Shown here in pieces: positions 1-64,000 of a DNA stretch of 64,000 nucleotides (its first letter is position 1; every line of letters begins with the position of its first letter). Source of the stretch: Rhodanobacter sp. Its GTDB lineage: Bacteria > Pseudomonadota > Gammaproteobacteria > Xanthomonadales > Rhodanobacteraceae. The stretch spans positions 1 through 64,000 of the forward strand of contig SCRF01000015.1 in the NCBI GenBank assembly GCA_004322005.1. Reading direction: 5' to 3'. The notes under the pieces are model-generated. The model did not search any database. It was not told where the DNA came from and worked only from the letters and a program-made list of their open reading frames with translations. The translations under genes were made by a program, and so were the position numbers.

Positions 1-1439
1 AGTACCGCAAGGCCAAAGGCATCGACGGCCCGCTGTTCATGGGTTTCGATACCCACGCGCTGTCGCAGCCGGCGTTCGAGAACGCGCTGGAGGTGCTGGC
101 CGCCAACGGCGTCGAAACGATGATCGCGGCCAGCGGCGAGTTCACCCCGACCCCGGCGATCTCGCACGCGATCCTGGTCTACAACCGTGGCCGCACGAGC
201 GGACTGGCCGACGGCATCGTGATCACGCCCTCGCACAATCCGCCGGACAACGGCGGCTTCAAGTACAACCCGCCCAACGGCGGCCCGGCCGATACCGACA
301 TCACTGGCTGGGTGCAGCAGCGCGCCAACGCACTGCTCGAAGCCGGCCTGAAGGGCGTGCAGCGGATGCCGTTTGCGCAGGCGCGCGCGGCCGCCACCAC
401 GCATGAGCACGACTACCGCAACCACTACGTCGCCGACCTGGCCAACGTCATCGACTTCGACCTCATCCGCAGTGCCGGCGTGCGCATGGGCGTGGACCCG
501 CTGGGTGGCGCCGGTGTGCATTACTGGGCACCGATCGCCGAGCGCTACAAGCTCGACCTCACCGTGGTCAGCGCCGTGGTCGATCCGCAGTTCGCCTTCA
601 TGAGCGTGGACTGGGACGGCAAGATCCGCATGGACCCGTCGTCGAAGTATGCGATGCAGCGACTGATCGCCCTGAAGGATCAGTACGACGTGGCGTTCGC
701 GTGCGACACCGACCACGACCGCCACGGCATCGTCACCCGCAGCAGCGGCCTGCTGGAACCGAACCATTACCTGTCGGTGCTGATCGACTACCTGTTCACC
801 CATCGGCCGCGGTGGAGCGAGCACGCGGCAGTGGGCAAGACCGTGGTCAGTACCGCGCTGATCGACCGCGTGGTGCAGCGGCTCGGGCGCAAGCTGTATG
901 AAGTGCCGGTCGGCTTCAAGTGGTTTTCCGAAGGCCTGTTCGACGGCTCGCTCGGCTTCGGCTGCGAGGAGAGCGCCGGCGCCTCGCTGCTGCGCCACGA
1001 CGGCTCGGTGTGGACCACCGACAAGGACGGCCTGGTGCCGGCACTGCTGTCGGCCGAGATCAACGCGCGCCAAGGCAAGGACCCGGGCCAGCTGTATGCG
1101 CAACTCACGCGCGAACTCGGTACGCCGTTTGCCGACCGCGTCGAAGCCGCCGCCACACCGGCGCAGAAGACCCGCCTGGCCAAACTCTCGCCCGACCGGC
1201 TGCACGGCAAACAGCTGGCCGGCGAGGCGATCGCGCAGGTGCTGGACAAGGCGCCGGGCAACCGCGCGGCGATCGGCGGCATCAAGGTGATCGCCGCCAG
1301 CGGCTGGTTCGCCGCACGCCCGTCCGGCACCGAGGCGATCTACAAGATCTACGCGGAGAGTTTCCAGAGCGAACAGCACCTGCAATCGATCCTGCGCGAG
1401 GCACAGACGATCGTCGACACTGCCGTGGCCGATGCATGA
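1..1439 (+). CDS. pgm: Phosphoglucomutase (alpha-D-glucose phosphate-specific), 5' truncated by window edge
   Basis: Interconverts glucose-1-phosphate and glucose-6-phosphate in the cytoplasm, linking glycogen, trehalose and nucleotide-sugar synthesis with glycolysis. The reading frame is open from base 3. The phosphoserine loop TPSHNPP, the metal-binding segment DTDHDRHG (usually DPDYDRHG), the substrate loop [12 protein letters not shown] and the C-terminal phosphate-binding loop [13 protein letters not shown] occur in family order. About 478 residues are visible against about 546 in the E. coli enzyme, so roughly 70 N-terminal residues lie left of the window. The first internal ATG (39) is not the start because conserved sequence continues upstream of it. 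The long-form motifs favour Pgm over the AlgC/ManB type. Confidence 0.95.
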
Positions 1440-1624
1440 CAGCCACGCATGCTTCCGTGTGCCTCCGATCGAAAATCACGATCCGCACCCGGTCAGACAT
1501 GCATGTACGGACGAACCCGCGGCAAGGCTAAGCATTTGCCAAGGATCGCGCTGCGATGATGGCAATTGGGCAATAATCCCGCTTGCCGTACCGCCGCGAA
1601 CCACTACTCTGCAGGAGATAGGTC

Positions 1625-2167
1625 ATGTCGTCGATCGATGGGCAACCCCGTTTCGCCGCACCGCTGCGTCGGATGCACTGGATCATGTTTGCCCTGGTGT
1701 TGCTGGCTTACCTTTTCATCAATCTGTTCGAACTGTTTCCCAAGGGCAGCGCCACCCGCGCAAACATCCTGGCCTCGCACTTCCTGGCCGGCCTGGCGGT
1801 ACTGCTGCTGGTACTGCCGCGGCTGTGGCTGCGCAGCCGGCATCCGCGACCGGCGATCACCCCACCGCTTGGACACTGGGAGGAGTTGCTGGGCAAGCTC
1901 ACTCATGCCGCGCTGTATCTGTTCCTGCTGGTGCAGCCGATCCTCGGCGTGCTCACCCTGCAGGTCGGCGGCAAGGCGGTGACGCTGTTCGGCGTGACCG
2001 TACTGCCCGCACTGCTGGCGGCGCCCGACCGTGCGCTGTCGCACCAGCTGGAAAACATCCACAGCTGGATCGGCACCATCTTCTACTACGTGATCGGGCT
2101 GCACATCCTGGCCGCGCTCTGGCACCACTACCGCAGGCACGACGACACCTTGAAGCGGATGCTCTGA
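1625..2167 (+). CDS. Cytochrome b561 family protein
   Basis: Four-helix inner-membrane b-type cytochrome of 180 residues, probably moving electrons between the quinone pool and an acceptor not visible here. Hydrophobic segments lie at about 18-35, 50-66, 93-115 and 147-167. His18 (RRMHW), His52, His146 and His160 sit in membrane segments and are the likely ligands of two hemes. The start has a clear ribosome site (aggag, about 7 bases upstream). The gap to pgm is about 185 bases, so it probably has its own promoter. The CybB-like family assignment is firm; the physiological partner is not. Confidence 0.88.
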   Translation: MSSIDGQPRFAAPLRRMHWIMFALVLLAYLFINLFELFPKGSATRANILASHFLAGLAVLLLVLPRLWLRSRHPRPAITPPLGHWEELLGKLTHAALYLFLLVQPILGVLTLQVGGKAVTLFGVTVLPALLAAPDRALSHQLENIHSWIGTIFYYVIGLHILAALWHHYRRHDDTLKRML

Positions 2168-2227
2168 GCTGCCGCGGGAAAGTTGGCCAACGCCTCACGT
2201 GCCGCACCGACCCGGGAGATCGCCCGC

Positions 2228-2923
2228 ATGCACCCACGCCACTCCGAACGCCACCGCACCAGCCGCACGAGCTGGCTGCGCGCGTCCGTGCTCGGCGCCA
2301 ACGACGGCATCGTTTCCACCGCCAGTCTGGTGCTGGGCGTGGCGGCGGCACATGCCGATCGGCAGAACATCCTGATCGCCGGTATCGCCGGACTGGTTGC
2401 CGGTGCGATGTCGATGGCCGCCGGTGAATACGTGTCGGTGCATTCGCAGGCCGACAGCGAGCAGGCCGATCTGCAGCGCGAGCAGGCCGAACTGCAGAAT
2501 GACGTCGAAGGCGAACACAAGGAACTGGCGGCGATCTACGTGGGACGCGGACTGGATCCCGCGCTGGCGAAACAGGTCGCCGAGCAACTGATGCGCCACG
2601 ATGCGCTGGATGCGCATGCCCGCGACGAGCTGGGTATCACCGAGGCACTGCGGGCGCGGCCGCTGCAGGCTGCCGGCGCGTCGGCACTGAGCTTCGCGGT
2701 GGGCGCCGCGCTGCCGCTGCTGGTGGTCCTGCTGGCCCCCGCAGCGGGCCTGCTGGTATCCGTCTTCATCACGTCGCTGCTGTGCCTGACACTGCTTGGC
2801 GGGCTGGCGGCCTACACCGGCGGTTCCAGCGTCCGCACGGGCATCACGCGCATCACGTTCTGGGGCGCGCTGGCGATGGCGATCACCGCAGGCGTCGGCA
2901 TGCTGTTCGGCGTGGCCGGCTGA
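2228..2923 (+). CDS. VIT1/CCC1-type transporter family protein
   Basis: Membrane protein of 231 residues related to plant vacuolar iron transporter VIT1 and yeast CCC1, which carry Fe2+ or Mn2+ in exchange for protons. The diagnostic first helix SVLGANDGIVSTASLVLGVA and the GLVAGAMSMAAGEYVSV segment are present. A charged, Glu-rich cytoplasmic section (about 75-130), metal-binding in VIT1, follows, then three C-terminal helices. ATG 2228 is preferred over an in-frame TTG at 2183 because it follows a gggag ribosome site and the conserved part begins soon after. Lying just downstream of the cytochrome b561 gene, it may be co-transcribed. The transported metal cannot be told from the sequence. 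Confidence 0.88.
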   Translation: MHPRHSERHRTSRTSWLRASVLGANDGIVSTASLVLGVAAAHADRQNILIAGIAGLVAGAMSMAAGEYVSVHSQADSEQADLQREQAELQNDVEGEHKELAAIYVGRGLDPALAKQVAEQLMRHDALDAHARDELGITEALRARPLQAAGASALSFAVGAALPLLVVLLAPAAGLLVSVFITSLLCLTLLGGLAAYTGGSSVRTGITRITFWGALAMAITAGVGMLFGVAG

Positions 2924-3185
2924 GCGACCGTCGCGTAGCGCGGACTTCACGGTGGAACCACCCGCACGCAAGCACTCTCGGATGTGATGCCAAACCTCGT
3001 TCAACGGACCCGCCATCCCATGCACGCGCCAACGCCCCGCCCGCTTGCCACCCCTCCGCCCGGCCCGGAACTGGCCGCTCTGGCGCCGACCGGCACGCGC
3101 CGGGATCTGCCGGAGATCCGCGACTGGACATGGTGTCCTGCGTCATGACCGCGCCCGCACACAGGTGCCGCACGAGGGTCCGGCC

Positions 3186-5555
3186 ATGAAACCCCGGGCC
3201 GACCCCGCGCCGCCGCTTGCGACACAACCCGGCGGGCCGCGAACCTCGCCCGCCGGGCTCAGCGAAGTCGAGGCGCAGCGCCGGCTGGCGCGATACGGCC
3301 CGAACGCGATCCCGGACCAGTCGCTGCACCCGCTGCGGATGGCGCTTGAAAAGTTCTGGGCGCCGGTGCCGTGGATGCTCGAGGCGGGGATCGTGCTGGA
3401 GCTGGTGCTGGGCAAATATCTCGAGGCCGCGATCATCGCCGGCCTGCTGCTGTTCAACGCCGCGCTCGGGCTGTTCCAGCAGGGCCGCGCCCAGGCCACG
3501 CTGGCTGCGCTGAAGTCGCGGCTGGCGCTGTACGCCTCGGTCCGGCGCGACGGTGCGTGGCAAACCCTGCCGGCCGTCGGGCTCGTGCCGGGCGACGTGG
3601 TGAAACTTTCGCTGGGGGCGGTGGTGGCCGCCGATGCGCGCCTCATCGAGGGCGAGGTGCTGCTCGACCAGTCCATGCTCACCGGCGAATCGGTCCCGAT
3701 CGAGGCGGGCACAGGCATGCACGCCTACGCCGGAGCGCTGGTCCGTCGCGGCGAAGCGGTGGCCGAGGTCACCGCCACCGGGGTGCGCACCCGCTACGGC
3801 CGTACCGCGGAACTGGTCAGCAGCGCGCACGTGGTCAGCTCCGAGCAGCAGGCGGTCTTGCGCGTGGTGCGCAACCTGGCCGCGTTCAACAGCGTCGTCG
3901 TCGTGCTGCTGGTGGCGTACGCATGGTTCCTGCGGATGCCGCTTGCCGAGCTCATCCCGCTCGTGCTTACCGCCGTGCTCGCCTCGATCCCGGTGGCGCT
4001 GCCGGCCACCTTCACGCTGGCCTCGGCACTCGGCGCACGGGCGCTGGCCAAACGCGACGTGCTTCCGACCCGGCTCTCGGCCGTGGACGAGGCGGCCACG
4101 ATGGATGTCCTGTGCGCCGACAAGACCGGCACGCTCACGCGCAACCGGCTCACGGTGACGACGACCCGCCCGATGCCCGGGTTCGACCCGGCGCAGGTGC
4201 TGGCGCTGGCCGCGCTGGCCAGTGCGGAGGGCGGGCAGGATCCGGTCGATGGCGCGATCCGCGCCGCGGCAGCCGGCGACAAGGGCAGCGCCGATGCGCC
4301 GCGCCTGCTGAAGTTCGTGCCGTTCGATCCGGCCTCGAAGATGTCCGAGGCGAGCGCCACGGATGCGGCGGGGAACCCGCAGCGCATCGTGAAGGGCGCG
4401 TTCTCCACGGTCAGCCGCCTCGCGCAGCCTTCGCCGACGGCGGCGGCCGCCGCCGCGGAGCTGGAGGGCCAGGGCTTCAGGGTGCTGGCGGTCGCGGCAG
4501 GCCCGCCAGCAGCCATGCAACTGGCCGGGCTGATCGCACTCAGCGATCCGCCACGCGCGGATTCAAGCACGCTGATCAGCGAATTGCGCGCGCTTGGCGT
4601 GCGCGTGGTGATAGTGACGGGCGACGCCGCCGCCACGGCGGCCATCGTGGCGCACGCGGTGGGGCTCGCCGGCGCCGTGTGTCCGCCCGGGCCGATCCCG
4701 CCGGACGTCCGCCCCGGGCAGTTCGCGGTGTTCGCCGGGGTGCTGCCGGAGGACAAGTACAAGCTGGTCAAGGCATTCCAGCGCGGCGGGCATACGGTCG
4801 GCATGTGCGGCGACGGCGCCAACGACGCACCGGCGCTGCGCCAGGCGCAGATCGGGATCGCGGTCTCGACCGCCACCGATGTGGCCAAATCCGCCGCCGG
4901 CATGGTGCTGACGGTGCCCGGCCTTGCCGGCATCGTCGCCGCGATCAAGGAGGGTCGCGTGATCTTCCAGCGCATCCTTACCTACACGCTGAACTCCATC
5001 ATCAAGAAGATCGTCTCGGTGCTGTTCCTGATCTTCGGCCTGCTGCTGACCGGGCATGCGATCCTGACCCCGCTGCTGATGGTCATCATCATGATCACCG
5101 GCGACTTTCTGGCGATGTCGCTGACCATCGACAACGTGCAGCCGACCGAAATGCCGAACGCCTGGCGGATCGGACGGCTGACGGCGGCGGGCATCGTGCT
5201 GGGCTGCTGCCTGCTGGTGTTCGATGCCGGCCTGCTGGCGATCGGCAGATTCCCGCTGCACCTGGGCATCGGGGCACTGCGGACGCTGGCGTTCCTGGTG
5301 CTGGTGTTCGGCGGGCAGGCCACCCTGTATGCCATTCGCGACCGTCGCCGCCTGTGGGGGCAGCGGCCGAACCGCTGGCTCGCGCTGTCGTCGGCAGCGG
5401 ATGTGCTGATTGCCACGACCCTGGCCATCGGCGGCATCGCCATGACGCGTCTGCCGCCCCTGCTGGTGGCAGCAACCCTTGCCGCCGCGATGGCTTTCTC
5501 GCTCATCCTGGGCTGGCTGAAGCAACCGCTGTTCCGCCGGCTCGGCATCACCTGA
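3186..5555 (+). CDS. Plasma-membrane H+-ATPase-type P-type ATPase (P3A-like)
   Basis: P-type cation pump of 789 residues resembling plant and fungal plasma-membrane proton ATPases and their archaeal and bacterial relatives. It has an N-terminal cation-ATPase domain (LSEVEAQRRLARYGPNAI), actuator motif LTGES, phosphorylation motif DKTGTLT with Asp312 as acceptor, hinge motif CGDGANDAPALRQAQIGIA and a C-terminal helix bundle. The length fits the P3A class without the long plant autoinhibitory tail. ATG 3186 was chosen because residues read upstream of it are low-complexity and not family-like. The 262 bases before it hold no other gene. Proton export is inferred from family; the cation was not established. 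Confidence 0.87.
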   Translation: MKPRADPAPPLATQPGGPRTSPAGLSEVEAQRRLARYGPNAIPDQSLHPLRMALEKFWAPVPWMLEAGIVLELVLGKYLEAAIIAGLLLFNAALGLFQQGRAQATLAALKSRLALYASVRRDGAWQTLPAVGLVPGDVVKLSLGAVVAADARLIEGEVLLDQSMLTGESVPIEAGTGMHAYAGALVRRGEAVAEVTATGVRTRYGRTAELVSSAHVVSSEQQAVLRVVRNLAAFNSVVVVLLVAYAWFLRMPLAELIPLVLTAVLASIPVALPATFTLASALGARALAKRDVLPTRLSAVDEAATMDVLCADKTGTLTRNRLTVTTTRPMPGFDPAQVLALAALASAEGGQDPVDGAIRAAAAGDKGSADAPRLLKFVPFDPASKMSEASATDAAGNPQRIVKGAFSTVSRLAQPSPTAAAAAAELEGQGFRVLAVAAGPPAAMQLAGLIALSDPPRADSSTLISELRALGVRVVIVTGDAAATAAIVAHAVGLAGAVCPPGPIPPDVRPGQFAVFAGVLPEDKYKLVKAFQRGGHTVGMCGDGANDAPALRQAQIGIAVSTATDVAKSAAGMVLTVPGLAGIVAAIKEGRVIFQRILTYTLNSIIKKIVSVLFLIFGLLLTGHAILTPLLMVIIMITGDFLAMSLTIDNVQPTEMPNAWRIGRLTAAGIVLGCCLLVFDAGLLAIGRFPLHLGIGALRTLAFLVLVFGGQATLYAIRDRRRLWGQRPNRWLALSSAADVLIATTLAIGGIAMTRLPPLLVAATLAAAMAFSLILGWLKQPLFRRLGIT

Positions 5556-5621
5556 TGCCGGGCCGGCGGGCAGCACCCGTCCAGCCCTTTCGATCGGTTC
5601 CACTCAAGTCAGGAAATCACC

Positions 5622-7670
5622 ATGTCCAGCCCTCTCGATCAACAGTGCATCAATACCCTTCGCTTTCTCTCGGTGGACATGGTGCAGCAGGCCAACAGCG
5701 GCCACCCCGGCCTGCCGCTGGGCGCCGCGCCGATGGCGTACGCATTGTGGACGCGGCACCTGACGCACCACCCCGCCAACCCGCAGTGGCCCGGTCGCGA
5801 CCGCTTCGTGCTGTCGGCCGGCCACGGTTCGGCGCTGCTCTACAGCCTGCTGCACACGACCGGCTACGACCTCTCGCTGGACGACCTGAAGCAGTTCCGC
5901 CAGTGGGGCAGCAAGACCCCCGGCCATCCCGAATACGGCCACACGCCGGGGGTGGAGATCACCACCGGCCCACTCGGCCAGGGCCTGGCCAACGCGGTGG
6001 GCATGGCGATCGGCGAGGCGCATCTGGCCGCCCGCTACAACCGCGATGGCCACACCGTGATCGACCACCGCACCTGGGCCATCGTCAGCGACGGCGACCT
6101 GATGGAAGGCGTGGCCTCGGAGGCCGCCTCGCTGGCCGGGCACCTGAAGCTCGGCAAGCTGGTCTGCCTGTACGACGACAATTACGTGACGCTGGCGGCC
6201 GGTACCGACATCACCTTCTCCGAGGATCGCGCGAAGCGCTTCGCGGCCTACGGCTGGCAGGTCATCCACGTGGCCGACGGCAACGACGTGGACGCGATCA
6301 GCGCCGCGCTGGATGCCGCCCGCACCGAGACCGCGCGACCATCGCTGATCCTGGTGCGCACGCACATCGGCTTCGGCTCGCCCGAGCAGGACAGCTTCAA
6401 GGCGCACGGCTCGCCGCTCGGCATCGAGGACGTGAAAAAGACCAAGCAGAAGCTGGGCTGGCCGCTCGAACCGGACTTTCTGGTGCCGGAGGCTGCGCTG
6501 GCGCATTTCCGCGAAGCGCTGCCGCGAGGTGCCGAAGCCGAAGCTGCATGGAATGGACGTCTGGATGTCTATGCGAAAGCGTATCCGGACTTGGCGAACG
6601 AACTGCGGGGCCGCCTGCGCGGCGAGCTTCCCGCCGGCTGGGATGCGGAGGTCCCGGTCTTTCCGGCCGATGCCAAGGGCATCGCCACCCGCGTCGCCAG
6701 CGGCCAGGTGATGAACGCGATCGCGCCGGAACTGCCCGCGCTGTTCGGCGGCTCGGCTGATCTGGATTCCTCCACCCACACCAACCTCAAGGGGCTGGGC
6801 GATTTCAATCCGCCGGCAACCTCAGCACAGGACACCCAGGGTTCCGATGGCGCCGGCTGGAGTTACGCCGGCCGCAACCTGCACTTCGGCGTGCGCGAAC
6901 ACGCGATGGGCGCGATCGCCAACGGGCTCGCCGTGCACGGCGGCTTCGTGCCGTATGGCTCGACCTTCCTGATCTTCTCCGACTACATGCGCCCGGCGAT
7001 CCGGCTGGCCGCGCTGATGGGCCTGCACGTGATCCACGTGTTCACCCACGACAGCATCGCGCTGGGCGAGGACGGCCCCACCCACCAGCCGGTGGAACAG
7101 TTGGCCAGTCTGCGCGCGATCCCGCAGCTCACCGTGATCCGCCCGGCCGACGCCAACGAAACCGCCGTGGCATGGAAGGTGGCGCTGCAGAGCCGCGATC
7201 GGCCAGTGCTGCTGGCGCTGACCCGGCAGAGTCTGCCAACCCTCGACCGCACGCGCTACGCCAGCGCCGACGGCCTGCGCCAGGGCGCCTACGTGCTGAG
7301 CGACGCGAAAGACGGCAAGCCGCAGCTCATCCTGATCGCCAGCGGCTCCGAAGTCGCCCTGATCCTGGCCGCCGCCGAGCAGTTGCAGCGCGAGGGTATC
7401 GCCGTGCGCTGCGTGTCGATGCCGAGCTGGGAATTGTTCGACGCCCAGCCGCAGGCCTATCGCGACAGCGTGCTGCCGCCGCAGGTCACCGCGCGGCTGG
7501 CGGTGGAACTGGGCGTGGCGCAGGGCTGGGAGCGCTATGCCGGCGAGCGCGGCGACATGCTGGGCATCGACCGCTTTGGTGCCTCCGCCCCGGCCGACGT
7601 GCTGCTGCGCGAATACGGCTTCACGGTGAACAACGTAATACGCCGGGCCCGCGCCTTGCTCGGCAACTGA
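5622..7670 (+). CDS. tkt: Transketolase
   Basis: Thiamine-diphosphate enzyme (682 residues) moving two-carbon units between sugar phosphates in the non-oxidative pentose phosphate pathway. Visible marks are the N-terminal [35 protein letters not shown], the cofactor motif running from SDGDLMEG to the Asn of YDDN, and the middle-domain segment [15 protein letters not shown]. Length and three-domain order match the E. coli enzymes. A ribosome site (aggaaa) precedes the ATG. It begins 66 bases after the P-type ATPase gene and may share its transcript. A housekeeping copy elsewhere is possible; this one could serve sugar catabolism. Confidence 0.95.
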
Positions 7671-7859
7671 TCCGCACGCGTGGCGACAGATACCCGGGGC
7701 CATCTGGCCGGGGCGCTCGCCGCGGCCCGCCCGGGCGGCCGACAGGACCTACTTTGTTCACAGATCGGCGCGACGGCACCTGTGCTGATCGTCATGTATA
7801 TCTGAACTTGTCGGTATGTTATTGTCCGGCCCGGCTTCCAACCTGCCCAGGCCATTCCC

Positions 7860-9374
7860 TTGTCCAGTCACCCGTCTGACCTGAACCCGGTTGCACTCAA
7901 CGGCCGCGCTCCCACGCTGGCGTTGCTGATCGGGCTGTCCCTCGCCGGCTGTGCCGTCGGCCCCGACTACCATCGCCCGGACGCACCTCCGGTGGATCGC
8001 TACACGGCACAACCGCTGCCCGCCGCCACCGTCTCGGCCGAGGCTGCCCAAGGCGACGCACAACGTTTCCTGCAGGGCCGTGACGTACCCGCGCAGTGGT
8101 GGACCGCGTTCGGCAATGCCGAACTGACCCGCCGGGTGAACACCGCCTTGAGCCACAGCCCCACGATCGCCTCGGCCCAGGCCGCGCTGCGCCAGGCACA
8201 GGAAAGCGCCAACGCAACTCGTGGCGGCCTGTTCCCGTCGCTGGACGCCGCCGCCGGCGCCACCCGCGAGAAGCAGTCCTCGGCGCAATCGGGTGTTCCC
8301 GCCCGACTCGGCCCGTTTACCGTCTACAACGCCTCGGTCAGCGTGGGCTACACGCTGGATCTGTTCGGCGGCGTGCGCCGCGGCATCGAGGCCCAGCTGG
8401 CGCAGGCCGACTATCAGCGCGCCCAACTCGACACCACCTATCTGACCCTGGCCGCCAACGTGGTCACCGCCTCGCTGCAGGAGGCCTCGTTGCGCCAGCA
8501 GCTGCGCGCAACCGAGGATATCCTCGGCATCCAGCGCAAGAGTTTGCAGATCGCCCGACAGCAACAGCAGATCGGGGCGAAGTCGCTGTCCGATACGCTG
8601 GCCGTGCGCACCCAGTTGGCCGCCACCGAAGCCACCCTGCCGCCGCTGCGCGCCCAGCTCGCCGCCACCCGCAATCAACTGGCCACGTACCTGGGCACCA
8701 CGCCGGCACAGCTGAAATTGTCGCCGCTGACGCTCGATGCGATCAGCCTGCCGCGGGATATCCCGCTGAGCCTGCCATCGACCCTGGCCGATCAGCGCCC
8801 GGATATCCGCGCGGCCTCGGCGCAACTGCATGCCGCCTCGGCCGGGGTTGGCGTGGCCACCGCGGCAATGCTGCCGCAGATCACCCTTTCCGGCAGCGCG
8901 GGCTCGCAGGCGCTGCGCGCGGGCGACCTGTTTTCCGCCGGCACCGGCGCCTGGTCGCTGGGCCTGGGCCTGACCCAGCCGCTGTTCCACGGCGGCGAAC
9001 TGCTGCATCGCAAACGCGCTGCCCAGGCCGGCCTGGACAAGGCGCTGGCCGATTGGAAGCAGACCGTGCTGGTGGCGTTCCAGAACGTGGCCGATGCACT
9101 GCAGGCGTTGCAGTACGACGCACAGGGGCTGGCCGCCCAGGCCGTCGCCGAAAGCGCCGCATCGCAGCAACTGGCGTTGACCCGTCAGCAATATCAGGTG
9201 GGTGCCACCGGCTATCTCAACCTGCTCGACGCCCAGCGAAGTTACCAGCAGGCGCGCATCGGCCTGATCCAGGCACGCGCCGCCCGATTGAGCGATACCG
9301 CTGCGCTGTACGCCGCCCTCGGTGGCGGATGGCGCAGTGACACCCACGTCGATGTGGCGACCCGGAAGAAATAG
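7860..9374 (+). CDS. RND efflux outer-membrane lipoprotein, OprM/NodT family
   Basis: Outer-membrane channel of a tripartite RND efflux system, 504 residues. The N-terminus is a lipoprotein signal with lipobox LAGC, followed by the family opening VGPDYHRP. Two TolC-like repeats with long helices follow, including GYTLDLFGGVRRGIEA and the second-repeat LGLTQPLFHGGELLHRKRAA. The only upstream in-frame start is TTG 7860, which has no strong ribosome site, so the exact start is uncertain. It is followed by adaptor and pump genes in the same direction, giving an outer-membrane/adaptor/pump order. No regulator gene adjoins the operon. The substrate is unknown. Confidence 0.92.
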   Translation: MSSHPSDLNPVALNGRAPTLALLIGLSLAGCAVGPDYHRPDAPPVDRYTAQPLPAATVSAEAAQGDAQRFLQGRDVPAQWWTAFGNAELTRRVNTALSHSPTIASAQAALRQAQESANATRGGLFPSLDAAAGATREKQSSAQSGVPARLGPFTVYNASVSVGYTLDLFGGVRRGIEAQLAQADYQRAQLDTTYLTLAANVVTASLQEASLRQQLRATEDILGIQRKSLQIARQQQQIGAKSLSDTLAVRTQLAATEATLPPLRAQLAATRNQLATYLGTTPAQLKLSPLTLDAISLPRDIPLSLPSTLADQRPDIRAASAQLHAASAGVGVATAAMLPQITLSGSAGSQALRAGDLFSAGTGAWSLGLGLTQPLFHGGELLHRKRAAQAGLDKALADWKQTVLVAFQNVADALQALQYDAQGLAAQAVAESAASQQLALTRQQYQVGATGYLNLLDAQRSYQQARIGLIQARAARLSDTAALYAALGGGWRSDTHVDVATRKK

Positions 9375-9414
9375 CTTCTCTGAATGGTGCGGACAGGATG
9401 TCCACTTCCTGACC

Positions 9415-9482
9415 TTCGCGATCACGGATCGATCGCACAGACAACCTCCGTTTTTCGACTTTCGCGATCGTGAATCGATCGC
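9415..9482 (+). repeat. Pair of 22-bp near-identical direct repeats upstream of the RND adaptor gene
   Basis: The units lie at 9415-9436 and 9461-9482 and begin TTCGCGATC and end ATCGATCGC. They match at 19 of 22 positions and are 46 bases apart. They occupy most of the 129-base gap between the outer-membrane lipoprotein stop and the adaptor start. They could be regulator-binding sites or the scar of a local duplication; no regulator was identified. Confidence 0.6.
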
Positions 9483-9503
9483 CACAATCCAAGGAGTTCG
9501 CGC

Positions 9504-10664
9504 ATGACCACGCGCGTCGACAAGAAGCCCAGCACCACCAAGCGCATGATCTGGATGATCGGCGGGGTGCTGCTGCTGATCGCACTGATCGCCGGCATCA
9601 AGGTGCTGCTGGTCATGCGGATGATCCGCAGCATGCCCAAGCCGGCACCCTCCACGGTAAGCACCGCCACCGCGCGCGAGCAACCATGGCAACCGTCGCT
9701 GAGCGCGGTCGGCACGCTGCGTGCGGCCAACGGTGCCGACCTGGCGATGGAGGTGGCCGGCCTGGTCACCGCGGTCAACCTGAAATCCGGCCAGGATGTG
9801 AAACAGGGGCAGGTGTTGCTGCAACTGCGCGATGGCGACGACGTGGCCCAGTTGCGACAGCTGGAGGCGGCAGCCCAGCTGTCCCGGCTCACCTTCGAGC
9901 GGGCGCGCAAGCAGCTCGCCGCGCAGGCGATCAGCAAGGCCGACTACGACACCGCTGCCGCCGACCTCAAGGGCAAGCAGGCCGCGGTGGCACAGCAGCA
10001 AGTGGTGGTCGCCAAGAAGCAGCTGCGCGCCCCGTTTGCCGGCCGCGCCGGCATCATTACCACCAGCCCCGGCGACTACCTCAGCGCCGGCACCACGGTG
10101 GTGACCGTGCAGCAGCTCGATCCGCTACTGATCGATTTCTACGTGCCGCAGAGCGAGCTTGGCCGCTTGCGGGTGGGCCAGGCAGTGAACCTGAAGCTGG
10201 ATGCCTATGCGAACCGCGATTTCAGCGCCAAGCTCAGCGCGATCAACCCCAAGGTCGATCCGAACACCCGCAACGTCCAGGTCGAGGCCACGGTACCCAA
10301 CCACGACAAGGCGCTTGTCCCGGGCATGTTCGCCAAGGTCAGCGTCGACGTCGGCAGCAAGCAACGCGAACTGACCCTGCCGCAGGCGGCGATTGTCTAC
10401 AACCCGTATGGCGACACGGTGTATGTGGTGCAGCCGTCCAGGGGCAAGGACGAGAAGGGGCGGCCGCTGCCCGCCACGGTGAAGCAGACGTTCGTCACCT
10501 TGGGCGCCGCCCGTGGAGATCAGGTTGCGATCCTCAAGGGCATCGCCACCGGCACCGTGGTGGTGACCAGTGGCCAGATGAAGCTGAAGAACGACGCACC
10601 GATCGTGATCGACAACAGCGTGCAGCCCGCCGACAGCGCCCACCCCGCGCCGCAGGAACACTGA
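9504..10664 (+). CDS. RND efflux periplasmic adaptor (membrane fusion protein)
   Basis: Periplasmic linker of 386 residues joining the pump to the outer-membrane channel. An N-terminal membrane anchor (about 18-38) is followed by the split lipoyl half-motif VAGLVTAVNLKSGQDVKQG, a helical hairpin (about 110-165), the second lipoyl half KKQLRAPFAGRAGI and a beta-barrel with VDPNTRNVQVEATVPN. The last is typical of MdtA/MexA-like adaptors of HAE1 pumps. A strong ribosome site (aaggag) precedes ATG 9504. The stop is six bases from the pump start, so the two are translationally linked. It has an uncleaved anchor rather than a lipobox. Confidence 0.93.
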   Translation: MTTRVDKKPSTTKRMIWMIGGVLLLIALIAGIKVLLVMRMIRSMPKPAPSTVSTATAREQPWQPSLSAVGTLRAANGADLAMEVAGLVTAVNLKSGQDVKQGQVLLQLRDGDDVAQLRQLEAAAQLSRLTFERARKQLAAQAISKADYDTAAADLKGKQAAVAQQQVVVAKKQLRAPFAGRAGIITTSPGDYLSAGTTVVTVQQLDPLLIDFYVPQSELGRLRVGQAVNLKLDAYANRDFSAKLSAINPKVDPNTRNVQVEATVPNHDKALVPGMFAKVSVDVGSKQRELTLPQAAIVYNPYGDTVYVVQPSRGKDEKGRPLPATVKQTFVTLGAARGDQVAILKGIATGTVVVTSGQMKLKNDAPIVIDNSVQPADSAHPAPQEH

Positions 10665-10669
10665 CCGCC

Positions 10670-13600
10670 ATGAATTTCACCGACCTGTTCATCAAGAAGC
10701 CGGTGCTTGCGGTGGTGGTCAGCCTGTTGATCCTGGTGCTCGGCCTGCGTGCCGTCAGCAGCTTGACCGTGCGCCAGTACCCGAAGACCCAGAACGCCAC
10801 GGTCACCATCAGCACCGCCTATTACGGCGCCGACGCGCAGACCATCGCCGGCTTCATCACGCAGCCGCTGGAGCAGGCGATCTCGCAGGCGCAGGGCATC
10901 GACTACCTGTCATCCAGCAGCGTGCAGGGCGTGTCCACCATCACCGCCACCCTGCGCCTGAACTACGACGCCAACCGTGCGCTCACCGAAATCACCACCC
11001 AGGTGAATTCGGTCAAGAACCAGTTGCCGCCGCAGGCGCAGCAGCCGGTGCTGAACGTGCAGACCGGCGAAACCGTCGACGCGATGTACATGGGCTTCTA
11101 CAGCGACGTGCTGCCCACCAACAACATCACCGACTACCTGGCGCGGGTGGTCAAGCCCAAGCTGGATTCGATCGACGGCGTGCAGACCGCCGAGCTGCTC
11201 GGTGCGCGCCAGTTCGCGCTGCGCGCCTGGCTCGACCCGGCCAAGATGGCGGCGCACGGCATCACTGCCAGCGATGTGAACGCGGCGCTGGCGTCCAACA
11301 ATTACCTCGCCGCGGTCGGCTCCAGCAAGGGCCAGGCGGTGACCGTCGACCTGACCACCGACAGCAACCTGCACTCGGTGGAGGAGTTCAAGCAACTGGC
11401 GATCAAGCAGGTCAACGGCGCGATCGTGCGCCTGCAGGACGTGGCTACGGTATCGCTGGGCTCGGAGAGCTACGACTTCAACGTGGCCTTCAGCGGCAAG
11501 CGCTCGGTGTTCATCGGCATCAAGGTCGCGCCCGATGCGAACGTACTGGACGTGGCCAAGCGCGTGCGCGAGGCGTTCCCCGACATCCAGAGCCAGCTGC
11601 CGAGCGGGCTGACCGGAAAAATCGTCTACGACGGCACCGAGTTCGTGAACAGCTCGATCACCGAGGTGGTCAAGACCCTGGTCGAGGCGTTGCTGATCGT
11701 CACGCTGGTGATCTTCCTGTTCCTGGGCAGCCTGCGCGCGGTGATCATCCCGGTGATCGCGATGCCGCTGTCGCTGATCGGCACCTTCTTCGTGATGCTG
11801 GCGCTGGGTTACTCGATCAACCTGCTGACCCTGCTGGCACTGGTACTGGCGATCGGGCTGGTGGTGGACGACGCGATCATCGTGGTCGAGAACGTCGACC
11901 GGCACATGAAGGACGAAGGGAAGACGCCGTTGCAGGCCGCGTTGCTGGCCGCGCGGGAGCTGGGCGGACCGATCCTGGCGATGACCGTGGTGCTGATCGC
12001 CGTGTACGTGCCGATCGGCTTCCAGAAGGGCCTGACCGGCGCGCTGTTCAGCGAGTTCGCCTTCACCCTGGCTGGTGCGGTGACCGTCTCGGCGGTGATC
12101 GCACTGACCTTGTCGCCGATGATGGCCTCGAAGTTTTTCCGCAACGAGCAGGAGAGCGGTCGCTTCGTGCAATTCATCGATCGCCAGTTCGATCGCCTGC
12201 ACCGCGGCTACCGGCGCATGCTGCACAACACGCTGTCGACCTCCTCGGTGGTCATCGTGATGGCGGGGCTGTTGCTGCTCGCTACCTTCGCGCTGGGCAT
12301 GACCTCGAAATCCGAGCTGGCCCCGGAGGAGGATCAAGGCATCGTGGTCGGGCAACTCGTCGGCGCGCCCAACGTCACCGCGCAACAGATGAACGTCTAT
12401 GCGACGCAAATGTTCGACCTGGCGAAAACGTTGCCGGAATACCAGCAGATGTTCCAGCTGACCGGCGTGCCCACCGTCAACCAGGGCATCGGCGGCGTGC
12501 TGTTGAAGCCGTGGGACCAGCGCCATCGCAGCGCCCACGAACTGCAGCAGGTGCTGCAGCAGAAATGGAACGGCATTGCCGGCGGCAAGGTGGCGGCGTT
12601 CCAGTTTCCACCGTTGCCGGGCGCCTCGGGCCTGCCGATCCAGGTGGTGATCACCACCACCGAGCCGTTCCAGAACCTCAATGAGGTAGCCACCGAAGTG
12701 CTGCAAAAGGCGCAGGCCAGCGGCAAGTTCTACTTCATCGATTCCGACCTCAAGGTGGACAAGCCACAGAGTACGGTGAGCCTCGATCGCGACATGATCA
12801 CCACGCTCGGGCTGACCCAGCAGGACGTGGGTGCCGCACTCGGTTCGGCGCTGGGCGGCGGCTACGTCAACTACTTCTCGATCTCCGGCCGCTCGTACAA
12901 GGTGATCCCGCAGGTATTGCAGGTCGACCGGCTCAATCCGAAGCAGGTGCTGGACTACTACATTCGCGTGCCCGACGGCGCGGTGATCCCGGCCGCTACC
13001 GTGGCGAAGATCACCCACTAGGTGGTGCCGCGGTCGCTGAACCGTTTCCAGCAGCTCAATTCGGCGACGATCTCCGGCGTGTCCGGTCTGTCGCAGGGCG
13101 AGGCGCTGGCCTACCTGCGCGATCTGGTGAAGCAGGTGGCGCCGACCGGCTACAACGTGGACTACGCCGGCCAGTCACGCCAGTTCGAGCAGGAATCGGG
13201 CGGCTTCGGCGGCACCTTGCTGTTCGCCGTGATCATCGTGTTCCTGGCCCTGGCGGCGCAGTTCAACAGCCTGCGCGATCCGATCGTGATCCTGGTCTCG
13301 GTGCCGCTGGCCCTGTTCGGCGCGCTGATCTTCGTCAACCTGTTCACCAGCCTCAACATCTACACCGAGGTCGGCCTGGTGACGCTGATGGGCCTGATCA
13401 GCAAGCACGGCATCCTGATCGTGCAGTTTGCCAACCAGTCGCAACTGGCCGGCATGAGCAAACGCGAGGCGATCGAACACGCCGCCGCGGTGCGCCTGCG
13501 CCCGATCCTGATGACCACCGCCGCGATGGTGCTGGGCGTGCTGCCGCTGGTGATCGCCTCCGGCGCCGGTGCGGCGGGCCGCTTCAACATGGGCCTGGTG

Positions 13601-13744
13601 ATCTCCACCGGCCTGGCCATCGGCACGGTGTTCACCCTGTTCGTGGTGCCCGCGTTCTACCTGCTGCTGTCCACCGATCACCACGGCGATGCGCCGTCGG
13701 ATGATCGGACGCTGGGCCACGACGACCCGGTCCTGCAAGCCTGA
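10670..13744 (+). pseudogene. RND efflux pump, HAE1 family, interrupted by an in-frame amber codon
   Basis: Inner-membrane proton/drug antiporter of an AcrB/MdtF-like system. The frame encodes a full-length pump of 1025 codons including the terminal stop, apart from TAG at 13019-13021 (codon 784). The first part (783 residues) has the usual N-terminus NFTDLFIKKPVLAVVVSLLI, the helix 4 proton-relay segment GLVVDDAIIVVENVDRH and the first porter domain. The rest (13022-13744) continues without a shift, VVPRSLNRFQQLNSATISG through helices 8-12 with LMGLISKHGILIVQFANQ. Relatives usually have Gln or another residue at the TAG position, so a CAG to TAG change is the simplest explanation. Without suppression the product lacks half of its second porter domain and the last helices and should be inactive. 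A sequencing error is the main alternative. Confidence 0.9.
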
Positions 13745-13767
13745 TGGCCCCGCCGCAGACGCGGCGT

Positions 13768-13811
13768 CGGACAAGCAAAAGGCGCGGGTGACCGCGCCTT
13801 TTGCTTGTCCG
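13768..13811. terminator. Bidirectional rho-independent terminator
   Basis: A perfect 20-bp stem (13768-13787 with 13792-13811) encloses a 4-base loop. It carries an A-tract in the left arm and a T-tract in the right arm. It lies between the convergent ends of the RND pump gene and the Bax-inhibitor-like gene and can end transcription from both sides. Confidence 0.88.
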
Positions 13812-13837
13812 TGCCCGGGCGCCCCGGGGCCGGTGGC

Positions 13838-14593
13838 TCAGTTCCGCGACTGCAGCTTCGACAGCAGCCGCAGCAGTTCCAGATACAGCCACACCAGGGT
13901 CACCACCAGCGCGAACGCGCCATACCACTCCATGTACTTCGGGGCGCGGGCGTTGACGCCCTGCTCGATCATGTCGAAATCGAGGATCAGGTTCAGCGCG
14001 GCGATCACCACCACCACCGCGCTGAAGGCGATGCCGAGGCCGCTGTGGCCGTTGATGAAACCCATCGAATGGCCGAAGAAACCCATCACCATGTTGGCCA
14101 GGTACAGCAGGAACACGCCGCCGGTGGCGGCGACCACGCCGAGCTTGAATTTCTCGGTGGCGCGGATCAGCCCGCTGCGATAGGCCATCAGCAGGGCGGC
14201 CATCACGCCGAAGGTGAGACCGACCGCCTGCATCACGATGCCGGGATAGCGCATCTCGAAGATGGCCGACAACCCGCCGATGAAGAGCCCTTCCGCCAAT
14301 GCGTACAGCGGCGCGGTATAGCCCGCCCAGGTCTTCCTGAAGATGGTGATCATCGCCAGCACCAGGCCGCCGAGCGCTCCACCCAGCATCAGGGGCATCA
14401 TCGCCGGCAGGCTGGCCGGGCCATCGAACCGGCTCCAGCTGAGCATCGCGCCGGTCAAGGCCAGCACCAGCAGCAGGCCGGTCTTGTTGACCGTGCCGTT
14501 GATCGTCATGACCTCGTCGCCGTGCGCCACCAGCGCACCGCTGGCGGCATCGAGGAAGGTGTTTTTGTTGAGTGCCGGATTGCCGCTTTGCAT
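13838..14593 (-). CDS. Bax inhibitor-1/YccA family membrane protein
   Basis: Multi-pass inner-membrane protein of 251 residues with about seven hydrophobic segments, of the bacterial branch of the Bax inhibitor-1 superfamily. The N-terminus is a short soluble stretch (MQSGNPALNKNTF) typical of this branch. The C-terminus holds the conserved acidic segment LNLILDFDMIEQGV followed by PKYMEWYGAFALVVTLVWLY, usual for YbhL/YccA relatives. The start at 14593 has an aggag ribosome site, whereas upstream in-frame starts have none. Bacterial relatives have been tied to calcium leak or interaction with FtsH, but no role can be read here. Confidence 0.9.
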   Translation of the reverse strand: MQSGNPALNKNTFLDAASGALVAHGDEVMTINGTVNKTGLLLVLALTGAMLSWSRFDGPASLPAMMPLMLGGALGGLVLAMITIFRKTWAGYTAPLYALAEGLFIGGLSAIFEMRYPGIVMQAVGLTFGVMAALLMAYRSGLIRATEKFKLGVVAATGGVFLLYLANMVMGFFGHSMGFINGHSGLGIAFSAVVVVIAALNLILDFDMIEQGVNARAPKYMEWYGAFALVVTLVWLYLELLRLLSKLQSRN

Positions 14594-14772
14594 GCTGAGC
14601 TCCTGTGATCTGCCGACCATCGTAGCCGGCCTGCCGTGGGTCTGGTACCGGTGAATGATCCTGCCGGTCGGCGACCTGCGCCGATAGGTCGCGCCCAGCC
14701 AGGCACGAACCACCATCCGGCCACGCACAAACTACGCGACAATACGACAATGCCGAATGTCGCGGAGTTCCG

Positions 14773-15690
14773 ATGAACCCTTCCACCCTGCGTATCGCCA
14801 CCCGCAAGAGCGCGCTGGCGCTGTGGCAGGCCGAGCATGTGGCCGCGCTGCTGCGCGCGGCACATCCCGGACTGGCGGTGGCACTGGTGCCGATGACCAC
14901 CCGCGGCGACGAGATCCAGGATCGGCCGCTGGCGACAATCGGCGGCAAGGGATTGTTCCTGAAAGAACTCGAAGTGGCGATGCTGGAAGGCCGCGCGGAT
15001 CTGGCCGTGCATTCGCTGAAGGACGTGCCGGCCCAGCTCGAATCGGGGTTCACGCTGCCGGCGATCCTGCCGCGCGCGGATGCCGCCGACGCGTTCGTCA
15101 GCAACCACTACGCCGAGCTTGCCGCGCTGCCGTCCGGCGCCCGGGTCGGTACCTCGTCGTTGCGCCGGCAGGCGCAACTGCGCGCGCTGCGGCCGGACCT
15201 GGTGCTGCTGGACCTGCGCGGCAACGTCGGTACCCGGCTGGGCAAGCTCGACAACGGCGATTACGACGCGATCGTGCTCGCCTGTGCCGGGCTGGAGCGG
15301 CTCGGTCTGGCACCGCGCATCCGCGCCCGGCTGGCCGCACCCGACTGGCTGCCGGCGCCGGGCCAGGCGGCGATCGCGATCGAGGCCCGCAGCGACCAGC
15401 CCGCGGTGCTGGCGCTGCTGGCTGCGCTGGACGATGCCGACACGCGACTCGCCGTCACCGCCGAGCGGGCGATGAATCAGGCGCTGGGCGGCAGCTGCAC
15501 GGTGCCGGTCGGCGCCTGGTGCATGCTGGTCGAACACGGCCTGCATCTGTGCGGGCTGGTGGGCGATGCGGCCAGCGGCCGGCTGCTGCTGGCCGAAGCC
15601 GGCGGCGCCACCGACCAGGCCGTCGCACTGGGCCAGCAGGTGGCGGCGGCGCTGCTGGCGCAAGGCGCGGACGAGCTGCTCGCCCGCTGA
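14773..15690 (+). CDS. hemC: Porphobilinogen deaminase (hydroxymethylbilane synthase)
   Basis: Polymerises four porphobilinogen molecules into hydroxymethylbilane, a cytoplasmic step of tetrapyrrole (heme) synthesis; 305 residues. The start [19 protein letters not shown], the catalytic region [10 protein letters not shown], substrate-binding arginines in [11 protein letters not shown] and [10 protein letters not shown], and Cys242 in [10 protein letters not shown], which anchors the dipyrromethane cofactor as in E. coli, are all present. A ggag ribosome site precedes the ATG. Unlike many gammaproteobacteria, hemD does not follow; a REP palindrome and a convergent gene lie downstream. Confidence 0.97.
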
Positions 15691-15713
15691 CGAAGTCCGC
15701 CGGGAAAATCCGT

Positions 15714-15794
15714 GTAGGAGCCCGCTCGCGGGCGATGCTCTTGCTCTGATGCCACATCAAAGGCAAAGAGCATCGCCCGCGAGCGGGCTCCTAC
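15714..15794. repeat. GTAG-type REP palindrome pair
   Basis: An 81-base element begins GTAGGAGCCCGCTCGCGGGC and ends with the reverse complement GCCCGCGAGCGGGCTCCTAC. The arms enclose about 30 unrelated bases. It lies between the convergent ends of hemC and the DUF481 gene and may help end transcription. Similar elements recur in the window. GTAG-headed palindromes of this sort (SMAG-like) are known from Stenotrophomonas and relatives. Confidence 0.85.
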
Positions 15795-15822
15795 GCGGGT
15801 CGCTCGTGCACGAGTGGACGGC

Positions 15823-16650
15823 TCAGAAGCTGTACACCAGATTGGTGGTGGCCAGGGTGTCGGTTTTCTTGATGCCGGCAAGTACATCGCTGTTGCGACG
15901 CACCTGGAAACCCACCTTCAGCGCCAGCTTCCGGGTCATGCTGACCGCCAGGCCGGCATCGTTCTGCAGATAGGTGTTCTTGGAGCCCGCTTCCATCAGA
16001 AACGTGTCCTCGAATGAAGTGTTTTCGGTCAGCCTGAACTTGTAGTTGGCCTGGCCGCGGGCCACCATTTCGCTGCGGGTCGACTGCGGCTGCTGCACGC
16101 TGACGCCATTGACTGCAACGGCCTGGTCGGCCGGACGGTATTTCTTGTAACCGGGACCGATTTCGAAAGACAGCTCGTTGCGGGAGTCCTTCAGCGCGAT
16201 GTAGCCGTAGCCCAGCGATACCACGCCCTGCCAGATGTTTGCGCCGAAATCGTCGTGCTCGTAACGCGCGGCACCGACGATGTAGCTGCGCGGATCGAGC
16301 TTCAGGCCCACCGATGCGCCGCCGTCGTAGCGGTTGGCGGTGGTATCGAACCGGGTCAGCGTATTGCCCGATGCATCGACCACTTTCTGCTGGCTCTTGG
16401 AGCGCAGGGCGTCAAGGAAGAAGTTGTTCTTCCACTGATCGTTTTCCTGGTTCAGCCCCAGCTTGGCATTGATGTTCTGCGAACGCGAGTTGCCGGTGGT
16501 CGAGGCGAAGCCGAACTCACCCGAGCCGCTCCAGCCACCATGGTTGGCCGCCGTATTGGGGTCGGCACTGGCAGGTGCGGCGTCCTGGGCCTGCACGGCA
16601 AAACTCGCGAACGTCGCCAGCGCGAGGCCGGCAAGCAAGGTCTTTTTCAT
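15823..16650 (-). CDS. DUF481 family outer-membrane protein (YdiY-like)
   Basis: Secreted beta-barrel protein of about 275 residues. A signal peptide (MKKTLLAGLALATFASFAVQAQ) precedes a low-complexity Ala/Asn linker. A chain of amphipathic strands follows (GSGEFGFASTTGNSRSQNINAKLGL) and ends with a C-terminal aromatic (LVYSF). The strand GEFGFASTTGNS is the DUF481 signature seen in E. coli YdiY, called salt-induced in some xanthomonads. A start five codons upstream (16665) is possible; 16650 gives the better signal peptide. Neither has a strong ribosome site. No transported substrate is known. Confidence 0.82.
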   Translation of the reverse strand: MKKTLLAGLALATFASFAVQAQDAAPASADPNTAANHGGWSGSGEFGFASTTGNSRSQNINAKLGLNQENDQWKNNFFLDALRSKSQQKVVDASGNTLTRFDTTANRYDGGASVGLKLDPRSYIVGAARYEHDDFGANIWQGVVSLGYGYIALKDSRNELSFEIGPGYKKYRPADQAVAVNGVSVQQPQSTRSEMVARGQANYKFRLTENTSFEDTFLMEAGSKNTYLQNDAGLAVSMTRKLALKVGFQVRRNSDVLAGIKKTDTLATTNLVYSF

Positions 16651-16806
16651 CGGGGAGCAATCCATTTGTCTGATCGTACTGGCTTGCTACCCTAGCGGGA
16701 TGGCTTGAACTTGCAATGAACAGCCGCGGCAGACACGCGATGACTTGCGGCCGCGACAGGCCGCGACCATGCTACGAATCCGCCGCCCCATGTCCTCGTG
16801 AGCCTC

Positions 16807-17790
16807 ATGGATCGCTACGAACGCATACTGACCCTGCACCGCCTGCTGAAATCGGCGCACTACCCGATTGCGCTGTCACGCCTGCTCGGCGAACTGGAGT
16901 GCTCGCGCGCCACACTGTACCGCGACCTCGCCTTTCTGCGCGATGCGCTGGGCGCGCCGATCGAAAGCGCCGGCAGCGATCAGGCCGCGTTTCGCTACGA
17001 GGTCGGCGAAGGCGAGCGCTTCGAGCTGCCGGGTCTGTGGCTGACCTCCGACGAACTGGCCGCGCTGCTGGCCTTGAACGAGCTGATCAGCCGCTCCGGC
17101 CCGGGCGTGCTGGCCGGGGCACTGGCGCCGTTCAAGGCGCGCATCGAGGGTCTGCTGTCCGATCACGGCAGCGGCAAGGCGCTGCCGATCGAGCGGATCC
17201 GGGTGATCCCCTGGGGCGAACGCAAACTCGATCAGCAGGTGTTCCGGATCGTCGCCGGCGCGGTGCTCGAACGGCGCCAGCTGCGCTTTCGCTACCGCGC
17301 GCGCACCACCAATGCCGACAGCCGCCGCCATGTGTCGCCGCAGCGGCTGACCCATTACCGCGACAACTGGTACCTGGACGGGTGGGATCACGATCGCCAG
17401 GCGCTGCGCAGCTTCGCGGTCGATCGCGTCGTCGAGGCGCAGGCACTGGAACCGGCTGCCACCGACGTGGCCGAGAGCGACCTGAACGACCTGCTGGCCT
17501 CCAGTTACGGCATCTTCGCCGGCAAGCCCAAGGCATGGGCCACCATCCGCTTCTCGCCGCACGCGGCGCGCTGGGTCGCCGACGAGCACTGGCATTCGCA
17601 GCAGAAGGGCGAATGGCTGCCGGATGGCCGATACGAGCTGAAACTGCCGTACTCCAATTCGAAGGAGTTGTTGATGGATGTGCTCAAGTACGGCCCGGAT
17701 GCGGAAATCGTCGCACCGCTGTCGCTGCGCGAGGAAATGAAGATCCTGCTGCAGCTGGCACTTGGCGGCTACCAGCAGCCGGCGGGCTGA
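16807..17790 (+). CDS. WYL-domain transcriptional regulator, YafY family
   Basis: DNA-binding regulator of about 327 residues. It has an N-terminal winged helix (MDRYERILTLHRLLKSAHY, then LLGELECSRATLYRDLAFL) and a WYL ligand-sensing domain (about 140-220). This has the core RQLRFRYRARTTN and a variant motif DNWYLDGWDHDRQALRSFAVDR. A WCX-like C-terminal domain completes it. GTG 16798 would add three residues; ATG 16807 matches the usual family N-terminus. The stop lies three bases before the patatin gene, so the two form an operon. WYL domains are thought to bind nucleic-acid-derived or other small ligands; the signal is unknown. Confidence 0.88.
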   Translation: MDRYERILTLHRLLKSAHYPIALSRLLGELECSRATLYRDLAFLRDALGAPIESAGSDQAAFRYEVGEGERFELPGLWLTSDELAALLALNELISRSGPGVLAGALAPFKARIEGLLSDHGSGKALPIERIRVIPWGERKLDQQVFRIVAGAVLERRQLRFRYRARTTNADSRRHVSPQRLTHYRDNWYLDGWDHDRQALRSFAVDRVVEAQALEPAATDVAESDLNDLLASSYGIFAGKPKAWATIRFSPHAARWVADEHWHSQQKGEWLPDGRYELKLPYSNSKELLMDVLKYGPDAEIVAPLSLREEMKILLQLALGGYQQPAG

Positions 17791-17793
17791 GCG

Positions 17794-18738
17794 GTGCAGA
17801 ACGCCGACGTGCACCAGGCCCTTCGCGCCACCCCGGCAGCAGCGCCGCGCAAGCCCAGCGTGGCGCTGGCGCTCGGTGCCGGCGGCGCGAAGGGCCTGGC
17901 GCATATCGGCGTGATCGAGGAAATCGAGGCGCAGGGTTTCGAGATCGTGGCCATCGCCGGCAGCTCGATGGGCGCGTTGATCGGCGGCATCCATGCAGCC
18001 GGCAAGCTCGACGTGTATCGCGACTGGGTCTGCGCGCTGGCCAGGCTCGACGTACTCAGGTTGATCGACTGGACGTTCACCGGTGGTGGCCTGATCAAGG
18101 GCGAGAGGATCATCGAGACCCTGCGCGGGCTGATCGGCGATGTGCAGATCGAGGACCTGCCGCTGGCCTTCACCGCGGTGGCCACCGACATCGAGCGCGG
18201 CCGCGAGGTATGGCTGAGCAGCGGCTGCCTGTTCGACGCCATCCGTGCCTCGATCGCGATCCCCACGGTGTTCCGCCCCCACATCATCGACGGCCGCCGC
18301 CTGATCGACGGCGCGCTGCTGAATCCGGTGCCGGTGACGCCGCTGGTCCGCGACAGCGCCGACTACCTGATCGCAGTCAGCGTGGATGGCCCGGCGGTGA
18401 CGGGCATGCCGCTGGAGCCGTCGATCCTGCCGGCGGCCGCCGAAAACGGTTATCGCCGCCGTGTCGGCGAGTTCCTCGGCCGCTTGATTCCGCATGGCGA
18501 AAGCCACCCGCGCGAGCCGGGCACGTTCGAACTGCTGCTGCAATCGATGGATCTGATGCAGGCAAACCTGTCGCGGCTGCGGCTGGCCGCCTATGCGCCG
18601 GACCTGCTGATCCAGTTGCCGCACAACATGGCGCTCGCCTATGAGTTCTATCGCGCGCGTGAGCTGATCGAAGTGGGTCGCATGCACGCACGCGAGGCCA
18701 TGGCGAACTGGCCGCGGGCCGGCGCGCCGCAGCGCTAG
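17794..18738 (+). CDS. Patatin-like phospholipase (RssA family)
   Basis: Cytoplasmic Ser/Asp-dyad lipid hydrolase of 314 residues. The oxyanion loop LGAGGAKGLAHIGV, nucleophile elbow GSSMG with Ser58 and catalytic Asp172 in IDGALLNP are present. The substrate is presumably a phospholipid or lysophospholipid, as for RssA/NTE relatives. The GTG start is three bases after the WYL regulator stop. Its own stop codon TAG (18736-18738) lies in the CTAG end of a palindromic repeat arm. Pairing with the regulator suggests a stress or membrane-remodelling role, but this is inference. Confidence 0.9.
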   Translation: MQNADVHQALRATPAAAPRKPSVALALGAGGAKGLAHIGVIEEIEAQGFEIVAIAGSSMGALIGGIHAAGKLDVYRDWVCALARLDVLRLIDWTFTGGGLIKGERIIETLRGLIGDVQIEDLPLAFTAVATDIERGREVWLSSGCLFDAIRASIAIPTVFRPHIIDGRRLIDGALLNPVPVTPLVRDSADYLIAVSVDGPAVTGMPLEPSILPAAAENGYRRRVGEFLGRLIPHGESHPREPGTFELLLQSMDLMQANLSRLRLAAYAPDLLIQLPHNMALAYEFYRARELIEVGRMHAREAMANWPRAGAPQR

Positions 18739-18752
18739 GAGCCTGTCGGGCC
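18735..18752. repeat. Single arm of the CTAG/CTGTCGGGC palindromic repeat
   Basis: The arm reads CTAGGAGCCTGTCGGGCC. It overlaps the patatin stop codon and lies in the 19-base gap before the converging DUF488 gene. The same arm, paired, forms longer elements at 19265-19365, 23261-23427 and 50192-50284. Confidence 0.65.
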
Positions 18753-18757
18753 GCGCA

Positions 18758-19126
18758 TCAGCGCGGGCCGTGCGTATGCAACCAGTTTTCCAGGTACGCC
18801 TTCAACGCCACCGCGTTGTTGTGCTCCTCGTCGCGCGCGCCGTAGAGCAGGGTGATGGTGTGCCGCGCGGCCCGCTGGGCCAGCGGGCGCCAATGTTCGA
18901 CGCTGGCATCCAGCTCGGCGGCATAGCGATGGCGAAACCCGTCCCACCGGGTCGGTTCGTGACCGAACCATTGCCGCAGGGCCGTCGAGGGCGCCAGTTC
19001 CTTCGCCCACAGATCCAGCGGAACCGTCTCTTTGCTCAGGCCACGTGGCCACAGCCGATCGATCAGCACACGATAGCCATCGGCTTCCGCGGCCGGTTCA
19101 TAGACACGCTTGATGAGGATTCCCAT
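18758..19126 (-). CDS. DUF488 family protein
   Basis: Small soluble protein of 122 residues with the DUF488 hallmarks: MGILIKRVYEPAAEADGYR, the highly conserved DRLWPRGLSKE near residue 25, ELAPSTALRQWFGHEP, and a C-terminal TLLYGARDEEHNNAVALKAYLE. The family is widespread and lacks an established biochemical function. A start at 19126 is supported by a gggag ribosome site; the frame extends ten residues further without one. It converges on the patatin gene and stands alone. Confidence 0.88.
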   Translation of the reverse strand: MGILIKRVYEPAAEADGYRVLIDRLWPRGLSKETVPLDLWAKELAPSTALRQWFGHEPTRWDGFRHRYAAELDASVEHWRPLAQRAARHTITLLYGARDEEHNNAVALKAYLENWLHTHGPR

Positions 19127-19264
19127 GCGCGGTCTCCCGTTTGGTCCAGCGCGCAAAGTCGTTGCGCGCCCTCCGTTTTGCGTCTCCTGCGCCGGCGCAG
19201 GAGACCGTGCATAGGGCGCAGGATGTCCAGCATACGACGACCGGCGGACGCGATGTTGTTCGCG

Positions 19265-19365
19265 CTAGCAGCCGGTCGGGCCGCCGGTGGTCGAAGCGAG
19301 AATTTGGCTGTACAGGGACAGACGGATTCGCAGGCCGGTCAACCAACGGCCCGACAGGCGGCTAG
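19265..19365. repeat. CTAG-ended palindromic element
   Basis: The element begins CTAGCAGCCGGTCGGGCCG and ends GGCCCGACAGGCGGCTAG. Its inner part has GTGGTCGAAGCGAGAATTTGG and a partly complementary CGGATTCGCAGGCCGGTCAACC. The terminal CTAG at 19362-19365 supplies the stop codon of the glycosyltransferase gene reading the other way. It belongs to the family at 23261 and 50192. Confidence 0.75.
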
Positions 19366-20090
19366 GAACCTTGCAGTTCCTCGACTTCGGTCACCTTGCC
19401 CCGGCGCATCAGCCAGGCCACCCCGCGCAGGTCGGCCAGACCGACCCACAGGCGATCCAGCATGCCGTACTTGGAGACCCCGGCGGTGCGCGGGCGGTGG
19501 CCGACCGGCACGCTCTGGCAGGCAAAGCCGGCACGCTTGACCAGCGCCGGCAGGTAACGGTGCATGTGGTCGAAGTAGGGCAGACGCAGAAACACCTCGC
19601 GCTCAAACAGTTTCAGCCCGCAACCGGTGTCCGGGGTGGCGTCCCGCAGCATGCGCGAACGCACCGCATTGGCGATTTTCGAGGAGATGCGCTTGTTGAA
19701 GCTGTCGCGGCGGGTGGTGCGCCAGCCGGCGAACAGGCGGACATTCGCCGCCGCCGCCGCCCGTGCGGCAAGCAGTTTGGGGATGTCGGCCGGATCGTTC
19801 TGGCCATCGCCGTCCAGCGTGGCGATCCATGGCGACCGGGCCGCGCGTACACCGTTCCACACGGCGGTGCTCTGCCCGCTGCGCGTGACGTGATGCAGCA
19901 CCCGCAGCTCCGGGTAACGGGCGGCTTGCTCGGCAGCCAGCACCGCACAGCTGTCGTCGCTGGACTCGTCATCGACGTAGATGATCTCGAACTCGAGCCG
20001 GCCGCGCAGCGCGGCGGCTATTTCGGCCAGCAGCGGCGGAATGTTGTCGCGCTCGTTGAACACGGGAACGACGACGGAAAGTTGCGGCAT
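19362..20090 (-). CDS. Family 2 glycosyltransferase (dolichyl-phosphate-sugar synthase-like)
   Basis: GT-A fold glycosyltransferase of 242 residues. The opening PQLSVVVPVFNERDNIPPLL, nucleotide-sugar motif YVDDESSDDS, metal motif TLDGDGQNDPAD and downstream DTGCGLKLFERE are those of Dpm1/ArnC/polyprenyl-phosphate glycosyltransferases. Such enzymes load a sugar onto undecaprenyl phosphate for envelope decoration. No C-terminal membrane helices are visible, unlike ArnC. The frame could be read 41 residues further upstream, but that stretch only translates a REP palindrome, so ATG 20090 is used. The stop codon lies in a repeat. The sugar and acceptor are not known. Confidence 0.87.
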   Translation of the reverse strand: MPQLSVVVPVFNERDNIPPLLAEIAAALRGRLEFEIIYVDDESSDDSCAVLAAEQAARYPELRVLHHVTRSGQSTAVWNGVRAARSPWIATLDGDGQNDPADIPKLLAARAAAAANVRLFAGWRTTRRDSFNKRISSKIANAVRSRMLRDATPDTGCGLKLFEREVFLRLPYFDHMHRYLPALVKRAGFACQSVPVGHRPRTAGVSKYGMLDRLWVGLADLRGVAWLMRRGKVTEVEELQGS

Positions 20091-20146
20091 GGGGGCCAGC
20101 CCGAGGAATGCGATGAACGGGCGATTATCGCCGATCCCGCCGCCCT

Positions 20147-20225
20147 GTAGGAGCCCGCTTGCGGGCGATGCCCTTGCGAGTCCCGAGTCCCGAAAGTAAA
20201 ACATCGCCCGCAAGCGGGCTCCTAC
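20147..20225. repeat. GTAG-type REP palindrome pair
   Basis: Arms GTAGGAGCCCGCTTGCGGGC and its reverse complement enclose about 35 bases. The element lies between the glycosyltransferase start and the parB stop, where the palindrome may insulate parB transcription. It is the same family as 15714-15794. Confidence 0.85.
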
Positions 20226-20282
20226 ACAGAATCTCCCACAAAGCCATCGCGCACGTCGGCGCGCTCCTGCACCGGAGGCGAC

Positions 20283-21152
20283 TCAGCGGATCTTGCCGAG
20301 AATGCCGTCCAGCTCGTCGTTGCTGTGATAGTGGATCACCAGCTTGCCGCGACCACCGCGGCCCTGCGCCAGCTCGACCCGGGTGGCGAAACGCTCGCCC
20401 AGTTCACGCTCCAGATCGGCAATGTTCGGGTCGCGCGGCGGCGCACTTTTCGCCTTGCCCTGCGGCGCCTGCTGCGTACGCCGGACGGCTTCTTCCAGCT
20501 CGCGCACACTCCAGTCGCGGCGTGCCGCCTCCAGTGCCAGCCGCTCGGCGTCGCGCTCCGGCAGGGTCAGCAGGCAACGTGCATGACCCATTTCCAGTCG
20601 GCCTTCGTCCAGCAATTTCTTGATCGACGCCGGCAGCTCGGTCAGCCGCAACAGGTTGGACACGCTGGCCCGCGAGCGACCCACCGCATCGGCGGCCTGT
20701 TGATGGGTGAGATCGAAATCGTCGATCAGGCGCTTCAGCGCATCGGCTTCTTCCAGCGGCGTGAGATCTTCGCGCTGGATATTCTCGATCAGCGCCATCG
20801 CCGGCACCGACGCCTCCGGTACCTGCTTGATCAGGGCAGGCAGTTCGGCCAGTTGGGCCCGTTGCGCGGCGCGCCAGCGGCGCTCGCCGGCGATCAGCTC
20901 GTAACTGTTGCGGCCCAGTGCGCGCACCACCACCGGCTGGATCAGGCCCTGCACCTTGATCGAGGCGGCCAGCTCGTCCAGCGCCTCATCGTTCCAGTGT
21001 CGCCGCGGTTGGTACTTGCCCGGCTGGATCTGCTGGATCGGCAGCATGCGCAGCTCGCCTTCCTGCCCGATCACCGACGGCGAGGCCTCGCCCGCGCCGC
21101 CCAGCAGGGCATCGAGCCCGCGTCCCAACCCACGTTTCTTCGCAGCGGCCAT
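20283..21152 (-). CDS. parB: Chromosome partitioning protein ParB
   Basis: Centromere-binding CTP hydrolase of the chromosomal ParABS system, 289 residues. The N-terminal KRGLGRGLDALLGG (ParA-contacting segment), GKYQPRRHW, CTP-binding GERRWRA box, ENIQREDLTPLEEA and helix-turn-helix HQQAADAVGRSRASVSNLLRL occur in order. A Lys/Pro-rich linker and the C-terminal dimerisation domain follow. It starts three bases after parA ends. I saw no perfect parS site (TGTTTCACGTGAAACA) in the window, though reading by eye is not exhaustive. Confidence 0.97.
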   Translation of the reverse strand: MAAAKKRGLGRGLDALLGGAGEASPSVIGQEGELRMLPIQQIQPGKYQPRRHWNDEALDELAASIKVQGLIQPVVVRALGRNSYELIAGERRWRAAQRAQLAELPALIKQVPEASVPAMALIENIQREDLTPLEEADALKRLIDDFDLTHQQAADAVGRSRASVSNLLRLTELPASIKKLLDEGRLEMGHARCLLTLPERDAERLALEAARRDWSVRELEEAVRRTQQAPQGKAKSAPPRDPNIADLERELGERFATRVELAQGRGGRGKLVIHYHSNDELDGILGKIR

Positions 21153-21155
21153 GCT

Positions 21156-22022
21156 CTATTCCTGATGGTTGGCGGCCGACGCATCGAGCGTCGTGCCGCT
21201 GCCGTGTGCCGACGGTTCTTCGATGTCTTCGATTGTCTCGGCAGCTTCGCCGCGCGGCAACCCGCGCTCGCGCCGGATCATTTCGCCGGCCAGTCCGACA
21301 TAGGCGATCGCGCCGCGCGAACTGCGGTCGTACAGGTGGATCGGCTGACCGTGGCTGGGCGCCTCGGCCAGGCGCACGTTGCGCTGGATGATCGAGCGCA
21401 ACACCTTGTCGCCGAAGTGCTGGATGAGTTGTGCGGAGACCTCGTTGCCGAGATTGTTGCGCACGTCGTACATGGTGCGCAGCAGGCCCTCGATCTCCAG
21501 CCCGGGGTTCAGCCGCTGGCGCACCGCCTTGATCGTGTCGAGCAGGCTGGACAGGCCTTCGAGCGCGAAATACTCGCACTGCACCGGAATCAGCACGCCG
21601 TGGGCGGCCGTCAGCGCATTCAGGGTCAGCAGGTTCAGCGAGGGCGGACAGTCGATCAGGATGGTCTGGTACTTGGCCGCGATCTTCGCCAGCTGCTCCT
21701 TCAGGCGGTGCTCGCGCGCCAGCGCATCCATCAGCTTCAGCTCGGCGGCGGTGAGGTCGCCATTGCCCGGCAGCAGGTCGTAATGCCCAACGGTCGGCAC
21801 GACCGCCTTGGCGATGTCCGCTTCCTCCAGCAGCACTTCGCAGCCGCTGGGCCTGGCCTCCCGCTTGTTGACGCCCGAGGCCATCGTCGCATTGCCCTGC
21901 GGATCCAGGTCGACCAGCAATACCTTGCGCTTTGCCGCAGCCAGCGCGGCAGCAAGATTGACGGCAGTGGTGGTCTTGCCGACGCCGCCCTTCTGGTTGG
22001 CGACAGCGATGATACGGGCCAT
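21156..22022 (-). CDS. parA: Chromosome partitioning ATPase ParA (Soj-like)
   Basis: Deviant-Walker ATPase of 288 residues that moves ParB-parS complexes over the nucleoid. The N-terminus MARIIAVANQKGGVGKTT holds the deviant Walker A (signature Lys11). VLLVDLDPQGNAT and ILIDCPPSLNLLTLNAL are the other nucleotide motifs. It lacks the N-terminal DNA-binding domain of plasmid ParAs. ATG 22022 gives the canonical N-terminus, and an upstream in-frame ATG (22043) adds only seven residues. It forms an operon with parB. rsmG, its usual upstream neighbour in xanthomonads, is here about 3 kb away. Confidence 0.97.
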   Translation of the reverse strand: MARIIAVANQKGGVGKTTTAVNLAAALAAAKRKVLLVDLDPQGNATMASGVNKREARPSGCEVLLEEADIAKAVVPTVGHYDLLPGNGDLTAAELKLMDALAREHRLKEQLAKIAAKYQTILIDCPPSLNLLTLNALTAAHGVLIPVQCEYFALEGLSSLLDTIKAVRQRLNPGLEIEGLLRTMYDVRNNLGNEVSAQLIQHFGDKVLRSIIQRNVRLAEAPSHGQPIHLYDRSSRGAIAYVGLAGEMIRRERGLPRGEAAETIEDIEEPSAHGSGTTLDASAANHQE

Positions 22023-22126
22023 GGATGGATAACTACCGTACACATGAGGGTTCTGGAGCAGGCTCCTAGTGTAATGCCTCGCCCGAACCAGCGCTCCCCG
22101 GCCGGCGAGGCCAGCCCCGCCTGCGC

Positions 22127-23218
22127 TCAGGCGTCGATGCGCATGCCGTTTTGCGCGTCGAACAGATGCAGCCGCGCCAGCGCCAGCCGCAACGCCACGG
22201 TGCTGCCCGGCTCCGGCAGGGCGCGTGGGGAAACCCGGGCCACCAGCGCCTGCCCCCCAAAACGCAGGTTCAGGAAAATCTCGTTACCGACCGGTTCGGG
22301 CACTTCCAGCCGGGCGCTGAGGGCCGCCGGCCCGGCATCCTGCGGCTGCAGGTCCTCCGGGCGGATCCCCAGCACCACGTCACGCCCGCACCACGCCCGC
22401 CACGCCGCGGCTTGCGGTGGCTCGCCCAGTTCGATGTCGCCGTGCGCCGTGGCGAATGTCCAGCCATGCCCGATCCGCAGTGTGCCATGCAGCAGATTCA
22501 TCGCCGGACTGCCGATGAAGCCGGCCACGAACAGGTTGGCCGGGCGATCGTACAGGTTCATCGGCGAGTCGATCTGCTGGATCACCCCGCCATCGAGCAC
22601 CACGATGCGCTGGCCCAGCGTCATCGCCTCGATCTGGTCGTGGGTGACATAGATCATGGTGGCCTTGAGCTGGCGGTGCAGGCGTGCGATCTCCACCCGC
22701 ATCGACAACCGCAGCTTGGCATCCAGATTGGACAACGGTTCGTCCAGCAGGAACACCTTCGGATCGCGTACCAGCGCACGCCCCAGCGCCACGCGCTGGC
22801 GCTGGCCGCCGGACAGCGCGGCCGGACGCGAGCTCAGCCGCTGTTCCAGCTCCAGCGTTCTGGCCGCACTGGCGACGCGTTGCCTGATGTCCGCCGGTTT
22901 GTGCCCGCGCAGGCGCAGGCCGAAGCCCAGGTTTTCCGCCACCGTCATGTGCGGATACAGCGCGTAGTTCTGGAACACCATCGCGATGTCGCGATCCTTC
23001 GGCGCCACTTCGTTGACCACGCGGCCGTCGATGCTCAGCGTGCCGCCACTGATCGTTTCCAGCCCCGCGATCATCCGCAGCAAGGTGGTCTTGCCGCAGC
23101 CGGAAGGACCGACCAGCACCAGCAGCTCGCCATCGGCGATGTCAAAGCTGGCATCGGCCACACCCACGTTGCCATTGGGGTAGACCTTGCGCAGCTGATC
23201 CAGACTGACGGTTGCCAT
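22127..23218 (-). CDS. Sugar ABC transporter ATP-binding protein (MalK/UgpC/MsmK type)
   Basis: ATPase of 363 residues for carbohydrate importers of the CUT1 class. Walker A GPSGCGKTT, Q-loop MVFQNYALYPHMTVAENLGF, signature LSGGQRQRVALGRALVRDP, Walker B VFLLDEPLSNLDAKLR, switch VTHDQIEAM and C-terminal TOBE domains (GIRPEDLQP) are all present. ATG 23218 lies six bases after ggag. No permease or binding protein adjoins it. The two permease/binding-protein cassettes at 35.6-43.5 kb lack an ATPase, so this protein probably energises them, as MsmK-type ATPases serve several importers. It is divergent from the GH1 gene, with a palindromic element between. Confidence 0.93.
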   Translation of the reverse strand: MATVSLDQLRKVYPNGNVGVADASFDIADGELLVLVGPSGCGKTTLLRMIAGLETISGGTLSIDGRVVNEVAPKDRDIAMVFQNYALYPHMTVAENLGFGLRLRGHKPADIRQRVASAARTLELEQRLSSRPAALSGGQRQRVALGRALVRDPKVFLLDEPLSNLDAKLRLSMRVEIARLHRQLKATMIYVTHDQIEAMTLGQRIVVLDGGVIQQIDSPMNLYDRPANLFVAGFIGSPAMNLLHGTLRIGHGWTFATAHGDIELGEPPQAAAWRAWCGRDVVLGIRPEDLQPQDAGPAALSARLEVPEPVGNEIFLNLRFGGQALVARVSPRALPEPGSTVALRLALARLHLFDAQNGMRIDA

Positions 23219-23260
23219 CGGCATCTCCGGTACGTTGGGCCAGGGCGGCCGTACTCCATC

Positions 23261-23427
23261 CAGGAACCTGTCGGGCTTTGGTTGGCCGGGCTGCGAATTT
23301 GGCTGTGCGGTCCATATTTCCGCCGCTTCTTGGCCCATAGCACCACTATGGGCCGGCGAAGCGTCGAAAATCTGTCCTCGCACAACCAAATTCTCGCCTC
23401 GACCACCAAAGCCCGACAGGCTCCTAG
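23261..23427. repeat. Long CTAG-family palindromic element with internal hairpin
   Basis: The left arm is CAGGAACCTGTCGGGCTTTG and the right arm is CAAAGCCCGACAGGCTCCTAG. Between them is a perfect 9-bp hairpin (23332-23340 with 23346-23354, GGCCCATAG). The flanking GCGAATTTGG and CCAAATTCTCGC are partly complementary. The whole can fold into a compound hairpin, like a small mobile palindromic element. It fills the gap between the divergent ABC-ATPase and GH1 genes. Confidence 0.78.
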
Positions 23428-23439
23428 CATGCGCCGGTC

Positions 23440-23487
23440 TGCACATCGGCGGAGGGTTCGGCTATTCTGCCCGTGTAATCGTTTACA
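23440..23487 (+). promoter_or_regulatory. GH1 promoter with LacI-type operator
   Basis: A -35 like TGCACA (23440-23445), a 17-base spacer and a -10 like TATTCT (23463-23468) precede the GH1 gene. The near-palindrome TGTAATCGTTTACA (23474-23487) lies over the expected transcription start. Its central CG and arms fit LacI-family operators. A 12-of-14 match in reverse orientation lies before the lacI gene at 26621-26634. Repression by that LacI protein until sugar is present is the likely control. Confidence 0.66.
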
Positions 23488-23516
23488 GCAAGCCCTTTGA
23501 ATCGCCAAGGAGCCCC

Positions 23517-24872
23517 ATGACCGGCTGCAGTTACCGCTTTCCCGATGGCTTCCATTGGGGCGCCGCCACCTCGGCCTATCAGATCGAAGGCTCCCCGCTT
23601 GCCGACGGCGCCGGTCCGAGCATCTGGCAACGCTTCGCCCATACGCCAGGCATGATGGCCAACGGCGATACCGGCGACGTCGCCTGCGACCACTACCGCC
23701 GCTACAAGGACGACGTGCAGTTGATGCGCGCACTGGGCCTGCAGGGATACCGCTTCAGCATCAACTGGGCGCGCGTGCTGCCCGAGGGCACCGGCCGAGT
23801 CAATCCGAAGGGGCTGGATTTCTATTCGCGTCTGGTCGACGAACTGCTGGAAAACGGCATCGTGCCGAACGTGACGCTGTTTCATTGGGATCTGCCGGCC
23901 GCACTCGACGACCGCGGCGGCTGGCTGAACCGCGACAGCGCGCACTGGTTCGCCGAGTACGCCGAAACGATGTTCAAGGCGCTGGACGACCGCGTGCCGC
24001 GCTGGACCACCCTCAACGAGCCGTGGGTGGTCACCGATGGCGGCTATCTGCACGGGGCACTGGCGCCCGGTCATCGCAACAAGTTCGAAGCACCGATCGC
24101 CGCCCACAACCTGATGCGGGCCAGCGGTGCGGGCATCCAGGCCTATCGTGCGCATGGCCGGCACGAAATCGGCGTGGTGTTCAACATCGAACCCAAATAC
24201 CCGGCCTCGGACAGCGCCGAGGATCTTGCCGCCACCCGCCGCGCGCATGCCTACATGAATCTGCAGTTTGCCGACCCGGCACTGCTCGGCAGCTATCCGC
24301 CGGAGCTGAAGGAAATCTTCGGCGATGCGTGGCCGGATTTCCCCGCCGACGACTTCACACTTACCCGGCAGCAGGTCGACTTCGTCGGCATCAACTACTA
24401 CACCCGCGCGGTGGTCAGGCACGACCCGGACGCGTATCCGCTGAAGGCCGTGCCGGTGCGCCAGGCCAACCGGACCCACACCGAGACCGGCTGGGAAGTC
24501 TTCGAGCAGGGCCTGACCGAAACACTGACCTGGTTCAGGGAGCGCTACGGCGATATTCCGCTGTACGTCACCGAGAACGGTTCGGCCTTCTACGATCCAC
24601 CGGTGACCGAAGAGACCGTACTCAGCGATCCGTTGCGCACAAGCTATCTGCGCAAGCACCTGCAGGCGCTGCACCACGCGATCGCGGCGGGGGTGAACCT
24701 GAAGGGTTATTACGCCTGGTCGCTGATGGACAACCTGGAATGGTCGCTGGGTTTTTCCAAGCGCTTCGGGCTGTACCACGTCGACTTCGCCACCCAGCAG
24801 CGCACGCCTAAGGCCAGCGCGAAACTCTATGCGCAGGTGATCGCAAGCAACGGCAGCGCGCTGGACGAGTAG
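23517..24872 (+). CDS. GH1 beta-glucosidase
   Basis: Retaining glycosidase of 451 residues that removes terminal beta-linked glucose from di- and oligosaccharides. The GH1 N-terminal signature FHWGAATSAYQIEG, acid/base Glu168 in TLNEPW, nucleophile Glu353 in YVTENG and glucose-binding WSLMDNLEWSLGFSKRFG are present. There is no signal peptide, so it is cytoplasmic and acts after import. ATG 23517 has a clear ribosome site (aaggag). The frame stays open upstream but there translates only the repeat. With the ABC systems and GH144 enzymes of this locus it would finish breakdown of a beta-glucan, for example sophorose to glucose. Confidence 0.95.
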   Translation: MTGCSYRFPDGFHWGAATSAYQIEGSPLADGAGPSIWQRFAHTPGMMANGDTGDVACDHYRRYKDDVQLMRALGLQGYRFSINWARVLPEGTGRVNPKGLDFYSRLVDELLENGIVPNVTLFHWDLPAALDDRGGWLNRDSAHWFAEYAETMFKALDDRVPRWTTLNEPWVVTDGGYLHGALAPGHRNKFEAPIAAHNLMRASGAGIQAYRAHGRHEIGVVFNIEPKYPASDSAEDLAATRRAHAYMNLQFADPALLGSYPPELKEIFGDAWPDFPADDFTLTRQQVDFVGINYYTRAVVRHDPDAYPLKAVPVRQANRTHTETGWEVFEQGLTETLTWFRERYGDIPLYVTENGSAFYDPPVTEETVLSDPLRTSYLRKHLQALHHAIAAGVNLKGYYAWSLMDNLEWSLGFSKRFGLYHVDFATQQRTPKASAKLYAQVIASNGSALDE

Positions 24873-24911
24873 GCATTTCCGCAGGCGCGCAGCCTGTGTG
24901 CGGTTGCTTTC

Positions 24912-24987
24912 GTAGGAGCCCGCTCGCGGGCGATGCTTTTTCTTTCGAGGTTCAGAACAAGAGCATCGCGCGCAAGCGCGCTCCTAC
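24912..24987. repeat. GTAG-type REP palindrome pair
   Basis: Left arm GTAGGAGCCCGCTCGCGGGC and a diverged right arm GCGCGCAAGCGCGCTCCTAC. It lies between the convergent ends of the GH1 and rsmG genes. Same family as 15714-15794. Confidence 0.82.
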
Positions 24988-25015
24988 ACAAAATCTTGGT
25001 TGTGCGGGAGTCCAC

Positions 25016-25645
25016 TCAGGCGCGCCCGAGCACCAGCAGATGGCGCTCGGCCGGCAAACCCGGCACCGTCAGCGCATGCACAGCGCGCACCTCGAAGCCG
25101 GCCGGAATACCCGGCAATTCGTCGTCCGGCCGCTTGCCTTTCATCGCCAGCCAGACACCGCCCGGTGCCAGCAGATGGCCACCCCAGCCGAGCATGTCGG
25201 CAAGGCTGGCGAACGCGCGTGCGGTGATGCAATCGAACTGGCCCTGCACATCCTCGACGCGCGACTGCACGGCACGCACGCCGTCGAGCTTGAGGCTGCG
25301 GATCGCCTCGCGCAGGAAACGCACCTTCTTGCCGTTGGAATCGACCAGCAGGATTTCCCGCCCCGGCGCCGCGATCGCCAAAGGGATGCCCGGCAAGCCC
25401 GGGCCGGTGCCCAGGTCGGCCAGCGTGGCGCCCTGCACAAAGGGCAGGATCGCCAGCGAATCGAGCAGGTGACGGGTGACCATTTCCGCCGCATCGCGGA
25501 CTGCGGTGAGGTTGTAGGCGGCGTTCCAGCGCTCCAGCAATGCCTGGTAGTCGAGCAACCGTGGCACCGCTTCGGCCGGCAAGGTCAGGTCCAGTTCGGC
25601 GATGCCTTGTTCCAGTCGGGCCTGCAGGGCGGCACGCGCGGTCAT
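25016..25645 (-). CDS. rsmG: 16S rRNA (guanine-527-N7)-methyltransferase RsmG (GidB)
   Basis: Adds a methyl group to N7 of G527 in 16S rRNA; loss gives low-level streptomycin resistance in other bacteria. At 209 residues it shows the RsmG order: YNLTAVRDAAEMVTRHLLDS, the S-adenosylmethionine-binding loop LADLGTGPGLPGIPLAI, VDSNGKKVRFLREA, and ITARAFASLADML. The ribosome site is aggaaa. In many bacteria rsmG directly precedes parA; here the ABC-ATPase and GH1 genes lie between them. Confidence 0.96.
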   Translation of the reverse strand: MTARAALQARLEQGIAELDLTLPAEAVPRLLDYQALLERWNAAYNLTAVRDAAEMVTRHLLDSLAILPFVQGATLADLGTGPGLPGIPLAIAAPGREILLVDSNGKKVRFLREAIRSLKLDGVRAVQSRVEDVQGQFDCITARAFASLADMLGWGGHLLAPGGVWLAMKGKRPDDELPGIPAGFEVRAVHALTVPGLPAERHLLVLGRA

Positions 25646-25717
25646 GACGTTTCCTGGGTGGTGATCGGGATGCGGCAGTATCCGGGGCAGATGACCACGA
25701 TGCCAGCGGCACCCGGC

Positions 25718-25745
25718 AAAAAAAGAAAACCCGCCGAAGCGGGTT
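25718..25745 (-). terminator. Rho-independent terminator for the leftward SPFH gene
   Basis: A 7-bp stem AACCCGC/GCGGGTT with loop CGAA lies at 25728-25745. The A-rich run to its left (25718-25729) becomes a U-tract when read leftward. It sits about 80 bases after the SPFH-domain gene and separates it from rsmG. Confidence 0.8.
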
Positions 25746-25821
25746 GCAAGACTCTCAGATCCCCTGTGGCGCGGGCGCTCTGGGTCGCCCTGGCGCGGTT
25801 CGTGACGATTCGATCCCCGAT

Positions 25822-26280
25822 TCAGGTGTTGTCGAGTTCGACCCGGGTCACCATCATCCCGCGCTCACGCAACGCGTTGTTCAAGGATAGTTTGAGGCGC
25901 CGGCCCAGATCACGGCGATTGCTGCGGTCGACTTCGGACTCGCCCTGCAACGCCTCGATCGCGCCGCGCCGGATCAGCTGATCCACCTGCTCGAACACCG
26001 CATCGGCACGCTCCGGCTCCAGCACCTGCCAGTACACCGTGCCGCGCAAATCGCTGGCGTCTGCACAAGGCTCCTCGAAGCGCAGCGTCTGGCCGGCCAG
26101 GTCGATCTTGTGCACCACCCGGTCCCGCAATGGCAACACCAGGTGAATGCCCGGCTGCAGCAGTTTTGCCATCTTGCCGTGCCGGTACAGGCTGTATACC
26201 TGTCCCACCGGCACGCGCCTGATCGCACTGGCCATCAGGGCGGCGGAAAGGATCAAGGGTAATGTCAGGAGGGTCAACAT
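25822..26280 (-). CDS. Short SPFH/band 7-domain membrane protein
   Basis: A 152-residue protein with an N-terminal membrane helix (LTLLTLPLILSAALMASAI) and a stomatin/prohibitin-like segment: RRVPVGQVYSLYRHGKMAK, LLQPGIHLVLPLRDRVVHKI, DLAGQTLRFEEPC. Full-length stomatins run to about 250-300 residues with a coiled-coil tail; this one stops after the band 7 core, with only RRDLGRRLKLSLNNALRERG. It has its own downstream terminator. It may be a truncated paralogue or a small scaffold protein; function unknown. The ribosome site is weak. Confidence 0.7.
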   Translation of the reverse strand: MLTLLTLPLILSAALMASAIRRVPVGQVYSLYRHGKMAKLLQPGIHLVLPLRDRVVHKIDLAGQTLRFEEPCADASDLRGTVYWQVLEPERADAVFEQVDQLIRRGAIEALQGESEVDRSNRRDLGRRLKLSLNNALRERGMMVTRVELDNT

Positions 26281-26677
26281 GATCGTAAATACAATGACTT
26301 GCCTATGTTTTGTTCGCCTGCAGAGACAGCTAAAGGGTACAGCTACTTGAGTCCGCTAATATTAACCTGGATTTAACGACAAAATGATCTTCCGCGCAAT
26401 GCGCAAGAATGCGGCAAGGCTCGCAATTCCAGCAGCTTGACCGCCAATCGCCGCAGTCTGGTTTTGTGTTCGTTGTTGCGCCGCCACAGCGTCGTCCCGT
26501 CAGCCCTGGTCGCCGTAACTCCGTGTCTGCGCCGAGTTCCGTATGGATCTGGCCACGACATGCAAAAACCTTTCCGCGACGCAGCATATCCTTGCTTTAC
26601 TGGTGCTTTACAAACCCGCATGAAAACGATTACGTTGCTGCTACATCAGGGTTTCAGAATCTCCGGTCCCTACTCCT
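26281..26677. other. Intergenic region between divergent SPFH and lacI genes
   Basis: About 400 bases without a convincing gene. The left third is unusually AT-rich for this genome (for example CTAATATTAACCTGG near 26360) and probably holds the leftward promoter. The right end holds the lacI promoter and operator. The middle (about 26400-26560) shows nothing recognisable; frames through it look like chance frames. Confidence 0.6.
26607..26635 (+). promoter_or_regulatory. Putative lacI promoter with autoregulatory operator
   Basis: A -35 like TTTACA (26607-26612) is followed after 17 bases by a weak -10 like TTACGT (26630-26635). TGAAAACGATTACG (26621-26634) overlaps the spacer and -10. Its reverse complement matches the GH1 operator TGTAATCGTTTACA at 12 of 14 positions. 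It lies 43 bases before the lacI start, as expected for autorepression of lacI and the co-directional receptor gene. Confidence 0.6.
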
Positions 26678-27724
26678 ATGTCAGCAGCCACGATCAAAGA
26701 TGTAGCTCGAGAGGCCAAGGTTTCCGTGGCCTCGGTATCGCGCGCCATGAATGGCGGCAGCGGCGTGACCGCCGCGACCAGTGAACGCATCCACGCGGCC
26801 GCCAGCCGTCTGCAATACGTCCCGCATGCGGCCGCGCGCATGTTGATCACCCGGCGCAGCAACACCATCGGTGCGTTGCTGCCCGATCTGCACGGCGAGT
26901 TCTTTTCCGAGCTAATCCGCGGCATCGACCTGGCCGCGCGTGCGCGCGGCTTCCATCTGCTGGTATCGAGTTCGCACGACAGCGCCGAGGAAGCGGCGGC
27001 CGCGATGCGCTCGATGCAGGGGCGTGTCGACGGCCTGTTGATCCTGTCCGCGCGGGTCGATGCGGCGTTTTTGCGCAGCAACCTGCCCAAGTCCTTGCCG
27101 GTCGTACTGATCAACAGCGCGGTGAAAAGTACGGCGCATACCGTACTCAACGTCGACAACTTCGCCGGCGCAAGCGCAATGGTGCAGCATCTGCTCCAGG
27201 CTGGGCACGCGAGCGTTGCCTTCATTGCCGGCCCGCAAAGCAATTTCGATGCGCAGCAGCGCGACAAGGGCTATCGCGCGGCGATGGCGAAATACGCGCC
27301 GAACGCACCGATCCATATCGTCGCTGGCGATTTCACCGAGGAATCGGGTTACCGCGCCGGGCGCGAACTGCTGGCGCAGCAAACGCGCCCGCGCGCCGTA
27401 TTCGCCGCGAACGACATGATGGCGGTGGGTTGCCTGACTGCATTCAAGGAGGCGGGGTTGCATGTCCCGCAAGACATCGCGCTGGCCGGTTTCGATGACA
27501 TTCCGGTTGCACGCTATGTCACGCCGCCGCTCAGTACGGTACGGGTACGCATCGTGGAACTGGGCCGCATCGCGCTGGAACAACTGGTCGCGCAGCTCGA
27601 AAAAACCGAACCGCTGCCGGCCCATGCAGACACGCTGGGCTGCGAGATCGTGATCCGCGAAAGCTGCGGCGCCAGCCTCATTGCCACATCCAGCCAAAAC
27701 ATTCTCAGCACGTCACATCCGTAG
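26678..27724 (+). CDS. LacI-family transcriptional regulator
   Basis: Repressor of 348 residues. The N-terminal helix-turn-helix ATIKDVAREAKVSVASVSRA and hinge VPHAAARMLITRRSNTIG precede a periplasmic-binding-protein-like sugar domain (about 65-335). That domain has FSELIRGIDLAARARGFHLL, VFAANDMMAVGCLTAFKEAG and DIALAGFDDIPVARYVTPPL. It probably senses an oligosaccharide or sugar and controls the locus. Related 14-bp operators precede it and the GH1 gene. The TonB receptor gene follows after 20 bases and is likely co-transcribed. The inducer is unknown; a beta-glucan breakdown product is the natural guess. Confidence 0.93.
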   Translation: MSAATIKDVAREAKVSVASVSRAMNGGSGVTAATSERIHAAASRLQYVPHAAARMLITRRSNTIGALLPDLHGEFFSELIRGIDLAARARGFHLLVSSSHDSAEEAAAAMRSMQGRVDGLLILSARVDAAFLRSNLPKSLPVVLINSAVKSTAHTVLNVDNFAGASAMVQHLLQAGHASVAFIAGPQSNFDAQQRDKGYRAAMAKYAPNAPIHIVAGDFTEESGYRAGRELLAQQTRPRAVFAANDMMAVGCLTAFKEAGLHVPQDIALAGFDDIPVARYVTPPLSTVRVRIVELGRIALEQLVAQLEKTEPLPAHADTLGCEIVIRESCGASLIATSSQNILSTSHP

Positions 27725-27744
27725 ATCTTCCGGGGAGGGGTAAC

Positions 27745-30700
27745 ATGAAAACGTCACTGCACTTCAAAAAGAAATTGCTGGCCAGCCTGATCACCGCGTC
27801 GGTGACCGCGCTTGCGGTCGCGCCCACCGTTTCATGGTCGCAAACTGCAAACGCCACCTTGCGTGGCAAGGCGCCTGCCGGCGCCGTCATCACCGCCAGG
27901 GAAATCGCCACCGGCGCCGTGCGCCGTACCAAGGCGGACAGCGACGGCAGCTACGCCTTGGTCGGCCTGTCGCCAGGCACTTACAAGATCGATGCTGGCC
28001 CCGGCACAGAACATACCGTGACGCTGAGCGTTGCTTCGACGGCAAATCTCGACTTGACGGCCGCGCCTTCGGCCACCAACGCCACCATGCTGGGTGGCGT
28101 CACCGTCAATGCCACGACCCTGGTCGGGGTGAACACCTCGCAGGTCGGCAACGTGGTCTCGCTGCACCAGATCAACACCACGCCGCAGCTGACGCGCAAC
28201 TTCCTCGAGTTCGCCGACACCGTGCCGGGCATGGTGTTCGTGAACAACGGCGGCAAGACCTCGATCCAGAGCGGCGCCCAGCCGAGCAGCAACATCAACG
28301 TCTACATCGACGGCGTCGGCCAGAAAAACTACGTTCATGGCGGCGGCCTGAGCGGCCAGGCCGGCCCGAATCACGACGGCGACTTCGGCAATCCGTTCCC
28401 GCAGTTGGCGATCGGGCAATACCGCGTCATCACCTCGAACTACAAGGCCGAGTACGACCAGATTTCCAGCGCGGCGATCACCGCCGACACCAAGTCGGGC
28501 ACCAATAAATTCCACGGCGAGGCGTTCGACACCTTCACCGGTGACCGCTTCCGCGCGGCAACGCCGGCCGAAAATGTCGCTCATCAAAAGGCGCGCTCGA
28601 TCAGCCGCGAATATGGTTTCGCCCTGGGTGGCCCGATCATTCAGAACAAGCTGCATTTCTTCTTTACCTATGAAGGCAAGAGCTTCGATTCACCGACCAC
28701 CACCATTCCGCCGAGCGCTACGTACAACGGGGTGTCATATGCGACCTTCCTGCCGCCGAGCGCCGCTGCCCAGTTCGGGCCCAGCTCGTTGCCGTTCAAG
28801 GAAGATCTGTATTTCGGCAAAATCGACTGGGAACCGACCGACCGTGACCGCGTCGAACTAAGCACAAAGATCCGCAAGGAAACCCAGATCATCGGCGCCG
28901 GTGGCCAGACCGCCGCCTCGGCGAACTACAACTACCGCAACAATGACACCCGCTTCGACGGGCGCTGGCAGCACAGCACCGACCTGTGGACCAACGAGTT
29001 GTTGTGGACGTACGAAAATACGCTCGACACCCCGTCGCCGATCACCAACAACCCGGCAACCACCTACATCTGGGGGAATCCCTACACCCAGATATTGCAG
29101 ATCAACGGCCAGGATCCACGTCAGTATTTCGAAGCCTCGCAGAAAGGCAACGGTTTCCAGGACAATCTGACCTTCAACGACCTGAACTGGCACGGCGACC
29201 ACGTGATCAAGCTGGGCGTGAAGTACAAGCAAATCACCCTGCTCGACCGCGACAGCTCAACGAGTGCGAATTATTACTACAACGTCAGCCCGGCCGGCAC
29301 GGAAGTAACGCCGTTTCAGGTCGTGTTCGGCAAGGTGAACTCGGGCCTGCCGCTGACGGCCGTCTCTAAGAACATGCAGTTTGGCGCCTATATCCAGGAC
29401 GACTGGGCGGTCAATGACAAGTTGACCCTGAACTTGGGCATGCGCTGGGATTACGAAAAATCACCTGAGTTCATCAACTACAAGACCCTGGCGCCCATCG
29501 TCGCTGCAATCAATGCGCCGACCTACGTCTACGGCGGCCAGACGATCTCGCAGTCGTATGCGCAAAGCCTTGCCCTCGGCGGCATCAACATCAACGACTA
29601 CATCAGCACGGGCAGCAATCGCAAAGCGCCAAAGAACGAGTTCCAACCTCGACTGGGTTTCTCCTACGACCTCACCGGCGACGAAGATCACGTTATTTTC
29701 GGTGGTGTCGGCCGCGCCTACGACCGCAACCTGTTCGACGTGATCTCGCTGGAAAACAGCAAAAATGCAGTCTCCGAGCCTTCGATCAACTTTGAGAACC
29801 CCACCGGGCTCAATGGCTGCGGCCCCGGTCAGGCGGACGGCAAGCAATGCTTTGTGTGGGATCCGAAGTACCTCAACGCTGCCAATCTGCAAGGCTTGGG
29901 CAGCGGCGTGGGCGAAGTGGACATGTTCAACAACAACCTCAAAGCGCCGTACTCCGACCAGTTCAGCATCGGCATGCGCAACAAGCTGGGCGACTGGAAC
30001 ACCAGTGCCACCATCTCGCGCATCAACCAGTACAACGGCATCATCGGCACGCTGGGCAACCGCTACCCAAATGGTCACTACTATACCTACGGGACCCAGA
30101 CCAACCAGTGGGGTGGTGCCGGCGTGCCGGGTATCGGTGGCCTGATCCTGTGGGACAACGGCAAGGAAACCCGCAACACCGAGCTGCTGCTGTCGGCCGA
30201 AAAGCCATACACCCGCGAAAGCCACTGGGGCATGACGGTGGCCTACACCTATACTCACGCTACCCAGAATCGCCTGTATTCGGATCAGTATGCGTTCGAC
30301 CTGCCGGGCATCCAGTACTACCCGTTTCTGACTTCCAGCGCGGCGGCCAAACATCGGCTGGTGGTAACCGGCACGGTGGATGTGCCATGGGGCATCACCT
30401 TGGCCGGCAAGCTGACCCTGGCGACACCGTTGCCGGTGGCCGACATCGCCTGCTGCAACCTGATTCCGAACTCGGTCGGCGTAAATCACGAGATGGCGGC
30501 GGCCTACCCGGTGGTGGCTACGCCGCGCGGTGCCCATTTCCTGCTCGGCGGCCCGATCTTCGGCTACCGCTCGGTCGACCTGCAGGCCACCAAGAACTTC
30601 GCGCTGAGCCATGGCTTGGTGTTCTCGATGCGCTTGGACATCTTCAACCTGTTCAACTTCCACAACTACTCAAACACGATCAACAGCTGGTCGTCGCCGA

Positions 30701-30795
30701 GTGGCCAGTACCAGCCGTCTGTGATGTACAACCCGGTCGGCAATATCTTAGGCGTACCGCGTACCGTGAAGCTGACGGCGGACATCAAGTTCTGA
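27745..30795 (+). CDS. TonB-dependent receptor with carboxypeptidase-regulatory-like N-terminal domain (Oar-like)
   Basis: Outer-membrane active transporter of 1016 residues. A signal peptide (to about Ala-Asn-Ala 37) is followed by a CarboxypepD_reg-like fold (GAVITAREIATGAVRRTKAD, GSYALVGLSPGTYKIDAG) and a possible TonB box near MLGGVTVNA. A plug with NINVYIDGVGQKNYV and SGTNKFHGEAFDTFTGDRF leads to a barrel ending in Phe. A strong ribosome site (ggggagggg) precedes the start. Placement after lacI and before glycosidases fits xanthomonad carbohydrate-utilisation loci with TonB receptors. It would import oligosaccharides or glycan fragments; Oar-type receptors can also move proteins, so the cargo is unproven. 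Confidence 0.93.
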   Translation: MKTSLHFKKKLLASLITASVTALAVAPTVSWSQTANATLRGKAPAGAVITAREIATGAVRRTKADSDGSYALVGLSPGTYKIDAGPGTEHTVTLSVASTANLDLTAAPSATNATMLGGVTVNATTLVGVNTSQVGNVVSLHQINTTPQLTRNFLEFADTVPGMVFVNNGGKTSIQSGAQPSSNINVYIDGVGQKNYVHGGGLSGQAGPNHDGDFGNPFPQLAIGQYRVITSNYKAEYDQISSAAITADTKSGTNKFHGEAFDTFTGDRFRAATPAENVAHQKARSISREYGFALGGPIIQNKLHFFFTYEGKSFDSPTTTIPPSATYNGVSYATFLPPSAAAQFGPSSLPFKEDLYFGKIDWEPTDRDRVELSTKIRKETQIIGAGGQTAASANYNYRNNDTRFDGRWQHSTDLWTNELLWTYENTLDTPSPITNNPATTYIWGNPYTQILQINGQDPRQYFEASQKGNGFQDNLTFNDLNWHGDHVIKLGVKYKQITLLDRDSSTSANYYYNVSPAGTEVTPFQVVFGKVNSGLPLTAVSKNMQFGAYIQDDWAVNDKLTLNLGMRWDYEKSPEFINYKTLAPIVAAINAPTYVYGGQTISQSYAQSLALGGININDYISTGSNRKAPKNEFQPRLGFSYDLTGDEDHVIFGGVGRAYDRNLFDVISLENSKNAVSEPSINFENPTGLNGCGPGQADGKQCFVWDPKYLNAANLQGLGSGVGEVDMFNNNLKAPYSDQFSIGMRNKLGDWNTSATISRINQYNGIIGTLGNRYPNGHYYTYGTQTNQWGGAGVPGIGGLILWDNGKETRNTELLLSAEKPYTRESHWGMTVAYTYTHATQNRLYSDQYAFDLPGIQYYPFLTSSAAAKHRLVVTGTVDVPWGITLAGKLTLATPLPVADIACCNLIPNSVGVNHEMAAAYPVVATPRGAHFLLGGPIFGYRSVDLQATKNFALSHGLVFSMRLDIFNLFNFHNYSNTINSWSSPSGQYQPSVMYNPVGNILGVPRTVKLTADIKF

Positions 30796-30838
30796 GCTGA
30801 TCGGTGACGCGACACAGGGCAAGCGTCATGGCGTTAGG

Positions 30839-30867
30839 CAAGGCCCGCCTCGGTGGGCCTTGTTCTT
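30839..30867 (+). terminator. Rho-independent terminator after the TonB receptor gene
   Basis: The stem CAAGGCCC/GGGCCTTG (30839-30846 with 30855-30862) has an 8-base loop and is followed by a T-rich stretch TTCTTG. It separates lacI-receptor transcription from the halogenase and glycosidase genes. Confidence 0.72.
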
Positions 30868-30969
30868 GATTGAACGGGCCCGCCGGCATCGGCAGGTGAT
30901 TGTCTGCAGGCCACTCGCGGGGCATTTCTCCGGGTCTCACCTTTTATTCCTTGCTCCGGATACACAGCC

Positions 30970-32493
30970 ATGACAGATCAACGCATCAGGAACATCGTCA
31001 TCGTGGGGGGCGGCAGCGCCGGGTGGATGACCGCCGCCGCTCTGGCCAAGACACTCGGCCGCGAATGTTCGATCCGGCTGGTGGAATCGGAGGAGATCGG
31101 CATCATCCGCGTGGGTGAGGCGACCGTGCCGCATCTGTCGGTCTTCAACAAGGTGCTGGGTATCGACGAAGCCGATTTCGTGCGCCAGACCATGGGTACT
31201 TTCAAGCTCGGCGTGCAGTTCGTCGACTGGCAGAAACCCGGAAAATCCTACGTGCATGGCTTTGGCACCATGATCGGGCTGGACGTGGGCATGTTGCCGT
31301 TCCACCACTACTGGCTGCGCGCCCGGCAGGCCGGCCAGGCTGGTGACATCGGCGACTATTCGCTCAACACCCTGGCAGCCCCGCGCGGCAAGTTCATGGT
31401 GTCCGCCATCGATGCGCCGGCCAACACGCCGCTGGCCAATATCGCCTACGCCTACCATTTCGATACCGGCCTGTACGGGCGCTATCTTCGCCGCCAGGCC
31501 GAATCCATGGGCGTGCAGCGCACGGAAGGCAAGGTGTGCGACACCGTACTGCGTCCCCATGACGGCTTCGTAGATGCCATTGTGATGGAGAGTGGCGAGG
31601 TCATCCAGGCCGACCTGTTCATCGACTGCTCGGGCCTCCGCGGCCTGCTGATCGAGCAGGCGCTGCACACCGGCTACGAGGACTGGGGTCACTGGCTGCC
31701 CACCGATCGCGCCGTCACCGTGGGCTGCGAGGCCGTCGGCCCGCCGACGCCTTACACGCGAGCCACCGCGCAGGCGGCCGGCTGGCAATGGCGCATTGCG
31801 CTACAGCACCGGGTCGGCAACGGCCATGTCTATGCCGGCCGCTACCTCAGTGACGACGAGGCAGCGGCGACCCTGCTGCACAACCTGGACGGACGCGCGA
31901 CAGGCGACCCGCGCCTGATCCGCTTCCGCGCCGGCACTCGCAAGCAGGCGTGGAACCGCAACGTGGTGGCGATCGGTCTCTCCAGCGGCTTCCTCGAACC
32001 GCTGGAGTCGACCGGCATCTTCCTGATCCAGTCGGCGGTGATGCGCCTGCTGAACCTTTTCCCGCAGAAGGATTTCAGCCAGGCGCTGATCGACCGCTAC
32101 AACGCGCAGAGCCGCTTCGAGATCGAGCGCATACGCGATTTCCTGATCCTGCACTTTCACGCCACGGAGCGCGACGACACCCCGTTCTGGCGCTACTGCC
32201 GAACCATGGACATCCCCGACAGCCTGCGCAGCGTGATGGCGCTGTTCCGCGAGAGCGGACAGTTCATCCGCAACGCCGACGAGCTGTTTGGCCTGGTCAG
32301 CTGGGTACAGGTGATGCTGGGCCAGGGTGTCATCCCGCAGCACTACCACCCGATCGCCGATCAGATGCCGGAACCGGAATTGCGACACTTGATGGATCAC
32401 GTGAAACAGGTCATCGGCGCCTGCGTGGATGCCATGCCGCCCCACCAGGCCTTCATCGACCGCTACTGCGCCGCGCCGGCGCTGGCATCCTGA
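30970..32493 (+). CDS. Flavin-dependent tryptophan halogenase family protein
   Basis: FAD enzyme of 507 residues. The dinucleotide loop IVIVGGGSAGWMTAAAL is present. Lys79 (GTFKLGVQFVDW) falls at the number of the hypohalous-acid-handling lysine of PrnA, and Glu346 (SSGFLEPLESTGIF) matches the second catalytic residue. The family motif WxWxIP reads W272-Q-W274-R-I-A277, with Ala in place of Pro. Relatives sit beside TonB receptors and glycosidases in Caulobacter and xanthomonads. Their natural substrates are mostly unresolved; one relative (BrvH) brominates indole. Here it lies between the receptor and GH144 genes. A partner flavin reductase is not in the window. Confidence 0.9.
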   Translation: MTDQRIRNIVIVGGGSAGWMTAAALAKTLGRECSIRLVESEEIGIIRVGEATVPHLSVFNKVLGIDEADFVRQTMGTFKLGVQFVDWQKPGKSYVHGFGTMIGLDVGMLPFHHYWLRARQAGQAGDIGDYSLNTLAAPRGKFMVSAIDAPANTPLANIAYAYHFDTGLYGRYLRRQAESMGVQRTEGKVCDTVLRPHDGFVDAIVMESGEVIQADLFIDCSGLRGLLIEQALHTGYEDWGHWLPTDRAVTVGCEAVGPPTPYTRATAQAAGWQWRIALQHRVGNGHVYAGRYLSDDEAAATLLHNLDGRATGDPRLIRFRAGTRKQAWNRNVVAIGLSSGFLEPLESTGIFLIQSAVMRLLNLFPQKDFSQALIDRYNAQSRFEIERIRDFLILHFHATERDDTPFWRYCRTMDIPDSLRSVMALFRESGQFIRNADELFGLVSWVQVMLGQGVIPQHYHPIADQMPEPELRHLMDHVKQVIGACVDAMPPHQAFIDRYCAAPALAS

Positions 32494-32524
32494 TTCCATC
32501 CTTCACGCCACGAGTCCCATTCGC

Positions 32525-33979
32525 ATGCTTCGAGCTGTATCCCGCTTTCTTCGCACCGCCAGCCTGGTGGCCCTGCTGGCGCTCGGCGCCGGTTGGCAGA
32601 CTCCTTCCTTTGCGCGGGAGCCCGCGGCACACTTCGTCGCCACGCCGGCGCAACAGGCGCTGGTGGACGACCTGGAACAGCGCACCTTTCGCTGGTTCTG
32701 GGACAGCGCCAATCCGCGCAACGGACTGCTACCGGACTCCTGGCCGGGGCATGCGTTCTCCAGCATCGCCGCGGTGGGCTTCGGGCTGACCGCCTACGGC
32801 GTCGGCGTGGAGCGCGGCTACATCACCCGCCAGCAGGCGGTCGAGCGCACCCTGGCCACGCTGCGCTTTTTCCGCGACGCGCCGCAGAACGCCAGCGAGG
32901 ATGACGCCACCGGCTATCACGGCTTCTTCTACCACTTCCTCGACATGCAGACGGGCCTGCGCGAGGGGCGCTGGACCGAGCTGTCCAGCGTGGACACCAC
33001 CCTGCTGCTCGGCGGCGTGCTGTTCGCGGAGTCCTATTACGACCGCGACACGCCGCAGGAAAAGGAGATCCGACTGCTGGCCGATGCGATCTACCGCAAC
33101 GTGGACTGGCCATTCATGCAACCGCGTGCGCCGCTGATCAGCATGGGCTGGACACCGGGCGGCAAGTTCATCCCGGCCAACTGGAAGGGTTACAACGAAG
33201 GCATGCTGGTGTACATCCTGGCGCTCGGCTCGCCGACCCATCCGGTGCAGTCGGATGCGTGGAAAGCCTGGCTCGCCACCAACCACCTCCGCTGGGGCAG
33301 CTTCGAGGGACAGACCTTTCTCAACTTCGCGCCGCTGTTCGGCCATCAGTACAGCGAAACCTGGGTGGACTTCCGCGGCATCCGTGACGCGTGGAGTCGC
33401 CAGCACGGCCTGGACTATTTCGAGAACAGCCGCCGTGCCACCCTAAGCCAGCGCAACTATGCCATCGCCAATCCCGGCCACTGGACCGGCTACGGCAGGA
33501 ACGTGTGGGGGCTGACCGCCAGCAACGGGCCGGGCAATGTCGTGGTGCGGGGCAACGACGGCACGCGCAGGTTCTACGGCTACACCGCGCGCGGCGCCGG
33601 CCTGGATTACATTTCCGACGACGGCACCATCGCACCCACCGCTGCCGGCGGCTCAATCGCCTTCGCGCCGGAGATCGTGATACCGGCGCTGGCCGCAATG
33701 AAGCAGCGCTACGGCAGATACATCTACAACCAGTACGGGTTCGTCGATGCGTTCAACCCCAGTTTCCACGACGGCAAGATCCATCTGCGCACCGGCCGCG
33801 TGCTGCCTGGCGTCGGCTGGGTCGACAGCGTGCAGCTGGGCATCGACCAAGGGCCGATCGTGCTGATGATCGAGAACTGGCGCAGCGGCTTCGTCTGGAA
33901 GACGATGCAGAAGAACCCCTACATCCGCAAGGGCTTGCTGCGCGCCGGCTTCACTGGCGGCTGGCTGGAGCGCGACTGA
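32525..33979 (+). CDS. Secreted GH144-type glucanase (glycoamylase-like domain)
   Basis: Protein of 484 residues with a signal peptide (MLRAVSRFLRTASLVALLAL to about Phe-Ala 30). A PF10091-type glycoamylase-like domain begins at FRWFWDSANPRNGLLPDSWP, with FSSIAAVGFGLTAYGVGVER, WTELSSVDTTLLLGGVLFAE and DQGPIVLMIENWRSGFVWK. GH144 members characterised elsewhere are endo-beta-1,2-glucanases that release sophoro-oligosaccharides; that activity is inferred here. ATG 32525 gives the signal peptide. It opens cassette one, with GH39, a binding protein and two permeases behind it. A second copy, N-terminally truncated, lies at 39266. Confidence 0.88.
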   Translation: MLRAVSRFLRTASLVALLALGAGWQTPSFAREPAAHFVATPAQQALVDDLEQRTFRWFWDSANPRNGLLPDSWPGHAFSSIAAVGFGLTAYGVGVERGYITRQQAVERTLATLRFFRDAPQNASEDDATGYHGFFYHFLDMQTGLREGRWTELSSVDTTLLLGGVLFAESYYDRDTPQEKEIRLLADAIYRNVDWPFMQPRAPLISMGWTPGGKFIPANWKGYNEGMLVYILALGSPTHPVQSDAWKAWLATNHLRWGSFEGQTFLNFAPLFGHQYSETWVDFRGIRDAWSRQHGLDYFENSRRATLSQRNYAIANPGHWTGYGRNVWGLTASNGPGNVVVRGNDGTRRFYGYTARGAGLDYISDDGTIAPTAAGGSIAFAPEIVIPALAAMKQRYGRYIYNQYGFVDAFNPSFHDGKIHLRTGRVLPGVGWVDSVQLGIDQGPIVLMIENWRSGFVWKTMQKNPYIRKGLLRAGFTGGWLERD

Positions 33980-34047
33980 CGCCGGATCCGCCGCGCATCG
34001 AGGGTGCGTGGCGGCCGGCATGCCACACATTGAGGGGAGAGGAAGCC

Positions 34048-35541
34048 ATGCGTGATCTGCTATTCGCCATCGTCATCGCCTGTGCCGCCGCGCTGCCGGC
34101 GCAGGCGCAGGCGCAGGAAACCGTGCATGTCGACGCCAGGGCCAAGGCGACGCCGTTTCCTCATTTCTGGGAACGCATGTTCGGCTCGGGCCACGCCACC
34201 TTGTCGCTGCGCGCGAGCTATCGCAGCGACCTCCGCGCGGTCAAGCGCGTGGCTGATTTCCAGTACGTGCGTTTCCACGGCATCTTCGACGACGATGTGG
34301 GCGTGTACAACGAGGACGAACATGGCCGGTCGATCTACAACTTCACCCTCGTCGACCAGATCTACGACGGACTGCTGCGCGACGGCGTGCGGCCGGTGGT
34401 GGAGATCGGCTTCATGCCCAAACGGCTGGCGTTCAATCCGGATGCGCTGCATGCGTTCTGGTACAAGCCGAACGTGTCACCGCCCAAGAGCTACGACAAG
34501 TGGGACGCCTTGGTGAGCGCGTTTGCGCAGCACCTGGTACGGCGTTATGGCATCGACGCGGTGTCGAAGTGGTACTTCGAGGTGTGGAATGAACCGAACA
34601 TCGATTTCTGGGGCGGCGTACCGCGCCAGAAGTCGTATTTCGAACTCTACGACCACACCGCGCGCGCCCTGAAAAGCGTCGACCCGCGCCTGCGCGTGGG
34701 TGGTCCGGCGACCGCCGCAGCGTCATGGGTCGGCGCCTTTTTGGAGCATGCGGCAAAAGCACATGTGCCGGTGGACTTTGTGTCCACGCACGGCTACGCC
34801 GATGACACGGTGGAGAACCTGTTCCACAACGATAAACCGGTGCCGCAGGACGACCGTGTATGCCGCGCCGTCGCCAAGGTACAGCGGGAGATAAAGGCTT
34901 CGACGACGCCGAATCTGCCGCTGCTGTGGACCGAGTGGAATGTCATTGGGAGAGACGGCGCGCGCGACACCACCTACGTCGGCCCGGCGCTGGCCAATAC
35001 CGTGCGCGAGTGCGACGGCATGGTCGACATGATGTCGTTCTGGACCTTCTCCGACGTGTTCGAGGAGAACGGTCCCAGCCGCGCGCCGTTCACCGGCCAG
35101 TTCGGCCTGCGCGCCAGCGGAGGCATCAACAAGCCAAGCTACTACGACTTCGGGCTGCTGCACGCGCTGGGCCACGAACGCCTGGCAAACCGCTCCATGA
35201 ACGCCATTGTCACGCGCAGGAAGGATGGCAGTCTGGCCATCGCGGTATGGAATCTGGTTGATCCAGGGCAACACGGCGCCACCCGCTCGATGCGACTGGT
35301 GGTGCGCGGGGTGCAGCCAGATGCGTCGGTGTCGATCCAACGTGTCGATACCGAGCACGGCAACGTACTGCCGGTTTATGCAAAGCTCGGTAAGCCACGC
35401 TATCCGACGCGGGCGCAGGTGGCCTTGATGAACGCTGCCACCGAGTTGCCGCCGCCCGAACGCGGGCATCTGGCAGGCGGTGTGCTGACGCTCACGCTGG
35501 AATCAAACGCATTGGTACTGGTAACAGTGGCAAGCCACTGA
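34048..35541 (+). CDS. Secreted GH39-family glycosidase
   Basis: Retaining glycosidase of 497 residues with a signal peptide (MRDLLFAIVIACAAALPAQAQA). A TIM barrel is followed by a small beta domain. FPHFWERMFGSGHATL, the acid/base Glu182 in FEVWNEPNIDFW and nucleophile Glu296 in LLWTEWNVIG are typical of clan A family 39, which holds beta-xylosidases and iduronidases. The ribosome site is strong (gggagagga). It lies between the GH144 and binding-protein genes and is absent from the second cassette. Beta-xylosidase is the usual label, but family 39 also includes other exo- and endo-activities, so the substrate is open. Confidence 0.87.
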   Translation: MRDLLFAIVIACAAALPAQAQAQETVHVDARAKATPFPHFWERMFGSGHATLSLRASYRSDLRAVKRVADFQYVRFHGIFDDDVGVYNEDEHGRSIYNFTLVDQIYDGLLRDGVRPVVEIGFMPKRLAFNPDALHAFWYKPNVSPPKSYDKWDALVSAFAQHLVRRYGIDAVSKWYFEVWNEPNIDFWGGVPRQKSYFELYDHTARALKSVDPRLRVGGPATAAASWVGAFLEHAAKAHVPVDFVSTHGYADDTVENLFHNDKPVPQDDRVCRAVAKVQREIKASTTPNLPLLWTEWNVIGRDGARDTTYVGPALANTVRECDGMVDMMSFWTFSDVFEENGPSRAPFTGQFGLRASGGINKPSYYDFGLLHALGHERLANRSMNAIVTRRKDGSLAIAVWNLVDPGQHGATRSMRLVVRGVQPDASVSIQRVDTEHGNVLPVYAKLGKPRYPTRAQVALMNAATELPPPERGHLAGGVLTLTLESNALVLVTVASH

Positions 35542-35627
35542 CGGAGTGTCATACCGTCAGCCTCACGTCCGCCATTTCCATCGGAGCGAAACGATATGCA
35601 GGCTGTTCGTGGATTACCACACTGACC

Positions 35628-36929
35628 ATGGCCGGTTCGCATGACGGCACTTGGCGATGGCGGCGGGGACTGGCACTTGCCAGCCTCGTGCTGTGGCTCG
35701 CGAGCTGCGGTGGTAACCGACACGACATGCTGACCTTCTGGACCTTCGGCCCCGAGGGCGAGGTGATGCAACAACTGCTGCCGGAGTTCGAGCGCGCGCA
35801 TCCGGACATCCACATCAAGCTGCAGCAGCTGCCGTTGAGCGCCGCGCACCAGAAGCTGCTCACCGCCTTTGCCGGCGGCTCGACGCCAGACATGACCCAG
35901 CTCGGCAATACCTGGATTCCGGAAATGGTGGCGCTGCAAGCGCTGGAACCGCTGCAATCCTACGTCGATCACTCGCGCGTGGTGCAGCCGGACGACTACT
36001 TCGCCAGCATCTGGGCCACCAACGTGATCGACGGCACGCTGTACGGCGTGCCCTGGTATGTCGACACGCGGCTGCTGTTCTACCGCAGCGACCTGTTGAA
36101 AAAGGCCGGTTTCGATGCGCCCCCCACCACCTGGGCGCAGTGGCGCCGGATGCTGGCCGCGCTCAGCGACCCGGCACAGCACCGCTACGGCATCCTGCTG
36201 CCGACCAACGAGTACCAGCAGCTGATGTCGCTGGCGCTGCAACAGCCCGACCCGCTGCTGCGCGACGGCGGTCGCTACGGCAACTTCGAGAGCGCCGGCT
36301 TCAAGCGCGCGCTGCGGTTCTACGTGGACACGTTCCGGCTGCACCAGGCACCGGCGATCACCAACGTGGAGGCGGGCAACCCGTGGTCGGAGTTCGGCCG
36401 CGGCGTGTACGCGTTCTATTTGTCCGGACCGTGGAACATCGGCGAGTTCCGCGCGCGGCTGCCAGCATCGGAGCAGGCCGACTGGTCCACCGCACCGCTG
36501 CCCGGGCCGGACAGTGCGGGCATCGGCGTGGCCGGCGGCTCCAGCCTGGTGATCTTCCGCGCCTCGAAGCACAAGGCGGCGGCCTGGGCGCTGATCGAAT
36601 ATCTGTCGCAGCCGAAGGTGCAGCAGCGCTTCTACGGCCTGGTAGGCGACATGCCGCCGCGACGCAGCTCGTGGGAAGGCGGCGCGCTGCGCGACGACCC
36701 CAAGGCGCGCGCGTTCCGCGAGCAGCTGGAACACGTGCGGCCGACGCCCGCCGTGCCGGAATGGGAGCGCATCGCCAACGCCATGCAGCTGCAGGCGGCG
36801 CGTGCCGTCGCCGGCGAGCTGACGATCGATCAGGCCGCCGCCGAAATGGATCGCCAGGCCGACCACATTCTGGAGAAGCGCCGCTGGATGCTCGACCATG
36901 CGGCGCGCGCGCCGCAGGCGGCGCGATGA
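35628..36929 (+). CDS. Sugar ABC transporter substrate-binding lipoprotein, cassette 1
   Basis: Binding protein of 433 residues of the family 1 (MalE/UgpB-like) class. Its signal ends in lipobox LASC with lipidated Cys27. The mature opening is MLTFWTFGPEGEVMQQLLPE, followed by FAGGSTPDMTQLGNTWIPEM, GVPWYVDTRLLFYRSDLL and YAFYLSGPWNIGEF. Its stop overlaps the permease start by four bases (ATGA), so the genes are coupled. It aligns along its length with the cassette 2 protein at 40522, so the cassette was duplicated. It should capture oligosaccharides in the periplasm; exact specificity unknown. Confidence 0.92.
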   Translation: MAGSHDGTWRWRRGLALASLVLWLASCGGNRHDMLTFWTFGPEGEVMQQLLPEFERAHPDIHIKLQQLPLSAAHQKLLTAFAGGSTPDMTQLGNTWIPEMVALQALEPLQSYVDHSRVVQPDDYFASIWATNVIDGTLYGVPWYVDTRLLFYRSDLLKKAGFDAPPTTWAQWRRMLAALSDPAQHRYGILLPTNEYQQLMSLALQQPDPLLRDGGRYGNFESAGFKRALRFYVDTFRLHQAPAITNVEAGNPWSEFGRGVYAFYLSGPWNIGEFRARLPASEQADWSTAPLPGPDSAGIGVAGGSSLVIFRASKHKAAAWALIEYLSQPKVQQRFYGLVGDMPPRRSSWEGGALRDDPKARAFREQLEHVRPTPAVPEWERIANAMQLQAARAVAGELTIDQAAAEMDRQADHILEKRRWMLDHAARAPQAAR

Positions 36930-37819
36930 ACGCGCCGCGCGCCGCATGGCTGTTTCTGGCGCCGGCCCTGCTGGTGCTGGGCATATTTTTTCTGCTGCCG
37001 GTGATCGGTGCGCTGGGCCTCAGCCTCACCGACTACGACCTGTACGCACTGGCGGACATCCACAACCTGCGCTTCGTGGCGCTGCACAACTATCTCGCCT
37101 TGCTGCAACGGCCGCTGTTCTGGTCGGCGCTGGGGCATACGGTGTATTTCGTGGCGGTCGGCGTGCCGCTGTCGATGCTCACCTCGCTGGGCGCCGCGCT
37201 GCTGCTGAACTCGCCGCTGGCGCGCTGCAAGCCGTTCTTCCGCACCGCGCTGTTCGCGCCGGTGGTGACCACGGTGGTGGCGGTGGCGGTGATCTGGCGC
37301 TACCTGTTCAACACCAAGTACGGCATCGCGAACTTTGTGCTGGGCCAGCTGGGCATTCATCCGATCGACTGGCTGGGGGACCCGCACTGGGCGATGCCCA
37401 CGATCATCCTGTTCGCGGTGTGGAAGAACTTCGGCTACAACATGATCATCTTCCTGGCCGGGCTGCAGGCGATTCCGCCGGAACTGTACGAGGCGGCGCG
37501 CATCGACGGCGCCTCGGCGTGGCGGCAGCTGCGCCACATCACCGTGCCGATGCTCGGGCCAACCCTGCTAATGGTGGGCATCCTCACCGTGTCGGGCTAT
37601 TTCCAGCTGTTCGCCGAGCCCTACGTGATGACCGAAGGCGGTCCGCTGCAAAGCACCACCAGCGTGCTTTACCTGATGTACGACGAAGGCTTCAAGTGGT
37701 GGAACCTCGGCAGCGCATCGGCGGTGGCGTTCCTGTTGTTCCTGATCATGTTTGCGGTCACCGCGGTCATGCTCAAGCTCGCGCGGTGCGGCGAACCCCG
37801 CGAGCAGGAGCCGGCATGA
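36926..37819 (+). CDS. Sugar ABC transporter permease (MalF-like), cassette 1
   Basis: Inner-membrane permease of 297 residues with six predicted helices. The N-terminus RAAWLFLAPALLVLGIFFLL and the EAA loop for the ATPase, YEAARIDGASAWRQLRHITV, mark the first CUT1 permease subunit. The ATGA overlap with the binding protein and the four-base overlap with the next permease show tight coupling. No ATPase is encoded nearby; the orphan ATPase at 22127-23218 is the candidate. Nearly the same protein is encoded at 41838. Confidence 0.93.
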   Translation: MNAPRAAWLFLAPALLVLGIFFLLPVIGALGLSLTDYDLYALADIHNLRFVALHNYLALLQRPLFWSALGHTVYFVAVGVPLSMLTSLGAALLLNSPLARCKPFFRTALFAPVVTTVVAVAVIWRYLFNTKYGIANFVLGQLGIHPIDWLGDPHWAMPTIILFAVWKNFGYNMIIFLAGLQAIPPELYEAARIDGASAWRQLRHITVPMLGPTLLMVGILTVSGYFQLFAEPYVMTEGGPLQSTTSVLYLMYDEGFKWWNLGSASAVAFLLFLIMFAVTAVMLKLARCGEPREQEPA

Positions 37820-38637
37820 ACCCGCGCACGGCGAAGCTGCTGATCAACGGCTTGCTGCTGGGCGCTTCGGCAGCGGCGCTGTTCCCGCTGCTGTGGATGC
37901 TGTCGGTGTCGCTCATGCACCCGGGCGAAGCCGGCGCACTGCCGCCGCCGCTGTGGCCCGCGCACGCCACGCTGCACAACTACCGCGAACTGTTCCTGCG
38001 CGCCGGCATGGGCCGCTACCTGCTCAACAGCCTGGCCGTATCGACGGCAATCACCGCGCTGTCGCTGGCGTTCAACCTGATGGCCGGCTACGCCTTTGCC
38101 AAGCTGCGCTTCGCCGGGCGCGAGCGGCTGTTCCGGGCCCTGCTCGGCGCGCTGGTGATTCCCGCCCAGGTGGCGATGCTGCCCCTGTTTCTGCTGCTGA
38201 AAACCGTCGGCCTGGTCGACAGCTACGCGGGCGTGATCATGCCTGCGATGGCCACCGTATTCGGCATCTTCCTGGTACGCCAGTACGCACGCAGCATGCC
38301 GGACGAGCTGCTGGAAGCCGCGCGCATCGACGGCGCGGGCGAGTGGCGCATCTTCGTGCAGATCGTGCTGCCCCTGATGAAGCCGATCATGGTGACGCTG
38401 GCCATCTATACCTTCCTCACCGCCTGGAACGATTTCATGTGGCCGCTGATCGTGCTGACCGGGCAGGATCATTACACGCTGCCGATCGGGCTGGCCTCGC
38501 TGGCGCGCGAGCACGCGCAGGACACCGAGCTGATGATGGCCGGTTCGGTGGTCACCGTGCTGCCGGTGCTGGCGCTGTTCCTGCTGCTGCAGCGCTATTA
38601 CCTGGATGGGTTGATGCTGGGCAGCGTGAAGGGGTGA
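37816..38637 (+). CDS. Sugar ABC transporter permease (MalG-like), cassette 1
   Basis: Second CUT1 permease subunit, 273 residues. N-terminal helix LLLGASAAALFPLLWMLSVS, a periplasmic stretch with LHNYRELFLRAGMGRYLLNS, the EAA loop LEAARIDGAGEWRIFVQIVL and a short tail RYYLDGLMLGSVKG are those of MalG-type subunits. It overlaps the preceding permease by four bases and ends cassette 1. A 628-base gap rich in repeats follows before the truncated GH144 copy. Confidence 0.93.
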   Translation: MNPRTAKLLINGLLLGASAAALFPLLWMLSVSLMHPGEAGALPPPLWPAHATLHNYRELFLRAGMGRYLLNSLAVSTAITALSLAFNLMAGYAFAKLRFAGRERLFRALLGALVIPAQVAMLPLFLLLKTVGLVDSYAGVIMPAMATVFGIFLVRQYARSMPDELLEAARIDGAGEWRIFVQIVLPLMKPIMVTLAIYTFLTAWNDFMWPLIVLTGQDHYTLPIGLASLAREHAQDTELMMAGSVVTVLPVLALFLLLQRYYLDGLMLGSVKG

Positions 38638-39265
38638 ACCTGCGGTTGGGCGTTCCCGCGAGCACCGCGGCCCCTCACCTCCCTTCGACAAGCTCAGGAC
38701 AGGGCAATCCTCTCCCCCAAAGGAAATACGAGCCGGGGGAGAGGAGGCAGTGGGGGTGCGGGGATGGTGTGCGCTGCGCAAGGCTGTCGGGGGTATGGCG
38801 GCAACTTGACCTCCCCTCCTCAATCCTCCCCCGGCGGGGGAGGAGGCGATGGTGTGCGCTGCGCGCACGGTTTTATTTTGGGGTCAGGGACGAATGGCAC
38901 TTACTTAAGCGCGAAATCATGTTTTTCGTCATTCCCGCGAAAGCGGGAATCCAGTGCCTTTAAGCGCTTGGAGGCCACGGAAGGCACTGGAGCCCCGCTT
39001 TCGCGGGAATGACGAACCTTAAGGTAAGTGCCATTCGTGTCAGGGACATTTTCGACAGGAGGCGAAGCCAGACACTGCTGACCGGGTCAGCGCCCGACAC
39101 GAAAAACAAGATGTCAGGGACAGTTCCTGGGGGAAACCGATGGCCGGAGTGCCCAGGTGTCCGGGCGGCGAGCGGCTGGCTCCATCGGCGGAGTGTCATG
39201 GAGCGGGTAGGCGCAAGCCGGGTTGCAGGGTCATTTAACGTCCTCCGTCCCGGTTCTGGGGCCTG
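38638..39265. other. Repeat-rich gap between the two transport cassettes
   Basis: No intact gene is seen. The stretch holds a 17-base direct repeat (GATGGTGTGCGCTGCGC at 38763 and 38848) and the inverted-repeat element at 38890-39038. Three copies of GTCAGGGAC lie at 38883, 39039 and 39113, two of them flanking that element. The right end runs into the truncated GH144 copy, whose in-frame homology ends within about ten codons upstream of 39266 at a TAA (39236). The region looks like debris of rearrangement or insertion. Confidence 0.7.
38890..39038. repeat. MITE-like inverted-repeat element
   Basis: The ends are inverted copies: ACGAATGGCACTTACTTAAG (38890-38909) and CTTAAGGTAAGTGCCATTCGT (39018-39038). 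Inside is a second palindromic pair, ATTCCCGCGAAAGCGGGAAT and the complementary CCGCTTTCGCGGGAATGACG. GTCAGGGAC lies on both flanks (38883-38891 and 39039-39047), like a near target duplication. It encodes no transposase. A diverged copy lies at 59239-59375. Confidence 0.75.
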
Positions 39266-40525
39266 GTGCCCGATCACTATCCCGGCCGATCGTTCTCCAG
39301 CATCGCTGCCGTGGGCTTCGGCCTCACTGCCTACGGTGTCGGCGTCGAACGCGGCTACATCACGCGCGAGCAGGCGATCGGGCGCACCTTGGCCACCCTG
39401 CGCTTCTTCCACGATGCGCCGCAGAACGACAGCGAGGACGATGCCGCCGGCTACCACGGCTTCTTCTACCATTTCCTCGACATGCACACCGGCAAGCGCG
39501 AGGGACACTGGACCGAACTGTCCAGCGTGGACACCACGCTGCTGCTCGGCGGCGTGCTGTTCGCCGAGTCCTACTACGACCGCGACACGCCGCAGGAAAG
39601 GGAGATCCGCCGCCTCGCCGACGCGATCTACCGCCGGGTCGACTGGCCGTGGATGCAGCCGCGCAAACCGCTGATCAGCATGGGCTGGACGCCCGGCGGC
39701 AAGTTCATCCCGGCCGACTGGAAGGGCTACGACGAGGGCATGCTGATCTACGTGCTGGCGCTGGGCTCGCCGACCCATCCAGTGAGTGCCGGTGCGTGGA
39801 AGGCGTGGACCGCCACCAATGAGCGCAGCTGGGGCACGTTCGAGGGCCGGACCTTTCTCAACTTCGCGCCGCTGTTCGGTCACCAGTACAGCCAGACGTG
39901 GATCGATTTCCGCGGCATCCGCGATGCCTGGAGCCGCGAGCACGGCCTCGACTATTTCGAGAACAGCCGTCGCGCCACCTGCAGCCAGCGCGACTATGCG
40001 ATCGCCAACCCCGGTCACTGGACCGGCTACGGCAAGGACATCTGGGGCCTGACTGCCAGCAACGGCCCCGGCAACTTCGTGGTCAAGAGCAGCGCCGGCG
40101 AGCGCAGGTTCTATGGCTACACTGCGCGCGGCGCCGGCCTCGACCATATCGTCGACGACGGCACCATCGCGCCCACCGCGGCCGCTGGCTCGATCGCGTT
40201 CGCACCGAAGATCGTGGTGCCCGCGTTGATGGCGATGAAACGCCGTTACGGCCAGTGGATCTACGACCGCTATGGTTTCGTCGATGCGTTCGACCCCAGC
40301 TTCCACCTGAAGACTCCCCTGCGCACCGGCAGACTGGTACCAGGCGTGGGCTGGGTCGATACCGAGCAACTCGGCATCGACCAGGGGCCGATCCTGCTGA
40401 TGATCGAGAACTGGCGCAGCGATTTCGTCTGGAAGGTGATGAAAAGGAACCCGTACATCCGCAAGGGACTCCAGCGCGCCGGGTTCACCGGCGGCTGGCT
40501 GGCGCGGCCCGTGCCGGTGCCATGA
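39266..40525 (+). pseudogene. GH144-type glucanase, second copy, N-terminally truncated (no signal peptide)
   Basis: The frame encodes 419 residues matching the GH144 protein at 32525 from its Leu69-Pro70-Asp71 onward, including FSSIAAVGFGLTAYGVGVER, WTELSSVDTTLLLGGVLFAE and DQGPILLMIENWRSDFVWK. About 68 N-terminal residues are missing: the signal peptide and the start of the catalytic domain. In-frame upstream sequence is only RPPSRFWGL, back to a TAA at 39236. Translation could begin at GTG 39266, giving a cytoplasmic and probably non-functional protein. The rest is intact and its stop overlaps the next gene by four bases (ATGA), so the 5' loss may be recent. It could still be translated to keep the cassette coupled. 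Confidence 0.72.
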
Positions 40526-41841
40526 ACCGCCGCCGGTCGCCAGCGGATAGGCCATCGCGGCTGCGCCGCTGGTGGCTGGTGTTGCTGCTGGCCGGCACAT
40601 GCGGCGGGCTGTCCGCCTGCAGTCATCCGACCCCGGATAGGCACACGCTCACGTTCTGGGCGATGGGCAACGAAGGCGAGGCGGTGGCACAACTGATACC
40701 CGGGTTCGAGCACGCCCATCCGGATATTCACGTGACGCTGCAGCAGCTGCCGTGGAAGGAAGCCCACCAGAAACTGCTTACCGCCTATGCCGGCGACACC
40801 ACGCCGGACATCGCCCAGCTGGGCAATACCTGGATCGCCGAACTGGCCGCGCTGCACGCGCTGCGGCCGCTGCAACCGTACGTCGCGCACTCCCGCGTGG
40901 TGCAGCCGGACGACTACTTCACCGGCATCTGGGCCACCAACCGGATCGATGGCATCCTGTACGGGATACCGTGGTACGTCGATACCCGCCTGCTGTTCTA
41001 CCGCAAGGATCTGCTCAAGGCAGCCGGCTTCGATGTGCCGCCGCGCAGCTGGGCCGAGTGGTCACGACAGATGGCCGCACTGAAGGCTCGCGACACGCCG
41101 GGCCATTTCCCGATCCTGCTGCCGACCAACGAATTCGAACAGCTGCTCTCGCTCGCGCTGCAGCAGGATGCGCCACTGCTGCGCGACGGCGGACGCTACG
41201 GCAATTTCGAGAGCCCCGGTTTCAAGCGGGCGCTGGCCTTCTATGTCGGCATATTCCGGCAACGGGAGGCACCGCTGCTGTCCAACACCGAGGTCGCCAA
41301 CCCGTGGCTCGAGGTCGGCCGCGGCGTGTATGCGTTCTACCTGTCCGGCCCATGGAACATCGGCGAGTTTCGCCGGCGCCTGCCGGCCGCGCAGCAGGGC
41401 GACTGGTCGACCGCTCCGTTGCCCGGCCCGGACGGTCCCGGCGCCGGCATTGCCAGCGGCTCCAGTCTGGTGATCTTCCGCCGTTCGCGGCATCAGGCGC
41501 AGGCGTGGCAGTTGATCGAGTACCTGTCGCTGCCGGCGGTGCAGCGCAAGTTCTACGAGCTGGTCGGCGACATGCCGCCACGGCGCTCGTCGTGGCAGGG
41601 TGGCACGCTGCGCAGCGACCCCGATGTGCAGGCGTTCCGCGAACAACTGGAGCGGGTCAGGCCGACGCCGGCGGTACCCGAATGGGAGCGCATCGTCACC
41701 GGGATGCAGCTGGTCGCCGCCCGCGCCGCGCATGGCGAATTGACGGTGGACCAGGCCGCGGCCGAGATCGACCGGCGGGCCGATGCGATCCTCGCGAAGC
41801 GCCGCTGGATGCTCGACCACCACCGCGGTCCGCAGCCATGA
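40522..41841 (+). CDS. Sugar ABC transporter substrate-binding lipoprotein, cassette 2
   Basis: Paralogue of the binding protein at 35628, 439 residues. The signal ends in LSAC with lipidated Cys33; HTLTFWAMGNEGEAVAQLIP, YAGDTTPDIAQLGNTWIAEL and YAFYLSGPWNIGEFRRRL are conserved. Its start overlaps the truncated GH144 gene (ATGA). Differences from cassette 1 are spread along the protein rather than confined to one domain, so specificity may differ. Regulation probably follows the cassette promoter, not seen here because of the rearranged upstream gap. Confidence 0.92.
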   Translation: MNRRRSPADRPSRLRRWWLVLLLAGTCGGLSACSHPTPDRHTLTFWAMGNEGEAVAQLIPGFEHAHPDIHVTLQQLPWKEAHQKLLTAYAGDTTPDIAQLGNTWIAELAALHALRPLQPYVAHSRVVQPDDYFTGIWATNRIDGILYGIPWYVDTRLLFYRKDLLKAAGFDVPPRSWAEWSRQMAALKARDTPGHFPILLPTNEFEQLLSLALQQDAPLLRDGGRYGNFESPGFKRALAFYVGIFRQREAPLLSNTEVANPWLEVGRGVYAFYLSGPWNIGEFRRRLPAAQQGDWSTAPLPGPDGPGAGIASGSSLVIFRRSRHQAQAWQLIEYLSLPAVQRKFYELVGDMPPRRSSWQGGTLRSDPDVQAFREQLERVRPTPAVPEWERIVTGMQLVAARAAHGELTVDQAAAEIDRRADAILAKRRWMLDHHRGPQP

Positions 41842-42731
41842 ACCGGCAGCGCGCCGCGTGGCTGTTTCTCGCCCCGGCACTGCTGGTGCTGGGGGTGTTC
41901 TTCATCCTGCCGGTGATTGCCGCGCTGGGCCTGAGCCTCACCGACTACGATCTGTATGCGCTGGCGGACATCCACAACCTGCGCTTCGTCGGCCTGCACA
42001 ACTACTGGGCGCTGCTGCACCGGCCGTTGTTCTGGTCGGCGCTGGGCAACACGTTCTACTTCGTGGCGGTGGGCGTGCCGTTGTCGATCGCCGCGTCGCT
42101 GGTCGCCGCGCTGCTGCTCAATTCGCCGCTGGCGCGGATCAGGCCGTTTTTCCGTACCGTGCTGTTTGCCCCGGTGGTGACCACGGTGGTGGCGGTGGCG
42201 GTGATCTGGCGCTACCTGTTCAACACCCGGTACGGCCTGGTCAATTACGGCCTCGCGGAAATCGGAATCCATCCGATCGACTGGCTCGGCGATCCGCACT
42301 GGGCGATGCCGACCATCATCGCGTTCGCGGTGTGGAAGAACTTCGGCTACAACATGATCATCATCATGGCCGGGCTGCAGGCGATCCCGCCCGACCTGTA
42401 CGAGGCCGCGCGCATCGATGGCGCCTCGGCGCCGCGACAGTTCTGGCACATCACGCTGCCGCTGCTCAGGCCCACCATGATGCTGGTCGTGATCCTGACC
42501 GTGGCCGGTTATTTCCAGCTGTTTGCCGAGCCGTATGTGATGACCGAGGGCGGCCCGCTGCAAAGCACGGTCAGCGTGCTCTACCTGATGTACCAGGACG
42601 GTTTCAAATGGTGGAACCTCGGCACCGCCTCGGCCGTGGCGTTCATGCTGTTCCTGATCATCTTCGCGGTGACCACGCTGCTGCTGCGGCTGGCGCGGCG
42701 CGGGGAACATCCCGCAGGCAAACGGACATGA
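41838..42731 (+). CDS. Sugar ABC transporter permease (MalF-like), cassette 2
   Basis: Six-helix CUT1 permease of 297 residues, same length as the cassette 1 homologue and nearly co-linear with it. The EAA loop YEAARIDGASAPRQFWHITL, the pore region YFQLFAEPYVMTEGGPLQST and WRYLFNTRYG are retained. Start and stop overlap the neighbouring genes by four bases each. It needs an ATPase from elsewhere in the genome. Confidence 0.93.
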   Translation: MNRQRAAWLFLAPALLVLGVFFILPVIAALGLSLTDYDLYALADIHNLRFVGLHNYWALLHRPLFWSALGNTFYFVAVGVPLSIAASLVAALLLNSPLARIRPFFRTVLFAPVVTTVVAVAVIWRYLFNTRYGLVNYGLAEIGIHPIDWLGDPHWAMPTIIAFAVWKNFGYNMIIIMAGLQAIPPDLYEAARIDGASAPRQFWHITLPLLRPTMMLVVILTVAGYFQLFAEPYVMTEGGPLQSTVSVLYLMYQDGFKWWNLGTASAVAFMLFLIIFAVTTLLLRLARRGEHPAGKRT

Positions 42732-43549
42732 ACCCGCGGCTGGCCAAGGTGCTGATCAATGGTTCGCTGTCCGCTCTGGCGGCAGCCGCGCTGCTGCCGC
42801 TGCTGTGGATGCTGTCGGTGTCGTTCATGGCGCCGGGCGAAGCCAGCGCGTTGCCGCCGCCGCTGCTGCCCGCGCATGCCACGCTGCACAACTATCGCGA
42901 GCTGTTCGCGCATGCCGGCATGGGACGCTACCTGCTCAACAGCCTGCTGATCTCCAGCGCGATCACCGCGCTGGCGCTGGCCAGCAACCTGATGGCCGGC
43001 TATGCGTTCGCCAAGCTGCGTTTCGCCGGCCGCGAGCGGCTGTTCCAGGCCTTGATCGGCGCACTGGTGATCCCGGCGCAGGTGGCGATGCTGCCGCTGT
43101 TCCTGCTGCTGAAGACGATCGGCCTGGTCAACAGCTACGCCGGCGTGATCGTGCCTGGCATGGCCACCATCTTCGGCATCTATCTGGTGCGCCAGTATGC
43201 CCGCGGCGTGCCGGACGAATTGCTGGAGGCGGCGCGCATCGACGGCGCCAGCGAGCTGCGCATCTTCGGGCAGATCGTGCTGCCGCTGCTGAAACCGATC
43301 ATGGTGACGCTGGCGATCTTCACCTTTCTCGCCGCATGGAACGACTTCATGTGGCCGCTGATCGTGCTGACCGGACAGGAGCACTACACGCTGCCGCTGG
43401 CGCTGGCCTCGCTGGCGCGCGATCACGTGCAGGACAGCGAGCTGATGATGGCCGGCTCGGTGGTCACCGTGCTGCCGGTGCTGCTGCTGTTCCTGGCGTT
43501 GCAGCGGTATTACCTGCAAGGGCTGCTGCTGGGCAGCGTGAAGGGTTGA
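42728..43549 (+). CDS. Sugar ABC transporter permease (MalG-like), cassette 2
   Basis: Second permease subunit, 273 residues, matching the cassette 1 protein at 37816 over its whole length. The EAA loop LEAARIDGASELRIFGQIVL and tail RYYLQGLLLGSVKG are present. The gluconokinase gene begins 31 bases later, so sugar-acid phosphorylation may be co-expressed with this importer. Confidence 0.93.
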   Translation: MNPRLAKVLINGSLSALAAAALLPLLWMLSVSFMAPGEASALPPPLLPAHATLHNYRELFAHAGMGRYLLNSLLISSAITALALASNLMAGYAFAKLRFAGRERLFQALIGALVIPAQVAMLPLFLLLKTIGLVNSYAGVIVPGMATIFGIYLVRQYARGVPDELLEAARIDGASELRIFGQIVLPLLKPIMVTLAIFTFLAAWNDFMWPLIVLTGQEHYTLPLALASLARDHVQDSELMMAGSVVTVLPVLLLFLALQRYYLQGLLLGSVKG

Positions 43550-43580
43550 GCGAACGAAAGACGAAAGAGGCAGGCAGGGC

Positions 43581-44084
43581 ATGGTGATCGTGGTGATGGG
43601 CGTTTCCGGCAGCGGCAAGAGCAGCCTTGCCATGGCGCTGGCCGAGACCGAAGGCTGGGACTTTCAGGAGGGCGACGAGCTGCACCCGCCGGCCAACATC
43701 GACAAGATGCGCGCCGGCAGCGCGCTCACCGACGCCGACAGGGAGCCCTGGCTGGATCGTGTGGCGGACTGGATCGGAGATAAACTCAGGCAGCAACGCG
43801 ACGGGGTGATTTCCTGTTCGGCGCTGAGGCGCCGCTACCGCGAGCGGCTGCGTCAGACCGGAAGCAACGTGCGCTTCGTCTACATCCGCGTCCCGCGCGA
43901 TGAATTGCTGCGACGCCTGCAGCAGCGCGACCACTTCATGCCGGCCGCACTGCTGGACAGCCAGCTGCACACGCTGGAAGAACCCGTCGACGAATGCGAC
44001 GTGCTGACCGTGCCGGGCGAAGCCGGGCTGGAGGAAATCCTGGGCACCTGTCGGACTTTGCTCGGCCGGGCCACGCCGCGCTGA
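43581..44084 (+). CDS. gntK: Gluconokinase (GntK family)
   Basis: Phosphorylates D-gluconate to 6-phosphogluconate for the Entner-Doudoroff or pentose phosphate pathway; 167 residues. P-loop VVMGVSGSGKSSLA, GDELHPPANIDKM, LTDADREPWLDR, CSALRRRYRERLR and LLDSQLHTLEEP are standard GntK motifs. It follows cassette 2 directly, a useful hint that gluconate or a glucose-oxidation product is handled with the imported sugar. No gluconate transporter or dehydratase gene is nearby. Confidence 0.95.
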   Translation: MVIVVMGVSGSGKSSLAMALAETEGWDFQEGDELHPPANIDKMRAGSALTDADREPWLDRVADWIGDKLRQQRDGVISCSALRRRYRERLRQTGSNVRFVYIRVPRDELLRRLQQRDHFMPAALLDSQLHTLEEPVDECDVLTVPGEAGLEEILGTCRTLLGRATPR

Positions 44085-44117
44085 CGCACACCTCCCGCCG
44101 ACGGGCGGCGGCAGGGA

Positions 44118-44951
44118 TCAGAACTTGCCGGCGCGGAAGTCGGCGATTGCGTCGTGGATCTCTGCGGGTGTGTTCATCACGAACGGGCCATAGCGGGTCA
44201 CCGGCTCCTCCAGCGGCCGGCCGGCAACCACCAGCAGGCGCACCGGTTGCTCGCCGCCGGCCAGCTGCAACCGCCCACGCTCGGACAACACGCCGAGCTG
44301 GCCGCGCGCGAGCTTTTCTCCGCCGACCAGCACCGACTCGCCCTCGAACACATAGGCAAAGCCGTGATGCCCGTCGGGCAGATCCAGTGTCAGCGCGGCG
44401 CCTGGCTGCAGGCCGATATCCAGGTAAAGCGGCGCGGTAACGATGCCTTCGACCGGCCCGGTCGCTCCGGCCAGCTCGCCGGCGATCAGCTTGACCTCGA
44501 CCCCCGCGGCCGGGTGCACCACGGGGATCCGCTGCGGCGCGATGTCCTGGTAGCGCGGCGCGGTCATCTTGTCCTTCGCCGGCAGATTCACCCACAACTG
44601 GAAGCCCCACATCAGGCCGTTTTCCTGCTGCGGCATCTCCGAATGCAGGATGCCGCGACCGGCGGTCATCCACTGCACGCTGCCGGGACCGAGATCGCCG
44701 TGGTTGCCGTGGTTGTCCTGATGCTGCATGTGGCCGGCCAACATGTAGGTGACGGTCTCGAAGCCGCGATGGGGGTGCTCCGGGAACCCGGCGATGTAGT
44801 CGCCGGCCTGGTCGGAACGGAACTCGTCCAGCAGCAGGAACGGATCGAGCATGTCCAGCTCGGGCTGGCCGATGACGCGCTTGAGCCTGACGCCGGCACC
44901 GTCGGAGGTGTCGACGCCGCGGACACGACGGGTGATGTGACGATCGCTCAT
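44118..44951 (-). CDS. Pirin family protein
   Basis: Bicupin protein of 277 residues. The N-terminal cupin has the metal ligands HPHRGFETVTYMLAG and GILHSEMPQQENGLMWGFQL, as in pirin and the quercetinase YhhW. The C-terminal cupin follows (about 180-265). It probably binds iron. Some bacterial pirins are quercetin dioxygenases and others interact with metabolic enzymes, so the function is not fixed. It is convergent with gluconokinase and stands apart from the carbohydrate operon. Confidence 0.9.
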   Translation of the reverse strand: MSDRHITRRVRGVDTSDGAGVRLKRVIGQPELDMLDPFLLLDEFRSDQAGDYIAGFPEHPHRGFETVTYMLAGHMQHQDNHGNHGDLGPGSVQWMTAGRGILHSEMPQQENGLMWGFQLWVNLPAKDKMTAPRYQDIAPQRIPVVHPAAGVEVKLIAGELAGATGPVEGIVTAPLYLDIGLQPGAALTLDLPDGHHGFAYVFEGESVLVGGEKLARGQLGVLSERGRLQLAGGEQPVRLLVVAGRPLEEPVTRYGPFVMNTPAEIHDAIADFRAGKF

Positions 44952-44995
44952 GGGCTGGCTCCGGCGAAGGTTGCGTGAATCTTGAGGGAGCGGCT

Positions 44996-45072
44996 GTAGG
45001 AGCGCACCCTGTGCGCGAATGCTCTTTGTCGGCTTCAGGGCAAAAGCATTCGCCCACAGGGTGGGCTCCTAC
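44996..45072. repeat. Diverged GTAG-type REP palindrome pair
   Basis: Starts GTAGGAGCGCACCCTGTGCG and ends CGCCCACAGGGTGGGCTCCTAC. The outer GTAGGAGC/GCTCCTAC is shared with the other REPs, but the stem core is ACCCTGT rather than CGCTCGC, so it is a separate subtype. It lies between the pirin start and the YecA-like gene end. Confidence 0.78.
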
Positions 45073-45077
45073 ACGCT

Positions 45078-45755
45078 TCAATGCACCCAGTGGCCGCTGC
45101 GCTGGCGCGGCGGCGTGGCGGTGTCATCGGCATGGTCGGGAAGCTGCAGCAACATCGCCTCTACTTCCGCCTCGGTCGCGGGCTTGGTTTGCCAGTAATG
45201 GCTGACCGCGCCAAGCACGGCCGGCACCCGTGCCAGGCACTCGTCGTATTCGTCGTCGCTGAGTTTCTCGAACTCGGTCTCGGCGCTCAGTATCCCTTCG
45301 TCCACCGCCAGCGCCATCACCGGGCCAAGCAGTTCCATCAGCTGGGGATCTTCCGCCAGCCGGCTTTCCCACAGGTTGGCGCGCAGATCGATGCCGCGGC
45401 TGAATCCTTCGCACCAGCCGGCAGCCGACAGCATCAGGCCGGTTTCCAGCTCGACCTCGCCGAGAATCGGCTCATAGGCGTCGACGTCCAGCTCGGCGGG
45501 GATCGAATCGTTGAGCTTGGCCAGCAAGGCCAGCACGCGATTGCCTTCGTTCTCGTCGGTAAACGGCTCGTGCAGCACTTCGGGCAGCCATTCCTCCGGC
45601 AGCACCGGCAGCGGGCCGACCGCCAGCACGCTGAGCAGGCCGTGCACGCCATCGAGCAGCAGATCGCCCTCGCCGGTGTGCGCGCGCAGGTAGCGATCCA
45701 GTTCTTCCAGTTCGTTGTCGTCCAGCGAGCTGGGCCATTCGGTTTTTGCGGTCAT
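45078..45755 (-). CDS. UPF0149 family protein (YecA/YgfB-like)
   Basis: Soluble protein of 225 residues. The family core is clear: DDNELEELDRYLRAHTGEGD near the N-terminus, LDGVHGLLSVLAVGPLPVLP and SAAGWCEGFSRGIDLRA. The C-terminal zinc-binding SEC-C segment of E. coli YecA is absent. Its start overlaps the xthA stop (ATGA), so the pair is translationally coupled. Function is not established for the family. Confidence 0.86.
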   Translation of the reverse strand: MTAKTEWPSSLDDNELEELDRYLRAHTGEGDLLLDGVHGLLSVLAVGPLPVLPEEWLPEVLHEPFTDENEGNRVLALLAKLNDSIPAELDVDAYEPILGEVELETGLMLSAAGWCEGFSRGIDLRANLWESRLAEDPQLMELLGPVMALAVDEGILSAETEFEKLSDDEYDECLARVPAVLGAVSHYWQTKPATEAEVEAMLLQLPDHADDTATPPRQRSGHWVH

Positions 45756-46546
45756 CTCACGTCCAGTTCCAGCGTTACCGGCGTGTGGTCGGAAGGGCGC
45801 TCCCAACCACGCGGTGCGCGGTCGATCGCCGCCGCCGTGGCGGTGGATTTCAATGCCTCGCTGACCAGGATGAGGTCGATGCGCAGGCCCATGTTGCGAC
45901 GAAATGCAGCTTGCCGATAGTCCCACCAGCTGTAATGTTCGGCACCCTGCTCGAACAGCCGGAAACTGTCGTGCAGGCCCAGCTCGGTGATCGCCTTGAG
46001 ACCGGCGCGCTCCGGTGGCGAGCACAGGATGTCCTCGCCCCAGGCGACCGGATCGTACACGTCGCGGTCGTCCGGGCAGATATTGAAGTCGCCCAGCACC
46101 ACCAGCCGGGGGTGGCGTTCCAGTTCGCCCGCCAGAAACTCGCGCACGCGCGCCAGCCACTCCAGCTTGTAGACGTATTTTTCGTCGCCGACCGCCTTGC
46201 CGTTGACCACATACAGATTCACCACGCGCAGAGCCTGCCCCGGATTCGATCCGGGGGCGCTGATGGTGGCCGCGAGGATGCGCCGCTGCGGATCGTCCAG
46301 TCCGGGGATGTCGGTGACGATGTCACGCGGCTCCTGGCGGGCCAGAATCGCCACGCCGTTGTAGGTCTTCTGGCCCGAATACACCGCGCGATAACCTGCC
46401 GCGGCCAGCTCATCGACCGGAAACTTCGCGTCTTCCAGCTTGGTTTCCTGCAGCGCCACGATGTCCGGCCGCGCATCGACCAGCCACTGGGCCAGGTGCG
46501 GCAGGCGCACCTTCAGTGAATTCACGTTCCATGAAGCGATTTTCAT
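45752..46546 (-). CDS. xthA: Exodeoxyribonuclease III
   Basis: AP endonuclease and 3'-5' exonuclease of base-excision repair, 264 residues. MKIASWNVNSLKVRLPHL, the catalytic Glu34 in ALQETKLED, NLYVVNGKAVGDEKYVYKL, the GDFNICPDDRDV site and terminal RPSDHTPVTLEL agree with E. coli Xth. It forms a two-gene unit with the downstream UPF0149 gene. Confidence 0.96.
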   Translation of the reverse strand: MKIASWNVNSLKVRLPHLAQWLVDARPDIVALQETKLEDAKFPVDELAAAGYRAVYSGQKTYNGVAILARQEPRDIVTDIPGLDDPQRRILAATISAPGSNPGQALRVVNLYVVNGKAVGDEKYVYKLEWLARVREFLAGELERHPRLVVLGDFNICPDDRDVYDPVAWGEDILCSPPERAGLKAITELGLHDSFRLFEQGAEHYSWWDYRQAAFRRNMGLRIDLILVSEALKSTATAAAIDRAPRGWERPSDHTPVTLELDVR

Positions 46547-46883
46547 TGCGGCATTGTAAAGGATGTGCCTTTCGGGGCCGTATTCGTTGCCTTCGCTCGA
46601 CCGAAAGGTCGATTCGCCGGGCCTTCTGGACGGTGATCAGCGGCCATCCCGAGAATGCCGGAACGTCGCTGCCACACGGCCTGCGGCCCGAATGGCGCGG
46701 CCGGAACACGTGCCGTGATGATGGCTTGGGCCACCGCCCGAAATAATATTGCCCGCGGCCTTGCATTACAGTGTATGCTGATAAGGCAAGATCCCGTGGC
46801 AACTCGGTGTTCCTGCTTCTTCTGCGGTAACGTGCACTTCGCTCCGAGCCGCAAATCATCAATAAGCTTCAAAGGTATGTTTC
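46547..46883. other. Intergenic region between divergent xthA and cold-shock genes
   Basis: 337 bases without a gene. A promoter for the cold-shock gene probably lies near TTGCATTACAGTGTATGCTG (about 46763-46782), leaving an mRNA leader of roughly 100 bases. Cold-shock genes often have a long structured leader that acts as a thermosensor, but no cold-box was firmly recognised. Nothing else is seen. Confidence 0.45.
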
Positions 46884-47093
46884 ATGTCGGATCGTCAGAG
46901 CGGTACAGTCAAGTGGTTCAACGACGCCAAAGGTTTTGGCTTCATCACCCCGGAAAGCGGTGACGACCTGTTCGTGCATTTCCGCGCGATCCAGGGCACG
47001 GGCTTCAAGTCCCTGCAGGAAGGCCAGCGCGTCACGTTCGTCGTCACCAAGGGCCAGAAGGGCCTGCAGGCTGAGGAAGTCCAGGTCGCCTGA
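46884..47093 (+). CDS. CspA-family cold-shock protein
   Basis: Single-stranded nucleic-acid chaperone of 69 residues with a five-strand OB fold. RNP1 (KGFGFITP) and RNP2 (LFVHF) are intact, starting [15 protein letters not shown]. It probably melts RNA structure at low temperature or during growth changes. A rho-independent terminator follows, so the gene is monocistronic. Confidence 0.96.
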
Positions 47094-47117
47094 GTCCACC
47101 CGGACTTGAGTCGATCT

Positions 47118-47146
47118 AAAAAGGCCCGCTTCGGCGGGCTTTTTTT
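47118..47146 (+). terminator. Rho-independent terminator after the cold-shock gene
   Basis: The stem GGCCCGC/GCGGGCT with loop TTCG is preceded by A residues and followed by a run of seven T. It is a strong terminator. Confidence 0.92.
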
Positions 47147-47239
47147 CGTCATGTGGAAAGTATTGTGCCGTACACGACTTGCCGGGCGGCCGGCATACCG
47201 CAATCATCTCCCCAATGATGCTTCCCCGGAAACACCGTC

Positions 47240-47671
47240 ATGACGGAAAAACTCGACCTCAGCGCGCTGCGCAACGCCCTGACATCGCTGGAAGAGAGCA
47301 TCGCGATCGTCGAGCAGACCAGCTGGTTCGCCCAGCAGCCGCAGGCGCTGCAGAACACGATCGTCGCCGGCGTCATCCAGAACTTCGAGTTCGTCTACGA
47401 GCTCGGCATCAAGATGATTCGCCGGCAGCTGGAACTGGAAGCCGCGAGCCCTGCCGAAGTGGACGAAAGCAGTTTCCGCGACCTGATCCGCGCAGCTGGC
47501 GAGAAAGGCCTGGTCGCCGACGTCGAGGCATGGTTCGGCTATCGGCGCATGCGCAACATCACCGCGCACACCTACGATCACGCCAAGGCGCGACAGGTCT
47601 ATGAAGGCAGCCTCGCCTTCGTGAAAGATGCACGCGCGTTGTTGAGCGCGCTCGAGTCGCGGCATGGCTGA
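47240..47671 (+). CDS. HEPN-domain protein of an HI0074-type HEPN/MNT pair (putative HepT-like toxin)
   Basis: All-helical protein of 143 residues, family 'nucleotidyltransferase substrate-binding protein, HI0074'. The C-terminal helix has R105-N-I-T-A-H110-T-Y112, an exact RX4HXY motif. In HepT toxins this is the RNase site, and the Tyr is AMPylated by the partner antitoxin. The start has no strong ribosome site (ggaaacaccgtc before the ATG). It overlaps the MNT gene by eight bases. The RX4HXY motif argues for RNase activity, although HI0074 itself has been studied mainly as a partner protein. Confidence 0.88.
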   Translation: MTEKLDLSALRNALTSLEESIAIVEQTSWFAQQPQALQNTIVAGVIQNFEFVYELGIKMIRRQLELEAASPAEVDESSFRDLIRAAGEKGLVADVEAWFGYRRMRNITAHTYDHAKARQVYEGSLAFVKDARALLSALESRHG

Positions 47672-47978
47672 ACCGAAGCTCGACATGCAGCCGCAACACT
47701 GGGCCATCGTGCGCAACATCCTGCAGCAACACGCCGTCGGCTATGAAGTATGGGCATTCGGCTCGCGTGCGAAAGGCACCGCCAAGCCTTATTCCGATCT
47801 CGATCTGGCGATCATCACCAGCGAACCGCTGAGCTTCAGGCAGGGCGCCGCATTGGCCGATGCCTTCGCCGATTCGGAATTGCCGTGGCGGGTGGATATC
47901 GTGGATTGGGCAACCACCGATCCGGCCTTTCGGCGGATCATCGAGCGGGATCGGCTGGTGGTGCAGTCGGGAACATGA
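47664..47978 (+). CDS. MNT-domain nucleotidyltransferase, partner/antitoxin of the HEPN protein
   Basis: Minimal nucleotidyltransferase of 104 residues (HI0073/MntA-like). FGSRAKGTAKPYSDLDLAI is an exact GSX10DXD motif (Gly33-Ser34, Asp45, Asp47) with a third acidic residue in WRVDIVDW. MntA-type antitoxins use this site to add AMP to the HEPN tyrosine. The eight-base overlap with the upstream gene links their translation. The order toxin-then-antitoxin matches known HEPN/MNT operons. Confidence 0.88.
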   Translation: MAEPKLDMQPQHWAIVRNILQQHAVGYEVWAFGSRAKGTAKPYSDLDLAIITSEPLSFRQGAALADAFADSELPWRVDIVDWATTDPAFRRIIERDRLVVQSGT

Positions 47979-48050
47979 GAGGGATTTCCGGCGGGACCTG
48001 CACGACACGCCACCGACCCTCGCACGAAGTTCCGAATCCCGATCAAGCCG

Positions 48051-50108
48051 TCAAACCAGCCCGTGGTTGCGCAGCAACGCCTCGGGCGCAGGCTTGCGGC
48101 CACGGAACGCGATGAAGCTCTCCAGCGCAGGGCGACTGGCGCCAACCGCCAGCACTTCGCGGCGGAAACGCTCGCCGGTGGCGCGGTCGATCACGCTTCC
48201 CTTTTCCGCGGCCCGCTCCTCGAACTCGCCGAACGCGTCGGCGGACAGCAGCTCCGCCCACAGGTAGCTGTAGTAACCGGCCGCATAGCCGCCGGCGAAG
48301 ACGTGGCTGAAGCCATGCGGAAAACGCTGCCAGGCCGGCGGATGCAGCACCGCAACCTGCTTGCGCACCTCGCCCAGCACGGCCAGCGGGCGGGCGCCTT
48401 GGGCGGGGTCGTATTCCAGGTGCAACAGGAAATCGAACAGTGCGAACTCCAGTTGCCGCACCAGGAACAGGCCGGCGTGGAAATGCCGCGCGGCCAGCAT
48501 GCGCCGGAACAGTTCGTCCGGCAGCTTCTCGCCGGTCTGGTAATGGCGCGCGAACAGGTCCAGCGCCTCGCGATTCCAGCCGAAGTTCTCCATGAACTGG
48601 CTGGGCAGTTCCACCGCATCCCACTCGACGCCGTCGATGCCGCCGATCGAGGGCAGCGCAATCTCCGTCAGCAGGTGGTGCAGGCCGTGGCCGAATTCGT
48701 GGAACAGGGTGAGCACGTCGTCGTGCGTGAGCAGCGCCGGCCTGCCTGCGGTCGGCGGCGCGAAGTTGCAGGTGAGGAAAGCCACCGGCAACTGCCGCTG
48801 CGCGCCATCGTCGAAGCGGGCACGGCAGACGTCCATCCAGGCGCCGCCGCGCTTGCCGTTGCGCGCGTAAAGATCGACATAGGCGCCGGCGAACACCCGG
48901 CCATCGGCGTCGCGCACGTCGTAATAGCGCACGTCCGGATGCCACACGTCGACGCCCTCGCGCGGGGTGAGGGCGATGCCGTAGAGCCGGCCGGCGAGGC
49001 CGAACAAGCCGTCGATCACCGCCGGCAGCGGGAAGTACGGCTTGAGCTGTTCCTCGTCCAGCGCGTACTGCTGCTGACGCAGTTTTTCGGACGCGTAGCC
49101 GACGTCCCAGGATTCGAGGTTGTCGAGCTTGAGCTCGGCGCGGGCAAACTCGCGCAAGCTGGCCAGCTCCTGCTGGGCGACCGGTTTGGCGCGGGCGGCC
49201 AGATCGTGCAGGAACTCCATCACCTCGGTCGGCGAGCCGGCCATCTTGGTCGCCAGCGATTCCTCGGCCGCATTGGCGAAGCCGAGCAGCTGCGCGGCTT
49301 CGTGGCGCAGCGCCATGATCTTCTCGATGCGCGCGGAGTTGTCGAACTTGCCCGCGTCCGGACCCTGGTCGGAGGCACGGGTCTGATACGCCCAGTACAC
49401 CCGCTCGCGCAGGCCGCGGTTGTCGGCGTAGTTCAGCACGGCCTGCACACTGGGCTGCTTCAGCGTGACCAGATAGCCGTCCAGATCCTGGTCCACGGCA
49501 TACTGGCGCAGCACCGCGCGGCCGGACTCGGGAATGCCGGCCAGATCGCGCTCGTCGGTGACGTGCTCGTGCCATGCCTCGCTGGCGTCGAGCACGGCAT
49601 TGGAGAATTCGGTGGAAAGTCTGGAGAGCTCCACCCCGATCTCGCGAAAGCGCGTGCGTGCCGGTTCCTCCAGCGCCACCCCGGAAAGCCTGAAATCGCG
49701 CAGCGCGTGCTCGACCAGCGCCCGCTCGGGACGCGGCAGCTGCGCGAAATCCGGCGCATCGGCCACTGCCTGCACGGCGGCGTACAGCGCGCGGTTCTGC
49801 CCCAGCTCGATCGCGTGCTCGGTGAGCGCCTCCTCGGCCGGACCGTACGCCGCGCGCAATGCTTCGCTGTCGGCCACCGAATGCAGATGGCTCACCGGCG
49901 CCCAGGCACGGGCGAGCCGCTGTTCCAGCCGCTCCTGGGTCAGCATCACGGTGGCGAAATCGCGCGATGCCGCGGGCGCGGTGAGCGCGTCGATGGCGTC
50001 GCGGTAATCGGCTAGCAGCACATCGATCGCCGGCGCCACCTGTTCGGGACGGATCCGGGAAAACGCCGGCAGGATATCGTCGGCCAGCAGCGGGTTGTCG
50101 TGGTTCAT
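48051..50108 (-). CDS. prlC: M3 family oligopeptidase A
   Basis: Zinc metallopeptidase of 685 residues that degrades short peptides, including cleaved signal peptides, in the cytoplasm. The zinc site HEFGHGLHHLLTE with the downstream acidic region VEWDAVELPSQFMENFGW, and SHVFAGGYAAGYYSYLWAE, are typical of PrlC/OpdA. ATG 50108 has an aaggag ribosome site; ten more residues upstream are possible but lack one. It stands alone between the HEPN/MNT pair and a palindromic element. Confidence 0.95.
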   Translation of the reverse strand: MNHDNPLLADDILPAFSRIRPEQVAPAIDVLLADYRDAIDALTAPAASRDFATVMLTQERLEQRLARAWAPVSHLHSVADSEALRAAYGPAEEALTEHAIELGQNRALYAAVQAVADAPDFAQLPRPERALVEHALRDFRLSGVALEEPARTRFREIGVELSRLSTEFSNAVLDASEAWHEHVTDERDLAGIPESGRAVLRQYAVDQDLDGYLVTLKQPSVQAVLNYADNRGLRERVYWAYQTRASDQGPDAGKFDNSARIEKIMALRHEAAQLLGFANAAEESLATKMAGSPTEVMEFLHDLAARAKPVAQQELASLREFARAELKLDNLESWDVGYASEKLRQQQYALDEEQLKPYFPLPAVIDGLFGLAGRLYGIALTPREGVDVWHPDVRYYDVRDADGRVFAGAYVDLYARNGKRGGAWMDVCRARFDDGAQRQLPVAFLTCNFAPPTAGRPALLTHDDVLTLFHEFGHGLHHLLTEIALPSIGGIDGVEWDAVELPSQFMENFGWNREALDLFARHYQTGEKLPDELFRRMLAARHFHAGLFLVRQLEFALFDFLLHLEYDPAQGARPLAVLGEVRKQVAVLHPPAWQRFPHGFSHVFAGGYAAGYYSYLWAELLSADAFGEFEERAAEKGSVIDRATGERFRREVLAVGASRPALESFIAFRGRKPAPEALLRNHGLV

Positions 50109-50191
50109 GGAATCTCCTTGAGGCTCCCAGCGTGGCAACGCGGCCGGCCGAAATCAAGCACGCCGCGCGACTGGCCGATGGCCCGGGCCCG

Positions 50192-50284
50192 AGGCGCCTG
50201 TCGGGCGGTTGGTCGGCCGGGCTGCGAATCCGTCTGTGCGGTCCACTACCCGCCTCGACCACCAACGGCCCGACAGTCGCCTAG
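50192..50284. repeat. CTAG-family palindromic element
   Basis: Starts AGGCGCCTGTCGGGCGGTTG and ends CAACGGCCCGACAGTCGCCTAG, with GGCCGGGCTGCGAATCCG inside. It shares arms with 19265-19365 and 23261-23427. It lies between the divergent prlC and gamma-carbonic-anhydrase genes, ten bases before the latter's ATG. Confidence 0.75.
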
Positions 50285-50293
50285 AATGCGCGG

Positions 50294-50848
50294 ATGAATC
50301 ACTTGCGCAGCTACAAGGGCGTGCTGCCCACCCTCGGCGAACGCGTCTATGTGGACCCGGCCGCCACCGTCATCGGCGACGTGGTGCTCGGCGACGATGT
50401 CTCGATCTGGCCCGGTGCGGTGCTGCGCGGCGACGTGCACTGCATTCGCATCGGCGCGCGCAGCAACATCCAGGACGGCAGTATCGTGCACGTCACCCAC
50501 GACGGCCCGTATTCGCCCGGCGGCTTCCCCTGCCTGATCGGCGCCGGCGTGACGGTCGGCCACGCCGCCGTGGTGCATGCCTGCACCATCGAGGACTACT
50601 GCCTGATCGGCATGCATGCCACCTTGCTCGACGGCGCGGTGATCCGGAAATACGGCTTCGTCGGGGCGGGCAGCGTGATCGCGCCCGGCAAGGTGGTCGG
50701 CGAACGCGAGCTGTGGCTGGGCAACCCGGCGAAGTTCGTGCGCCTGCTCAGCGATCGCCAGATCGAGCAGTTGCATTACTCCGCCGATCAATACGTGCGG
50801 CTGAAGGACGAATACCTCCTTGAAGCAGGAGTGAGTGGACAGGAGTGA
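50294..50848 (+). CDS. Gamma-class carbonic anhydrase-like protein (YrdA family)
   Basis: Left-handed beta-helix protein of 184 residues with hexapeptide repeats (VIGDVVLGDDVSIWPGAVLR). Metal-binding histidines lie in SIVHVTHDGP and TVGHAAVVHACTIEDY. Members bind zinc or iron as trimers and some hydrate CO2, while YrdA-type proteins often show weak or no activity. The ATG lies ten bases beyond a palindromic element, whose right arm may contribute its leader. No operon partner. Confidence 0.92.
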   Translation: MNHLRSYKGVLPTLGERVYVDPAATVIGDVVLGDDVSIWPGAVLRGDVHCIRIGARSNIQDGSIVHVTHDGPYSPGGFPCLIGAGVTVGHAAVVHACTIEDYCLIGMHATLLDGAVIRKYGFVGAGSVIAPGKVVGERELWLGNPAKFVRLLSDRQIEQLHYSADQYVRLKDEYLLEAGVSGQE

Positions 50849-50940
50849 GAAGTGAGTCGAGGCGGGCAATGCCGTTACACGGTTCCCACTTCACTTCTGC
50901 TCCCCGCTCACTCCTGCTTTCAAGGCAGGTCGGTACGCGG

Positions 50941-51483
50941 TCAATTTTCGCCAGCCGCCGCAGCCGTCAAACGTCCCCGGATCTGCAGGGCCTCGGCTTC
51001 GTGCTTCCTGATCAACAGCGTGCGCTGGGCATCGAGGTACGAGCCCAGCAGCGCCAGCTTGTAGTTGTTCTTGTCCTGATCGTGGTTGGCGTCGTAATCG
51101 CGCAGCAGGCGCAATTCCCGCTGCGCCTCGTCCAGGTGGCCCTCGCCGATCTCGCGTTCCACCTCATCGCAGGCCGGCATGAACGCTTCATGCAGGCGCG
51201 CCATGGCCAGCTTGTTTCCGGGATCCAGCGGCAATACGCTGAGGTAGAACTCGTAGACGTTGCTGCCAATCGGCGCCACCAGGTGGTGCTCGCGGAAGGC
51301 CCTGTCGGCCAGGCCGAGCAGCACGGTGACGCCGCTGCTGTCATTGGCCGCCGCGTGCGCTGCCTTTGCCTGCGCCGACACATGGCTGTACCAGAGCGTG
51401 CCCACGGCCAGGGCGATCGTCAGCGGCAATCCGTACAGAAGCATCCCGCGCCGACCTGACGCGGTGGAGAGGAAACGAGACAT
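50941..51483 (-). CDS. Membrane-anchored protein of unknown function
   Basis: 180 residues with one N-terminal transmembrane helix (GMLLYGLPLTIALAVGTLWY) and a soluble, mainly helical remainder. It contains LLGLADRAFREHHLVAPIGS, YEFYLSVLPLDPGNKLAMAR and LDEAQRELRLLRDYDANHDQ, resembling TPR-like helices; no catalytic motif is seen. The soluble part would face the periplasm. A weak ribosome site (caggtg) precedes the start. I do not recognise the family. Confidence 0.65.
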   Translation of the reverse strand: MSRFLSTASGRRGMLLYGLPLTIALAVGTLWYSHVSAQAKAAHAAANDSSGVTVLLGLADRAFREHHLVAPIGSNVYEFYLSVLPLDPGNKLAMARLHEAFMPACDEVEREIGEGHLDEAQRELRLLRDYDANHDQDKNNYKLALLGSYLDAQRTLLIRKHEAEALQIRGRLTAAAAGEN

Positions 51484-51645
51484 GGCACCTGCTTGAGTCT
51501 GGATGGCGCCTCAGGCAGCCCGTGTCGGGCGCTGCGGCAATGCCGATACGGTATTCGCGCTTGATGGCAGTTTGATGAATATGCCCCGCGTGCCGCACAG
51601 CAATCACAGCCATACCCACTCGCTCCTGCACTCTTGCAGCCAGCG

Positions 51646-52473
51646 TCAGCACTGGACTCGCAGCGACTGATACACCGGCTCGGTGTCCGGCCGCTTGCCA
51701 TGCCACAGTTCGAATGCGTCGGCGGCGGTTTCCACCAGCATGCCAAGGCCGTCGAACGCGAAACGCGCGCCCGCCGTTTTCGCCCAGGCCAGAAAGCCGC
51801 CGGCGGCGGTGCCGTAGGACAGGTCGTAGCAAAGCGCGCGGGCGCCGGCCAGCGAGAACGGCAACTGCAGCGATGCGCCCAGCACGCCGGCCGAGGTGGC
51901 GTTGACGATCAGATCGAAACTGCCGATCTCGGCCAGATCCTGCCAGTAGCGGGTATGCACCCGCGCCGGCTCGCCGATCGCGTCGGCCAGCGCATCGGCC
52001 GCAGCCGCCGAGCGGTTGACGATGGTCAGCGTTTCCACGCCGGCATCGAGCAGGCTCCACACCACGCCGTGTGCCGCGCCGCCGGCCCCGAGCAGCAGCG
52101 CGTCGTGACCGCGCAGATCCACGCTGTGGCGCTCGGTGAGGTCGCGCACCATGCCGGCGCCGTCGGTGTTGTGCGCCGCCAGCCGGCCATCCGCGAGCCG
52201 GGTCAGCACGTTCGCACTGCCGGCGCGCATGGCCGCCGTGCTGCGCTGATCCGCCAGCGCAAACGCCGTCGCCTTGTGCGGCAGCGTGACGTTCGCGCCA
52301 AGGCCGTCTTCGGCAAAAAACCGGCGCACTGCCGCCACGAATTCGGCCGGCGCCGCATCGATGGCCCGATATTCGAGCTCGATGCCGAACTGCCGCGCGA
52401 ACGCCTGATGGATCTGCGGCGACAGGCTGTGCGCGATGGGATGACCGAATACGGCGAACTGGGCTGGTTTCAT
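51646..52473 (-). CDS. aroE: Shikimate dehydrogenase
   Basis: NADPH-dependent reduction of 3-dehydroshikimate in aromatic amino acid synthesis; 275 residues. PAQFAVFGHPIAHSLSPQIH, GANVTLPHKATAFALAD with the catalytic Lys, NTDGAGMVRDL and nucleotide loop LLLGAGGAAHGVVWSLL are all present. It reads leftward, with a long REP-rich gap upstream. Confidence 0.95.
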   Translation of the reverse strand: MKPAQFAVFGHPIAHSLSPQIHQAFARQFGIELEYRAIDAAPAEFVAAVRRFFAEDGLGANVTLPHKATAFALADQRSTAAMRAGSANVLTRLADGRLAAHNTDGAGMVRDLTERHSVDLRGHDALLLGAGGAAHGVVWSLLDAGVETLTIVNRSAAAADALADAIGEPARVHTRYWQDLAEIGSFDLIVNATSAGVLGASLQLPFSLAGARALCYDLSYGTAAGGFLAWAKTAGARFAFDGLGMLVETAADAFELWHGKRPDTEPVYQSLRVQC

Positions 52474-52799
52474 GCGGACTTCCGGATCGGTGCTGGCGCC
52501 ATGGCGCGCGGGACTTCCATTCTACAGAGCGCGACCGCCGCGACAGCCGCCGCCCGCCAGCTCCTGGCAGGAACGCCCCCTGTGCGCGGCGCTGTAGGAG
52601 CCCGCTCGCGGGCGATGCTTTGCTTTCGGGACTCGCAAGAGCATCGCCCGCAAGCGGGCTCCTACATGCGATGCTCTTGCGCAAGGGCTTTCGCGCACGA
52701 GGTGCGCTCCTACCGGCGGACACCATAGCCTACGGGTCGCAGGTAATGAGATGGCGGCATTGCAGGCTGTCGGTGTCATCCACCGAAGGGACATCTCAC
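52474..52799. other. Intergenic region with REP elements between divergent aroE and a small membrane protein gene
   Basis: 326 bases. The REP cluster at 52594-52713 fills the middle. Promoters for both genes must lie at its ends; the right end has a short ribosome site GAAGGGA before the small gene. No coding signal was found outside the repeats. Confidence 0.55.
52594..52713. repeat. GTAG-type REP cluster, one palindrome pair plus an extra arm
   Basis: A full pair lies at 52594-52665 (GTAGGAGCCCGCTCGCGGGC to CAAGCGGGCTCCTAC). The stretch 52666-52713 repeats GATGCTCTTGCGCAAGGGCT and ends GAGGTGCGCTCCTAC, a third arm that seems to belong to the variant seen at 44996. It is the only three-armed REP in the window. 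Confidence 0.8.
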
Positions 52800-53057
52800 A
52801 TGCGCCAGCAAACCCTGTCTTCCGCGTTTCGCCAACGACTGCACGACGCCGCCTTGCTGTGGCTGCTCGGCGGCGGCACGCTGCTGCTGACCACCCTGGT
52901 GCCGCTGCATACCGAGCTGCTCGGCTGGACGCCGGCATTCTGGCTGGCCGGGGCGCCACTGATCATCCTGCTTGGACTGGAACCGTCACTGCTGCGCGTG
53001 TGGCTCACCCCACGACGGCCACGCCGCCGCGCACCGCACCACTCCGTGTGGCATTGA
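52800..53057 (+). CDS. Small two-helix membrane protein of unknown function
   Basis: 85 residues. Two hydrophobic segments, LLWLLGGGTLLLTTLVPL and FWLAGAPLIILLGLEPSLL, precede a basic tail (LTPRRPRRRAPHHSVWH). A ribosome site GAAGGGA lies ten bases upstream of the start. The stop codon TGA directly adjoins the arm GAGCCCGACAGGCTG (53056-53070) of the palindromic family. I do not recognise it. It may be co-transcribed with nothing; the next gene converges on it. Confidence 0.6.
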   Translation: MRQQTLSSAFRQRLHDAALLWLLGGGTLLLTTLVPLHTELLGWTPAFWLAGAPLIILLGLEPSLLRVWLTPRRPRRRAPHHSVWH

Positions 53058-53083
53058 GCCCGACAGGCTGCTGGACAGCGCTT

Positions 53084-54595
53084 TCACGGTACCGTCGGGA
53101 CCGGGCTCGCGCGGCCGACCGTGCCCTGCCGCTTGCGCTCCATCCGGCGCAGGAACTCCTGCATGATGCGTAGGTACAACTCGTCGCCGAGATGGGCGTC
53201 TTCCACGCCCGCATCGATCGACGGGTTGTCGTTGACCTCGATCACCACCGGCTTGTCGCCGGACTGTTTCAGGTCCACGCCGTACAGGCCGTCGCCGATC
53301 AGCTGGGTGGCCTTCAATGCCAGCTTGACCACTTCGGCCGGCGCGTCGCGCACCGCGATCGTCTCGAAACCGCCGGTTTTCGCGGTGCCCTTGGCGCCAT
53401 GGTTGTAGATCTGCCAGTGCCCGCGCGACATGTAGTACTTGCAGGCGTACAACGGTTCGCGGTTGAGCACGCCGATCCGCCAGTCGAACTCGGTATAGAC
53501 ATATTCCTGCGCCAGCAGCAGCGCGCTGTGCTGGAACAGCCCGCTGGCGGCCTGTTCCAGTGCCTGTTCGCTCTCCACCTTGACCACGCCGCGCGAGAAC
53601 GAGCCGTCCGGGATCTTCAGCACCAGCGGAAAACCGAGCTTGGCGACGACGTCCTTCATGCCCTTGGCATCGTCGCGATACAGGATCTCGGTGCGCGGCA
53701 CCGCCAGCTTGCGCGACACCATCAGGTCGTTCAGGAAGATCTTGTTGGTGCAGCGCAGGATCGAGCCGGGATCGTCGATCACCACCATGCCCTCCTTCTC
53801 CGCCCGATGCGAGAAACGATAGGTGTGGTTGTCGCTGGCGGTGGTCTCGCGGATGAACAGGCCGTCGTATTCGGCCAGCCGCTGGTAATCGTTCTTGCCG
53901 ATCGTGTCGACCTCGATGCCAAGCTCCTTGCCGGCGGCGATGAAGGCCTTCAGCGCCCTCTTGTTCGACGGCGGCATCGCCTCCTTCTCGTCCACCAGCA
54001 TGGCCATGTCGTAGCGGTACAGCTTGCGCGTACGCGGTTTGCGCCACAGCTTCCTGGAGAAGCGGTCAAGCTCCTCGGCAAACGCATCTTCCTGCGCATC
54101 GTCCAGCGTCTGCAGCCCGACCGGCTTGATCGCACTAACCTGCCACACGCGGTCGCGCTCGAACTCGATCCGCAGCAGCGGGCAGGGGAACATTTCGAAT
54201 ACCTGCCGCGCCAGATCCTGCAAGGCTGGATAGGCGGTCACGCCGAAGTACACCAGGATGCCGAAATCGGTGGTGTCGCGGCCGCCGGCGGGCAGGAAGC
54301 GGATCAGCTTCTGGTTGAGATCCTCGATGTCCAGGCCGTACAGCGAGCGCCGGCGCAGGTCGTTGACCGTGCGCACCGACGGCATCACCCGATGCCCACG
54401 CGCCTCGGCCAGCAGCGACACGTAGTAGCCGGTACCCAGATACTTGTAGCTGCGGCACAGGTTCAGCACATGCGTGCGCTCCTCGTCGCCGCCCACCGGC
54501 GTGCGCAGGTAGTCCATCGCACTCATCACATCGACGGACGGATAGTACGAGCCCCAGTCCGAGGCTTTCTCGACAACGATGACCAGACGGGCCAT
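53084..54595 (-). CDS. RimK-like ATP-grasp protein with N-terminal RLAN domain
   Basis: 503 residues. The N-terminal half (about 1-190) is the RimK-like N-terminal domain often fused to ATP-grasp ligases. The C-terminal half is an ATP-grasp ligase with FPLVLKIPDGSFSRGVVKVE, a nucleotide-binding VVIEVNDNPSIDAGVEDA and DWRIGVLNREPLYACKYYM. RimK relatives add glutamate or other amino acids to proteins, cofactors or peptides. The acceptor is unknown. A GNAT enzyme is divergently encoded nearby, a common companion of this family. The ribosome site is gagagg. Confidence 0.88.
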   Translation of the reverse strand: MARLVIVVEKASDWGSYYPSVDVMSAMDYLRTPVGGDEERTHVLNLCRSYKYLGTGYYVSLLAEARGHRVMPSVRTVNDLRRRSLYGLDIEDLNQKLIRFLPAGGRDTTDFGILVYFGVTAYPALQDLARQVFEMFPCPLLRIEFERDRVWQVSAIKPVGLQTLDDAQEDAFAEELDRFSRKLWRKPRTRKLYRYDMAMLVDEKEAMPPSNKRALKAFIAAGKELGIEVDTIGKNDYQRLAEYDGLFIRETTASDNHTYRFSHRAEKEGMVVIDDPGSILRCTNKIFLNDLMVSRKLAVPRTEILYRDDAKGMKDVVAKLGFPLVLKIPDGSFSRGVVKVESEQALEQAASGLFQHSALLLAQEYVYTEFDWRIGVLNREPLYACKYYMSRGHWQIYNHGAKGTAKTGGFETIAVRDAPAEVVKLALKATQLIGDGLYGVDLKQSGDKPVVIEVNDNPSIDAGVEDAHLGDELYLRIMQEFLRRMERKRQGTVGRASPVPTVP

Positions 54596-54843
54596 GGCAC
54601 CTCTCGGACAATGCGGCTATGACAGGAACGCCCGGCGCGGGCGGACGGCACATGCAAGGCGCGCAGTTTGGCACAGGGCCGGCGTTGCACAAGCCGCGGC
54701 GCTGAAGCCGCACTGAATGTGCGTGGGGCGTTCCTGCAGGATCGTGCCGGTGTCGTCGATGCCCGACCGCCCAGCGGCCGTTTTCAACCTCGCGCATCTA
54801 TCGCATGATGCACCTCGCCGCCTCACACCGGAACTGCTCAGGC

Positions 54844-55329
54844 ATGAACTTGCCCGTAATCTGCAAACCGCCGGGGATACGTCTTGCCGGGCCGGACGAA
54901 CTCGATGCGCTGGTGCGTCTGGAGCACGCCAGCTTCGACGGCGACCGCATGAGCCGGGGGCAATACCGCCGCCATCTGGCAAGCAGCTCGGCGCAGGTGT
55001 TGGTCGCTGTCGACGCGAAGCGTTCGCTGCTTGGCAGTGCGGTGGTGTTTTTCCGCGAGGGCAGTGGCGTCGCCCGACTGTACTCGCTGGCCACCGACCC
55101 GGCGGCCAGAGGCAACGGTGTGGCCAGTGCGCTGCTCGCGGCAGTCGAAGCGGCCGCCCGGCTGCGCCATTGCCGCTGCGTGCGGCTGGAAGTGCGCCGC
55201 GACAATGCTGCCGCCATCGCACTCTACGAGCGATCCGGTTACCGGCGCACCGGCTTTCTGGAGAGCTACTACGAGGACGGCGCCGATGGATGGCGGTATG
55301 AGAAGCGGCTGGCAACGAACATGAGGTAG
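54844..55329 (+). CDS. GNAT-family N-acetyltransferase
   Basis: About 161 residues of the RimI/alanine-N-acetyltransferase type. The acetyl-CoA loop YSLATDPAARGNGVASALL and C-terminal VRRDNAAAIALYERSGYRRT are clear. ATG 54844 is preferred because the conserved domain follows soon after; an in-frame ATG at 54805 adds 13 residues without a ribosome site. It lies divergent to the RimK-like gene. Such pairs may form a small peptide- or protein-modifying system, but its substrate is unknown. Confidence 0.85.
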   Translation: MNLPVICKPPGIRLAGPDELDALVRLEHASFDGDRMSRGQYRRHLASSSAQVLVAVDAKRSLLGSAVVFFREGSGVARLYSLATDPAARGNGVASALLAAVEAAARLRHCRCVRLEVRRDNAAAIALYERSGYRRTGFLESYYEDGADGWRYEKRLATNMR

Positions 55330-55335
55330 CCCGCC

Positions 55336-56025
55336 TTACCCGCCCAGCGACTGCCCGATCCGACGCTGGGTTGCCGCATCCGGCCTGGCCACCAGGGCGC
55401 CGGTGCGCATCAGGCTGACCGTGTAATGGCCTTGGTCGACCAGCGGCAGGAAGGCTCCGCTGCCGTAGATCGTGTCCACCTCGGGCAGCCATTGCGGGTA
55501 GTGCTTCTTCAGATTCAACAGGTCGAATGCACCGGCCTGGTCGAAGCCGATCACCGTGCGCGGCGCCTGCATTTCCTGCACGGGATCGTCATAGCGGCCG
55601 GACAGTCGATCGAGCCGGTACAGCGGCGCCACGCCGGCCAGCAGCGCGGGCAGTTTCCATTTCAGCACGACCGCCTCGAGCCGCCAGTCGTCGCCGGACA
55701 GTTGCACCTGCTGCGTGCTGCCGTCGGGCCAGTTGAGCGTCAGTGCCCAGTGCTGCGGCGACAGGATGCGCGCATCGATCTCGACCACCGGAGCTTCCTC
55801 GCCGAGCAGCCGGTAACCCCGCAGCGCATAACCGGTGCCGCCCAGCAGCAGGGCCAGCGCCAGGGTGACCAGGCACAGCAGCGCGCGCCAGCCGGCGGCG
55901 AGCCGGCGACCGCCACGCAGGTGCTGCCGCAGCACGACCAATTGCACCAGCGCGACCAGCAGCAACACCGCACCCAGCACCAGCAGCACGGTCATCGGCA
56001 TGCGCAACCATGTAGCCCAGTCCAT
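55336..56025 (-). CDS. Conserved membrane protein of unknown function
   Basis: 229 residues. Two N-terminal helices (VLLVLGAVLLLVALVQLVVL and ALLCLVTLALALLLGGTGYA) precede a periplasmic domain with PQHWALTLNWPDGSTQQVQL, RLEAVVLKWKLPALLAGVAP and TIYGSGAFLPLVDQGHYTVS. Related xanthomonad proteins carry a 'cation/multidrug efflux pump' label, but no transporter motif is visible. The ribosome site is aggaga. No operon partner. Confidence 0.75.
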   Translation of the reverse strand: MDWATWLRMPMTVLLVLGAVLLLVALVQLVVLRQHLRGGRRLAAGWRALLCLVTLALALLLGGTGYALRGYRLLGEEAPVVEIDARILSPQHWALTLNWPDGSTQQVQLSGDDWRLEAVVLKWKLPALLAGVAPLYRLDRLSGRYDDPVQEMQAPRTVIGFDQAGAFDLLNLKKHYPQWLPEVDTIYGSGAFLPLVDQGHYTVSLMRTGALVARPDAATQRRIGQSLGG

Positions 56026-56128
56026 TGCCTGTCTCCTCGCCGCGCCGGTGCGCGACCTGCCGCTGCATCATAACGGCGGCGAACGCGCCGGCATCGCTAT
56101 ACTGCAACCGTCCCAATGGAATCCCGCC

Positions 56129-56305
56129 ATGCGCCGATCGCTCCTGTTGCTGCCGTTTTGCCTGCTGGCCACCGTACTGGCCGGCTGTGGCCAGAAGGGC
56201 CCGCTGGTGCTGCCGACCCGACCCGCACCGACCACCACCGCGGCCACGCCGGCCGCAGCGGCGACCACCGCCGGCAGCGCCATGCCGTCCGGCAGCCAAC
56301 CCTGA
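56129..56305 (+). CDS. lptM: LptM (YifL)-like small lipoprotein
   Basis: 58 residues. Signal LLLLPFCLLATVLAGC with lipidated Cys19, then the LPTS-family GQKGPLVLPTRP and a Pro/Ala/Thr-rich tail. In E. coli LptM binds the LptD/E translocon and helps LptD disulfide maturation. It is followed by dapF 15 bases later, the conserved lptM-dapF order. Confidence 0.85.
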   Translation: MRRSLLLLPFCLLATVLAGCGQKGPLVLPTRPAPTTTAATPAAAATTAGSAMPSGSQP

Positions 56306-56320
56306 TTGGTTGCGCCGAGC

Positions 56321-57208
56321 ATGCCCCTGCGCTTTTCGAAAATGCACGGCATCGGCAACGACTTCGTCGTGCTGGACTGCCGACATGGCGCCTTTCCCCT
56401 GAACCCCGCGCAGATCCGCGCGCTGGCCGACCGCCACACCGGGGTGGGTTTCGACCAGTTGCTGAGCGTGGAACCCGCGCGCGACCCGTCCTGTGCGTTC
56501 TACTACGGCATCTGGAATGCCGATGGCACGCCGTCGGGGCAGTGCGGCAATGGCGTGCGCTGCGTGGCGGCGTGGCTACATCGCGCCGGGGCGCTGCCAC
56601 TCGGCGACAGCGTGCAGATCGAGAGTCCGTCCGGCCCGGTGGCGGTACGCCTGCTGGGCGCGAACGAGGTCACGGTGGACATGGGCGAGCCGATCTTCGA
56701 GCCGGCGCGAATTCCATTTTCTGCCGGACATGCCGCCGGGCCTGCGGCGGACCGCTACCGCATCGACGTGGGCGGCGACGCGCTGGAAATCGGCGCCGTC
56801 TCGATGGGCAATCCGCATGCGGTGGTGCCCATTTCCGATCTGGCAATCCCCGATCTGACGGCCCCCGAACTGCAGCGGTTAGGCCCGCAGCTGTCCGGCC
56901 ACGAACGTTTCCCGCAGGGCGCCAATGCCGGCTTCGTGCAGTTGCTCGATCGCGGCCACCTGAAGCTGCGCGTGCACGAGCGCGGCGCCGGCTGGACGCA
57001 GGCCTGCGGCACCGGGGCCTGCGCCGCGATGGCGGTGCTGCATCGGCGCGGCGAAGTCGACGACCGCGTGCAGGTGGATTTGCCCGGCGGCACGCTGCGG
57101 ATCGACTGGGCCGGCCCCGGCCGATCCTTGTGGATGACCGGGCCGGCCGCGTTCGTTTTCGAGGGCGAATGGGCGGTTCCTGCGATCCCGGATGGAAATT
57201 CGGGTTGA
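56321..57208 (+). CDS. dapF: Diaminopimelate epimerase
   Basis: Converts L,L- to meso-diaminopimelate for lysine and peptidoglycan; 295 residues. FSKMHGIGNDFVVLDC, the first catalytic Cys in GQCGNGVRCVAAW and the second in TQACGTGACAAMAVL are present. ATG 56321 is preferred to a TTG at 56306. It lies between lptM and the DUF484 gene in the conserved order. The C-terminus (PDGNSG) is slightly longer than in E. coli. Confidence 0.96.
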   Translation: MPLRFSKMHGIGNDFVVLDCRHGAFPLNPAQIRALADRHTGVGFDQLLSVEPARDPSCAFYYGIWNADGTPSGQCGNGVRCVAAWLHRAGALPLGDSVQIESPSGPVAVRLLGANEVTVDMGEPIFEPARIPFSAGHAAGPAADRYRIDVGGDALEIGAVSMGNPHAVVPISDLAIPDLTAPELQRLGPQLSGHERFPQGANAGFVQLLDRGHLKLRVHERGAGWTQACGTGACAAMAVLHRRGEVDDRVQVDLPGGTLRIDWAGPGRSLWMTGPAAFVFEGEWAVPAIPDGNSG

Positions 57209-57290
57209 TGCGCGCGCACGTCCATCGCACACTCCAGCTGCAGGGCGCGCCTTTTCCGCACGCCGCCCATCGTTTCGGGGACATCCGCGC

Positions 57291-57977
57291 ATGACCGCCA
57301 CGCTACTCGATGACGCCACCCAGGCCCGCGTGGTCGCTGCCTACCTGAAGCACCACCCGCAGTTCCTTACCGAATACCCGGAGCTGGCCGCACAACTGAC
57401 GATGCCGCGTGAACAGGGCCCGGTGGCTTCGCTGGCGGCCTATCAACTGCACAGCCTGCGCGAGCGGAACGCCGAACTGGAACGTCGGCTGGCCGAGCTG
57501 ATCGCGATCGCCGCCGAGAACGAGCGGCTGATGGAACGGGTGCATTCGCTCACCGTGGCCCTGCTGCGCGCCAACACCATGGAAGTGACCGCACGCAGCG
57601 TGATCGCCAAGCTCAGCGCCGATTTCCACACCGAAGAGGTTCGCCTGGTGCTGTTCGGCGACCAGCCGCAATTGCCGCGCACCGACTGGTTGCAGCAGAT
57701 CGCCGGCGGCGCCGACGCACTGCCCGAATTCGCCGACTTCCTGCATCAGAACGAACCGGTTTCCGGACGGTTGTCGGCCGACAAGCTCGACCGCCTGTTC
57801 GGCGCGAAAGCCGTGACGATCCGCTCGGTCGCATTGATGCGTCTGGGCGACGCCGGCATGCTGGCGATCGGCAGCGGCGATCCGGACCGCTTCCAGCCCG
57901 GCATGGGCACGCTGTTCCTGAAGATGATCGCCGCGACGATCACCGCCGCACTGGCTCGCTCACGGGACATGTCCTGA
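57291..57977 (+). CDS. DUF484 family protein (GAF-like)
   Basis: 228 residues. LDDATQARVVAAYLKHHPQF at the N-terminus and QLHSLRERNAELERRLAELI (coiled coil, about 50-75), then a GAF-like domain (about 90-215), are those of the family found between dapF and xerC in gammaproteobacteria. Its molecular role is not known. The stop is seven bases before xerC, so the genes are co-transcribed. Confidence 0.9.
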   Translation: MTATLLDDATQARVVAAYLKHHPQFLTEYPELAAQLTMPREQGPVASLAAYQLHSLRERNAELERRLAELIAIAAENERLMERVHSLTVALLRANTMEVTARSVIAKLSADFHTEEVRLVLFGDQPQLPRTDWLQQIAGGADALPEFADFLHQNEPVSGRLSADKLDRLFGAKAVTIRSVALMRLGDAGMLAIGSGDPDRFQPGMGTLFLKMIAATITAALARSRDMS

Positions 57978-57984
57978 GCCAGCC

Positions 57985-58869
57985 ATGACGCCCGCGTCCC
58001 GGATCGACGACTGGCTCGCCCGCCTTGCGGGCGAGCGGCATGCATCACCGCACACGGTCGCCGCCTACCGCCGCGATCTGGCCAAGCTGCTGCAATTCAT
58101 GCAGGCGCAGCAGCTGGCGTCGTTCGACGCGCTCGACGCCAACCGGATGCGTACGTTCATCGCCGCCGAACACCGCGCCGGCCTGGCGCCGAAAAGCCTG
58201 CAGCGCCTGCTGTCCTCGTGCCGCAGCCTGTTTCGCCAGCTCAACCGCGAAGGTCTGCTGGCGCACGAACCGCTGCTTGGCGTACGCGGCCCGAAAGTGC
58301 ACCGCAAACTGCCGCAGGTGCTGGATGTCGATGAAGCCGGCGCCCTGGTCCAGACCGACAGCGGGGGCAAGCTGGCCGTGCGCGATCGCGCGATGCTGGA
58401 GCTGTTCTATTCCAGCGGCCTGCGCCTGTCCGAACTGGTCGGCCTGCGCTGGCTCGACCTGGATCTGGACGGCGGCGAAGTGCGCGTGCTGGGCAAGGGC
58501 AGCAAGACCCGCATCGTGCCGGTCGGCCGCCACGCGATCGCCGCGCTGCGCGCGCTGGGCGCGGAAACCGGCATGCAGGCGGACAGCCCGATCTTCCGCG
58601 GGCGCGGCGGCGCACCGATCAATCCGCGCACGGTGCAGTTGCGCCTGAAAACGCTGGCATTGCAGCAGGGCATCCCCAAGCGCATCCATCCGCATCTGCT
58701 GCGCCACACCTTCGCCAGCCACATGCTGGAATCCTCCGGCGACCTGCGCGCGGTGCAGGAGCTGCTCGGCCACGCCGATATCGCCACCACGCAGATCTAC
58801 ACCCACCTGGATTTCCAGCACCTGGCCAAGGTCTACGATGCCGCGCACCCGCGGGCGCGGCGCAAATGA
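57985..58869 (+). CDS. xerC: Tyrosine recombinase XerC
   Basis: Site-specific recombinase that resolves chromosome dimers with XerD at dif; 294 residues. The N-terminal SAM-like domain is followed by the catalytic domain with Arg in SSGLRLSELVGL, the Lys hairpin KGSKTR, HPHLLRHTFASHMLESSGDL, LGHADIATTQIYTH and the nucleophile Tyr in IYTHLDFQHL. It follows the DUF484 gene as in E. coli. No dif site was identified in the window. Confidence 0.95.
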   Translation: MTPASRIDDWLARLAGERHASPHTVAAYRRDLAKLLQFMQAQQLASFDALDANRMRTFIAAEHRAGLAPKSLQRLLSSCRSLFRQLNREGLLAHEPLLGVRGPKVHRKLPQVLDVDEAGALVQTDSGGKLAVRDRAMLELFYSSGLRLSELVGLRWLDLDLDGGEVRVLGKGSKTRIVPVGRHAIAALRALGAETGMQADSPIFRGRGGAPINPRTVQLRLKTLALQQGIPKRIHPHLLRHTFASHMLESSGDLRAVQELLGHADIATTQIYTHLDFQHLAKVYDAAHPRARRK

Positions 58870-58891
58870 CCGCTACCCGGCGAACGACTGC

Positions 58892-59224
58892 ATGAACCTG
58901 ATCGTAAAATCCCTGCTCGGCGCGCTGATGGTCCTGCTGATCGGGCTGCTGGCGCGCACCCGCAACTACTACATCGCCGGCCTGCTGCCGCTGTTTCCCA
59001 CCTTCGCGCTGATGGCCCATTACATCGTCGGCAGTACGCGCGGCACGGCCGAGCTCAAGGCCACCATCGTGTTCGGCATCTGGGCGGTGGTGCCGTATCT
59101 GGCCTACCTGCTGGCGCTGTACTGGCTGGTCGACCGGCTGCGCCTGGTGCCGGCGCTGGCCGGCGCGCTGCTGGTGTGGTGCGTGGTCGCCGCCGCCGCC
59201 GTATTGCTGTGGAACCGCCGCTGA
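58892..59224 (+). CDS. GlpM-family membrane protein
   Basis: 110 residues, with about four hydrophobic segments: SLLGALMVLLIGLLARTRNY, LPLFPTFALMAHYIVGSTRG, FGIWAVVPYLAYLLALYWL and ALLVWCVVAAAAVLLW. This pattern, with the RNYYIAGLLPLFPTFALMAH core, is that of GlpM proteins. In Pseudomonas GlpM was linked to glycerol metabolism and alginate, but its biochemical action is unknown. It lies 22 bases after xerC. Confidence 0.8.
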   Translation: MNLIVKSLLGALMVLLIGLLARTRNYYIAGLLPLFPTFALMAHYIVGSTRGTAELKATIVFGIWAVVPYLAYLLALYWLVDRLRLVPALAGALLVWCVVAAAAVLLWNRR

Positions 59225-59238
59225 GGCACGTAGCAGCC

Positions 59239-59375
59239 CAATGGCACCTACTTAAGCGGGAAGCCCCGTTTCCGTCATTCCTGCGAAAGCAGGAATTCAA
59301 TGGCTTCAGTGGTTTCAGGCCGCAAAAGGCGCTGGATTCTCGCTTTCGCGAGAATGACGAGCTTAAGTGCCATTG
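59239..59375. repeat. MITE-like inverted-repeat element, second copy
   Basis: The ends CAATGGCACCTACTTAAG and CTTAAGTGCCATTG are inverted copies. Inside is GTCATTCCTGCGAAAGCAGG and a complementary CGCTTTCGCGAGAATGACG. It is related to 38890-39038 but 12 bases shorter, lacks the GTCAGGGAC flanks, and lies before hslV. Confidence 0.75.
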
Positions 59376-59448
59376 AGCCCGGAGCCCGGCTTGGATTCGT
59401 ACCGGCGCGGCCCCACCTATGGCGGATTCACCGCACGCGGAGTTTTTC

Positions 59449-59982
59449 ATGGAAGCCTTTCACGCCACCACCATCGTCTGCGTGCGCCGCGAGGGCCGCG
59501 TGGTGATCGGCAGCGATGGCCAGGTCACCTTGGGCAACACGGTGATGAAGGCCAACGCGTGCAAGGTGCGCCGGCTCGGCAAGGGCGACGTGATCGGCGG
59601 GTTTGCCGGCGCCACCGCCGACGCGTTCACGCTGTTCGAGCTGTTCGAGGAAAAGCTGTCCAAGTACAGCGCCAACCTCACCCGCGCGGCGGTCGAGATG
59701 GCCAAGGAATGGCGTACCGATCGCCGCCTCGGCAAGCTCGAGGCGATGCTGGCGGTGGCCGACAAGGATGCGTCGCTGCTGATCTCGGGCAATGGCGACG
59801 TGCTGGAACCCGAGCACGGCCTGCTCGCGATCGGTTCCGGCGGCCCGTTTGCGCAGTCGGCCGCGCTGGCGCTGCTGGAAAACACCGACCTGGATGCGCG
59901 CACGATTGTCGAAAAGGCGCTGAAGATCGCCGCCGACATCTGCATCTACACCAATCACAACGTGTCGATCGAAGAGCTGTGA
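59449..59982 (+). CDS. hslV: ATP-dependent protease peptidase subunit HslV
   Basis: Proteasome-like peptidase of the HslUV (ClpYQ) complex, 177 residues. The catalytic N-terminal Thr is in [11 protein letters not shown]. Here it is preceded by MEAFHA, so a short pro-sequence must be removed, as in Xanthomonas relatives, rather than only the initiator Met as in E. coli. [29 protein letters not shown] and [20 protein letters not shown] are conserved. ATG 59449 follows ggag by seven bases; an upstream in-frame ATG (59419) is less likely. Confidence 0.95.
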
Positions 59983-60133
59983 GGAGAGCTGGGAACGGGG
60001 AACGTGCTGTTCGCCGATGCCTGCCACATCCGTCTCCAGCCATGACGCTCTGATCAGTGCAGCACCAGCGCGCACCACAAACCTGCCATTCCCCATTCCC
60101 TGTTCCCCGTCCCCGCTTTCAAAGAAGCAAGCC

Positions 60134-61471
60134 ATGAGCGAACTCACCCCCCGCGAAATCGTCACCGAACTCGACCGCTACATCATCGGCCAGCACGACG
60201 CCAAGCGTGCCGTGGCGGTGGCGCTGCGCAGCCGCTGGCGGCGCATGCAGCTGGAGCCAGGCATGCGCGAGGAAGTGACGCCGAAGAACATCCTGATGAT
60301 CGGCCCCACCGGCGTGGGCAAGACCGAGATCGCGCGCCGTCTGGCGACGCTGGCCAACGCGCCGTTCGTGAAGGTGGAGGCGACCAAGTTCACCGAGGTC
60401 GGCTACGTCGGCAAGGATGTCGAGTCGATCATCCGCGACCTCGCCGACGTGGCGTACAAGCTCACCCGCGAGCAGGCGATCAAGCGCGTGCGCACGCAGG
60501 CCGAGGATCGCGCCGAAGACCGCATCCTCGACGCGCTGCTGCCGCGCCGGCAGGTGCCGACCGACTGGAGCCACGATGCGCCAGCCCCGGCGATCGACAG
60601 CGACACCCGCCAGAAACTGCGCAAGCAGCTGCGCGAAGGCAACCTGGACGAGCGCGAGATCGAGCTGGATTTCGCCATGAACGTGGGCGTCGAAATCATG
60701 TCGCCGCCCGGCATGGAGGAGATGGGCCAGCAGCTGCGGCAGATGTTCCAGAACCTGGGCGGCGCCAAGAGCCAGCAGCGGAAGCTCGCGATCAGGCTGG
60801 CGCGACCGCTGCTGATCGACGAGGAGGCCGGCAAGCTGCTCAACGACGAGGAGCTGCGCGCGCAGGCGATGGAGGCAGCCGAGCAGAACGGCATCGTGTT
60901 CATCGACGAGATCGACAAGGTCGCGCAGCGCGGCGACCACGGCCACGCCGGGGTCAGCCGCGAGGGCGTGCAGCGCGATCTGCTGCCGCTGGTCGAGGGC
61001 TCCACGGTGTCCACCAAGTACGGTCCGATCAAGACCGACCACATGCTGTTCATCGCCTCCGGCGCGTTCTCGCTGGCCAAACCGTCCGACCTGATTCCGG
61101 AGCTGCAGGGCCGCTTGCCGATCCGGGTCGAGCTGTCGGCGCTATCGGTGGACGACTTCAAGCGTATCCTGCGCGAGCCGCACAACGCACTGACCAAACA
61201 GTACACGGCCCTGCTCGCCACCGAGGGCGTCGGCCTGGAATTCGCCGACAGCGGGATCGACCGGCTGGCCGAGGTGGCGTTCCAGGTGAACGAGCGCACC
61301 GAGAACATCGGCGCGCGCCGGCTGCATACGGTGATGGAGCGCCTGCTGGAGAAGATTTCCTACGAAGCTGCGGATAAATCCGGCGAAAAGTACCTGATCG
61401 ACGCCGAACATGTGGATAAAAGCCTTGGCAGCCTGGTCGCCGATGAAGATCTCAGCCGCTACATTCTCTAA
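60134..61471 (+). CDS. hslU: ATP-dependent protease ATPase subunit HslU
   Basis: AAA+ unfoldase that feeds substrates to HslV; 445 residues. The N-terminal [20 protein letters not shown], Walker [18 protein letters not shown]-domain (about 110-230), Walker [15 protein letters not shown] and sensor 2 [17 protein letters not shown] are in order. It starts 151 bases after hslV. The gap holds an imperfect inverted repeat (GGGAACGGGGAAC at 59991, GTTCCCCGTCCCC at 60102), so the genes may be separately tuned though co-directional. Confidence 0.97.
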
Positions 61472-61507
61472 ACAAGCCGGACGGCCCGATCTGCTAAAAT
61501 CCATGCT

Positions 61508-62128
61508 GTGAGCAACATCATTGAACTGAAAACCACCGGCCAGCGCGCCCAGCTGCGGGAAGCGCAGCAGAAGCAGACCCTGGTCCGGCTGTGGCGCGAA
61601 GAGCTTGAACACGGCAGTTTCTGCGGTTACGTGGGTGGCGTCGGGCGTGAGTTCTTCCTGCTGTGGGTGGTCGGCGACGGCATCACCTACGACGGCATGT
61701 ACGTGATGCGCCATCGCGACGTCTCCGAGCTGGAGGCACCGGACAAGCACCACGCTTTCTTCGAGAAGGCGCTGGCGCTGAAGCAGATCCTGCCGCGCCC
61801 GCCGCGCGGCTTCCCGCTGGACAATATCCGTGAAGTGATCCAGGCCGCCGGTGCGCAGTCGGCGGTGATCGGCGTGCACGTGAACAGCGAGGACGACTCC
61901 GAGGTCTGCTACATCGGCCGGCTGTCCAGCGTCGACGAGGACGGGTTCTACCTGCAGGAACTCAGTCCCGATGCGGAGTGGATGCTCGAGGCGTCGTTCT
62001 TCACCTGGGACGAGGTATCCACCGTCAGCATGGAGGACGGTTACGCGCTGTCCCTGCTGGCCGTGGCCGGCGCCGCGCCGGCGCTGGCGCCGGGCGACTC
62101 CGGCATCGGTCGCGCGCCGTCGCCCTGA
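61508..62128 (+). CDS. Conserved protein of unknown function
   Basis: 206 residues, no signal peptide or membrane helix. It opens SNIIELKTTGQRAQLREAQQ and contains LWREELEHGSFCGYVGGVGR, LDNIREVIQAAGAQSAVIG and IGRLSSVDEDGFYLQELSPD, which look like a compact alpha/beta domain. The start is GTG, 36 bases after hslU, so it may be co-transcribed with hslVU. I do not recognise the family; such genes next to hslU in xanthomonads are usually uncharacterised. Confidence 0.7.
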   Translation: MSNIIELKTTGQRAQLREAQQKQTLVRLWREELEHGSFCGYVGGVGREFFLLWVVGDGITYDGMYVMRHRDVSELEAPDKHHAFFEKALALKQILPRPPRGFPLDNIREVIQAAGAQSAVIGVHVNSEDDSEVCYIGRLSSVDEDGFYLQELSPDAEWMLEASFFTWDEVSTVSMEDGYALSLLAVAGAAPALAPGDSGIGRAPSP

Positions 62129-62226
62129 GATCGTCCCCCTGTGGGAGCGGCTTCAGCCGCGACAACCCGCAAGAAAATCCCGAAACCCCGCTTCCCGCCC
62201 GTCGTCCCGGCGCCACTCATCTCCAT

Positions 62227-62315
62227 GTAGGAGCCCGCTCGCGGGCGATGCGGTTGCTTCGATGTCTGGGTAGGAAAAATCAAAGCAACAGCATCGCCCG
62301 CGAGCGGGCTCCTAC
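62227..62315. repeat. GTAG-type REP palindrome pair
   Basis: Arms GTAGGAGCCCGCTCGCGGGC and the reverse complement enclose about 50 bases. A separate half-element GTGGGAGCGGCTTCAGCCGC lies at 62141-62160, a different GTGG-headed subtype. The gap lies between the unknown protein gene and rbsK. Confidence 0.83.
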
Positions 62316-62379
62316 AAGCGCTGCGCCAACGGGTAAGCTCTCCGGATTCACGCCGAAAGTCCGCAACCGGGGAGCGCCC

Positions 62380-63303
62380 ATGACCCGCATCGTCGTCGTC
62401 GGCAGCATCAACATGGATCTGGTCACGCAGGCGCCGCGCTTCGCCGGCCCCGGCGAAACCCTGCTCGGCGAGCGCTTTCTCAGCGTGCCGGGCGGCAAGG
62501 GCGCCAATCAGGCGGTGGCCGCGGCGCGGCTGGGCGCCGAGGTGGCGTTGATCGGCGCCATCGGCGACGACGGCTTCGGCCAGCGGCTGCAGCGCGGGCT
62601 GGCCGACGAAGGCATCGCTCTGGACCATCTGCTGACGCTGCACGACGCCGCCAGCGGCACCGCCTCGATCACCGTGGCACAGGGCGAGAACCAGATCATC
62701 GTGGTGCCCGCGGCCAACGCCCGCGTCACGCCCGCGCAAGTGGAAAGCGCACGATCCCTGATCGAACGTGCCGACGCCGTGCTGGTGCAGATGGAAATCC
62801 CGCTGGAAACCGTCGAAGCCACCCTGCGCCTGGGCCACCGCCTCGGCGTGCCGGTGATCCTCAACCCCGCACCTGCGCAGAAACTGCCGATCGACTGGCT
62901 GCAACTTGCCCGCTATGTCACGCCGAACCAGCACGAACAGGCGACGCTGCTGGACGCCGATCCGCACGAGGATTTCCGCGACCTGATGCGGCGCGCGCCG
63001 TGCCCGGTCGTGCTTACCCGCGGCAGCGAAGGCGCGTGGTATCGCGAACAGGCCGAACCGATCCACCAGCCGGGCTTCAAGCTTGCGGCCGTCGACAGCA
63101 CCGGCGCCGGCGACACCTTCAACGCCGCCCTCGCCGTGTTCCTGCACGAAGGCCTGCCGCAAGCCGTCCGCAAAGCCTGCGCCGCCGCCGCGCTGTCGGT
63201 CGGCAAGCTCGGCGCACAGACCGGCATGCCGGGTCGCAGCGAGGTCGACACGTTGCTGGCGCACTCGACCGATCTTGACAGCCGGAAACGGCGAGGTGTA
63301 TAG
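62380..63303 (+). CDS. rbsK: Ribokinase
   Basis: PfkB-family kinase of 307 residues that phosphorylates ribose at O5. The N-terminal IVVVGSINMDLVTQAPRFAG, PGGKGANQAVAAARLGAEVA and C-terminal anion-hole/catalytic region VDSTGAGDTFNAALAVFLHE are classic RbsK. A ribosome site (gggg-agcg) precedes the ATG. Ribose transport genes are not in the window, but a sugar-binding-protein gene follows about 370 bases later, so it may belong to a ribose- or nucleoside-type locus extending beyond the window. Confidence 0.93.
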   Translation: MTRIVVVGSINMDLVTQAPRFAGPGETLLGERFLSVPGGKGANQAVAAARLGAEVALIGAIGDDGFGQRLQRGLADEGIALDHLLTLHDAASGTASITVAQGENQIIVVPAANARVTPAQVESARSLIERADAVLVQMEIPLETVEATLRLGHRLGVPVILNPAPAQKLPIDWLQLARYVTPNQHEQATLLDADPHEDFRDLMRRAPCPVVLTRGSEGAWYREQAEPIHQPGFKLAAVDSTGAGDTFNAALAVFLHEGLPQAVRKACAAAALSVGKLGAQTGMPGRSEVDTLLAHSTDLDSRKRRGV

Positions 63304-63672
63304 GTTCTGCGGGTAAAGGGGAGGAATCCATGACATCGCGGCACCCTGTCCGCCACAGCGAGTCGCCGGTATTCGTTGCCGCCGCCGCACGGGTAGCGCC
63401 ACTCATCGGCATGCGTGGCGCAGCCGGCGATGTCGAAGAACATGCTTCATCCGCGAAAACTCCTCACGTCGTCCGGATCGTTCCTTCCGCCATCACCGGG
63501 GCATCCACCGCGCACCGCCGCGACCCTCTCTCGTTCAGCACCAATTGCCACTTCCCTCCACCCGGTCGTTGCCCGGGTGCGCGGATGAACGCCTGCGACC
63601 GGCCCTTGGAGGGTGGCTCGCCGCAGGGTTGACGGGACGCGTGATGATGCGTCCGACTTGATGAGGTCAGCC
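63304..63672. other. Gap between rbsK and the next sugar-binding-protein gene
   Basis: 369 bases. A possible small frame starts at ATG 63330 with a strong ribosome site (ggggaggaatcc) and runs to 63632. Its 100-residue product is low-complexity, without recognised motifs, and may be chance. Near 63628 a TTGACG could serve as -35 for the following gene, and GGACGC/GCGTCC (about 63634-63653) forms a small inverted repeat. No other feature was seen. Confidence 0.45.
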
Positions 63673-64000
63673 ATGATGAAATCAGCCATGAAGGGGTACC
63701 TATTTCGCGGCGGCGTCTGCGTGCTCGCCCTGCTGCTGACAACAGCGGCGGCGGCAGCGGAGCTGCAACCCGCTCCGGTGCATTTCGCTACCAAATACGG
63801 CTCGATGAGCTTTCCGGCCCGTTTCCCGGCCGGGACCACGCTCACCATCACCCAGTGGAGCCATTTCGTGCCGCGTTACGACAAGTGGTTCGACCAATAT
63901 GCGCAGGACTGGGGCAAGCACAACAACGTCAAGGTCACGGTGCAGCACATCAACCTGGGAGATCTGGTGCCGACCTTGGCGGCATCGATCGCCGCCGGCA
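63673..64000 (+). CDS. Extracellular sugar-binding protein, N-terminal part (cut by window edge)
   Basis: The frame is open from ATG 63673 to the window end, about 109 residues. A signal peptide (KSAMKGYLFRGGVCVLALLL to Ala-Ala-Ala) is followed by TTLTITQWSHFVPRYDKWFD and WGKHNNVKVTVQHINLGDLV, typical of family 1 solute-binding proteins of sugar ABC importers. Starts at 63661, 63673, 63676 and 63688 are all in frame because a 15-base stretch is duplicated there; 63673 follows TGAGG. Its importer partners lie to the right of the window. Confidence 0.8.
   Translation, partial: MMKSAMKGYLFRGGVCVLALLLTTAAAAAELQPAPVHFATKYGSMSFPARFPAGTTLTITQWSHFVPRYDKWFDQYAQDWGKHNNVKVTVQHINLGDLVPTLAASIAAG

Follow-up and report, generated by a model that had tools for sequence, protein, structure and literature searches.

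We consider it likely that the gene at positions 30970 to 32493 (forward strand) of the window, that is, the whole 64,000-nucleotide stretch of Rhodanobacter sp. DNA that was analysed, encodes a functional halogenase, two-component and FADH2-dependent, from the TonB-linked subfamily containing Xcc4156 and BrvH, that the proline-to-alanine change at the end of its WxWxIP motif is tolerated, and that its partner within the locus is the neighbouring TonB-dependent receptor. The kind of enzyme is a known one, of which this is a new member; what is interesting, though unexplained, is its genomic partnership.

Halogenase gene, fold and predicted chemistry

The open reading frame begins with an ATG at 30970, has a stop codon ending at 32493, and encodes 507 amino acids. 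The PF04820 (Trp_halogenase) profile covers the protein over its full length (E 1.4e-193; 644 bits versus a cut-off of 21; profile positions 1-458 of 458), in agreement with the halogenase-family assignment of the earlier note. The GxGxxG flavin site is present as GGGSAG at residues 13-18 with no leader ahead of it, and the catalytic pair K79 and E346 and the Fx.Px.Sx.G motif (FLEPLESTG, residues 341-349) are also present. The WxWxIP motif reads WQWRIA (W272-Q-W274-R-I276-A277; codons 31783-31800, within the pattern-matched letters 31780-31806), the final alanine being specified by GCG at 31798-31800. K79, E346 and the altered motif are thus all located where the earlier note had placed them.

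The nearest solved chains are 9luq, 6y1w (Xcc4156 of Xanthomonas campestris) and 6frl (BrvH of Brevundimonas). An AlphaFold model built with 46 sequences had a pLDDT of 93.3, its least certain part being the FAD loop (residues 41-50, mean pLDDT 60), and the best Foldseek match of this model was Xcc4156 (TM 0.95, 50% identity). Xcc4156 aligns over the whole length and shares the Lys/Glu pair, but it carries WMWRIP instead of WQWRIA and Asn instead of Gly at the position of residue 349. BrvH has the same fold (TM 0.94) and both catalytic residues, but it reads WQWGIP, has Ser at position 349 and is 44-45% identical. With these closest solved relatives, this fold and an adjoining TonB-dependent receptor (the last being our own criterion for the subfamily), the enzyme belongs to the TonB-linked Xcc4156/BrvH subfamily. 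The tryptophan halogenases PrnA and RebH share the K79/E346 numbering and the fold, although they are only 29-32% identical to it; they are reported to act on free tryptophan in natural-product pathways (PMC8407142).

In the established chemistry of the family, as described in PMC7336383, HOX is made at the flavin and tunnelled to the Lys/Glu pair and the bound aromatic. In the Rhodanobacter enzyme, a general flavin reductase would supply FADH2, FAD-C4a-OOH would oxidise bromide or chloride to HOX, and HOX would travel through the tunnel to K79/E346, which would place the halogen on an electron-rich aromatic other than free tryptophan. One flavin reductase match (PF01613) is present elsewhere in the genome. 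As BrvH and the Xcc enzymes, the nearest characterised relatives, are reported to accept indole derivatives and not free tryptophan (PMC7336383), a non-tryptophan substrate is plausible, and this part of the earlier proposal, that the substrate might be a different one, holds up. The same source describes BrvH as preferring bromide and the Xcc enzymes as only brominating, Xcc4156 included, whose native substrate is given as unknown. It also reports that the second halide-site residue is Gly in almost all known halogenases, Ser in BrvH and two Xcc enzymes, and Asn in Xcc4156. Residue 349, next to the proposed halide site, is Gly in our protein as opposed to the Ser usual in the subfamily.

Three more members of the family are encoded in the same genome. 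Two of them read WQWRIP at the motif; the third, truncated by a contig end, reads WIWDIG. PADLOC returned no defence-system match.

Position 277 and other unusual residues

The WxWxIP motif has been proposed to block oxygenation (PMC5945002; PMC10696468). If loss of the proline opened a shield between substrate and flavin, the enzyme might act as an aromatic monooxygenase, an option that the earlier note had also raised, and a halogenase-like flavoprotein, QhpG, is reported to hydroxylate a protein tryptophan (PMC7876137). We nevertheless regard an oxygenase as very improbable, because a 46-row alignment containing both Pro and non-Pro kinds shows no variation at W272, W274, I276, K79 or E346, because the proline has been lost repeatedly with the Lys/Glu pair kept, and because two solved relatives carry Ala at the same position. 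The latter, 9lu2 ('L11-2 tryptophan halogenase putative', WIWDIA) and 9ltb ('Tryptophan halogenase', WLWDIA), match our protein far less well than does Xcc4156 (213 and 208 bits versus 549). QhpG differs in being structurally closest to CmlS and in dihydroxylating a Trp of QhpC (PMC7876137), and its NCBIfam profile matched our protein weakly (26 bits, far under the cut-off of 240), as did that of LodB (22 bits versus 400). A 2023 review calls the roles of the residues within WxWxIP unclear (PMC10696468), and another reports variants of the motif among halogenases, a number of which lack the motif or its variants (PMC8407142), for which reason we have treated the motif as usual but not defining. 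Reading the alanine as a sign of an oxygenase is not supported.

Proline is the norm at the end of the motif, as the earlier note had implied. In a set of 80 loci fetched regardless of position 277, 78 have Pro in the main homologue, one has Gly and one Gln, and K79 and E346 are kept in all 80. With 45% identity as the lower limit, 137 of 149 distinct homologues likewise have Pro, although six of the 12 exceptions (L135, L140-L143 and L150) were fetched for lacking Pro. K79 and E346 are each present in 149 of 149; a joint loss of these residues and the proline, sought as a mark of an oxygenase, occurred in none of the 12. The proline is thus usual but dispensable in the family, and its loss is unaccompanied by loss of the halogenation residues. 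The solved relatives gave no sign that Ala is usual in proven tryptophan halogenases: 31 distinct solved sequences matched, and of the nine among them whose motif was seen in an alignment, six have Pro, two Ala (9lu2 and 9ltb) and one Gly (2pyx).

Alignment of the close relatives, which the earlier note had proposed, showed that the non-Pro state marks one subgroup. Ala277 is common to the genes of G016 (94% identical) and G009 (79%), and that of G003 (74%) has Met; therefore, Ala277 is neither a sequencing error nor a chance event. The remaining 17 of the 21 homologues fetched with more than 60% identity (window included) have Pro. These four non-Pro genes (three Ala, one Met) form one four-species clade (SH-aLRT 99) on a 62-row tree, a quick tree with SH-aLRT support only and with column 277 kept in. 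At least five Pro/non-Pro changes are seen on the same tree: in the window clade, in L135, in the L140/L141/L143 clade, in L063 (Gly) and in L089 (Gln); that is, beyond the window clade the proline was lost at least four more times, to Ala twice, to Gly and to Gln. Asp occurs in L150, which shares its genus with L135. Of 398 genomes of the order, 10 contain the GWQWRIA codon pattern, and seven of the 10 places are halogenase genes. When the pattern was relaxed to GWQWRIxLQ, 149 of the 398 matched; a rough count by eye among the matches listed gave three rows with Ala, one each with Met, Asp and Leu, and Pro in the others.

Four loci were fetched from the clade in which Ala arose convergently. 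In L146, L147 and L149, but not in L148, a gene for a Cupin_8 protein, presumably JmjC-like, lies between the receptor match and the halogenase. Cupin_8 gene clusters also occur in 12 of the 80 loci fetched regardless of position 277.

The window gene and that of G016 depart from the family at other near-invariant sites as well: G47R, A166T, F223L and S290G. R47 (codon 47, 31108-31110) replaces a Gly of the GVGEAT FAD loop that, outside the clade, 41 of the 42 family rows keep, and among homologues of at least 45% identity it is common only to the window gene and its closest relative, G016. Because of these four differences, altered flavin handling is possible, and G47R may matter more than P277A for the binding of flavin.

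Several altered near-invariant sites in these two genes might also mean that the enzyme is decaying, with P277A, G47R, F223L and S290G marking a lineage that is losing activity. The frame is intact and K79 and E346 are kept, however, and the dN/dS ratio is 0.18 versus G016, 0.17 versus G009 and 0.22 versus G003, compared with 0.26, 0.05 and 0.19 for three pairs of Pro-type halogenases. The first three values lie below those of five of seven, six of six and three of six other operon genes, respectively. The halogenase gene is under purifying selection within its clade, and on the dN/dS values we rejected decay as very unlikely. Most likely, the protein is a halogenase, probably an ordinary member of the family in spite of Ala277 to judge by its residues, and the change from Pro to Ala would be a tolerated tuning of the tunnel-lining strand and no switch to oxygenation.

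The conserved operon

The setting described in the earlier note, between a TonB-dependent receptor and glycosidases, was borne out. The first operon gene encodes a LacI-family regulator (26678-27724; PF00356/PF13377), which is also found upstream in related operons. It is followed by the receptor gene (27745-30795; 1016 amino acids; PF25183 and PF00593, with PF13620 just below the cut-off), whose product has a carboxypeptidase-regulatory-like N-terminal stretch, is one we take to be Oar-like, and belongs to 'type A' of the two receptor lineages found in the operon. Downstream of the halogenase are genes for a PF10091 glucanase (32525-33979; E 5e-82), a family that we take to be GH144, and a GH39 glycosidase (34048-35541; PF01229, E 5e-103). 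Their starts were assigned within frames open from 32429 and 33391, respectively, that of the glucanase on the basis of its signal-peptide-like N-terminus. An ABC sugar-binding protein (35628-36929; PF01547) and two ABC permeases (36926-38637) complete the operon; the permeases were assigned from their reading frames and their conserved order in related operons, without a Pfam scan, and the boundary between them is placed at about 37816-37819. All of these genes are on the forward strand.

A second module on the same strand (39266-43549) contains a PF10091 copy lacking its 5' part, a second binding protein (about 40522-41841) and more permease frames, whose extent was taken from ORF lists alone. 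In this PF10091 copy (39000-40525), a stop lies just ahead of the start of the conserved match, so that the 5' part is missing in frame. Together with its binding protein and permease set, it looks like a partly decayed tandem duplication.

The order LacI regulator, TonB receptor, halogenase, PF10091 glucanase, binding protein and two permeases is found in 22 of 24 compared operons, window included; L045 starts after LacI, and in L103 the importer precedes the receptor. Loci with the same operon include Rhodanobacter records. The GH39 gene directly follows the glucanase gene in the window, L039 and L115 and is farther off in L103 and L123. More widely, with neighbouring genes called as mechanical ORFs, a receptor ORF ends less than 700 bases upstream of the halogenase on the same strand in 54 of the 75 loci with room to tell; counting both sides, 62 of these 75 have a receptor no more than 1 kb away, and in 13 there is none that near. 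In the open-access literature searched, no text was found on a halogenase/TonB gene link, and a term search of the available text of a Xanthomonas receptor survey (PMC1790865) and a Shewanella sugar survey (PMC2996990) found no word starting with 'halogenase'.

Several features of related loci deserve mention. TonB-linked halogenases are often in tandem, 25 of the 80 loci holding at least two. Thirteen loci (L067, L076, L085, L091, L095, L097, L098, L102, L104 and L110-L113) encode a halogenase-like protein that is full-length and evolves fast, and in which some or most of GxGxxG, GVGEAT, K79, WxWxIP and E346 are gone. That such a degenerate partner stays in frame beside intact copies, as it does in Caulobacterales, sphingomonads, Alteromonadales and Cellvibrio-type bacteria, suggests a subunit without catalytic function. 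The draft genome of G016 has two versions of the operon (L115 and L118), one with an Ala halogenase and a type-A receptor and the other with a Pro halogenase and a type-B receptor, which may come from mixing in this 79%-complete draft.

Co-divergence of halogenase and receptor

When distances were compared over the 253 pairs from the 23 operons complete for all seven genes, two blocks emerged: the receptor grouped with the halogenase (partial r 0.65), and the glucanase with the importer. Using partial Mantel tests controlled for glucanase and importer on the 19 closer operons, the halogenase was correlated with the receptor (r 0.68; none of 5000 permutations as high) but not with the LacI regulator (-0.17), the glucanase (-0.09), the binding protein (-0.20) or the permeases (0.08 and 0.24; 440 of 5000). 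The link persists when only the 14 Pro-type operons are considered (r 0.49, 0 of 3000; other genes -0.21 to 0.16), so the single deep A/B split is not its sole cause, and a reading in which that one split drives the link was rejected. Nor does nearness alone predict a link to the receptor only, as the glucanase gene is at least as near to the halogenase gene on the chromosome as is the receptor gene. Repeated exchange of a two-gene receptor-halogenase cassette would predict the pattern. In L039, a type-A receptor is paired with a Pro-type halogenase, showing that receptor type and Ala are not strictly tied.

The earlier note had suggested that the enzyme handles an aromatic part of the glycan or its host plant. 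A role on the glycan predicts co-divergence with the glucanase or the importer, which is absent; we have abandoned that role, and the suggestion as a whole is not supported. Instead, the co-divergence suggests that the aromatic substrate would belong to the receptor's ligand or to the receptor itself. The partner of the halogenase in the locus would then be the ligand or, less likely, the receptor, and not the glucanase.

The second of these possibilities is that, before the TonB receptor polypeptide is exported, the halogenase modifies it in the cytosol by halogenation or oxygenation of an aromatic residue. An enzyme acting on an imported ligand should track the importer, which would bring that ligand to the cytosol, as well as the receptor; that the halogenase tracks the receptor only makes a case for this idea, as do the lack of a leader before the GGG motif and the precedent of QhpG, a cytosolic flavoprotein with a halogenase-like fold whose target protein is later exported (PMC7876137). 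However, joint exchange of two adjoining genes could give equal co-divergence, in L039 the receptor is of type A while the halogenase is not, and no aromatic residue stands out among the many that are invariant: a search for a marker found 31 W/Y/H columns identical in at least 23 of 24 receptors, none of them telling. A protein search of the same genome with the receptor gave only one other match (29%), too little for a halogenase-free control. On balance, we think it unlikely that the receptor polypeptide is the substrate, and slightly less likely still that TonB-linked halogenases as a group are receptor-maturation enzymes that halogenate (or, in Pro-less lineages, oxygenate) a receptor aromatic in the cytosol before export and thereby tune ligand binding. 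If true, such maturation would explain why the halogenase co-diverges only with the receptor in the outer membrane, and not with the components in the periplasm and inner membrane that deal with the same sugar.

The reading that we favour remains a working halogenase with the TonB receptor as its locus partner. The natural Pro/Ala/Met/Gly/Gln/Asp series at the end of WxWxIP, with the Lys/Glu pair intact, makes the "anti-monooxygenase" role of the motif directly testable, and the pairing of receptor and halogenase provides a specific lead, worth testing, as to what the TonB-linked halogenases act on in nature.
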